DNA from: an uncultured Bacilli bacterium
GTDB lineage: Bacteria > Bacillota_I > Bacilli_A > RFN20 > CAG-826
DNA length: 33,236 bases
Direction: 5' to 3'
Assembly (NCBI GenBank): GCA_944368975.1
Contig: CALVXI010000011.1
Coordinates: forward strand, 1-33,236
The notes below the pieces were generated by a model that saw only the letters and a program-made list of their open reading frames with translations, had not been told where the DNA came from and searched no databases. Each line of letters opens with the position of its first letter. Positions within the stretch are counted from its first letter, which is position 1. Made by a program: the position numbers and the translations under genes. Below, piece by piece: positions 1 to 33,236 of the stretch.

Positions 1-75
1 AGCACTTAGGATTAACCTTACCAAGATATAAATATTATATCTCATAGAAGATTTACCTGTATTTATGGTAAAAAA

Positions 76-97
76 AATGTAGCATACTAGCTACATT
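76..97 (-). terminator. Stem-loop terminator, possibly bidirectional
   Basis: An 8-bp perfect stem (76-83 with 90-97) has a 6-nt loop. It is flanked by A-runs on the left and T-runs on the right, so a U-tract follows the stem on either strand. It lies just beyond the stop codon of the minus-strand lipoprotein gene that ends at 131. Confidence 0.7.
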
Positions 98-130
98 TTT
101 TGATTATAGAGGATTATAAATAATTATATA

Positions 131-1006
131 TTAATTAACTAATTCAAATATAACACTACCATCTTCATTAATTATCTTTTTAAATTTAGCATAATCAACA
201 AAATTTCTTCCTTCTTTTACTTTAACATAATATTCATCACCGACTCTAGTTAATTCATATTCTTTATTATTAACTTCATATTCAATTGAATCTTTAAATC
301 CTTCTTTTTCGATTTCAATTGAATATTCTAATTCTTTACGGCCATTGTTAATTAATGTATATTCAAATTCATTTTCAGTTTCATTATCTTCAATTTCATG
401 AGATTCTTCAACAATAACATAACTATTTTCATTTAAATTTACTTTAAATGTTCTTTCAGTTTCACTTTCATCCCATTCATTTTCAGTTTTTGTGATACTA
501 ATAAATGGTAAATATGTTACATCATCAACTTTAGCTACCCCTTCAATTGTAGTGACAGTTACTTTCTCATCGTCATCTTTAAATTCTTTAGTGTTAGCAT
601 TATAAATAAGAGTATAAGTTACATCTATTAAATTACTATCTTTAAAAGTAACAACTTCTTCATATTGATAAGTTACTCCTTCAATAACATTTTCTTTAGA
701 AGTTAAACTACTTTCAAAACTTGTTCCATTATTAAGCATTAAATCAAGTTGCGGTAATATTTCTTTAATTTCATTAATTTCTGTATCATTTAAAGATCTA
801 CTTAGTCTAGCATTTCCTAAATCAATATTACTTAATAATTTTAAACTACTAGTTGCTTGCATTAAGAACGCCTCACTATTTGTTGTGACATTATTTTGAT
901 TATCACCACCATGAACAAGATCTTTTAATGAATTTGATGTACAACTACTTAATAAGATTGCTCCACTTGTAAGAATTCCTAAACCTAAGATTTTAATTTT
1001 TTTCAT
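131..1006 (-). CDS. Unrecognised lipoprotein
   Basis: A 291-residue protein exported and probably lipid-anchored on the outer face of the membrane. The N-terminus has basic residues, a hydrophobic stretch and a lipobox ending LLSSC, with Cys22 as the likely modified residue. The rest is acidic and rich in Glu, Asn and Thr. Predicted beta-strand-like segments (for example VTYTLIYN and FEYTLINN) recur about every 30-40 residues, suggesting a beta-rich ectodomain. I recognise no enzyme motif. The start is set by an AAGGAG ribosome site 9 nt before the ATG. A stem-loop terminator follows the gene and no partner gene is tightly spaced upstream, so it is probably a single-gene unit. Function unknown. 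Confidence 0.75.
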   Translation of the reverse strand: MKKIKILGLGILTSGAILLSSCTSNSLKDLVHGGDNQNNVTTNSEAFLMQATSSLKLLSNIDLGNARLSRSLNDTEINEIKEILPQLDLMLNNGTSFESSLTSKENVIEGVTYQYEEVVTFKDSNLIDVTYTLIYNANTKEFKDDDEKVTVTTIEGVAKVDDVTYLPFISITKTENEWDESETERTFKVNLNENSYVIVEESHEIEDNETENEFEYTLINNGRKELEYSIEIEKEGFKDSIEYEVNNKEYELTRVGDEYYVKVKEGRNFVDYAKFKKIINEDGSVIFELVN

Positions 1007-1100
1007 AATTTTCTTCTCCTTTAAATTTGATTTACACCATTAATACGAAATAGATAAAGAAATTATTGGAAAAAAATTAAAATATTTTTTATTAATTATC

Positions 1101-1125
1101 TTTGAATAAATTATATTTATTCAAA
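1101..1125 (-). terminator. AT-only hairpin over the stop codon
   Basis: A perfect 10-bp inverted repeat (1101-1110 with 1116-1125) has a 5-nt loop. It overlaps the stop codon of the ATPase gene that ends at 1117. It has no GC pairs and no immediate U-run on the minus strand, so it may be a weak terminator or mRNA 3'-end stabiliser. Confidence 0.35.
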
Positions 1126-2496
1126 TAAATCATTTAAATCTATTAATATTAAACCTTTAATATCTTTTACTTCTTTAGTAAAGCCACTTTTAGAAGCAAA
1201 ACCATATTTATATATTTTAAAAGGCAAATCCTTCCAAGACTCTATTTCTTCATTAATTTCATTTAAAGTTAAAGGACGATCTTTATATTTACATTCAATT
1301 GGTATTAAACCTTCACTTGTATCAAGTACTAAATCAAATTCTCTATTAATTATCTTCCTACTAATAGTTTTTTTAAAAGTTAAATTACTAGCATTAAAAA
1401 ATAGTGGCACCTTTTTACCATTCTCTTTAATACAATATTCTTTAACTATTTCTTCAAATTTATGTGATATATATTTAGAAAATAATGTAGGTTTTACAAG
1501 GTTTTCATAAAAAACACTAGGTTCCATCATTCTACGATACATTTCGTTTTTGAATAAATAAGTGTAATAAAAACTAATCAATTTATCTTTTATATAGTAA
1601 ATTGGTTTCTTACTATTCTTATCAGTAAGCGAGTATCTTTTATCAATTAAATCTAAACTTTCTAGTTTCTTTAAATACCTTACACAATTATCTTTAGAAG
1701 AGTCTTTAAAATATTCATTTATCTCTTTATATGTTTTCTTTCCGCTTGCGATTAACTCAAAAATTGTATTTAGCTTACTTTCTTTACCTATTTCTTTTCT
1801 TAAAGTTATTAATACTTCATTTTCAAAAAATGAATCGGGTTTAATAAATTTATTAATTAAAATATCTTCAAAAGTTTTAGTTTTATCAATATTGATTAGG
1901 TTAAAGGCTACTCCACCAAATATTGAATAATATTTAATTTTATCTTCATTACTTAGTCCTTCTAAAAATTTACTACTATCAAAATAATTAAAACTATGTA
2001 ACAAAATAATTTCATTAAATCTTCCATATAATGGTGAATCGTAATCAACAATTTGCTTCATTATTTCAATATAAGATCCACAAAGAATAATTGTTATCTT
2101 TGCGTCTTTTTTATGAAGTTCTATTGCTTTTTGTAAATTAGAATCTATATCATTATCATCATTTTTTAAAAAGGAATATTCATCAACAAAAAGAATAAAT
2201 GGATGAGATTTACTATATTCAATTAGAGCAGAGAAGAATTCATAAAAATCATTAGGATGAAATCCTTGAATACCCATGAATAATGAGGCTTGTTTAGAGA
2301 AATCTTCTAAATTCAATTTTGTTTCAACATTTCTAGCAAGTAATCTTAATGTGTCTTTTCCACTTTTATTTAAAGCTTCGTTTATTAATTCTGTTTTACC
2401 AATTCTTCTACGGCCATAAACTAAAATCGCATTAAAGGTATCTAATTTAATATGATCATTAATTCTTCTTAATTCATCTTCTCTTCCTATAAACAT
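1117..2496 (-). CDS. AAA ATPase with DUF234-type nuclease-like C-terminus
   Basis: A 459-residue cytoplasmic protein of the archaeal-type ATPase/DUF234 family. Near the N-terminus is a Walker A motif, GRRRIGKT (residues 28-35), followed by a Walker B-like hydrophobic strand ending FVDEYSFL near residue 105. A winged-helix-like middle (about 235-300) precedes the C-terminal DUF234 region. That region carries E-F-D-L-V-L-D and I-P-I-E-C-K-Y, resembling the PD-(D/E)xK nuclease core. Such proteins are common in gut anaerobes and archaea; their role is poorly known and they are often variable in copy number. The ribosome site is weak (AGAGGT 7 nt before ATG). About 380 bp without a clear gene lie upstream. 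The family call is firm; the biological role is not. Confidence 0.85.
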   Translation of the reverse strand: MFIGREDELRRINDHIKLDTFNAILVYGRRRIGKTELINEALNKSGKDTLRLLARNVETKLNLEDFSKQASLFMGIQGFHPNDFYEFFSALIEYSKSHPFILFVDEYSFLKNDDNDIDSNLQKAIELHKKDAKITIILCGSYIEIMKQIVDYDSPLYGRFNEIILLHSFNYFDSSKFLEGLSNEDKIKYYSIFGGVAFNLINIDKTKTFEDILINKFIKPDSFFENEVLITLRKEIGKESKLNTIFELIASGKKTYKEINEYFKDSSKDNCVRYLKKLESLDLIDKRYSLTDKNSKKPIYYIKDKLISFYYTYLFKNEMYRRMMEPSVFYENLVKPTLFSKYISHKFEEIVKEYCIKENGKKVPLFFNASNLTFKKTISRKIINREFDLVLDTSEGLIPIECKYKDRPLTLNEINEEIESWKDLPFKIYKYGFASKSGFTKEVKDIKGLILIDLNDLFE

Positions 2497-2880
2497 GTTA
2501 ATTACCTCTTGATGTAATTTTAATTGATTTTAAAATAAACTGCAATAAAATAAACTGATTGATTGATTTCAAAATAAATTAATTATAGATTATTTGCTTT
2601 TTAATATGTTTAGAGTTTTAAAACATCAATCGCAAAAACTATTCAAAAAAGTATTTTGCTACATCATTTACTGCACCTTTTTTAGTAACACAAGTATTGT
2701 TAATCGTGGGTTAATTTTGCACAAAAATCACCATGGATTTTGTAAATTCAATTAATCCGTTTATTAAAGAATGCTTTGCTTTTTAAACTATCACTTCTTA
2801 TACTCATCTATAAATCTTCTTTCATGTAAGCTCCTTTAGTATCAACTAGAAAAGAGTACATTTTTCTCCATGATTAACAA
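2497..2880. other. Non-coding gap, possible decayed minus-strand gene
   Basis: No intact gene is visible. On the minus strand around 2640-2710 a short open stretch reads like a protein C-terminus (ending K-G-A-V-N-D-V-A-K-Y-F-F-E before a stop), with an in-frame stop close upstream. Another open piece lies in a different frame near 2710-2770. This could be gene debris or chance; I cannot name a family. Confidence 0.25.
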
Positions 2881-3189
2881 TTATTGAATTTGAGAAATAT
2901 TTCCGACAAACAGTCCGAAAAGGCCAATAAAAGGAAGACAATATGACAACAAGAATATTACAGTGATAATTACACAATTAATTATAAAATATTTCCTATT
3001 TTCAAAATGAACAAGTGCTATGAGTATAAAGTAAGCCGCTATAAATAAAATCAAGCCAACAAGAAATAAAGGTATAAATGGATTTTCCCACTTAGCCTCT
3101 TCATATAAAAAGCTAATACTGGCTATCCCGACAAAAAAACCAAGAATTACTAAACAGTAAGTCAAAGTAAGAAATAGTTTGTTCTTCAT
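2881..3189 (-). CDS. Small three-helix membrane protein
   Basis: A 102-residue, very hydrophobic protein with three likely membrane helices (about 6-28, 38-61 and 67-95), a short acidic loop (YEEAKWENP) between the first two, and little soluble mass. No family is recognised. The start is supported by a good AAGGAG site 8-9 nt before the ATG. The gene lies 107 bp downstream of the structured RNA at 3297-3862 in the same orientation, with no obvious terminator between, so the two may be co-transcribed. A large RNA followed by a small membrane protein recalls OLE RNA and its partner OapA, but length and sequence do not let me call this OapA. Confidence 0.65.
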   Translation of the reverse strand: MKNKLFLTLTYCLVILGFFVGIASISFLYEEAKWENPFIPLFLVGLILFIAAYFILIALVHFENRKYFIINCVIITVIFLLSYCLPFIGLFGLFVGNISQIQ

Positions 3190-3296
3190 AGTGTTAATCT
3201 CCTTAACTAAATTTTAACAAGATTAAAGTTAAAAAACCATAAATGAACTTACGATTAACAGAATAAAATAAAAAATAGTATTCGTTATATCAATTA

Positions 3297-3862
3297 GTTT
3301 TTTGAAAATTAGATTATCTACGGACCTTCGCCCTACAAGACTTATTGTAATTTGTTATTCATGCACATTCAATTTAGGCTGAGAATGGAATAGCGACTTC
3401 CATTCTTCTAAAAGGGGTTAAAAACCGAACAATGAGTAGAACTAAATCATCTACCAACTTTCACAGAGCTTCAGCATTTTTTTAAGGATCATTTGGTACC
3501 CATTACCAAAAAAATGACATTCTGCTACTCGAACCTTAGAAATTGTTATAGCTAATTACTTAGCATCAAGTCAAACGTTTATTTTGAGAGCGGAGATATA
3601 CATTTCTCAGATGTACATCTTATCGCGGGATATATCACTATAGAGCCTCTTGTCACGCCAATTTCATCGTCATTTACATCGAACAACGTCTTGCGCCATT
3701 AACCATAGCTTACTTCTTTTATTACAAAGTAAGGATACCTTTTCATCGCTTTCAAGGTCTAATAAATATTACAGCATCCCATAATATTCATTTCTTATGG
3801 TTAAGCCTCGGCCACGTGCAACGATGACTGCACCGAGGTGTAAAATCTAATTTTCAAAAAAC
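3297..3862 (-). ncRNA. Large structured non-coding RNA (class unassigned; ROOL-like candidate)
   Basis: No usable open frame crosses this stretch, yet it is visibly richer in G and C than its flanks and packed with stems. The ends are a perfect 19-bp inverted repeat (3844-3862 with 3297-3315) that would close the whole molecule. Inside, in minus-strand order, are 3833-3838/3806-3811 around 3829-3833/3816-3820; a 9-bp long-range stem 3796-3804/3699-3707; 3726-3733/3709-3716; a 10-bp stem 3611-3620/3594-3603; 3560-3564/3551-3555 capped by a GUAA tetraloop; 3531-3538/3483-3490 enclosing 3504-3510/3492-3498; 3450-3454/3436-3440; 3398-3406/3382-3390 (9 bp); and 3330-3333/3322-3325. Stems alone favour minus-strand transcription only weakly; support comes from the GNRA loop, the neighbouring genes and a possible -35 (TTTACA, 3924-3929) with a weak -10 (3901-3906). 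A length near 566 nt fits what I recall of ROOL RNA (roughly 580 nt, in Firmicutes and Tenericutes); OLE and GOLLD are alternatives. It does not resemble RNase P RNA, tmRNA or SRP RNA. Confidence 0.75.
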
Positions 3863-3962
3863 AATAAACATAAGGAAATACTATTTCTTTTGTGTCACAT
3901 ATATTGCCATATAATAAAATCTTTGTAAAGCAAAAAAATCAAATTTTTTTATTAAAAAAATC

Positions 3963-3991
3963 AGATTTATTATATTAAATATAATAAATCT
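3963..3991 (-). terminator. AT-rich stem-loop terminator
   Basis: A perfect 12-bp stem (3963-3974 with 3980-3991) has a 5-nt loop and is followed on the minus strand by a 7-T run (the A-run at 3953-3960). It sits just after the stop of the 5'-nucleotidase gene and separates it from the structured RNA. A T-run also follows on the plus strand. Confidence 0.7.
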
Positions 3992-4004
3992 TTTTTTGAA
4001 TTTT

Positions 4005-6377
4005 TTATAAATTTATTGTTCCACTATGTAATAAATAATCGCTTAGAACATCGCTAGTTACATAATCATTGTAATAATATATATAATCAGCTACAGGTCT
4101 ACTACCATTAAATGTTTGCTCAGCAACATAAGAAATAGTTATTACATAAAATGTAGTATTGCTTGAAGTTGAATATGTCTTTTCACTACAAAGAGAATCA
4201 TTATTAGTTAAATAATTATATTGGTCTAAATCACATTCAAGTATACAAATCGAATTAGTAAAAGGACAAACTTTAATTAAATCTCTAAATGTAAAAGGAC
4301 CACTACTTACGCTATCTCTAATACCACCATAATTATGAACACTAGCATCAATTGAATAATAAAAATCTAATCTATTACGAGCAAACCATAATAAAGCATC
4401 ACATACAATTGAAGTAAATTCATCTCTACTATAATATTTTTTAAAATTATAAATTACTTCATCACCATCAGGAATTACATCTTGATAAATATCTAATAAA
4501 TTATTAATCTCGGCATTATCTTCATCACAATAACTAATTGCATCTAATACATAATTATCTACGAAATTAAATGCATAATCGTCTTCACTTATTCTTTCAA
4601 CTTCAAAATTCATTTGTGTAAAATATTCACCATTACACCCACCTTCTAAATAAGGTACACCATTATAAGTTCCACTTTTTCTTAAATGATCATGAGCAAA
4701 GAACATCGCATCAACATATCTTTCACCACTAATCTCACTTTCATAAGTTAAATCTTCAAACTTAGTTGGACTACCATTATAACCTTCAAAACCACCATCA
4801 TGAGATAATAATATAATTAAATCACAACCTTCACTTCTTAATTTATCACTTTCATCTTTAATGTATTCTATTGGATTATCAAAAATAAAGTCTTCAGCAA
4901 TACTAGGTAAAATATCTTCGCCAATACCTTCCATAATACTACCAATAACCCCAATTTTAACATTTGCTTTATCAATAATAACGGAAGGAACAGTAAAATT
5001 AACTGGCTCGTGATTATAACTATATAAAATATTGCAAGCGAGTAAAGGGAACTCCATTATATCTAAATTATCTTTGATAGCGCTTAAACCCCAGTCAAAT
5101 TCATGATTTCCAATAGTCATAGCTTCAACGCCCATTATATTCATTGCTTGAGTCATGATTAAACCTTTAGTGTAATTTGATTCAAGTCCGCCTTGCCACA
5201 TGTCTCCGCCACTAAGTAGTAAAGTATTTTCACTCTTATTTTTTAAAAAGTATTGTCCTAAATAAGAAATCCCTGCTTCACCATTTTCTTCATTTCTAAT
5301 AAATGAACCATGTGTATCATTTATTGAATAAATTGTAAATTCTTTTCTATCACCAATTTCTAAAGGTTCAATAACTTCAATTGTATAGGATATATCGTCA
5401 TATCCATTTTTAGAAATAATAACTTCTTGTTTTCCAATTGTGTTTAATATTGTACCTTCATCGATACTTAATGAATAATCTTTAACAGTAAATCCACTTG
5501 TAACATCTTTTATTTCAAGTCCTTTACTTGTAAATGGTTCACCTTGTTCAAAATATAGTTTCTGAGCATTCTTACTTATTCTTAAACTTACTTTATCCAT
5601 TACAATTACTGAAAAACTAGTCTCTTTAAAATATTCTTTTGTTACTGTAATTGTAATTTCACCTTTGTGTTTAAAAATATAGCCTTCTGGTAATGAAGTT
5701 TTATAGCCATTAATCGCTGCACTTCCATCGCCAACCATTAAGCCCGTTAAATTGAGTGCTTCTCCTACTTCGTATGTTGTTTTAATTGGTTCATTAATTA
5801 TTGATAAAGAACCCATTGTAACAGTAATGCTTATATTAGCATCTTTATACCCGTCTAATCTAATTGTGAAATAATAGGTTTTGAGTTCATCAAAAAGAAA
5901 TTCAGTTACTCTTTCGCCTTCATGATAAATAGTAAAACCAAAAACTCTTTCATTAGTTAAAGCATCATAAACATATAAATATTGTAAATCAAGATAAGAG
6001 CCAACAGTGACTTCTCCAAATTGCTCTACATCAACTCTAAGTTCATTAGTTAATGTACTAACAATAATTTTATCTTCTAAAACATAATCATAGTAACCTT
6101 CTTCACGAATGATTACATTAAATTCTCCTTGTTCATAAAATTTATATCCTTCATATATTTGAAGAAAATTATCGAGATATATTTCATAATCATTAATTTC
6201 TTTATTATTAGCATAAACTTTAAAAGAATCACCGATTACGAATTCTTCGCCAATACCATACGTCAATTTTTCAAATTGTCCGGATACACTTAATCTATCT
6301 AGATTACGACAACTAGATAAAAATAATGGAGATAATATTGTTAATAAAAATATAGATAAATTCTTAACTTTTTTCAT
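4005..6377 (-). CDS. Surface 5'-nucleotidase lipoprotein (UshA-type metallophosphatase)
   Basis: A 790-residue lipoprotein (lipobox FLSSC, Cys23) expected to remove phosphate from nucleotides outside the cell. The first ~340 residues are beta-rich modules of bacterial Ig type, including one near 200-260 ending in ITVTKEYF. The calcineurin-like metallophosphatase follows: INDTHG (352-357, metal ligands Asp354 and His356), GGDMWQGG (390-397), GNHEFDWG (423-430), LLSHDGG (His526) and FAHDH (560-564), where many relatives have GHxH. The 5'-nucleotidase C-terminal substrate domain (about 650-790) has the typical N-Y-G-G-I-R and PFTN segments. All main metal ligands appear present, so it should be active. 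There is no ribosome site: TATAAT lies 6 nt before the ATG, implying a leaderless transcript separate from the nuclease gene upstream. Substrate (AMP, dNMP, UDP-sugar) cannot be told from sequence. Confidence 0.9.
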   Translation of the reverse strand: MKKVKNLSIFLLTILSPLFLSSCRNLDRLSVSGQFEKLTYGIGEEFVIGDSFKVYANNKEINDYEIYLDNFLQIYEGYKFYEQGEFNVIIREEGYYDYVLEDKIIVSTLTNELRVDVEQFGEVTVGSYLDLQYLYVYDALTNERVFGFTIYHEGERVTEFLFDELKTYYFTIRLDGYKDANISITVTMGSLSIINEPIKTTYEVGEALNLTGLMVGDGSAAINGYKTSLPEGYIFKHKGEITITVTKEYFKETSFSVIVMDKVSLRISKNAQKLYFEQGEPFTSKGLEIKDVTSGFTVKDYSLSIDEGTILNTIGKQEVIISKNGYDDISYTIEVIEPLEIGDRKEFTIYSINDTHGSFIRNEENGEAGISYLGQYFLKNKSENTLLLSGGDMWQGGLESNYTKGLIMTQAMNIMGVEAMTIGNHEFDWGLSAIKDNLDIMEFPLLACNILYSYNHEPVNFTVPSVIIDKANVKIGVIGSIMEGIGEDILPSIAEDFIFDNPIEYIKDESDKLRSEGCDLIILLSHDGGFEGYNGSPTKFEDLTYESEISGERYVDAMFFAHDHLRKSGTYNGVPYLEGGCNGEYFTQMNFEVERISEDDYAFNFVDNYVLDAISYCDEDNAEINNLLDIYQDVIPDGDEVIYNFKKYYSRDEFTSIVCDALLWFARNRLDFYYSIDASVHNYGGIRDSVSSGPFTFRDLIKVCPFTNSICILECDLDQYNYLTNNDSLCSEKTYSTSSNTTFYVITISYVAEQTFNGSRPVADYIYYYNDYVTSDVLSDYLLHSGTINL

Positions 6378-6383
6378 GTTTAT

Positions 6384-6389
6384 ATTATA
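6384..6389 (-). promoter_or_regulatory. -10 box for leaderless nucleotidase mRNA
   Basis: A perfect TATAAT on the minus strand ends 6 nt before the ATG at 6377, so transcription should begin at or next to the start codon. No purine-rich ribosome site lies in between and no good -35 is visible 16-18 bp upstream. Confidence 0.5.
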
Positions 6390-6426
6390 TAAAATTTAAT
6401 TAAAAAATAGAAATAAAGTAAAAATA

Positions 6427-7527
6427 TTAAATAAACAATTGATTTACTAATTCAGGAAAATCAATATAAGGATTACGGTTTCCTTGATATTGATAAATTT
6501 TCATATTTCTTTGTTTTTCAAATTCATCGACAGGATCTAAGTCATTCCATTCTAATAAATCTGAAAGTATTCCCATTGATACATTAGAATTTGAATTTGG
6601 ATTATCGCTTAAATATAAGCCATCATAATTGGTGTACATATAAAATAATGTACGAGCAACGTCTCCTCTAAAATCATAATCGCCATTGCCAACATTTGGG
6701 AAGAAAATATCACCGGAATTAACGTTACCGAAATAATCATTACCTCTAGAAGAATTCGTTGAAGGATCACTAACTCTTAAATTATGTAAATCACTTCCTA
6801 TTCCTCTATAACCATTGTCTGTTGGGATTTTACCATTAACTTGCATATGACTTCTTGCCCAAACATGTTCTCTATTCCAACTTCTTCCTTGATCCCAAGT
6901 AATAGGAATTTCAGCTCCGTCATATAGGCCATAAAGACTTCCTAGTTCTGTTACATTTTCATCAACATATTGCAAACAATATCTAGCATCGCCATAAGTA
7001 TATGTTTTTTGAACTGTTGTAACTTCCTTTAATTCATTTCTTAAATTTTCACCAGTTAAGGTTAAATCAACATCTTTATAATATTCAGAAAGTGATGATA
7101 ATTCATAAACTGTATCAGGAATTGATCCTCTTCCAGTTTGAACAGATGTTTTAATAACTTCTGTTTCAGTTGGTAAATCTACTGGTGGATCTATTGGCTT
7201 ACTACCTTTTTCAATAAAACTAACAACTATAGTAGTATCTTCGACTAAAGGAAATTCGTAGTAAGCTTCTGAATATAATAAATTTGCATCATTAATTTCA
7301 TTTTTATAATATCCATCAAATTGATAGTCTTCTAATCCAAAACTATTAAGAGAAATAATAGTGTTTTCTTTATAAGACCCTGAAATAGTTCCATTAACTA
7401 CTCCTTTTGTACTATCAAATGATAAGGTAAAGTTATAATTTTTTACTTCATTTTGACTATTTTGGGTGCAAGATGATAATGGAAATATTGATAAAATACC
7501 TAATAAAACTAAAAATCTATTTTTCAT
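6427..7527 (-). CDS. Endonuclease I-family surface nuclease lipoprotein
   Basis: A 366-residue lipoprotein (lipobox PLSSC, Cys20). Residues ~32-106 resemble the InlB B-repeat (Listeria-Bacteroides repeat; note DGYYKNEIND), a small surface module. Residues ~120-366 match the bacterial endonuclease I family (EndA/Vvn, HNH-like beta-beta-metal fold): TYGDARYCLQ, then the catalytic NREHVW (218-223, His221 as general base) and DLHNL (246-250), followed by N-S-S-R-G-N (258-263) as the metal-binding part. Family members cut DNA and RNA non-specifically outside the cell. The ribosome site is short (GGAG, 5-6 nt before ATG). The gene starts directly after a strong terminator that follows the 786-residue lipoprotein gene, so it is probably fed by read-through. 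The domain call is firm; substrate preference is unknown. Confidence 0.88.
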   Translation of the reverse strand: MKNRFLVLLGILSIFPLSSCTQNSQNEVKNYNFTLSFDSTKGVVNGTISGSYKENTIISLNSFGLEDYQFDGYYKNEINDANLLYSEAYYEFPLVEDTTIVVSFIEKGSKPIDPPVDLPTETEVIKTSVQTGRGSIPDTVYELSSLSEYYKDVDLTLTGENLRNELKEVTTVQKTYTYGDARYCLQYVDENVTELGSLYGLYDGAEIPITWDQGRSWNREHVWARSHMQVNGKIPTDNGYRGIGSDLHNLRVSDPSTNSSRGNDYFGNVNSGDIFFPNVGNGDYDFRGDVARTLFYMYTNYDGLYLSDNPNSNSNVSMGILSDLLEWNDLDPVDEFEKQRNMKIYQYQGNRNPYIDFPELVNQLFI

Positions 7528-7544
7528 ATTTTCTCCATAAAAAA

Positions 7545-7575
7545 AGGTTGCTACTTAAAGTACAAGTAGCAACCT
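7545..7575 (-). terminator. Strong intrinsic terminator inside the locus
   Basis: A perfect 12-bp GC-containing stem (7545-7556 with 7564-7575) has a 7-nt loop and is followed on the minus strand by seven T (the A-run at 7539-7545). It lies between the 786-residue lipoprotein gene and the endonuclease gene, whose ribosome site begins a few bases later. Confidence 0.85.
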
Positions 7576-7584
7576 AAATAATTA

Positions 7585-9945
7585 TTACTTAACTGCGGAA
7601 ATTGTTACTCCACCAAGACTAGCATTATTGCACGCAGTACCATCATTATAATAAGCAGTCATTACTATTTTAACTTGGCAAATACCGGTTCCGCTAATTG
7701 TTACACTTGATGTTTCACCTTTAGCTAATTCATCAATATAACCTATGGCAGATGAAATCTCATTTCCAGAACTATCTAAACCAGTAACCGTAAAGACATG
7801 TATGTCGTCAGCTTCATTGGTTTTTGTATTTGGATTAAGCGCATTAATTAAAACACTGACATTTACAGAATCACTAGCTGTAAATGATGGGGAGGTAACA
7901 CCCATATCTACAAAGTTCAATTTTAAGCCACCATCCTTGTAAAAGCTAGGATCTGGATACTTTGGATTATTAGGGATATATGTCCAACCTGCAGGAATAG
8001 CGTTATTAATTGTAGCTGTAGCAAGAACATCACCGCTAGGATCAACAGGTGTGTCTCCACCTTCTTCCTTTGAAACTAATTGAGCGTTAAGAATTTGACC
8101 TTTACTTGGATCTTTAGTCAATCCTTGAGCATTTTTATCATAAACGCCAAAAGCTCCTTTAACAGTAATCTTATCTCCAACTTTTAGTTCAGCAAAAGAA
8201 TTAGCATCGGAATAACGTGAATCGTTTCTAACTTGAACAGAGTCGCCATTAGCCAATGTCATAGTTACATTACAATTTCCAAATTCTGGATCGACATAAA
8301 CTTCAGTAACAGTTCCTGTTGCATTAACAACTCTTCCGGCATCATCACCATCATAAGTATCCATATCTTCTAAAGTTATTTCAGTAGGAGTTGTTACACT
8401 AACACTTGTATCTTTTTGTATTGTCCAAGCACCTTTATCAAATTGTAATGAACCATTATATAATGTTAATGTACCACCGACAGTTACGGTGTCGCCAACA
8501 GCAACGCCTTCATCACCAGAAGCACCAAAAGCTAAAATACCATAATTGCCTTCACCAATATAATAACCATACGTTTTTGTATTCTTTGGAGCATAGGTAA
8601 TTATACCTTTAACAAAGACTTTCTCGCCGGCTTTTATTGTTCCGTTTTTAATTCCAGTATAAACTGATTCAATAGTTACTGGCTCGTAAACTTCATCAGT
8701 AACAGTAATTGTAAGAGGTTCACTAGTAATAGAGCCTGTCTTAGCAACTAAAGTTGCTGTTCCAGCTTTTCCAACTTTAGCTGTAATTTCATATTTTGCA
8801 TTATCAACTTCAATAAGATCAGCTCCAGAAGTGATTTCAATTGTTGGTAAAGCAGCAGCTCCATCAGGAGTAACATCAAAATCTAATTGAGCACTTTGCT
8901 TTTGCATTAAAGTTGTTAAGCTTGATGTTAAAGTAATTCCTGTAACGGCGATACTTTCTTCCTCAGTAAAACTAATTGGATAGAAATTGACACGATTAGT
9001 AAAATTATATCTTCCGTCGGTATGATCTCCACGACCGCCAAGAATACCAGTCATTGTATAACGATCATTAACTTGGAAATCTTGTTTAATAATAGTGTTT
9101 TCATCAATATAACCAGTATAAACAACAGTTGTGTCATTCATTCCAGCAGTAGTCCAGAAGAATTTGCCATCTTCAAATTCATCTAGCATTGTTAAAGTAA
9201 CTTTAACTGGGATAGCTCCTTTTTTATCATCATAAATAGTATTTAAAGCTTCACCTGTAAGTTCTTCAAAATTTAAAGTTACATTAATTGTATCTTCTTT
9301 TTCTTTATAAACTTCAGCTGGATTTGTAAGTTGAGTTAAACCACCATATTCACTAGTTGTAGAATCTCTAACAACGATAGTATCACCAAGAGCGATGCCA
9401 CTAGGAATTGTTTCATAAACATAAATGATACCAGTACTATCAGCAATAAAATATCCGCCACTAGCAATTTGAATAACTTCAGCTCTAACAGTAACATTAT
9501 TTGTTCCTGAACTTAAAGCAAGAGCTTCTTCAACAGTAATTGTTTGAACTTCATCACGTGGTAAAATTGTAATAGTGACTGAGTCAGTTAATGTACCAGC
9601 AGTAACAGTAATCGTTGTAGTTCCAGCACCAACAGCATTAATATTAACACCATTAACAGTAGCAACATTTGTATCACTACTTGTAGTTGTAATATTGCCA
9701 TCCATAATTTCACTTTGAACGTTACTTGATGGGCTTGTAGTAATTTCCATTCTTCTACTAGTTGCAGTGCCTAATTTCCATTCAGCAGTTAAAGCTTCTT
9801 TGTTGCTGATAGTAATTGATTCAAATTTGTTTTCATCTTTGTTAATTACATCAGTATCACATGAAGTTAAACTGCCTAAGGTAAGAGCACCAAAGCAAAG
9901 TAAACTACTTACAAGTAATGTACTTCTTATTTTTTTCTTTGACAT
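7585..9945 (-). CDS. Modular Ig/OB-fold surface lipoprotein
   Basis: A 786-residue lipoprotein (lipobox LTSC, Cys29). The order appears to be a Big_2-type Ig module (about 40-127, with the typical N-A-V-G-A-G-T-T-T-I-T-V); an OB-fold-like module (about 135-215, G-G-Y-F-I-A-D-S-T-G-I-I-Y-V-Y); a second OB-like stretch; a second Ig-like module (about 335-420); two more OB-like modules (around 425-520 and 525-630, with G-D-T-V-T-V-G-G-T-L and G-D-K-I-T-V-K-G-A-F); and a C-terminal beta-sandwich-like domain. These OB modules resemble those attached to secreted nucleases such as YhcR, and here they sit next to separate nuclease genes. I infer a nucleic-acid-binding surface receptor; no catalytic motif is seen. 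AGGAGG stands 6 nt before the ATG. A strong terminator follows. Confidence 0.75.
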   Translation of the reverse strand: MSKKKIRSTLLVSSLLCFGALTLGSLTSCDTDVINKDENKFESITISNKEALTAEWKLGTATSRRMEITTSPSSNVQSEIMDGNITTTSSDTNVATVNGVNINAVGAGTTTITVTAGTLTDSVTITILPRDEVQTITVEEALALSSGTNNVTVRAEVIQIASGGYFIADSTGIIYVYETIPSGIALGDTIVVRDSTTSEYGGLTQLTNPAEVYKEKEDTINVTLNFEELTGEALNTIYDDKKGAIPVKVTLTMLDEFEDGKFFWTTAGMNDTTVVYTGYIDENTIIKQDFQVNDRYTMTGILGGRGDHTDGRYNFTNRVNFYPISFTEEESIAVTGITLTSSLTTLMQKQSAQLDFDVTPDGAAALPTIEITSGADLIEVDNAKYEITAKVGKAGTATLVAKTGSITSEPLTITVTDEVYEPVTIESVYTGIKNGTIKAGEKVFVKGIITYAPKNTKTYGYYIGEGNYGILAFGASGDEGVAVGDTVTVGGTLTLYNGSLQFDKGAWTIQKDTSVSVTTPTEITLEDMDTYDGDDAGRVVNATGTVTEVYVDPEFGNCNVTMTLANGDSVQVRNDSRYSDANSFAELKVGDKITVKGAFGVYDKNAQGLTKDPSKGQILNAQLVSKEEGGDTPVDPSGDVLATATINNAIPAGWTYIPNNPKYPDPSFYKDGGLKLNFVDMGVTSPSFTASDSVNVSVLINALNPNTKTNEADDIHVFTVTGLDSSGNEISSAIGYIDELAKGETSSVTISGTGICQVKIVMTAYYNDGTACNNASLGGVTISAVK

Positions 9946-9972
9946 AAAATTCCTCCTAAATGTCGTACGAAA

Positions 9973-9993
9973 ATTGCTTACCTGCGAAGCAAT
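9973..9993 (-). terminator. Possible attenuator hairpin
   Basis: A 7-bp perfect stem (9973-9979 with 9987-9993) has a 7-nt loop and four T after it on the minus strand. It lies in the 50-bp gap between the zinc-ribbon gene and the Ig/OB lipoprotein gene. It looks too weak for full termination and may reduce read-through. Confidence 0.4.
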
Positions 9994-9995
9994 GT

Positions 9996-10460
9996 TTATT
10001 GAAAAAATATCTCATTTTGGATATTTTTTAATAATGTAGTGTATTCTTTGTGTTTAAGAATTCCTTTGATAAGGTTAAATAATGAATAGCCTAAAGCTAA
10101 AACTGCTAATACTAATAAAGCAATAAATACATAAAATTCTGTGCTATCTGTTACTAACATTCCACCAGCGCTTGCTTTAAAAGACATTAAGAAAAACATA
10201 AAACAAATAACAAATAAAATAATAGAAATCATTAAAAAGCACATTCCACTATTAATATTATTTCTTGCTCTATGAATTTCAGCATGTGAAGCCCTTGATA
10301 AAGCCTTGACTTCTTCTTCACTTAAACCTTCTTTTATGACATGCCCACAACGAGGACAAACATAACCTATTTTTGTATTATCGTCTTTCAAAACTGTAGA
10401 CTTTTTAGCCTTTAGTATTTGTTTTTCCTTTAAATCATATCCACAGTGAGAACAATACAT
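9996..10460 (-). CDS. Zinc-ribbon, two-helix membrane protein
   Basis: A 154-residue protein. Two Cys pairs, C-S-H-C (3-6) and C-P-R-C (35-38), form a likely zinc ribbon of the type often found at the N-terminus of small Firmicutes membrane proteins. A charged linker (about 45-68) precedes two hydrophobic helices (about 71-91 and 105-130). No enzymatic motif is visible, and the ribbon probably faces the cytoplasm. AAGGAG is 9 nt before the ATG. The 50-bp gap to the nuclease gene upstream contains an extended -10 (TGTTATAAT), so a secondary promoter is possible. Its position among nuclease and transporter genes suggests an accessory role, but the function is not recognised. Confidence 0.7.
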   Translation of the reverse strand: MYCSHCGYDLKEKQILKAKKSTVLKDDNTKIGYVCPRCGHVIKEGLSEEEVKALSRASHAEIHRARNNINSGMCFLMISIILFVICFMFFLMSFKASAGGMLVTDSTEFYVFIALLVLAVLALGYSLFNLIKGILKHKEYTTLLKNIQNEIFFQ

Positions 10461-10509
10461 AACCTACTCCTTAATTATAACAAAAATAAATGTAATTTAA
10501 TATTCTAAA

Positions 10510-11628
10510 TTAACTATAAATATTTAGTTTATTATCTATAGCATAATTCAAGGCATAATTCATATAGTCTTGATATAGAATATCTTTAGAATATAAAGAT
10601 GGATAATCGTCACTTCCATAACGTGCTAACCCATTTATAAGTAACTCGTGATTTAAAAGCTTTAAATCACTATAAGAAGGGTTTTCCTTAGTTGTATACC
10701 AAACAAAACCTAATGTTCTAGAATACGTATCTTTTAATCCAGCATCTTTACTTGATTGAACTACTATTAAAGTTGCTTTATTTAGACGATCGTTATTAAA
10801 CTTTTTAGCTTCTTGCCCATATGGTTCTTCAACAATATCACTACCAGGACCATGATCAATTTCAGGTGTATTTATAAGTAAATATCTAACACGGTTATTG
10901 TAATCATTTTCAATTCCACTGCCGCTAGGAAAATTAAAATAGGTAGTATCTCCATCGCCTAAAGAGTTCACAGTTACTTCGCAAAATCCATTAGTAGCAG
11001 TATTATTTTTTGAAAATGGTAAATCACTATATAATTCCGTTTCAAGAACTGGCCCATTAAGAACTTCTTCTAGTGAGATAGGGCAATTAAGAATACCTAA
11101 ATTATCTAAATAATTAGGTCTATATTTAATAAAATGAGTATTATTAAAAACTTCATAACCTTGATGATATTCATTAAGTCTAATTAAAGAACCATCACTT
11201 AAATACTCTAAATTAAAGCCTTTTTGTCCTAATGAATCGACTACAAAACCATCTTTATCAACTAGTTCAACATAATATCGTCCACAAATATAATTATCAT
11301 CTAATTTAACAATAGTAGAGATATCATTAGTATATTCAAAATCATTATTTACAAATAAAACTAATTTACTAGTGTTAATAATTTCATCTGTAAATGTATA
11401 GGTATAACTAATTTCTTCTTTACCGGTATAAAAATTAACTTTAAAACCATCTAATGAAAAATCTTTATTGCTAGATGTTCCTAATTCTAATACACAGTCG
11501 TTTATACTGTTACCAGAATAAAATTCACTAAAAAACAATATATTTTTATATTGAGATTCATTATTTTTACATGAAACTAATGAAATTAAAGACGATAAAA
11601 ATATTATTGTTTTTAGTGTTTTACTCAT
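10510..11628 (-). CDS. Lamin-tail plus SNase-like lipoprotein with altered metal site
   Basis: A 372-residue lipoprotein (lipobox LVSC, Cys20). Residues ~29-130 look like a lamin-tail domain (F-F-S-E-F-Y-S-G-N, then V-L-E-L-G), a module often fused to secreted nucleases. Residues ~216-372 match staphylococcal nuclease: G-D-G-D-T (224-228), RVRYLLINTPE (246-256) and YSRTLGFVW (302-310). Compared with S. aureus nuclease, the Asp21 and Arg35 equivalents, Glu43 (here Glu256) and the Arg87 equivalent are kept, but the Ca-binding Asp40 position is Asn253. It may be weakly active or a nucleic-acid binder. The ATG follows the stop of the upstream nuclease gene by 2 nt and lacks a ribosome site, so translation is probably coupled and the two products may act together. 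Confidence 0.82.
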   Translation of the reverse strand: MSKTLKTIIFLSSLISLVSCKNNESQYKNILFFSEFYSGNSINDCVLELGTSSNKDFSLDGFKVNFYTGKEEISYTYTFTDEIINTSKLVLFVNNDFEYTNDISTIVKLDDNYICGRYYVELVDKDGFVVDSLGQKGFNLEYLSDGSLIRLNEYHQGYEVFNNTHFIKYRPNYLDNLGILNCPISLEEVLNGPVLETELYSDLPFSKNNTATNGFCEVTVNSLGDGDTTYFNFPSGSGIENDYNNRVRYLLINTPEIDHGPGSDIVEEPYGQEAKKFNNDRLNKATLIVVQSSKDAGLKDTYSRTLGFVWYTTKENPSYSDLKLLNHELLINGLARYGSDDYPSLYSKDILYQDYMNYALNYAIDNKLNIYS

Positions 11629-11630
11629 AA

Positions 11631-13088
11631 TTATTTTACTAAAACTATATCCTCGTTACTTCTAGGAATAATTTGCCAAGTTATATTGCCACTTGCACTC
11701 TTATGGAAAGAATAAATTCCAGTAACTCTTATTGTATGGCCAACAAAGTCTTCATATCCTTGATAAGTGTCAATTGGATTATTTGGATCTGGGGTATAAA
11801 TAAAAGGAACATATACTGAGAAATCAGTTCTTTGACCATTAGCTGTTTGACAATATAAAGTAGCTTCAACTGGAATTCCTGATGAATCATATCCTCCAGT
11901 TATAGTTAATTCTTCAGTGACAGTGACAGGAGAGAACATAACATCATAATTAGCTTCACCTAATTCACTGGCAGTCATTTCGAATGTATGAACTTTATAT
12001 TCTTCTGGAATATCGTCAGCTTTATATAAAATCTTAGTATCGTTTTCATCATTACTACTACTAAGTTGTGGGAAACTATAAACACTAGTTAATTGGAAAC
12101 CAAAGTTTTCATTATCTTTAGCAACTGCACTAAGTTCAAGATATGTGTTTACTTTAGTATATTTAGATGGAATAGGTGACATACCAGTAAAGATATTAAT
12201 ACCAGCATATTCTATTGTTGCGCTTGTTCCATCTTCACTTTCAGTTTCAAAATATGTTTGTAAATAAAGCATATTATTTGCATATCCGGCAACAGTTCCT
12301 CTAACACGAACATTTTTATTGTTAAAGCTGTTTTCTGTACCATTTTCTAATGAATTGACAATTTCTTCTTTGATAGCAAGTAAATCTGTCATTACATAAT
12401 CACCATAATTAAATAAATCGTCTGGTTCATTACTAAATAAATTTAATTCATTATCTCTAGCCTGACTTTCTGCGGCATAAAATGTTTCGCTAAACTCTGG
12501 AGCTTCATCAAGATTCTTAACATAACTTAAACCATCTTGAACAATCCATAAATTTAATAATGATAATTCATCATATGGGCAATTTTCTTCTTCACTAATC
12601 CATACCATTCCTAAATATCTTGTACCAGTTGAATCAGTGCTAGGTGGTTCATATGTAGAAATATTGGTTGAAGTAATAACAATCGTTTTAGCGGTTTCAA
12701 TCTTTTCTTTAGTAAAATTTTTAGCTTTTTCACCATATGGTTCAACAGTTCCAGTACTTTCAGGAGTATCAATGCCATAAAATCTAATTTTAATTAAATC
12801 ATTGCCTTCAAGAGTTCTAAAGTGAACTGTATCCCCATCAATGACAGTGTATGGGTTATCTTCACTTGATGTATTACCTAAAGATTTAACTTCTGTAATA
12901 CCATCTTTAAAGAAATCTCTATTATTACCATTATCATCTTTATAATCGATTTTTAGTCTAACATCTTCAGATGTATGAACGTAATCTATTAATTCATTTT
13001 GTGAACGATCACAACTCGAAATTGTTGTAGTAAGTCCTACTAAGAAAGTACATGATAAGATAAATGCTAAAGTTTTTTTATATCTCAT
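11631..13088 (-). CDS. Staphylococcal-type thermonuclease lipoprotein
   Basis: A 485-residue lipoprotein (lipobox ISSC, Cys26) with an SNase domain at about 60-215. Key residues fit an active Ca-dependent nuclease: IDGDT (83-87), I-R-F-Y-G-I-D-T-P-E with Arg102, Asp107 and Glu110, and GTRYLG with Arg157. The remaining ~270 residues contain an OB-like segment (about 250-340, V-R-V-R-G-T-V-A-G-Y) that could hold substrate, and another beta-rich stretch. Expected products are short nucleic-acid fragments released at the cell surface. AAGGAG overlaps the stop of the binding-protein gene upstream, 11 nt away, so this belongs to the ABC operon. That physical link is the best clue that the transporter handles nucleic-acid products. 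In M. genitalium and M. pneumoniae a surface nuclease is, as I recall, likewise next to ABC genes. Confidence 0.9.
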   Translation of the reverse strand: MRYKKTLAFILSCTFLVGLTTTISSCDRSQNELIDYVHTSEDVRLKIDYKDDNGNNRDFFKDGITEVKSLGNTSSEDNPYTVIDGDTVHFRTLEGNDLIKIRFYGIDTPESTGTVEPYGEKAKNFTKEKIETAKTIVITSTNISTYEPPSTDSTGTRYLGMVWISEEENCPYDELSLLNLWIVQDGLSYVKNLDEAPEFSETFYAAESQARDNELNLFSNEPDDLFNYGDYVMTDLLAIKEEIVNSLENGTENSFNNKNVRVRGTVAGYANNMLYLQTYFETESEDGTSATIEYAGINIFTGMSPIPSKYTKVNTYLELSAVAKDNENFGFQLTSVYSFPQLSSSNDENDTKILYKADDIPEEYKVHTFEMTASELGEANYDVMFSPVTVTEELTITGGYDSSGIPVEATLYCQTANGQRTDFSVYVPFIYTPDPNNPIDTYQGYEDFVGHTIRVTGIYSFHKSASGNITWQIIPRSNEDIVLVK

Positions 13089-13099
13089 ATAATTTCTCC

Positions 13100-14536
13100 T
13101 TAATTCATTGCACGAATTGTATTTTCATAAGCTTGTTTAAATGATTCTTCAACTGTGTAATTACCAGCTAAAACATTTGTGATAATACCACCAACTTGAT
13201 CTCTAGCTACATCACTTCCCATAAATACTGGGTAGTTAAAATATTCACCATCAATATCATTAATAATGATATTTGCACAAACTGACATATAGTCTGTTTC
13301 AGCTAAATATTCTTGATAATATTCATCTTCATATGATGAGTATCTTGCAGGAATGTAACCGGCACTCCCTAAGCATGCATCAATACTATTTTGAGTATTA
13401 GTTAAAAATTTCATAAACTTCCAACCATATGTAGTTTTAAAATCATTAACTGAGGCATTATCGCCAGGATTTCTAAGTAATGCAAGAGTTACACCTTGAG
13501 AAACATACTTTGCATATTCTGTACCAACAGCGCTAGTATATACAGGGAATTTACAAACGCCAACTTCAAAACTTTGTCCAGGATCACTATAAGCACTACC
13601 ACCAGTTGAACCTACACAGAATAAACAGTTTGCATTTTTGAAGAAGTTACTTCCGTATTCATTATTATTTGTTCCTTTAGTTAATAAAATACCTTCATCA
13701 TGCATGGCTTTAATTTCATTAACAAAGGCTTTAGCTTCATCATTATTAAATAAAACTTGACCTTTGTTTCCATCCATACTTAAGTATGGTATATTTCTTT
13801 GATACATTTGAGAGATAAATAAGTTAGCATCACTATCATAAAATAATGGATACTCGCCTTCATCTTCTAACCCATATCGAGCTTTATTTTGATTTACATA
13901 ATTTAAAACTTCCATAAACTGTTCCCAAGTTATATTTCTCATATAAGCTTCAACTCCAGTTTGAATACCCATATCGATCAATACTTGAGCAACAATATTA
14001 CGGTTATATAACATAAGTTCTGTTGATTTCATATAAGGTAAAGAATATGTTCCCTCATAGATATAATTTTGTCCCTCTTCAAAAAATGAAGGAACAAAGT
14101 CAGAAACACCTAAACTATTTGGGTTTAAATATTCTTCTTTATCAAGACCGACTTCAGAATCATTTATGAAATCTTCTAAATTAACAACGTAGTCGCCTTT
14201 AGTAGGCTCATAATATAAATAAGATGCAACATTATCAGGATAAGCAACTGTAATTGTTGGTGTATTACCTGTAGGAAATCCGCTAACAATTTTTTCACTT
14301 AACTCATCATAACCACCTTGATATTCTGGAACAATGTCAAGGGTAACACCTTCTTCTTCAAGGATAATTTGTTCAAACTCAGTTGCTAAACGATCAACTA
14401 CTCTTTGAATGCCTTGACCAAAAGTGTGCCAAAAGTAAATAGTCGAATTGGCATCAGCGGTTCTATTATTACAAGAAGTGAGTGAACCTAAGGATAATAA
14501 AATTGCAGCACTTCCAATTATAAATGACTTCTTCAT
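13100..14536 (-). CDS. ABC solute-binding lipoprotein, second of a tandem pair
   Basis: A 478-residue lipoprotein (lipobox LTSC, Cys22) of the family 1 extracellular solute-binding type used by MalEFGK/Ugp-like importers. The N-terminal lobe shows the usual I-Y-F-W-H-T-F-G opening and T-I-T-V-A-Y-P-D-N. The C-terminal lobe has aromatic residues and an A-G-Y-I-P-A-R segment typical of these proteins. It shares its layout with the next gene upstream (A-Y-P-D versus V-Y-P-D; EEGQNYIYEGTYSLPYMKST versus a near-identical stretch; Q-V-G-G-I near the end), so the two are paralogues. No ribosome site precedes the ATG, which lies 10 nt after the upstream stop, so translation is probably coupled. Ligand unknown; the neighbours suggest nucleic-acid breakdown products rather than sugar. 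Confidence 0.88.
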   Translation of the reverse strand: MKKSFIIGSAAILLSLGSLTSCNNRTADANSTIYFWHTFGQGIQRVVDRLATEFEQIILEEEGVTLDIVPEYQGGYDELSEKIVSGFPTGNTPTITVAYPDNVASYLYYEPTKGDYVVNLEDFINDSEVGLDKEEYLNPNSLGVSDFVPSFFEEGQNYIYEGTYSLPYMKSTELMLYNRNIVAQVLIDMGIQTGVEAYMRNITWEQFMEVLNYVNQNKARYGLEDEGEYPLFYDSDANLFISQMYQRNIPYLSMDGNKGQVLFNNDEAKAFVNEIKAMHDEGILLTKGTNNNEYGSNFFKNANCLFCVGSTGGSAYSDPGQSFEVGVCKFPVYTSAVGTEYAKYVSQGVTLALLRNPGDNASVNDFKTTYGWKFMKFLTNTQNSIDACLGSAGYIPARYSSYEDEYYQEYLAETDYMSVCANIIINDIDGEYFNYPVFMGSDVARDQVGGIITNVLAGNYTVEESFKQAYENTIRAMN

Positions 14537-14546
14537 AATTTAATTA

Positions 14547-16031
14547 TTATTTGGCAGCTTTTACGCATTCTTCGTAAGCTGAATCAAATTGAGCTAATAT
14601 TTGTTGTTCTGTGCTTTCTGGATTAATAGCTTTAGTCATAATACCACCAACCTGTTCTCTTGATGTATTTGATCCTTTAAATGCAGGTGAAGTGAAGTAA
14701 ATATCAGTTAACTTAGAAGAATAATTAGCAATTCTTGATGTAAGCGCTTCATAATCTGTTGATGCATAGTTTGATTCATCATATTTTTCTTTATAATCGT
14801 CGGTTTCATAAGAAGACATACGAATTGGGAAATAATCAGCAGATAAACTCCATTCCAAAGAATTTGTTGCTTCTGCCATATATTTATAGAATAACCAGCT
14901 AGCTAAGCGACGATTTTGATCTATTTTTCCATCACTATCTCTATGAGATAAGAAGGCCATAGATGGTCCTTGTAAAATAACTTCTTCTTCTTTACCTTCA
15001 GCTTGAGGAATTCTAGTTACTCTAACATCCATTCCTGAAGCCCATTGATATCTACTACCAGCAGTTGAACCAATAGAGAATAAGACTTGGTTTGCTTTAA
15101 AATAATCATTAGCTCTATTACCAGTACTACCAGCAGTTAATACATAGTTTTGTTTTGCATATTCATGCCATTCAAGAACTTTAGCTTTCATTTCGTCATT
15201 AACAAAGTCAAAACTTCCTTGACCAGTGGCAGTATCAACATGTGTATAAGGGATGTCATATTGAGCAGCTAAGGTAATAAATAAATTATCATCACTATCA
15301 TAACCTAATACCGCCCATTCTTCGCCAGCAGTGCCGCCTTTATTAATCAAATTTTCGCCAGCAGGGGTTTCAGTGTAAGCCATAATTGATGGGCATAACT
15401 CATCAAAGAATGTTTCCCAAGTCAATGTTTCTAAATATGTAGGTGTGATAACAATTGTATCGTTTGGATCATCGGCTGTTGCAACATTTGGGATTGTTAA
15501 ATTAAGAATTCTTTGATTATAATACATAACTTCTGTTGATTTAGAGAAAGGTAAAGAATAAGTGCCTTCAACAACATAATTTTGTCCTTCTTCTAAATAA
15601 GTAGTAATTAAATCATCAAAATCTTCTTCAGACCAACCATATTCTTCATTATACATATATGGCTCAAGATTATATGCAAAACCATCATCGATAAAATCAG
15701 CAACTGCATCAGGATAAACCATCGTCATATCTGGATGAGTTCCAGCACTAAATCCATTTCTAACATCTTTAGCTAATCCACTATATTCGCCTGAATATTT
15801 ATTTACTGTAATAGTGACGTTTGGTTCGACTTCTTCAGTAAATCTATTAGCAAGATTTTGTAAAACTTTAATTGTATCTGCGCCAGCAGTTGTTCTTAAT
15901 TCAATATCTGTAAAGGCTCTAATATATCCTTTATCAGAAAGTATACGTTCATCTCTACAACCTACTAACAATCCACAGGATAAAATAGCAAGTAAACTAA
16001 CTGTCAATCCTTTTTTATTAAATAATTTCAT
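14547..16031 (-). CDS. ABC solute-binding lipoprotein, first of a tandem pair
   Basis: A 494-residue lipoprotein (lipobox LLVGC, Cys25), family 1 solute-binding fold. V-T-I-T-V-N-K-Y-S-G and M-T-M-V-Y-P-D-A-V in the first lobe, E-V-M-Y-Y-N-Q-R in the hinge region and Y-F-P-I-R near the end are typical. Clear paralogue of the following gene. It has its own strong AGGAGG site 5 nt before the ATG and follows the MalG-like permease gene by 22 bp. Two adjacent binding proteins for one permease pair could recognise two forms of the substrate or act together. No close sugar-specific feature is seen. Confidence 0.88.
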   Translation of the reverse strand: MKLFNKKGLTVSLLAILSCGLLVGCRDERILSDKGYIRAFTDIELRTTAGADTIKVLQNLANRFTEEVEPNVTITVNKYSGEYSGLAKDVRNGFSAGTHPDMTMVYPDAVADFIDDGFAYNLEPYMYNEEYGWSEEDFDDLITTYLEEGQNYVVEGTYSLPFSKSTEVMYYNQRILNLTIPNVATADDPNDTIVITPTYLETLTWETFFDELCPSIMAYTETPAGENLINKGGTAGEEWAVLGYDSDDNLFITLAAQYDIPYTHVDTATGQGSFDFVNDEMKAKVLEWHEYAKQNYVLTAGSTGNRANDYFKANQVLFSIGSTAGSRYQWASGMDVRVTRIPQAEGKEEEVILQGPSMAFLSHRDSDGKIDQNRRLASWLFYKYMAEATNSLEWSLSADYFPIRMSSYETDDYKEKYDESNYASTDYEALTSRIANYSSKLTDIYFTSPAFKGSNTSREQVGGIMTKAINPESTEQQILAQFDSAYEECVKAAK

Positions 16032-16053
16032 AAAAACCTCCTAAAAATTGAAA

Positions 16054-17031
16054 TCATCCTTTAATACCAGCACGGCCAACACCACGCATAATATATTTTC
16101 TAAAGAAAACGAATAGTAAGAATAATGGTACTGTAACAACAACTGTAGCAGCCATCTGATATCCATATTGGACATATCCACCTTCTGGATCGGTGAAACT
16201 TGAACCTCTTAAACCATTAGAAATCAAACGATATTCGTCTTTGTATGTAACAAGATTTGGCCAGACATATGAGTTCCAAGTTCCCATGAATTTTAAAATA
16301 GTAATAGAAATCAAAGTTGGTGCAGCAAGAGGTATCATAACTCTTAATAAATAACTAAAATCACCTTTACCATCAACTTTTGCAGCTAAATAAAGTTCAT
16401 TTGGAACTTGTTTGAAGTTTTGTCTAAGTAAATATATATAATAGACACTAACCCAGAAAGGAACAATCATAGCTAAATAAGCATCAGTTAAACTTTGTTC
16501 CATTCCAACCCATCCAAAGCTTGCAACTGTAATATAATTCGAAATGACCATCATTTCTCCTGGAATCATCATAGTCATTAAGAAAACCATAAATAAAGCA
16601 TCTCTCCCTTTAAAGTTTAATTTAGCAAAAGCGAAAGCTGCTAAAACGGTTGTTATAAGAGTTCCAATTGTTGAAAATACAGCGACAACAATGGTATTTA
16701 ACATATATGTTGTAAAATCAAACACTTGGAAAACATGCACATAGTTAGACCACATAACAACAGTTGGGAAAAATGTTTGTTGCGATGCTAAAATTTCATC
16801 ATTTAACTTTAAAGATGTAATAATCATCCAATAAAATGGAAGAATCATTAATAATGCTAAAAATGTAACAACAACATAAGTTAAAATTAACCAAAAAGTC
16901 TTAGAAACAGTTTCTCTCTTTTTTAAGTTTTCAACGCTTCTATTTCCTTCTTTAATAACTAACCTAATTTGTTGACCATCGAGTTTAGTTTTATTGAAGT
17001 CTATATATTCTTTTTTAATAATTTGTTCCAT
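16054..17031 (-). CDS. ABC permease, MalG/UgpE type
   Basis: A 325-residue inner-membrane protein with six likely helices (the first about 45-73). It carries the conserved EAA loop that docks on the ATPase (about 212-236, E-L-Y-L-A-A-K-V-D-G through I-P-L-A-A-P) and the A-K-L-x-F-K-G-R segment of the MalG branch. A 40-residue basic N-terminal extension precedes the first helix. GGAG stands 9 nt before the ATG. It lies 15 bp after the MalF-like gene and upstream of the binding proteins, the order typical of CUT1-type importers. Confidence 0.92.
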   Translation of the reverse strand: MEQIIKKEYIDFNKTKLDGQQIRLVIKEGNRSVENLKKRETVSKTFWLILTYVVVTFLALLMILPFYWMIITSLKLNDEILASQQTFFPTVVMWSNYVHVFQVFDFTTYMLNTIVVAVFSTIGTLITTVLAAFAFAKLNFKGRDALFMVFLMTMMIPGEMMVISNYITVASFGWVGMEQSLTDAYLAMIVPFWVSVYYIYLLRQNFKQVPNELYLAAKVDGKGDFSYLLRVMIPLAAPTLISITILKFMGTWNSYVWPNLVTYKDEYRLISNGLRGSSFTDPEGGYVQYGYQMAATVVVTVPLFLLFVFFRKYIMRGVGRAGIKG

Positions 17032-17046
17032 ATTATTAGACTCCTT

Positions 17047-18138
17047 TTAATAAGTAACTCTTCTTTTACTTAACCATAATTGAAGGAAAGTAAAAACAAG
17101 AATAATAGCAAATAAGATAACAGCTGCCGCAGCTGCTCTTGATGTATGAATATTTAGATTATCGTAAATATAATAAACCATTGTGTACATATTATAGGTA
17201 CCTGGGCTAGTTCCTGGATTATTGAATAAACCAACAACTGCAGTATATTCTTTAAAAGCACCAATAAATGAAGTAACCATTAAATATAAGATTTGAGGAC
17301 TTAAAGCTGGAACGGTAATTTTTGTTAATACCTTCCATTGAGGTGCAGCATCAATTTTAGCAGCTTGATAATATTGTTTATCAACATTTTGTAATCCGCT
17401 TAATAAAATAAGTATCTTAAATGGTAAACTTGACCAAACTATGTAAATACATAATGGAATCATCGCTACCCAGCGGTCAGCATTATAAATCCATATGGTA
17501 TCACTATTGAAAATATAATTAACTAAACCATTAGTATCAAATAAAACACTAAATACCATACCTACAGCAATTGCGTTAGTAACATAAGGCAAGAAGAATA
17601 TTGTTTGATAAATTTTTTGGAACCATTTTAACTTATTTAATAAAACTGAAATAAGTAAAGCAATAACAATTGATAAAGGCACTGTAACAAAAACAATTAT
17701 AAATGTGTTTGGTATAGCATACCTTACAAGATTCGTTTCATAAACATCCGTACCCGGTATCGGTTTTAGCCCTAAAACAATAGCAAAATTATCAAAAGTA
17801 AAACCATCACTTGCACCAGTAACATTGGAATAATTTTCCATGAATGAAATAGCAATAGTATTAATTAATGGATAAATTAAGAATACAGCCATTAAAATTA
17901 ATACAGGTGCTAAGTATAACCAAGCCTTCCAGTTATTAGATTGTTCTTGATCTAAAACACCACCAACTTGGTAGTTTTTATTTACTTTTTTACGAGAAAC
18001 GATATTAACAGTAATATTTTCTTTTTCATTTAAACCTTCGTTTAACTCACCATAGGTTGAGTCAGTAAAAGTTGATTTAGAAAATTCTTCATTTACTATT
18101 GTTGAATCGTTTTTCTTGTTAAATAACTTGAAATTCAT
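17047..18138 (-). CDS. ABC permease, MalF/UgpA type
   Basis: A 363-residue inner-membrane permease subunit. Residues 1-70 form an unusually long charged cytoplasmic tail; helices begin at about 73 (W-L-Y-L-A-P-V-L-I-L). The EAA loop (about 256-280, Q-A-A-K-I-D-A-A-P through V-P-A-L-S) is intact. I chose the ATG at 18138. An in-frame TTG at 18150, next to the ATPase stop codon, is the alternative and would add four residues. Neither start has a convincing ribosome site, which suggests coupling to the ATPase gene, 14 nt upstream. It pairs with the MalG-like product. Confidence 0.9.
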   Translation of the reverse strand: MNFKLFNKKNDSTIVNEEFSKSTFTDSTYGELNEGLNEKENITVNIVSRKKVNKNYQVGGVLDQEQSNNWKAWLYLAPVLILMAVFLIYPLINTIAISFMENYSNVTGASDGFTFDNFAIVLGLKPIPGTDVYETNLVRYAIPNTFIIVFVTVPLSIVIALLISVLLNKLKWFQKIYQTIFFLPYVTNAIAVGMVFSVLFDTNGLVNYIFNSDTIWIYNADRWVAMIPLCIYIVWSSLPFKILILLSGLQNVDKQYYQAAKIDAAPQWKVLTKITVPALSPQILYLMVTSFIGAFKEYTAVVGLFNNPGTSPGTYNMYTMVYYIYDNLNIHTSRAAAAAVILFAIILVFTFLQLWLSKRRVTY

Positions 18139-18152
18139 AATAACTACCAATC

Positions 18153-20048
18153 TTATTTAATGTAGATTCTTTCTTGAGTTACTTTGTCGAAAATAAATAA
18201 TTTATTTGGCTTAACTCCTAAAGTAACTTCTCCAGATACATTAGCATTTTCGTTTGTAATTATTGCTCTAAATTTTTCTTCTAATGAATGATCATTTTTA
18301 GCGATAATTGAAATATCTCTTCCTAAAATTTGAACTTGCTCAACTTTTGTTTCTAATCCATATCCTTTAGAATCTTTATTAAAAGTAAATCCTTCAGGAC
18401 GTATTGCAACAAATACTTCTTGATTTACAACTCCTTTAGCGCTTCCAATCTTTGATTCCCCAATATAAATTTCTTCATTTTTAACTTCGCCATTAAAAAC
18501 ATTGATTTGTGGAGTTCCTAAGAATTGTGCAACGAATAAATTTTTAGGATTATCATAAACATTTTGTGGAGTATCAATTTGTTGTTCAACACCTTGTTTC
18601 ATAACTAAAATTTCATCGCTGATACTCATTGCTTCTTCTTGGTCGTGAGTAACGAAAACTGTTGTAATACCAGTTTCTTTTTGAATTCTTCTAATTTCTT
18701 CACGTGTTTGAAGTCTTAATCTAGCATCTAAGTTACTTAAAGGTTCATCGAGAAGTAAAACTTTAGGCTTTTTAACTAAAGCTCTAGCAATAGCAACACG
18801 TTGTTGTTGTCCACCACTAAGTTGAGATGGTTTTCTTTGTAAATATTCCTCAATTTGAACAAGTTTAGCTACATCATAAACAATATCTCTTCTTTCGATA
18901 GCATTTAATCTACGATAACTAACACTAGGTGTAACTTTTGATTCTATTTCTTTTAAAGATAATGATGATGTAATTGATTCTTTGATTTCTTCTAAAATTT
19001 TAGTTGTAACTTTTTTAAGTCTAAAGAAAACTTCAGTAGAGCCATGATTATCATAAACATTCAATTCTTGAAAATATTGCCCATGAGAAGAAATAGCCTT
19101 TTTAGCCATTTTTGTAAATTCTTTTGTTTCAACTTTACTAATTTTATAAGATAAATCAGATGCTTTAACTAATTCTTTAATTTCAGCAATTGAATTAATC
19201 AATGTAGCGTAATTTGTTTTAAAATCAACTAAAGCGTGAACTACATCATTGGAGACATAAGAACTTATTAATTTAACTTTAAACCCTTTAGAAGTCATAT
19301 ATTTTTTAAGTTCTTTACTTAATTCATCAGTTAAATCAGAGGTTAAAGTAATGTTATAAAAGCCAATACATATCTTTTCTTCATCTTTTACATCAAAAGA
19401 GTATTTTAAAACAGCATCAAATAAAGCTTCGCTTGATTGGACTTTTTGTACATCTATTGTTTCAGGAGTAATTATTTTATCAAAGTTTAAAGAAAATAAT
19501 TCATTATTCTTTTCACTAATATTAACTAATTCAATAACTAAATTTAATTTATTTTCATTAACAGTTTGTTGAATTTTACATTGTTTATTAGGAATACCAA
19601 TTTTATTAACTAAAGTTTTAATTGATTTAATAATTCCTTCTAGATAATCATCTTCTTTAAGAGTATAAGTGATCGTATAGGTGAATGTATAAAAAGTAAC
19701 AAGGGGAACTTCAACTTTTAAATTAGTTAAAGGAAATTCGACATTTTTATAAATTGTCATATGAGGATATAATGCGTAGTTTTGGAAAACTAAACCGATT
19801 CCTCTTTTTTCAGGTGATAAATTTGTAACTTCTTCTTCACCAAACCACACTTCTCCAGACGTTGGAATTTGTAAACCCGAAATCATATAAAGAGTTGTTG
19901 ATTTTCCACAACCACTAGGACCAAGAAGGCCAACAAGTTTGCCATCAGGTACTGTCATATTAAGATCACTAACAGCGACAGTATCTTTAATGTGTTTTTT
20001 TGGATTTCCTGGGAAAATTTTTGTTAATCCTTTAAGTTTAATTTCCAT
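18153..20048 (-). CDS. UgpC/MsmX-type ABC ATPase with ~270-residue insertion
   Basis: A 631-residue cytoplasmic ATPase; ordinary members are about 360-380. Walker [10 protein letters not shown] (43-51), Q-loop FQNYALYPH (Gln89), signature LSGGQQQ (410-416), Walker B LLLDEP (431-436) and H-loop VTHDQ (His468) are all intact, and a MalK-type regulatory OB domain follows (~510-631). Between P-L-T-N-L-K (~111) and E-R-R-D-I-V (~385), inside the helical subdomain where MalK has only a short loop, lies a ~270-residue insertion with repeated alternating beta and alpha segments. As I recall, the long UgpC-like ATPases of human mycoplasmas (MG187, MPN134, about 585 residues) are also enlarged, and sit by a nuclease gene. 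An AAGGAG site lies in the last codons of the upstream gene, whose stop is 4 nt away. Confidence 0.92.
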
Positions 20049-20052
20049 GAGT

Positions 20053-21624
20053 TTACTCCTTTTTCTCTTTAGCTGATGTAATTAATAAGGTTCCATCATC
20101 TATTCTGTTTTGATTTAATTTAAGTTTTTCTATTCTATTCTTATCAATAATGTTTTTAATTTGGATTGCAAAATATCTTATAAAGTAACCACCAAAAATA
20201 ATGGTACTAACAGCGAACACAATAATAATTGCATCGAATGGATTAAAAACAGGTAAGCTATTAGCAAATAATGTTGCTCTAAAAGATATTGAAAGTATTG
20301 TTAATAAGGCTGAACCACAAAGAATATATCCTAATACATTATTAGTCCAGTATGGTTTTGTTCTCATCTTTTTAAATTCATCATTTTTATTTTTGTTTTT
20401 CAAATAGAAATAAACAAATGTTGAAATAGCAAAATAAACAATGGTAAATCCTAAAGTTGTAAATCCCATAACATAATTAAGATTAACAAAATAAACATTA
20501 TCTACACTTTCTTTAATTACTTCGCCATTATAAACTAAATCAACTAAAGCAACATCGGTATTACCAAATCTAGCACTATATTGACTTGAGGTAACACCTT
20601 TATGACTCTCACTATCAAATATATCAACGTAAACATAATAGTTATAAATATTTATATTTACGATATCTTTAGGATTGAAGCCTTCGAATGTTAATATAAT
20701 TGAATTACCTGAAGTTACATCTATTGTTCCAGGGGAAGATTCAACAATAAGAGGTTCTATTTGGTCTTTTAAGTAAATATAAAACAAAGTTTGATAATTT
20801 AAACTAAGTCTAGTTCTTACCCAGCTTAAACCTTGTAAAATTCTATCTTCATTTTGACCATAGACTCTTCTAGTGCTTGTACTTAATTTTTCATAATTCT
20901 CATTTGTCATATTTGTTTTAACATCAATAATAATGGAATTATAACCGTTATATGTGGTACTTCCTGCATATTCAAGTTCTAGAAAATGATCCAAAGTATA
21001 ATCTCTAAAAGCCGTTGGCATCGTAGGTGTAGAGCAATAAACTTTTAAGGTTCCATCACCATTTCTTTCAGGTTCAAATTGATTAGTTTCACTATTCATT
21101 ATTCCTTTAAAGTAATTTGTAACTAAAAAAGAATCAGTGACAACTTTTTCTCCAGGATTTAAAGGTATATCAACTGTATTTGTAACAGTATCCTGATTTA
21201 AAGCTCCTAAACCATCATAGTAGCCATTAGCTGAACTACGATTAAATGGACTGATTCTTTGCTCTTTTTTACCATCTGGCGTTTCGACATAATAGACTAA
21301 TGAAGCGTTAACTACATCCTCATCACTTGTTCCATAGCCTAAATAATAACTTAGCTGCGGATCACTTGCTGCTGCTTCTTCAGTAAACCCAGATTGGACT
21401 GTTACTGAAGCCATTAAGTCAGTAGACATAATTGAACGAATTGAAACACTTAATTCATCACTAACAACACCAAAATCATTACTTTCCGCACTTTCATTAT
21501 CACTAGCTTTTTTAACTAAAACAGTTTTACTAACTGTTTCAAAATTTGAAGTGCTACCTATAAAAGATGACACTCCTGCCACCATGATTATTGTGGACAT
21601 TAATAAAGTTCGCATTAGTTTCAT
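20053..21624 (-). CDS. Unrecognised membrane protein with large ectodomain, head of the ABC operon
   Basis: A 523-residue protein. An N-terminal hydrophobic signal or anchor (about 3-22) is followed by a ~370-residue extracellular region rich in beta-strands, Ser, Thr and Tyr, then three membrane helices (about 393-418, 433-455 and 465-488) and a basic tail. No family is recognised. It is the first gene of a tightly packed operon and its last codons contain the ribosome site of the ABC ATPase, so it is probably an accessory part of the importer, perhaps a surface receptor or docking subunit. I chose the ATG at 21624. An earlier in-frame ATG at 21660 overlaps the promoter (TATAAT 7 nt before 21624), which points to a leaderless mRNA. 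Confidence 0.7.
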
Positions 21625-21631
21625 ATACAAG

Positions 21632-21660
21632 ATTATAATATAGATTGTTTTGGTTAACAA
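21632..21660 (-). promoter_or_regulatory. Promoter of the ABC/nuclease operon
   Basis: On the minus strand, TTGTTA (21655-21660) and a perfect TATAAT (21632-21637) are 17 bp apart. The -10 ends 7 nt before the ATG at 21624, so the transcript should start at the start codon. No ribosome site is present. Confidence 0.7.
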
Positions 21661-21682
21661 CTTTATTTTTATAAAATAAAGT
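21660..21682 (-). terminator. AT-rich hairpin before the operon promoter
   Basis: A perfect 10-bp stem (21660-21669 with 21673-21682) with a 3-nt loop sits between the RDD gene stop (21708) and the -35 box. It lacks a following U-run, so it could be a weak terminator or an operator. Confidence 0.35.
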
Positions 21683-21707
21683 AAGTTAGAATCATGAAAA
21701 AATAGGC

Positions 21708-22730
21708 TTATTTACGCTTATATTTAAGCGTATCTAAATCATATTTGCTCTCTTTTTGAACCCCTGTAGCTTCGTCAATGTTTAAATAAATTTTTGCACC
21801 TTCTGTATCGATCTCTTCAATACCTAACATATAGTCATGAAATGTTTGTTTTTTCTTACTAAAGGCCATCATAGTAAAGGAAATAATTAACGGCACACAA
21901 ACGGTTCCAACACTAATAATAATTTCAAGAAATTGGATTCCAAAACGTGCTAAATATCTTAAAAATGAAACATTTAAAACATTTTTATCAACAAGACCCA
22001 AGTTAAAAACTAAGCGACCAAGAGTCTTTCTCCCTCTATAAAAAATTAATGGAAAAACAAGATAAATTATGATTACGCCAAGTAATAAACTGATTGGAAT
22101 TTCTAAAAAAAATAGGAGATATGCTTGGTTTTTTTGAATATTTAAGACATTTGGAACAGAATTTATAAAATAGGCTTGGGCATAATTATCAAGAAAAGGT
22201 TCATAAATATTTTCGTTATAATATCTTGAAGGGATAGAAATATTTGGATTTTGAATGATTATATCGTTATCTTTAATAAAATAAGGTTCACCATTATATG
22301 TCGAACCAGGATTTAATCTAAATTCATCATATTGTTTTTGAATTTCATTAGCTTTTTCTTCATCGAAACTTTCAATATAAATAATGAACTCATCAATTGC
22401 ATGTTCATAAGCAATTTTCTTAGCGCCAGGTGTTGTATCGGATAGCTTATTATAATAGGAAACAATGTCAATATATAAGCCTCTATCATCAACTAAAAAT
22501 ATTGAAGAATCTTTCTTTTTTTCATTGAGCTCATTAAGTTCCTCAATATAAGAAGGTTGCATTTTAACAATCTCATTAACGCCTATAAAAAAGGCAGTTG
22601 ATAATAAAATACATAAGATGGCATCAAAAAATATTGCAGAAACTCTTTTCCAAAATTTTGGACGATAATAATGAATTTCTTCAACTTTTGGTGTTTCTTC
22701 TTTCTCTAATACCTCTAAATTATTAGCCAT
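21708..22730 (-). CDS. RDD-family membrane protein with long external loop
   Basis: A 340-residue membrane protein. The RDD hallmark opens the first helix (K-R-V-S-A-I-F-F-D-A-I-L, about residues 28-39), with G-R-K-T-L-G-R-L after the second helix block and K-K-Q-T-F-H-D-Y near the C-terminus. A ~140-residue polar region between the first two helices, probably outside the cell, is much longer than in ordinary RDD proteins. RDD proteins have been linked to transport or sodium/proton exchange, but most are uncharacterised. Its ATG overlaps the stop of the preceding RDD gene by one base (TAATG), so the two are translationally coupled and probably form a heteromer. It precedes the ABC/nuclease operon in the same direction. 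Confidence 0.8.
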   Translation of the reverse strand: MANNLEVLEKEETPKVEEIHYYRPKFWKRVSAIFFDAILCILLSTAFFIGVNEIVKMQPSYIEELNELNEKKKDSSIFLVDDRGLYIDIVSYYNKLSDTTPGAKKIAYEHAIDEFIIYIESFDEEKANEIQKQYDEFRLNPGSTYNGEPYFIKDNDIIIQNPNISIPSRYYNENIYEPFLDNYAQAYFINSVPNVLNIQKNQAYLLFFLEIPISLLLGVIIIYLVFPLIFYRGRKTLGRLVFNLGLVDKNVLNVSFLRYLARFGIQFLEIIISVGTVCVPLIISFTMMAFSKKKQTFHDYMLGIEEIDTEGAKIYLNIDEATGVQKESKYDLDTLKYKRK

Positions 22731-23839
22731 TAGAAATCTAACCCCTTTATTTTATAATATTCATCCATAGTTTCTGTATCAACGACGATTGAATGAGTTC
22801 CAAATTCTTTAATAGTTCTACCAAATTGATTAATAAATAAAAATAACATCTCGATAATTATAAATAAAATTCCTATAATAGAAACTGAAACTAGTTCATT
22901 TAAAGTAAAAAGCCTGCTAAAACCAAGTGAAATTACTGGAATTAAAAATAATATAGCAGTCGAATTTAATATATTAAATAAACCTGTAACGGTAATAAAT
23001 CTCTTTTTTAAGTAATGATAATTAGTTATATCAATATGCTCAACTTTTAAGATCATTTCCCCAATTGTTCTTCCTTTAAAATTTAATAATGGAATTAAAA
23101 TAAAAAAGATAGCACTGGTAATTATAAAAACTATTAAAGAAGTAATTTTAATAGCAACTTCATAAGTATTAGCTTCATTATCTATCAAGGTAGAATATTC
23201 ATTAAATGAAATTGAATTAGTATCGGAAGTATCAATTAAGTCATTTTCAATAATATCACTAAGCATCACTCTATATAAAACTAAAAATAAATTATTTTGA
23301 ATTTCAGTATATAAAGCGTTTCCATCAGCGCTTATTTCGTTTGTAGGATCATATTTTGGGTATATTAAATCAATAGTTTCTTCATTAAATGAATATGTTC
23401 CAATACTAGTAAATTCATTAAAATCAAAATAAGATTCCCCATATTGTTTATAATAATTATTAACAACGTTAATGTTTTCTCCTTTTATATTCACATAATA
23501 GTTATAAAAAGGATCGTTATTTATTAAATCTTCTTTTAAAACATAAGCTTTTATAAACTCTTCACTTGTATAAGTTAGATCTTCTTCGAACGTTTTATCG
23601 CTATTATGAGATTTTAATAAATTATTATTTTTTAAGATAGTATCTCTACCTTCATAATATGTATTAACTCTTTCCATTAGTTCAGGATAGTTTATTGAAA
23701 CATTCATTATGGGTGATCCAACCATTTCAAAAAGAAAAACTGCACTAATAAAAAATATTAAAATATCACTTAAAAAAACTAAAATTCTTCTCCCTTTTTT
23801 AGCTGGATATATATCAAAAGTCTTTTTTTCTTCGTTCAT
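22730..23839 (-). CDS. Divergent RDD-like membrane protein
   Basis: A 369-residue membrane protein. The N-terminal helix resembles RDD with changes (K-G-R-R-I-L-V-F-L-S-D-I), the middle has F-K-G-R-T-I-G-E-M-I-L, and the end has R-T-I-K-E-F-G-T-H-S-I-V-V in place of the usual Q-T-L-H-D. As in its partner, a ~190-residue polar region separates the first two helices. The gene has no ribosome site: TATAAT lies 8 nt before the ATG, another leaderless start. Its stop overlaps the next start (TAATG). The RDD assignment rests on pattern and pairing, so it is less certain than for the neighbour. Confidence 0.72.
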   Translation of the reverse strand: MNEEKKTFDIYPAKKGRRILVFLSDILIFFISAVFLFEMVGSPIMNVSINYPELMERVNTYYEGRDTILKNNNLLKSHNSDKTFEEDLTYTSEEFIKAYVLKEDLINNDPFYNYYVNIKGENINVVNNYYKQYGESYFDFNEFTSIGTYSFNEETIDLIYPKYDPTNEISADGNALYTEIQNNLFLVLYRVMLSDIIENDLIDTSDTNSISFNEYSTLIDNEANTYEVAIKITSLIVFIITSAIFFILIPLLNFKGRTIGEMILKVEHIDITNYHYLKKRFITVTGLFNILNSTAILFLIPVISLGFSRLFTLNELVSVSIIGILFIIIEMLFLFINQFGRTIKEFGTHSIVVDTETMDEYYKIKGLDF

Positions 23840-23847
23840 ATTAAAAA

Positions 23848-23853
23848 ATTATA
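23848..23853 (-). promoter_or_regulatory. -10 box of the RDD gene pair
   Basis: A perfect TATAAT on the minus strand is 8 nt from the ATG at 23839, with no ribosome site between. The -35 is poor: ATGTAA at the 17-bp position, or TTGATG at 20 bp. Confidence 0.5.
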
Positions 23854-23887
23854 ATGTAAAACTTAGAAAATTACATCAATTAAGAAT

Positions 23888-23910
23888 GTTTAGTTATTAT
23901 TTAACTAAAC
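23888..23910. promoter_or_regulatory. 9-bp inverted repeat upstream of the RDD pair
   Basis: GTTTAGTTA (23888-23896) and its exact complement (23902-23910) are separated by 5 bp. It lies about 35-60 bp upstream of the -10 of the RDD genes and on the far side of the terminator from the HAD gene. It could be an operator; no U-run makes it a good terminator. Confidence 0.4.
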
Positions 23911-23932
23911 ATTAGTTAATTATTTAATTAAA

Positions 23933-23968
23933 AATGTCCTAGACATTTTTAATTTTGTCTAGGACATT
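23933..23968 (-). terminator. Terminator of the TetR-alkyltransferase-HAD operon
   Basis: A perfect 12-bp stem (23933-23944 with 23957-23968) has a 12-nt loop and a short T-run after it on the minus strand. It lies 40 bp after the stop of the HAD gene. Confidence 0.75.
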
Positions 23969-24007
23969 AATTATGTCCATGATGGCCTATTGTTTAATTT
24001 TTATAAG

Positions 24008-24652
24008 TTATTTAACGAAATTTAATATTTCATTAAAATGTCTTATATGGATACATTCAATTTTATTTATATCTTCTTCTTTAGCATAACCATAAGTACA
24101 AAAGCACATATCCATATGTGCATTAATACTTGTTAAATAATCTGTATAACTATCTCCTACATATAGTCCATACAAAGGATTTAAATTATTTTCAGTTAGT
24201 ATTTTATTTAATAAAGTAACATCTGGTTTTGGAGGATAAGCTTCATCTTGTCCTTGAATAACTAAAAAATCTATATCATTGAGTTTCTCTTTAATTAATT
24301 TTTGAAGAATGTGATTAGGCTTATTACTATAAATAATTAATTTAATTCCTCTATTATTTAATCTTCTCAAAGTTTCTCTTACATTAGGATAAGGTTCACT
24401 AGTATATTGACTTTCTTCATAAATCTTTAAAAATTCATGATACTCTTCTTCTAATTTATCATTAAATTCCTGCTTTTTAACTAATGAAAGAAATAATTTT
24501 CTAGCTCCATTTCCAATAAATCTTTTTACTTCATTATTAGTATATTTAAAAGGATAGTTATATTTATTTAAAAAAATATTACTAGCAACAGTAAGCCCTT
24601 TAAGTGTATCAATTAATGTCCCATCTAAATCTAAAACTACAAATTTTTTCAT
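24008..24652 (-). CDS. HAD-family phosphatase (phosphoglycolate phosphatase-like)
   Basis: A 214-residue cytoplasmic HAD hydrolase. Motif I is DLDGT (Asp8 nucleophile, Asp10 acid/base), motif II is I-Y-S-N-K-P, and motifs III and IV are P-K-P-D and V-G-D-S-Y-T-D. A helical cap lies between about 15 and 80 as in the Gph/PgmB branch. The exact substrate (phosphoglycolate, pyrophosphate or sugar phosphate) cannot be read from sequence. GAGG is 9 nt before the ATG and the upstream alkyltransferase-like gene ends 4 nt away, so it is the last gene of the TetR operon. Confidence 0.88.
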   Translation of the reverse strand: MKKFVVLDLDGTLIDTLKGLTVASNIFLNKYNYPFKYTNNEVKRFIGNGARKLFLSLVKKQEFNDKLEEEYHEFLKIYEESQYTSEPYPNVRETLRRLNNRGIKLIIYSNKPNHILQKLIKEKLNDIDFLVIQGQDEAYPPKPDVTLLNKILTENNLNPLYGLYVGDSYTDYLTSINAHMDMCFCTYGYAKEEDINKIECIHIRHFNEILNFVK

Positions 24653-24656
24653 CTTA

Positions 24657-24974
24657 TTAATCCTCTTTATTAAACCTAAATAAATATTTCTTTAAATCAA
24701 CTTTATTATTTATAACTTCAATACCTTCAAGCCTTAATAATCTTTCTTGTTCAGTAATTCCACCAAATTTATAATTACTTGATAATTTTCCTTTAGAGCT
24801 TACTACCTTATAACAAGGGTATTTAAATTTTTCGACATTTGTATGAAGTAAATTACCAATTGCTCGAACTAAGCCTTTATTTCCACACTTAATAGCTAAT
24901 TCCTTATAAGTTACAACTTTCCCTTTTGGAATTAATGTTAATAAATTAAATATATATTCTTTATTTAGCTTCAT
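24657..24974 (-). CDS. O6-alkylguanine alkyltransferase-like protein (MGMT family)
   Basis: A 105-residue protein covering only the DNA-binding/active-site domain of the Ogt/MGMT family (P-K-G-K-V-V-T-Y-K-E-L-A, about 16-27; V-R-A-I-G with the helix-turn-helix Arg37). The active-site stretch is P-C-Y-K-V-V, so the acceptor Cys54 is kept, but the usual His next to it is Tyr55. Stand-alone alkyltransferase-like (ATL) proteins usually have Trp in place of Cys, so this one is intermediate: it may repair slowly, or bind lesions. The start overlaps the TetR coding end by 14 bp, suggesting coupling. Confidence 0.85.
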   Translation of the reverse strand: MKLNKEYIFNLLTLIPKGKVVTYKELAIKCGNKGLVRAIGNLLHTNVEKFKYPCYKVVSSKGKLSSNYKFGGITEQERLLRLEGIEVINNKVDLKKYLFRFNKED

Positions 24975-25503
24975 AACCAGTAAATGTTAAAAGATACTCA
25001 CTAAGTTGTTTACTACTTATATCACAATTATTATTAATCCAACTTTTAAGAACACTAAAACATCCTTCCATTTTAAAAATAACTGCATATTGTTTCATTT
25101 TAGGATCTGTATAAGTAAAAATATTATCATTATTAATAACATCAACAATATCTGGTTTTTTAAATAGTTTAGTTGCAAATTCAGGGTCGATATTATTATT
25201 TAAAAGTAACTTAGTAAAACTAAAATTATCTTTAATTAAATCTAATATTTTAATAAGTCGTTTATTAAGAGATATTTTTTGTCCATAGCTTTTAAGACAT
25301 TCTCCTATTTCTTCCATAAATTTATCTTCCATATACATTAATAAATCAAATTGAGAATTAAAATGCTTATAAAATGTACTTCGATTAATTCCAGCGACAT
25401 CACATAACTCTTTAATTGATATATCATAAATTGTTTTTTCTTGAAGAAGTTTAAGTAATGCCTCTTCTAATAATTGTATTGTTAAACGTATCCTTTGATT
25501 CAT
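24961..25503 (-). CDS. TetR/AcrR-family transcriptional regulator
   Basis: A 180-residue regulator. The N-terminal TetR helix-turn-helix is clear (I-S-I-K-E-L-C-D-V-A-G-I-N-R-S-T-F-Y-K-H-F, about 28-48). The rest is the variable helical ligand domain. AGGAAA is 7 nt before the ATG. The promoter upstream carries a 22-bp palindrome overlapping the -35, so it probably controls its own operon. The ABC exporter at 26350 starts in the opposite direction about 850 bp away and might also be a target. Ligand unknown. Confidence 0.88.
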   Translation of the reverse strand: MNQRIRLTIQLLEEALLKLLQEKTIYDISIKELCDVAGINRSTFYKHFNSQFDLLMYMEDKFMEEIGECLKSYGQKISLNKRLIKILDLIKDNFSFTKLLLNNNIDPEFATKLFKKPDIVDVINNDNIFTYTDPKMKQYAVIFKMEGCFSVLKSWINNNCDISSKQLSEYLLTFTGYEAK

Positions 25504-25528
25504 AGAAATTTCCTAATCTTTAAACACA

Positions 25529-25558
25529 ATTATAATCGATGCATTGCTATAAAATCAA
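25529..25558 (-). promoter_or_regulatory. Promoter of the TetR operon
   Basis: On the minus strand, TTGATT (25553-25558) and TATAAT (25529-25534) are 18 bp apart, about 25 bp upstream of the TetR start codon. Confidence 0.7.
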
Positions 25559-25578
25559 TAAATCTCAATAGATTTATT
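25557..25578. promoter_or_regulatory. 22-bp palindrome, likely TetR operator
   Basis: AATAAATCT and its exact inverse complement are separated by 4 bp. It overlaps the -35 box of the TetR promoter by 2 bp, the classic place for an autorepressor site. Confidence 0.6.
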
Positions 25579-25608
25579 TCCACTATCTTATAATCATGTA
25601 TAGCAAAC

Positions 25609-25666
25609 TTATAATGAGTTATAATAAGTTATAATAAAAATAAAAAGTTATAATGAGTTATAAAAA
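25609..25666. repeat. 10-bp direct repeats, GTTATAATRA
   Basis: About five imperfect copies of GTTATAATRA start near 25608, 25618, 25628, 25647 and 25657, so spacing is one or two helical turns. Each includes TATAAT or a close form. They lie between the divergent TetR operon and the plus-strand pseudogene and ABC exporter. Possible multi-site operator or redundant promoter region. Confidence 0.6.
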
Positions 25667-25750
25667 TGAGTTTAAAGTAATATTTCAAAATTACAAAATA
25701 AAGAAAAACTGACTTTTCTTCATTGAGCTTAAAGAATTCAAATTTCTTCT

Positions 25751-26185
25751 TTACCTTTTAGACCTATAGCTAGTAATTATGCTAATATTTTAAAAATCGA
25801 TTATGATTCAGTTTTGGAACTAGCAAAAATTTACAAAAAAATTATGCTTATGCATATCAACTTCTTGGTTCGATACTCTATAAAAATAATAAAAATAAAA
25901 TAGATAATGATTTTCTTCTAATTTTTGATCAATATTTAAGCGAATATGCTTAGGAGATAATTTATAGTGGGTTAAATGCAACCGGTCAAAAAAATCCTTC
26001 AACCAATTAAAGAAGATAGACCTGTTAAATTAGCTGAATTAGTTAAGAAATTAAATAAGCCAAATTCCTTTATCTCTTTATAACGAGATAATCTAATAAA
26101 AGAAGGCATTTTATATTCTCCAGCATATGGTTATATTCAATTTGCGCTACCTCGATTTGATATCTATTTAAAGATGAAAAATTAA
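25751..26185 (+). pseudogene. Decayed C-terminus of an AAA-type ATP-binding protein
   Basis: Conceptual translation gives pieces of the C-terminal half of a family of ATP-binding proteins with a winged-helix end: N-Y-A-Y-A-Y-Q-L-L-G, E-I-I-Y-S-G-L, R-P-V-K-L-A-E-L-V, and finally L-I-K-E-G-I-L-Y-S-P followed by Y-G-Y-I-Q-F-A-L-P. In-frame stops occur at 25951 (TAG) and 26081 (TAA), and frameshifts fall at two A7 runs (25835-25841 and 25988-25994). No N-terminal half with Walker A is visible upstream. It is broken and truncated, probably the scar of a mobile or variable gene. A minus-strand open frame here is accidental. Confidence 0.65.
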
Positions 26186-26349
26186 TATTTACTATAAATG
26201 TTTAATCTAAAAATATTTTTATAAAATCTAATTTTTTAAATTTAAACAATTAAGAAAAAACTGTTGATTTTATAACAAAATTTATGGCAAATATCTGTTG
26301 TTAAATCGACACTTGCCTATTAAAATATTGATTATCTAGGAGGTTTTTT

Positions 26350-27057
26350 ATGAGTGACTATATTGTAGAATTTAAAAACGTTTCTAAAGAATTCAAAGTT
26401 GGTGATTCAATTATTAAAGCTAGTGATAACCTCAATTTTAAAATACATAAAGGCGAGTTTACAATTATAGTCGGTCCTAGTGGTGCAGGAAAAACTACTT
26501 TATTAAATCTGTTAGGCGGAATGGATAGTGTTACTAGTGGACAAATCATTGTTGATGGAGAAGATATCTCAAAGTATAACGACAAAAAATTAACTTTATT
26601 TAGAAGAAACTCAATTGGTTTTGTCTTTCAATTTTATAATCTTATTCCTAATTTAACTGCTTTAGATAATGTTGAAATTGCTTCAGAAATTTCAAAAAAC
26701 CCTCTAAACTCAGAGGAAACTTTAAAATTAGTAGGTTTAGGAGACCGTATTCATAATTTCCCAAGTCAACTTAGTGGTGGTGAACAACAAAGAGTTTCAA
26801 TTGCTAGAGCTTTAGCTAAAAACCCTAAACTTCTTTTATGTGATGAACCTACTGGAGCTCTTGATTATTTAACTGGTAAAAAGATTTTAAAGACACTTCA
26901 TGACTTATGTAGAACAAGTGGAAAAACTGTAATCATTATTACTCATAATAGTGCTTTAACTCAAATGGCTGATCATGTCTTTCATTTAAAAAATGGACAA
27001 ATAGTTGGTGAAGAATATATAAAAAATCCTAAAGATATTGAGGAGATTGAGTGGTAA
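26350..27057 (+). CDS. ABC exporter ATPase, LolD/MacB type
   Basis: A 235-residue ATPase with intact Walker [10 protein letters not shown] (42-50), Q-loop V-F-Q-F-Y-N-L-I-P, signature L-S-G-G-E-Q-Q, Walker B L-L-L-C-D-E-P and an H-loop His in I-I-T-H-N. The sequence after Walker B (T-G-A-L-D) and the small size place it with LolD/MacB/FtsE-like ATPases that partner FtsX-fold permeases. AGGAGG lies 7 nt before the ATG, and the permease ATG begins directly after the stop codon. These systems export or extract lipoproteins, peptides or drugs; the cargo here is unknown. Confidence 0.92.
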
Positions 27058-29631
27058 ATGAAAAAAACTTATTTTAAGTATTTATTTTCTTCAATAAAAC
27101 ATGACTTTTCTAGATTACTTGCAATTTTCTTAATTGTAATGTTAGGAGTTGGTTTTGTTGTTGGATTAATGTCCACTACTCCTGATTTACAAAGAACTGT
27201 TAATAATTATTATAGTGAAATTAATTTTACTGATATTTATATTCAATCAACTTTAGGGTTTACTGATAATGATTTAATTGATATTAAAGCTAATGTTAGC
27301 GATATTAAATCTATTGAATTAAGTTATCAAATGGATGAAGAAACTATTTTAAATGATGATGAAATTTTACTTAGTAGAGTTATAACTAGAGATTTTGAAA
27401 ATAATGGTTCATCCATCGATAAATTAACTTTAACTGAAGGAAGATTTCCAGAGAATAATACCGAATGTGTTCTTCTTGATCCATACGATAATATGACTTC
27501 CTATTCTTTAAATGATATTATTTCAATACCTGATCCAAATGATAGTTCTACTTATATTGACTTAACGATTGTTGGTAAAGTTACTGATGGTTATTATTTA
27601 GCAAAACAAGCAATATCTTCAACTACGATGAATGGGAATCTTGATGCAATAATTTATGTAAGTGAAGATTTTAGTAGTGACTACACATACACGATGATGA
27701 AAATGACTTTTAATAGTTCAAGTTCCTTAGATACTTTTTCTACTGAATATAGTTCATATATTGATGAAAAAGTTAGTGAAATTGAAAATTTAAGTTCTAC
27801 TTTAATTAATAACCGTGTTGAAGAAATAAGTTATGAACTTCTCCTTAATCAAGTTAATGAAAGTTATCCTAATTTAGGAATAAATACTATTGATAGATTA
27901 AAAGAATTAATGGGAACTAGTGGACCAATAAGTGATTATTTAAATGAAGCATTTAACTTAATTAAAGATACGATAAATGATCAAAATCCTACTTGGTATG
28001 TTTTAACTCGTGATGAAATACAAAGTTTTTATATTTTCAATGTTGATAGTGGAAAAGTTGATGCTATTGCTAATATTTTCCCAGTATTTTTCTTTGCTAT
28101 TGCTTTATTAGTTTCAATTACTTCTATTTCAAGAATCGTTAATAAAGATCGCCCAATGATGGGCACATTAAAATCTTTAGGTTATTCAAAATTTGGAATT
28201 TACTTTAAATATTTCTTCTATGGTTTTGTCTTTTCAACTTTAGGAGCAATAGTAGGTTCAACTTTAGGAATATTCGTTTTACCTATCATAATTTGGTCTG
28301 TATATTTATCTTTATATAATTTACCAATGTTAATTTTTACTTATCAATATATTCCAATAATTGTCTTTTCAGCAATTATGGTTTGTTCAATTGTTTTAGT
28401 TGTTACTATAATTACATTTAAAAGTTTAAAAGAATATGTTTCTAATTTATTAATGGGTAAAGCTCCTTTACCAGGTAAAAAGATCTTACTTGAAAAGATA
28501 CCTTGGTTATGGAGAAAACTTCCATTTAATATGAAAAGTTTATTTAGAAATGTATTCAGATTTAAGAAAAACTTAATAATGATGATTATAGGTGTTGGCG
28601 GATGTAGTGCTATCTTATTAACAGGATTTGGAATTCAAGATTCATTATCAGTTTTACAAAATAATCAATTTACAACAATTATTAAATACGATTTAATGTT
28701 AGAAATGTCTTCGCCAAATTCAGAAATTAATCCATTAGAAGGCTATGATAATATTAAAGTATATACATATAGTGCTAGTGTATTAGATGATGAAGATGAT
28801 ATTCCAGTTACTATTATAAGTGGGGATTCAAGTTTAACTAATTTTGTTGGATTTGATGAAGGAATAGAGTTTAACGAAGATTCGATAATTATAACTAAAC
28901 AAATAGCTGATCTAACTAATAAAAGAGTTAATGGCTTTGTTAATATTAGTTTAGATGATTATAATTTTGAAACTAATTTAAATATTACTGATATTACAAC
29001 TAATTATATTAATAACTATATTTATATGGGAACTAATGCTTTTAATGAGTATTTCGGTGATTTAAATTTAGCTATGAATGGTTATTTAGGAAGATTAAAT
29101 AATTTAACTGATGAAGAAATTGATCACTTTATTGATGAATTAATTGCTAATCCTGAATATTCTTCGTTAGGAATTAGTGTAACTCCTACTTCAACTTTAG
29201 CTGCTACTTATAGTGATATTTTAGATAATTTAGGCATTATAGTTTTTATTTTAGTTCTTCTTAGTGGTGCACTTATTGCTATTGTTATCTATAACTTAAC
29301 CGATATTATTATTAACGAAAGAATTAAAGAAATTGCTACTTTAAGAGTTAATGGTTACTTATTAAGAGAAGCTTTATATTATATCTATAAAGAAATTATC
29401 TTTATGAGCGCAATAGGAATTTTAATTGGAATTGGCGTTGGTGTTTTACTTCATTTATATGTTATAAGTAGTATTGCTAGCGTTGGTTTATGTTTTGGAA
29501 CAAGTATTGCTTGGCAAAGCTATTTATATTCAATTGGTTTAGCAGTTTTATTTATTACATTAACTGCTTTAGTTTTTTATCCAAAGATTAAAAAGATTTC
29601 AATGACTGAAGCTCTTAAATCAGTTGATTAA
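27058..29631 (+). CDS. FtsX-fold ABC permease, two-module
   Basis: An 857-residue permease. A first helix (about 15-40) precedes a large external domain (to ~335), followed by a three-helix FtsX block (about 340-465) in which D-R-P-M-M-G-T-L-K-S-L-G-Y follows the first of these helices. A second helix (about 505-525) introduces another external domain, and a second FtsX block (about 715-850) has the equivalent R-I-K-E-I-A-T-L-R-V-N-G-Y. Two FtsX modules in one chain allow a single polypeptide to form the full transmembrane pore with an ATPase dimer. Both external domains are rich in Asp, Ser and Tyr. The ATG abuts the ATPase stop codon (TAAATG), so the pair is coupled. The TetR gene across the intergenic region is a candidate regulator. 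Confidence 0.9.
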   Translation: MKKTYFKYLFSSIKHDFSRLLAIFLIVMLGVGFVVGLMSTTPDLQRTVNNYYSEINFTDIYIQSTLGFTDNDLIDIKANVSDIKSIELSYQMDEETILNDDEILLSRVITRDFENNGSSIDKLTLTEGRFPENNTECVLLDPYDNMTSYSLNDIISIPDPNDSSTYIDLTIVGKVTDGYYLAKQAISSTTMNGNLDAIIYVSEDFSSDYTYTMMKMTFNSSSSLDTFSTEYSSYIDEKVSEIENLSSTLINNRVEEISYELLLNQVNESYPNLGINTIDRLKELMGTSGPISDYLNEAFNLIKDTINDQNPTWYVLTRDEIQSFYIFNVDSGKVDAIANIFPVFFFAIALLVSITSISRIVNKDRPMMGTLKSLGYSKFGIYFKYFFYGFVFSTLGAIVGSTLGIFVLPIIIWSVYLSLYNLPMLIFTYQYIPIIVFSAIMVCSIVLVVTIITFKSLKEYVSNLLMGKAPLPGKKILLEKIPWLWRKLPFNMKSLFRNVFRFKKNLIMMIIGVGGCSAILLTGFGIQDSLSVLQNNQFTTIIKYDLMLEMSSPNSEINPLEGYDNIKVYTYSASVLDDEDDIPVTIISGDSSLTNFVGFDEGIEFNEDSIIITKQIADLTNKRVNGFVNISLDDYNFETNLNITDITTNYINNYIYMGTNAFNEYFGDLNLAMNGYLGRLNNLTDEEIDHFIDELIANPEYSSLGISVTPTSTLAATYSDILDNLGIIVFILVLLSGALIAIVIYNLTDIIINERIKEIATLRVNGYLLREALYYIYKEIIFMSAIGILIGIGVGVLLHLYVISSIASVGLCFGTSIAWQSYLYSIGLAVLFITLTALVFYPKIKKISMTEALKSVD

Positions 29632-29886
29632 TTTTAATCGAAATTATTAAATTTATTGAAAAAGCCTGCAAAAATTCATTTATTTTGAAATTTTATGAAA
29701 TTTTTCATTGCACCAATCTACATATATATTAAATAATTATTCCACAAACTGCCGAATTTAAAAGTCTCAAAGTGCCGAAAAAATTTTCCTCAAAGTGCCG
29801 AAAAACACAAACAAAAAACAATTAAAAAATATATTTAAATTTTAAAAAACATTAAAATTTGATATATTTAACAAGAGGTTTTGTAT
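29632..29886. other. Intergenic region with direct repeats
   Basis: AT-rich gap between the exporter and the GNAT-fusion gene. It holds the three 23-bp-spaced repeats described separately and an AGAGGT ribosome site. I see no convincing terminator after the permease gene and no small gene. Confidence 0.5.
29745..29802. repeat. Three 23-bp direct repeats, core CAAAGTGCCGAA
   Basis: The core occurs at 29745-29756 (CAAACTGCCGAA, one mismatch), 29768-29779 and 29791-29802, an exact 23-bp period. The GC-containing core stands out from an almost pure AT background. It lies 85-142 bp upstream of the GNAT-fusion start codon. Confidence 0.75.
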
Positions 29887-31566
29887 ATGATTGAGTTTAA
29901 ATTTAGTTCTAATTTAACTGAAGATTTTATCGTTGATGTAAATAATTTAGATCATTCCTTATATCCATCTAACTATGTTGGTAGTGTGGAATCTATCAAA
30001 GAAAGATTTACTGCAAATAACGAAGAATATATCTTGGCTTATAATAATGATACATTAATTGGTTATATTTGTTTTTATCCTATTACAAAGGTTTTAGCAG
30101 ATAAGATCAAATGTCTCAACAAAGTAATTGACGATGAAATATCAAAAAAAGACATTCTAAAATATGATGATAGACTAAAAAATATAACTATCTTGCTGAT
30201 GTCGATTGTTGTATCAAAAAATTATCAAAATAAAGGCATTGGTTCATCACTAATATCAAAAATGATGAGCCACTTAGAATTAAAAATTCAAACTGGCATT
30301 GACATTAGCGAAATTATTGCAGAAACAGTATCTGAAGGCGGTGAAAAAATTGTTTCAAAATTTGGATTTAAGAAAAGTGGTGGTTTTAACAATAAAGCAA
30401 AATTATATTCCTATTCTTTTAAAGCTTACGAGAATGGAGATCTTTTTTTATTTGCGCCTTGCTACTTAAAAAATACCATTGAGAAACAACAGGCCAATAC
30501 TGAATTTTTAAGTTTTTTAAATAAAGTAACCAAAAACGAGTTCACATCTATGCCTATTAAAAAAGAAATAAATAGAAATTTCATAGGTACATTCGAATTT
30601 AAAGTCCACGAAGATTATGATATAAATTTAAATCATTTTAATATTTTTGGAGATTTATACTTAACAACAATTCATGGATTTGCTTCAATCTTCATCTATT
30701 TTCATAATATACAAAATGATATATGTTATTTATTAGATAATGCTTCAACAGGGAGCCTATTAATTAAAATCAATAATAATACATATATGTTCGATGAATA
30801 TCTTTCAACAATTGGCATCGTATTGACTGGTAGATACCGTTCTTTTAGCGTATTTAATTCAATGCCAACGGAAAGTTACTTAACTCATATTTTAGCCATG
30901 GAACAATATAAAACCACTGATAATATTGTCTCAGAAGAACTCATCACTCAAGTTCATTATAATATCGCAAATTACGATTTTAGTAAGATTATTGCTTCTG
31001 AGAATAGTATTGTTTATATACTAAAAGATGGTATAAAAGCTGAAGACAATGCATTAAATTATGAAGCACTACTTATTTTTATTCTTGAACAAATAATGCT
31101 TAAAATTAGCTTTTTATCAAATAATATAAAATTATTAACAAGCAAGATTGAAGGAGGAAAATTTCGTAAAGATATTTATAAAGATATTTATGAAAGCTAC
31201 GCGCATTCATTAATACTTTCTGATTTCAATAAATACGCTTATCCTTTAGCTAAAGATTTAGCGATTAAAATTTATAAAATATTTAATATTGAAGCATTAG
31301 AAAAGGAATATAAAAATACTCTAAATATTTATTCGCAAATGCTAAATTACGAATCTGAAAAAACCTCTGGTTCATATTTTAAAATTTTTACACTTCTTTC
31401 AACCGTTGAAACAATTTCTTTAATAGTGACTTTAATTTTTGAACTATTCCTTGATTCTAGTCAACTTAAGTCCATAGTTACTTTAGTACTTTTAATAATT
31501 TGTATTTCAGTTTTTATCTTACTTCAATATTTTAATTTCATTTTTCATTTTAAGAAGAAAAAATGA
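29887..31566 (+). CDS. GNAT acetyltransferase fused to an unrecognised membrane-anchored domain
   Basis: A 559-residue protein. Residues ~1-175 form a GNAT domain: L-I-G-Y-I-C-F-Y-P on the central strands, then the acetyl-CoA-binding Q-N-K-G-I-G-S (114-120), and F-G-F-K-K-S near the end. The next ~310 residues match nothing I know; they contain beta-rich and helical parts. Two C-terminal helices (about 495-515 and 525-550) anchor the protein. GNAT proteins usually are soluble, so a membrane-tied GNAT is unusual. I chose the ATG at 29887 rather than the TTG at 29881 because AGAGGT is spaced correctly only for the ATG. There is no co-directional neighbour close by. Substrate unknown. Confidence 0.78.
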   Translation: MIEFKFSSNLTEDFIVDVNNLDHSLYPSNYVGSVESIKERFTANNEEYILAYNNDTLIGYICFYPITKVLADKIKCLNKVIDDEISKKDILKYDDRLKNITILLMSIVVSKNYQNKGIGSSLISKMMSHLELKIQTGIDISEIIAETVSEGGEKIVSKFGFKKSGGFNNKAKLYSYSFKAYENGDLFLFAPCYLKNTIEKQQANTEFLSFLNKVTKNEFTSMPIKKEINRNFIGTFEFKVHEDYDINLNHFNIFGDLYLTTIHGFASIFIYFHNIQNDICYLLDNASTGSLLIKINNNTYMFDEYLSTIGIVLTGRYRSFSVFNSMPTESYLTHILAMEQYKTTDNIVSEELITQVHYNIANYDFSKIIASENSIVYILKDGIKAEDNALNYEALLIFILEQIMLKISFLSNNIKLLTSKIEGGKFRKDIYKDIYESYAHSLILSDFNKYAYPLAKDLAIKIYKIFNIEALEKEYKNTLNIYSQMLNYESEKTSGSYFKIFTLLSTVETISLIVTLIFELFLDSSQLKSIVTLVLLIICISVFILLQYFNFIFHFKKKK

Positions 31567-31677
31567 AATTAATTAGGATTTTACAGCCTTTTTTAAGAAA
31601 ACGCTAAGCAAATTTTATAAGCATTTGATAAACAAAATAAATATTATCAATATAAATATAAGAAATTCTTAAACTAA

Positions 31678-32448
31678 TTAATCACTTAAATCTATAGTCT
31701 TATCTTTTCTATTAATTTTATTTTTATAATACATCAAATTTTTAAAAGCATTTGCTAAAGAATAATAAATAGGAATAATTATAAACATTAAGGCAGGATA
31801 GGCCCATCCATTAAATGCATTAGTAGTTTCTCCATACATTCCTACTAATAAATAAGTTCCTAAGATAAGAAAAATAATATTAAACTTTGTAAAATTTTTC
31901 TTTACTATCGCTTTATATAAGCTACTAGGAACTAAGCTATAAAATAATATTGGCCAAAAAGTAATAAATCCAAAATCATTTTCATGTAAGGTAAAACCAA
32001 GTATTAAATAAATAACTACAAATATAAGAATAGATGAAATATCAATTATATTACTAACTAATTTAGTTTTAGCATTTCTATATCCTTTAGAATAGCCATT
32101 ATATTTTTCATTGTCTCCATCATAAACATGAACACCACTTGAATCAATATGAACTTCGGTATCACCTTCTTTAACATGTAAACCATCTTCATCAATATTC
32201 ACATAATTATCTTGCTTTTTCTCTTTAAATAACTTTTCAATTGGAATATCAAAATTAAGTAAATCATCAATGCTAATATCATACAAATCACATAAGGCTT
32301 TTATATAATCTATTGAAGGTGAAGTTTCACCTTGTTCCCATTTAATTATTGCTTGACGAGTTACTCCTAATTTAATAGCAAGTTCTTCTTGCGTATAACC
32401 ATAATATTTACGTAATGCCGTTAATCTTAAACTTAAATCTTCTTTCAT
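31678..32448 (-). CDS. XRE-family regulator with membrane domain
   Basis: A 256-residue protein. An XRE helix-turn-helix occupies about residues 7-62 (Y-T-Q-E-E-L-A-I-K-L-G-V-T-R-Q-A-I-I-K-W-E-Q-G). A short beta-repeat-like linker (D-G-L-H-V-K-E-G-D-T-E-V-H-I-D, about 88-112) is followed by four likely membrane helices (about 130-235). Membrane-anchored XRE proteins of this kind are frequent in Firmicutes and often sense envelope state. AAGGAG is 9 nt before the ATG and overlaps a 17-bp palindrome, suggesting autoregulation. Confidence 0.85.
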   Translation of the reverse strand: MKEDLSLRLTALRKYYGYTQEELAIKLGVTRQAIIKWEQGETSPSIDYIKALCDLYDISIDDLLNFDIPIEKLFKEKKQDNYVNIDEDGLHVKEGDTEVHIDSSGVHVYDGDNEKYNGYSKGYRNAKTKLVSNIIDISSILIFVVIYLILGFTLHENDFGFITFWPILFYSLVPSSLYKAIVKKNFTKFNIIFLILGTYLLVGMYGETTNAFNGWAYPALMFIIIPIYYSLANAFKNLMYYKNKINRKDKTIDLSD

Positions 32449-32460
32449 ATTGCTATTCTC

Positions 32461-32477
32461 CTTAAATCTAATTTAAG
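32461..32477. promoter_or_regulatory. 17-bp palindrome over the XRE ribosome site
   Basis: CTTAAAT, a 3-bp spacer, then ATTTAAG: perfect 7-bp arms. Its edge overlaps the AAGGAG ribosome site of the XRE gene (32458-32463 on this strand). Confidence 0.45.
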
Positions 32478-32601
32478 ATAATTTTGAAATTAAATAAAGA
32501 AAATTTTAATTTACAACTGATTAATTATTGTTACATTTAATGTAATTTATATTTACATTCTTCAAATTTATATAAATATATCAAATTTTGGCTATAATAA
32601 A

Positions 32602-32850
32602 GTGGTATTTAAGCCTTTTGTTATTCAACGTAAAAATTTCCAAACTTCAGACTCATATGCTGGAGCAAGATATACAGCAAAAATGTTTAGCATAATTCAA
32701 ACAAAAAGAGCAAATAATCTAAACACATATCAGTATTTAAATTATATTTTTGAAAATATAAATAATCCAAATATTAAAATTGAATCGTTACTCCCATATT
32801 CGGACAAAATGAGTGAAAAATTTTCAAATAAAGCTTGCGGTCGAATTTAA
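32602..32850 (+). pseudogene. C-terminal remnant of an IS66-family transposase
   Basis: About 82 residues match the end of IS66 TnpC: F-K-P-F-V-I-Q-R-K-N-F followed by a Ser-Asp, A-K-M-F-S-I-I-Q-T, N-L-N-T-Y-Q-Y-L-N-Y-I-F and E-S-L-L-P-Y-S. Intact transposases are about 450-530 residues, so most of the protein, including the DDE catalytic core, is absent. The GTG at 32602 is only the first in-frame start, not a real initiation site. No second IS end or helper genes are seen in the window. Confidence 0.78.
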
Positions 32851-33005
32851 GCAAATTACGAAGTTTTACGAACTTTTTTAAACTTTATCAAAAAATGTAG
32901 CTAAATTTGCACATGGTGTAAAATATTTACTTTTACTTTTAACAAGTGGATTAAATTCATTAGCTATCACTTCTAACTCTCTAACAAGTCTATTCGTTAA
33001 ATAAA

Positions 33006-33024
33006 AAGAGCTATAAAAGCTCTT
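33006..33024 (-). terminator. Terminator of the tRNA-Leu gene
   Basis: A 7-bp stem (33006-33012 with 33018-33024) with a 5-nt loop and five T following on the minus strand lies 14 bp beyond the CCA end of the tRNA. Confidence 0.8.
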
Positions 33025-33037
33025 AAAAATTCAATTT

Positions 33038-33123
33038 TGGTGCTCGCAATCGGAGTCGGACCGATATGAGTTACCCTCGGTAGATTTTGAGTCTACTGCG
33101 TCTACCAATTTCGCCATGCGAGC
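33038..33123 (-). tRNA. tRNA-Leu (anticodon CAA)
   Basis: The minus strand folds as a class II tRNA: 7-bp acceptor stem GCTCGCA/TGCGAGC, D-arm with A-A-T-T-G-G-T-A-G-A, a 5-bp anticodon stem GTAGA/TCTAC around loop CTCAAAA (anticodon CAA, reading UUG), a long variable arm, a T-arm with G-G-T-C-C-G-A-C-T-C-C and an encoded CCA tail. It is 86 nt including CCA. Confidence 0.95.
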
Positions 33124-33132
33124 AGTAAATAA

Positions 33133-33161
33133 ATAATACACTATTTAAAGGTTCTTTTAAA
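33133..33161 (-). promoter_or_regulatory. Promoter of tRNA-Leu
   Basis: On the minus strand, TTTAAA (33156-33161) and TATTAT (33133-33138) are 17 bp apart. The -10 ends 9 nt before the mature tRNA 5' end. Confidence 0.5.
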
Positions 33162-33236
33162 CAAAATTAGATAACAAAAATCAAGCAAAAAATTAAAAAA
33201 GTTAATTTATTTTTAAATCAATATTTCTATAACGTC

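Follow-up and report, generated by a model that had tools for sequence, protein, structure and literature searches.

The window analyzed here, the whole 33,236-nt stretch of DNA from an uncultured Bacilli bacterium, carries a ROOL RNA on its minus strand. On balance, we favor an account in which this RNA belongs to a chromosomal clade of the family and is predicted to form a cage, and in which a helix-turn-helix (HTH) protein of its relatives likely activates ROOL through a palindrome; both the protein and the palindrome are missing for the window copy. ROOL RNAs build hollow cages larger than the bacterial ribosome from RNA alone, and the sections of the structural paper that we draw on describe neither a function nor a protein partner for them (PMC12286853). 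Those sections suggest that the cage holds RNA or ribosomal parts, a role that we would adopt as a working guess. ROOL is seen here in chromosomal settings unlike those of phages. Such a chromosomal clade, together with the DNA-binding protein linked to it and its putative operator, would offer a handle on when cells make ROOL: switching the HTH protein could reveal when the RNA appears and then what effect it has. Among the titles and abstract openings that our literature search listed, none mentions a ROOL regulator, which does not in itself establish absence from print.

Identity and fold of the RNA

The Rfam ROOL model (RF03087) matches positions 3301–3861 on the minus strand (561 nt) along its entire length (1–574 of 574). 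The cmscan score of 211.7 bits (E = 9.7e-47) passes the curated gathering score of 99.1 bits, and we regard membership in the ROOL family as practically certain. This is the single match within the window's 1.30-Mb assembly. The initial annotation had guessed ROOL, correctly, while allowing for a new class of RNA, which at the level of the RNA family is wrong. The covariance-model search that it had proposed returned six Rfam matches at E ≤ 10, ROOL being found and OLE, GOLLD (RF02032) and HEARO being absent.

The initial annotation had also remarked that the small membrane-protein gene next to the RNA recalls OLE, and an OLE-like RNA might work with such a neighbor. A gene for a 102-aa predicted membrane protein (2881–3189, minus strand) does lie about 110 nt downstream of ROOL on the same strand. 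Against this, the OLE model gives nothing at E ≤ 10, and the protein matches no Pfam or PHROG family at E ≤ 0.001, was unclustered in the neighbor comparison and has no counterpart beside the 21 other ROOL loci compared (a set without G083). By family match, the protein is likewise not recognized as an OapA-type neighbor. With no sign of a conserved partner, we rejected this candidate as unsupported, and we give the OLE-like reading virtually no chance.

The minus-strand fold has a predicted energy of −153.4 kcal/mol, compared with a mean of −123.7 for shuffled sequences (z = −4.57; 0 of 100 shuffles as low). Its closing helix, P1, is a perfect 19-nt inverted repeat (5′ arm 3844–3862, 3′ arm 3297–3315, minus strand) whose arms are separated by 528 nt, as the initial annotation had described. 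The 9-bp long-range pair that it listed is present (3699–3707 with 3796–3804), and its 10-bp hairpin and GUAA-capped hairpin both appear in the minimum-energy fold. Its description of the flanks as plain AT-rich DNA did not hold, because the inverted repeat goes on outside P1: a 13-nt 5′ flank arm at 3877–3889 is 92% complementary to a 3′ flank arm at 3270–3282 (minus strand). P1 and these flanks could together form an imperfect 47-bp helix (−40.1 kcal/mol, z −8.9). Long helices extending P1 are found at the window, G014, G043, G044, G057 and G238 (−39.7 to −48.1 kcal/mol, z −6.1 to −8.9) and also in six of nine ROOLs from tRNA islands (z −5.6 to −9.1). The stalks of rRNA precursors are cut by an RNase III-like enzyme. 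By analogy, we infer that the extended P1 is a processing stalk, and the 47-bp stalk of the window RNA would be cut by such an enzyme in the same way.

The structure is constrained among relatives. We aligned 21 of the 22 chromosomal ROOLs described below (G148, cut at its 3′ end by a contig end, was excluded) and took the consensus from RNAalifold, since projecting the structure from the Infernal alignment misplaced several helices. Of 115 consensus pairs, 90 have at least one sequence changed on both sides, so the compensatory changes that the initial annotation had wanted sought are abundant. The window keeps 111 of the 115 pairs (96.5%) of this structure, which derives from an alignment containing the window sequence; random changes in equal number leave 78.5 pairs (sd 3.4), and 0 of 5000 draws reach 111. 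Between the window and its nearest relative, G043, all 18 doubly changed pairs are still paired, and of 16 pairs changed on one side, 5 are broken in one of the two sequences. The comparison with G014 gives 29 of 31 doubly changed pairs still paired.

In the cryo-EM structure, contact B4 between cage subunits joins loop L8 to junction J6/8 of the neighboring chain, according to the sections of that report used here (PMC12286853). Helix names follow the same source; the mapping onto this RNA is our own and its register was chosen by eye. In the window, L8 (UGAGA, 3605–3609) and J6/8 (UCUCA, 3585–3589), both on the minus strand, are complementary at all five positions. Over the 21 sequences, 103 of 105 cells are paired and 17 sequences are identical, a result equaled by 1 of 5000 shuffles; the contact is fully re-matched in G058 and G223b and mostly re-matched in G127. 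Among viral ROOLs, the pair was found in its expected form in vL023 only, by a search pattern too narrow for the others. Judged by these alignments, the structure of the window ROOL is conserved, including B4. Because cryo-EM structures exist for the family and the B4 contact is kept, we predict that the window RNA folds as phage ROOLs do and assembles into a cage made of RNA alone.

Distribution and genomic settings of chromosomal ROOLs

With the window ROOL as query, blastn picked out 20 of the 279 genomes in the host's order, spread over 13 of 56 genera. This count is a lower bound, two candidates having been scored per genome. One ROOL missed by blastn, in G083, was added through the HTH search described below, bringing the known total to 21 of 279. 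Within the window's genus (26 genomes, 12 of the other 25 being searched more deeply), blastn found ROOL in the window's genome only. Twenty loci were scored with Rfam, and 19 were above the cut-off at 171.0–221.4 bits. One locus (L092, 9910–10182, on contig C4 of G096) holds only the 5′ half of a ROOL, a full copy being present on another G096 contig. Our working set therefore comprises 22 chromosomal loci, including the window, G083 and the second G096 copy and excluding the half copy.

As a contrast set, 17 fetched loci were scored with Rfam, ten with ROOL and seven without. Nine of the ten are tRNA-island ROOLs, surrounded by 3 to 28 tRNA genes; eight of these are on IMG/VR contigs and one is L037, a contig end in a Mollicutes assembly. 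The tenth, L038, is the G043 locus itself (record CALVJO010000002.1, an uncultured Bacilli assembly). Two further contigs fetched by motif, L025 and L028, lie outside the Rfam-scored set and resemble copies of L014 and L006 by their motifs. The tRNA-island copies score 296.4–348.5 bits, compared with 211.7 for the window and 131.6–221.4 for the other chromosomal copies scored. ROOLs usually lie in phages and prophages, often by tRNA islands, a placement that is typical without being defining; it was not found for the window, whose one tRNA gene is 29 kb from ROOL. Two chromosomal copies do have tRNA genes nearby: four at about 2.5 kb in G043 and a single one at about 0.9 kb in G058.

A tree of 32 ROOLs places the 22 chromosomal copies on one side of a branch supported at 100/98 and the nine tRNA-island copies, with the long-branched ROOL of Ligilactobacillus salivarius, on the other. 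Very probably, then, the chromosomal ROOLs form a clade separate from phage-type ROOLs. Within it the window groups with G043 (90/88), then with G014, G044 and the long-branched G083 (99/99). G014, G043 and G044 belong to family f3 and have a common gene order around ROOL; the host of the window belongs to family f1. Because the nearest ROOLs are in another family and blastn finds none elsewhere in the genus, transfer is the simplest reading, and the window ROOL was likely acquired in this way. No empty site was found in the genus, where the flanking genes are present in other genomes but in different order. Searches of phages and plasmids by blastn with the window ROOL, and of phage records with a fetched viral ROOL, found nothing.

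Several tRNA-island and chromosomal loci carry additional features. A single IMG/VR contig (L004, IMGVR_UViG_3300022753_000048) holds both ROOL (7558–8229, 296.4 bits) and GOLLD (12269–12780, 152.8 bits, barely above the cut-off of 150); some 4 kb separate the two, and 28 tRNA genes surround them. The ROOL-bearing tRNA island of the Mollicutes assembly also contains a RAGATH-33 RNA (L037, 2360–2472, 139.6 bits). At three loci (L089, L093 and L095), a protein family of 80–118 aa (cluster 16) follows directly after ROOL on the same strand.

We considered and rejected two candidate settings for the relatives. TIR, Fic, AbiE and restriction genes occur near some of them, but PADLOC matched 70 families among 136 proteins within 4 kb of ROOL and 95 among 136 control proteins (14 ROOL genomes), so there is no enrichment of defense genes near ROOL; the control places were hand-picked, 136 of 151 ORFs were used (15 short ones were dropped) and families rather than proteins were counted. 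A prophage setting fared similarly, with 63 PHROG families among neighbors (a set without the window, G083 and the half copy) against 69 among controls. No terminase, portal or capsid family is among the 25 listed for each set, and one "structural protein with Ig domain" family among the 25 listed matches two neighbors.

In the window, the gene directly upstream of ROOL encodes a lipoprotein of the 5′-nucleotidase/metallophosphatase type (4005–6377, minus strand; PF00149, PF02872). It belongs to a run of lipoprotein genes (4005–13088), with those of an endonuclease I and two SNase-like proteins, that seems devoted to nucleic-acid breakdown; a solute-binding protein is also among the upstream lipoproteins on this strand. 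Downstream lie the 102-aa membrane protein and an AAA ATPase. Elsewhere, an ABC-transporter ATPase of 631 aa (18153–20048), read by eye, seems to carry an insertion of about 250 residues that separates Walker A from the signature motif. No structural phage genes were recognized in the window proteins scanned (10 with PHROGs, 15 with Pfam); a TetR-type regulator has a weak match (5.2e-5) to a terminase-small-subunit family over 26 residues. One window protein had no relative in a search of genome contigs.

The neighboring HTH protein and its palindrome

A gene for an XRE HTH protein of about 70 aa lies within 2.3 kb of ROOL at 17 of the 22 chromosomal loci. It is downstream and convergent at 16 of them, no more than 100 nt away at 11 of these (tblastn match); the G083 copy is upstream instead and shares the strand of ROOL. 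The five loci without a nearby copy are the window and G238, which have none; G148, whose contig ends inside ROOL; G223b, whose contig ends 377 nt after ROOL, with a second HTH gene on another G223 contig, 104 nt short of that contig's end; and G127, whose contig ends 32 nt after ROOL and which has the HTH gene inside another contig, with no ROOL in 14 kb there. The protein is absent from all nine tRNA-island loci.

We built a profile (A1) from the 16 convergent proteins and searched the 279 genomes of the order. It gave 19 matches at 90–136 bits in 18 genomes, the next match scoring 51 bits. The three strong matches outside the proteins used for the profile (G083, G127 and contig C4 of G223) all come from genomes that carry ROOL; in the 258 genomes where no ROOL is known, there is no strong match. 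Fisher's test on the resulting table (18, 0, 3, 258) gives 1.4e-25, a figure that is descriptive only because the proteins were found beside ROOLs and the genomes are related; moreover, both HTH and palindrome were first noticed in the same loci in which they were then counted. HTH and ROOL distances correlate at r = 0.65 over 17 pairs and at r = 0.12 in the 13 without G014, G043, G044 and G083.

The G043 protein matches HTH_3 (PF01381) above the cut-off (46.1 vs. 23 bits), and the same family is given for the best 120 of 693 HTH homologs. Solved relatives by profile include PezA, SinR and the phage 434 repressor. Among plasmids, 85 records match at E ≤ 1e-3, all below 60% identity, the best at about 54 bits among the 60 listed; phages yielded 8 records at about 44 bits. 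In a class-wide sample of 395 genomes, 11 have the HTH protein at E ≤ 1e-17. Seven of these are in the order, all of them ROOL genomes. The other four, outside the order, score 75–91 bits and show no ROOL in the 1.5 kb on each side of the gene, or as far as the contig reaches, so the link between protein and ROOL does not hold everywhere.

The palindrome, GGACA-N5-TGTCC with at most one mismatch, stands within 130 nt upstream of ROOL at 20 of the 22 loci (16 exact, 4 with one mismatch). It is missing at the window and G238, the two loci that also have no HTH gene, and is absent at the L. salivarius ROOL and all nine tRNA-island loci. Four further sites occur in the 22 loci (about 390 kb), two of them preceding the HTH gene (G212 and G096b). 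The mean match to TATAAT at the 20 loci is highest 23–24 nt after the palindrome, at 5.2 of 6; in shuffled stretches the best-scoring offset averages 3.33 (sd 0.11), and 0 of 2000 are as high as 5.2. The hexamer at this spacing is the single best of its stretch at 10 of 20 loci and best or tied at 16, better ones lying elsewhere in G100 (26 nt), G057, G212 and G223b. A −10-like box at this distance puts the site near −43. At the spacing that suits it best, the −35 region agrees with TTGACA at 2.8 of 6. At 13 of the 22 loci the RNA has the other of two end layouts, a short P1 with the −10-like box directly 5′ of it and the palindrome 35–39 nt ahead of the match. A T run lies 3′ of P1 at 12 of the 22.

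It could be argued that the palindrome is merely the terminator hairpin of the gene preceding ROOL and the HTH gene a chance neighbor. A run of at least five T within about 20 nt after the palindrome, as a terminator might have, is found at 5 of the 20 loci (G014, G044, G168, G148 and G057), but the other 15 have no such run. The −10-like spacing also persists while the distance from the start of the palindrome to the ROOL match varies between 35 and 88 nt, the palindrome recurs before the HTH gene where ROOL was not found, and the strong HTH match is absent from genomes of the order without known ROOL. We therefore consider a terminator very unlikely.

A longer form of the site, GGACANNNNNTGTCCTC, occurs at 28 places in 26 of the 279 genomes, compared with 6 matches for a reversed control pattern. 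Fifteen places are within 130 nt before ROOL, one is further upstream of the G148 ROOL and 12 are elsewhere; on these counts the site is not exclusive genome-wide.

All four HTH relatives outside the order have an exact GGACA-N5-TGTCC 137–170 nt before the HTH start codon (4 of 4). As the HTH gene is identical in two of the four, they amount to three cases. Protein and palindrome thus occur together even where no ROOL was detected, as would a regulator and its site. These loci are L182, L183, L184 and L185; the two with identical HTH genes, L182 and L183, carry a further site, with one mismatch, across the gene from the first, so the protein likely has other targets.

We think it probable that the HTH protein is a ROOL regulator in the host's order. 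The reasons are its place beside ROOL, the palindrome with its −10 spacing, the restriction of strong matches to the protein to ROOL genomes within the order and the palindrome before the gene itself in relatives. Binding of the palindrome by the protein would fit their co-occurrence, and a protein bound there would probably activate the ROOL promoter in most relatives. Activation seems to us the somewhat likelier direction, because the site lies near −43 before a promoter with a non-consensus −35, as with lambda CI at PRM.

The opposite effect deserves consideration, since XRE proteins are often repressors, and the solved relatives by profile are PezA, SinR and the phage 434 repressor among others. 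The HTH protein might repress ROOL or silence it until stress, like a leftover phage repressor of the element that brought ROOL in. The palindrome before the HTH gene in the four out-of-order relatives, G212 and G096b is what autorepression would look like. At the ROOL loci, however, the site is upstream of the putative promoter and does not overlap it, the −10-like boxes peaking 23–24 nt beyond. On this evidence we hold repression to be rather unlikely.

State of the window copy and comparison with known systems

The window assembly (completeness 94.8%) has no HTH protein of the ROOL-linked subfamily. The stretch upstream of its ROOL (3862–3991, minus strand) contains neither the palindrome found at 20 of the 22 chromosomal loci nor a recognizable promoter. 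The window copy may therefore be silent, or it may depend on read-through from the preceding genes or on an unusual promoter; without its regulator, the RNA may still arise by read-through or from a promoter that we did not recognize.

These missing elements would suit a relic, left by a phage or mobile element, that is decaying and no longer has a function. The window's is also the sole ROOL that blastn finds among 26 genomes of the genus, and the half copy in G096 points to decay of ROOL copies. Retention of 96.5% of the consensus pairs, the 18 of 18 compensatory double changes relative to G043 and the intact B4 contact argue the other way, although all of them could predate a recent loss of function. 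Weighing both sides, we find a functionless relic doubtful.

More tentatively, with slightly less than even confidence, we propose that a lineage of uncultured Bacilli may have domesticated the phage RNA cage. ROOL, its own CI-like activator and a dedicated operator phased to the −10 box would make up a mobile chromosomal cassette, a regulated gene for an RNA organelle that passes from one chromosomal site, and one family, to another. The window would then be a case of the RNA traveling without its switch.

The RNA can be set beside several known systems. GOLLD and OLE are, like ROOL, large ornate RNAs that form cages or dimers, as the sections consulted of the structural paper have it (PMC12286853); their models give no match here. 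Phage and prophage ROOLs (RF03087), known as an octamer from the portion of the cryo-EM work cited (PMC12286853), share with the window RNA a whole-model match, the closing P1, P19, the L8–J6/8 contact and a length of several hundred nt. The window ROOL differs in being chromosomal, in belonging to a separate clade and in its lower score. The HTH protein of the relatives shares its domain, by profile, with the Cro/CI-type (XRE) regulators PezA, SinR and 434 repressor, and differs from them in having about 70 aa, with little beyond the HTH domain, and in lying beside an RNA gene in the order.

The closest parallel for the pairing is L. salivarius. Its ROOL is encoded on megaplasmid pMP118 and is as abundant as 16S rRNA, and the HTH gene LSL_1884, transcribed separately, lies downstream; deletions of the RNA, with or without LSL_1884, revealed no clear function and lowered the megaplasmid ratio, according to the excerpts of that study available to us (PMC5643018). 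We confirmed this ROOL at 130.4 bits, with the HTH gene (LSL_1884/LSL_RS10395) 77 nt away. An HTH subfamily common to the clade and L. salivarius was rejected, the L. salivarius protein scoring 5.8 bits against the clade HTH profile, below the 23 bits of another XRE protein in the window. As in the clade, then, an HTH gene lies downstream of ROOL on pMP118, and the ROOL–HTH pairing may reach further than the order; unlike in the clade, the gene is on the same strand as the RNA, has that low profile score and is found without the palindrome.
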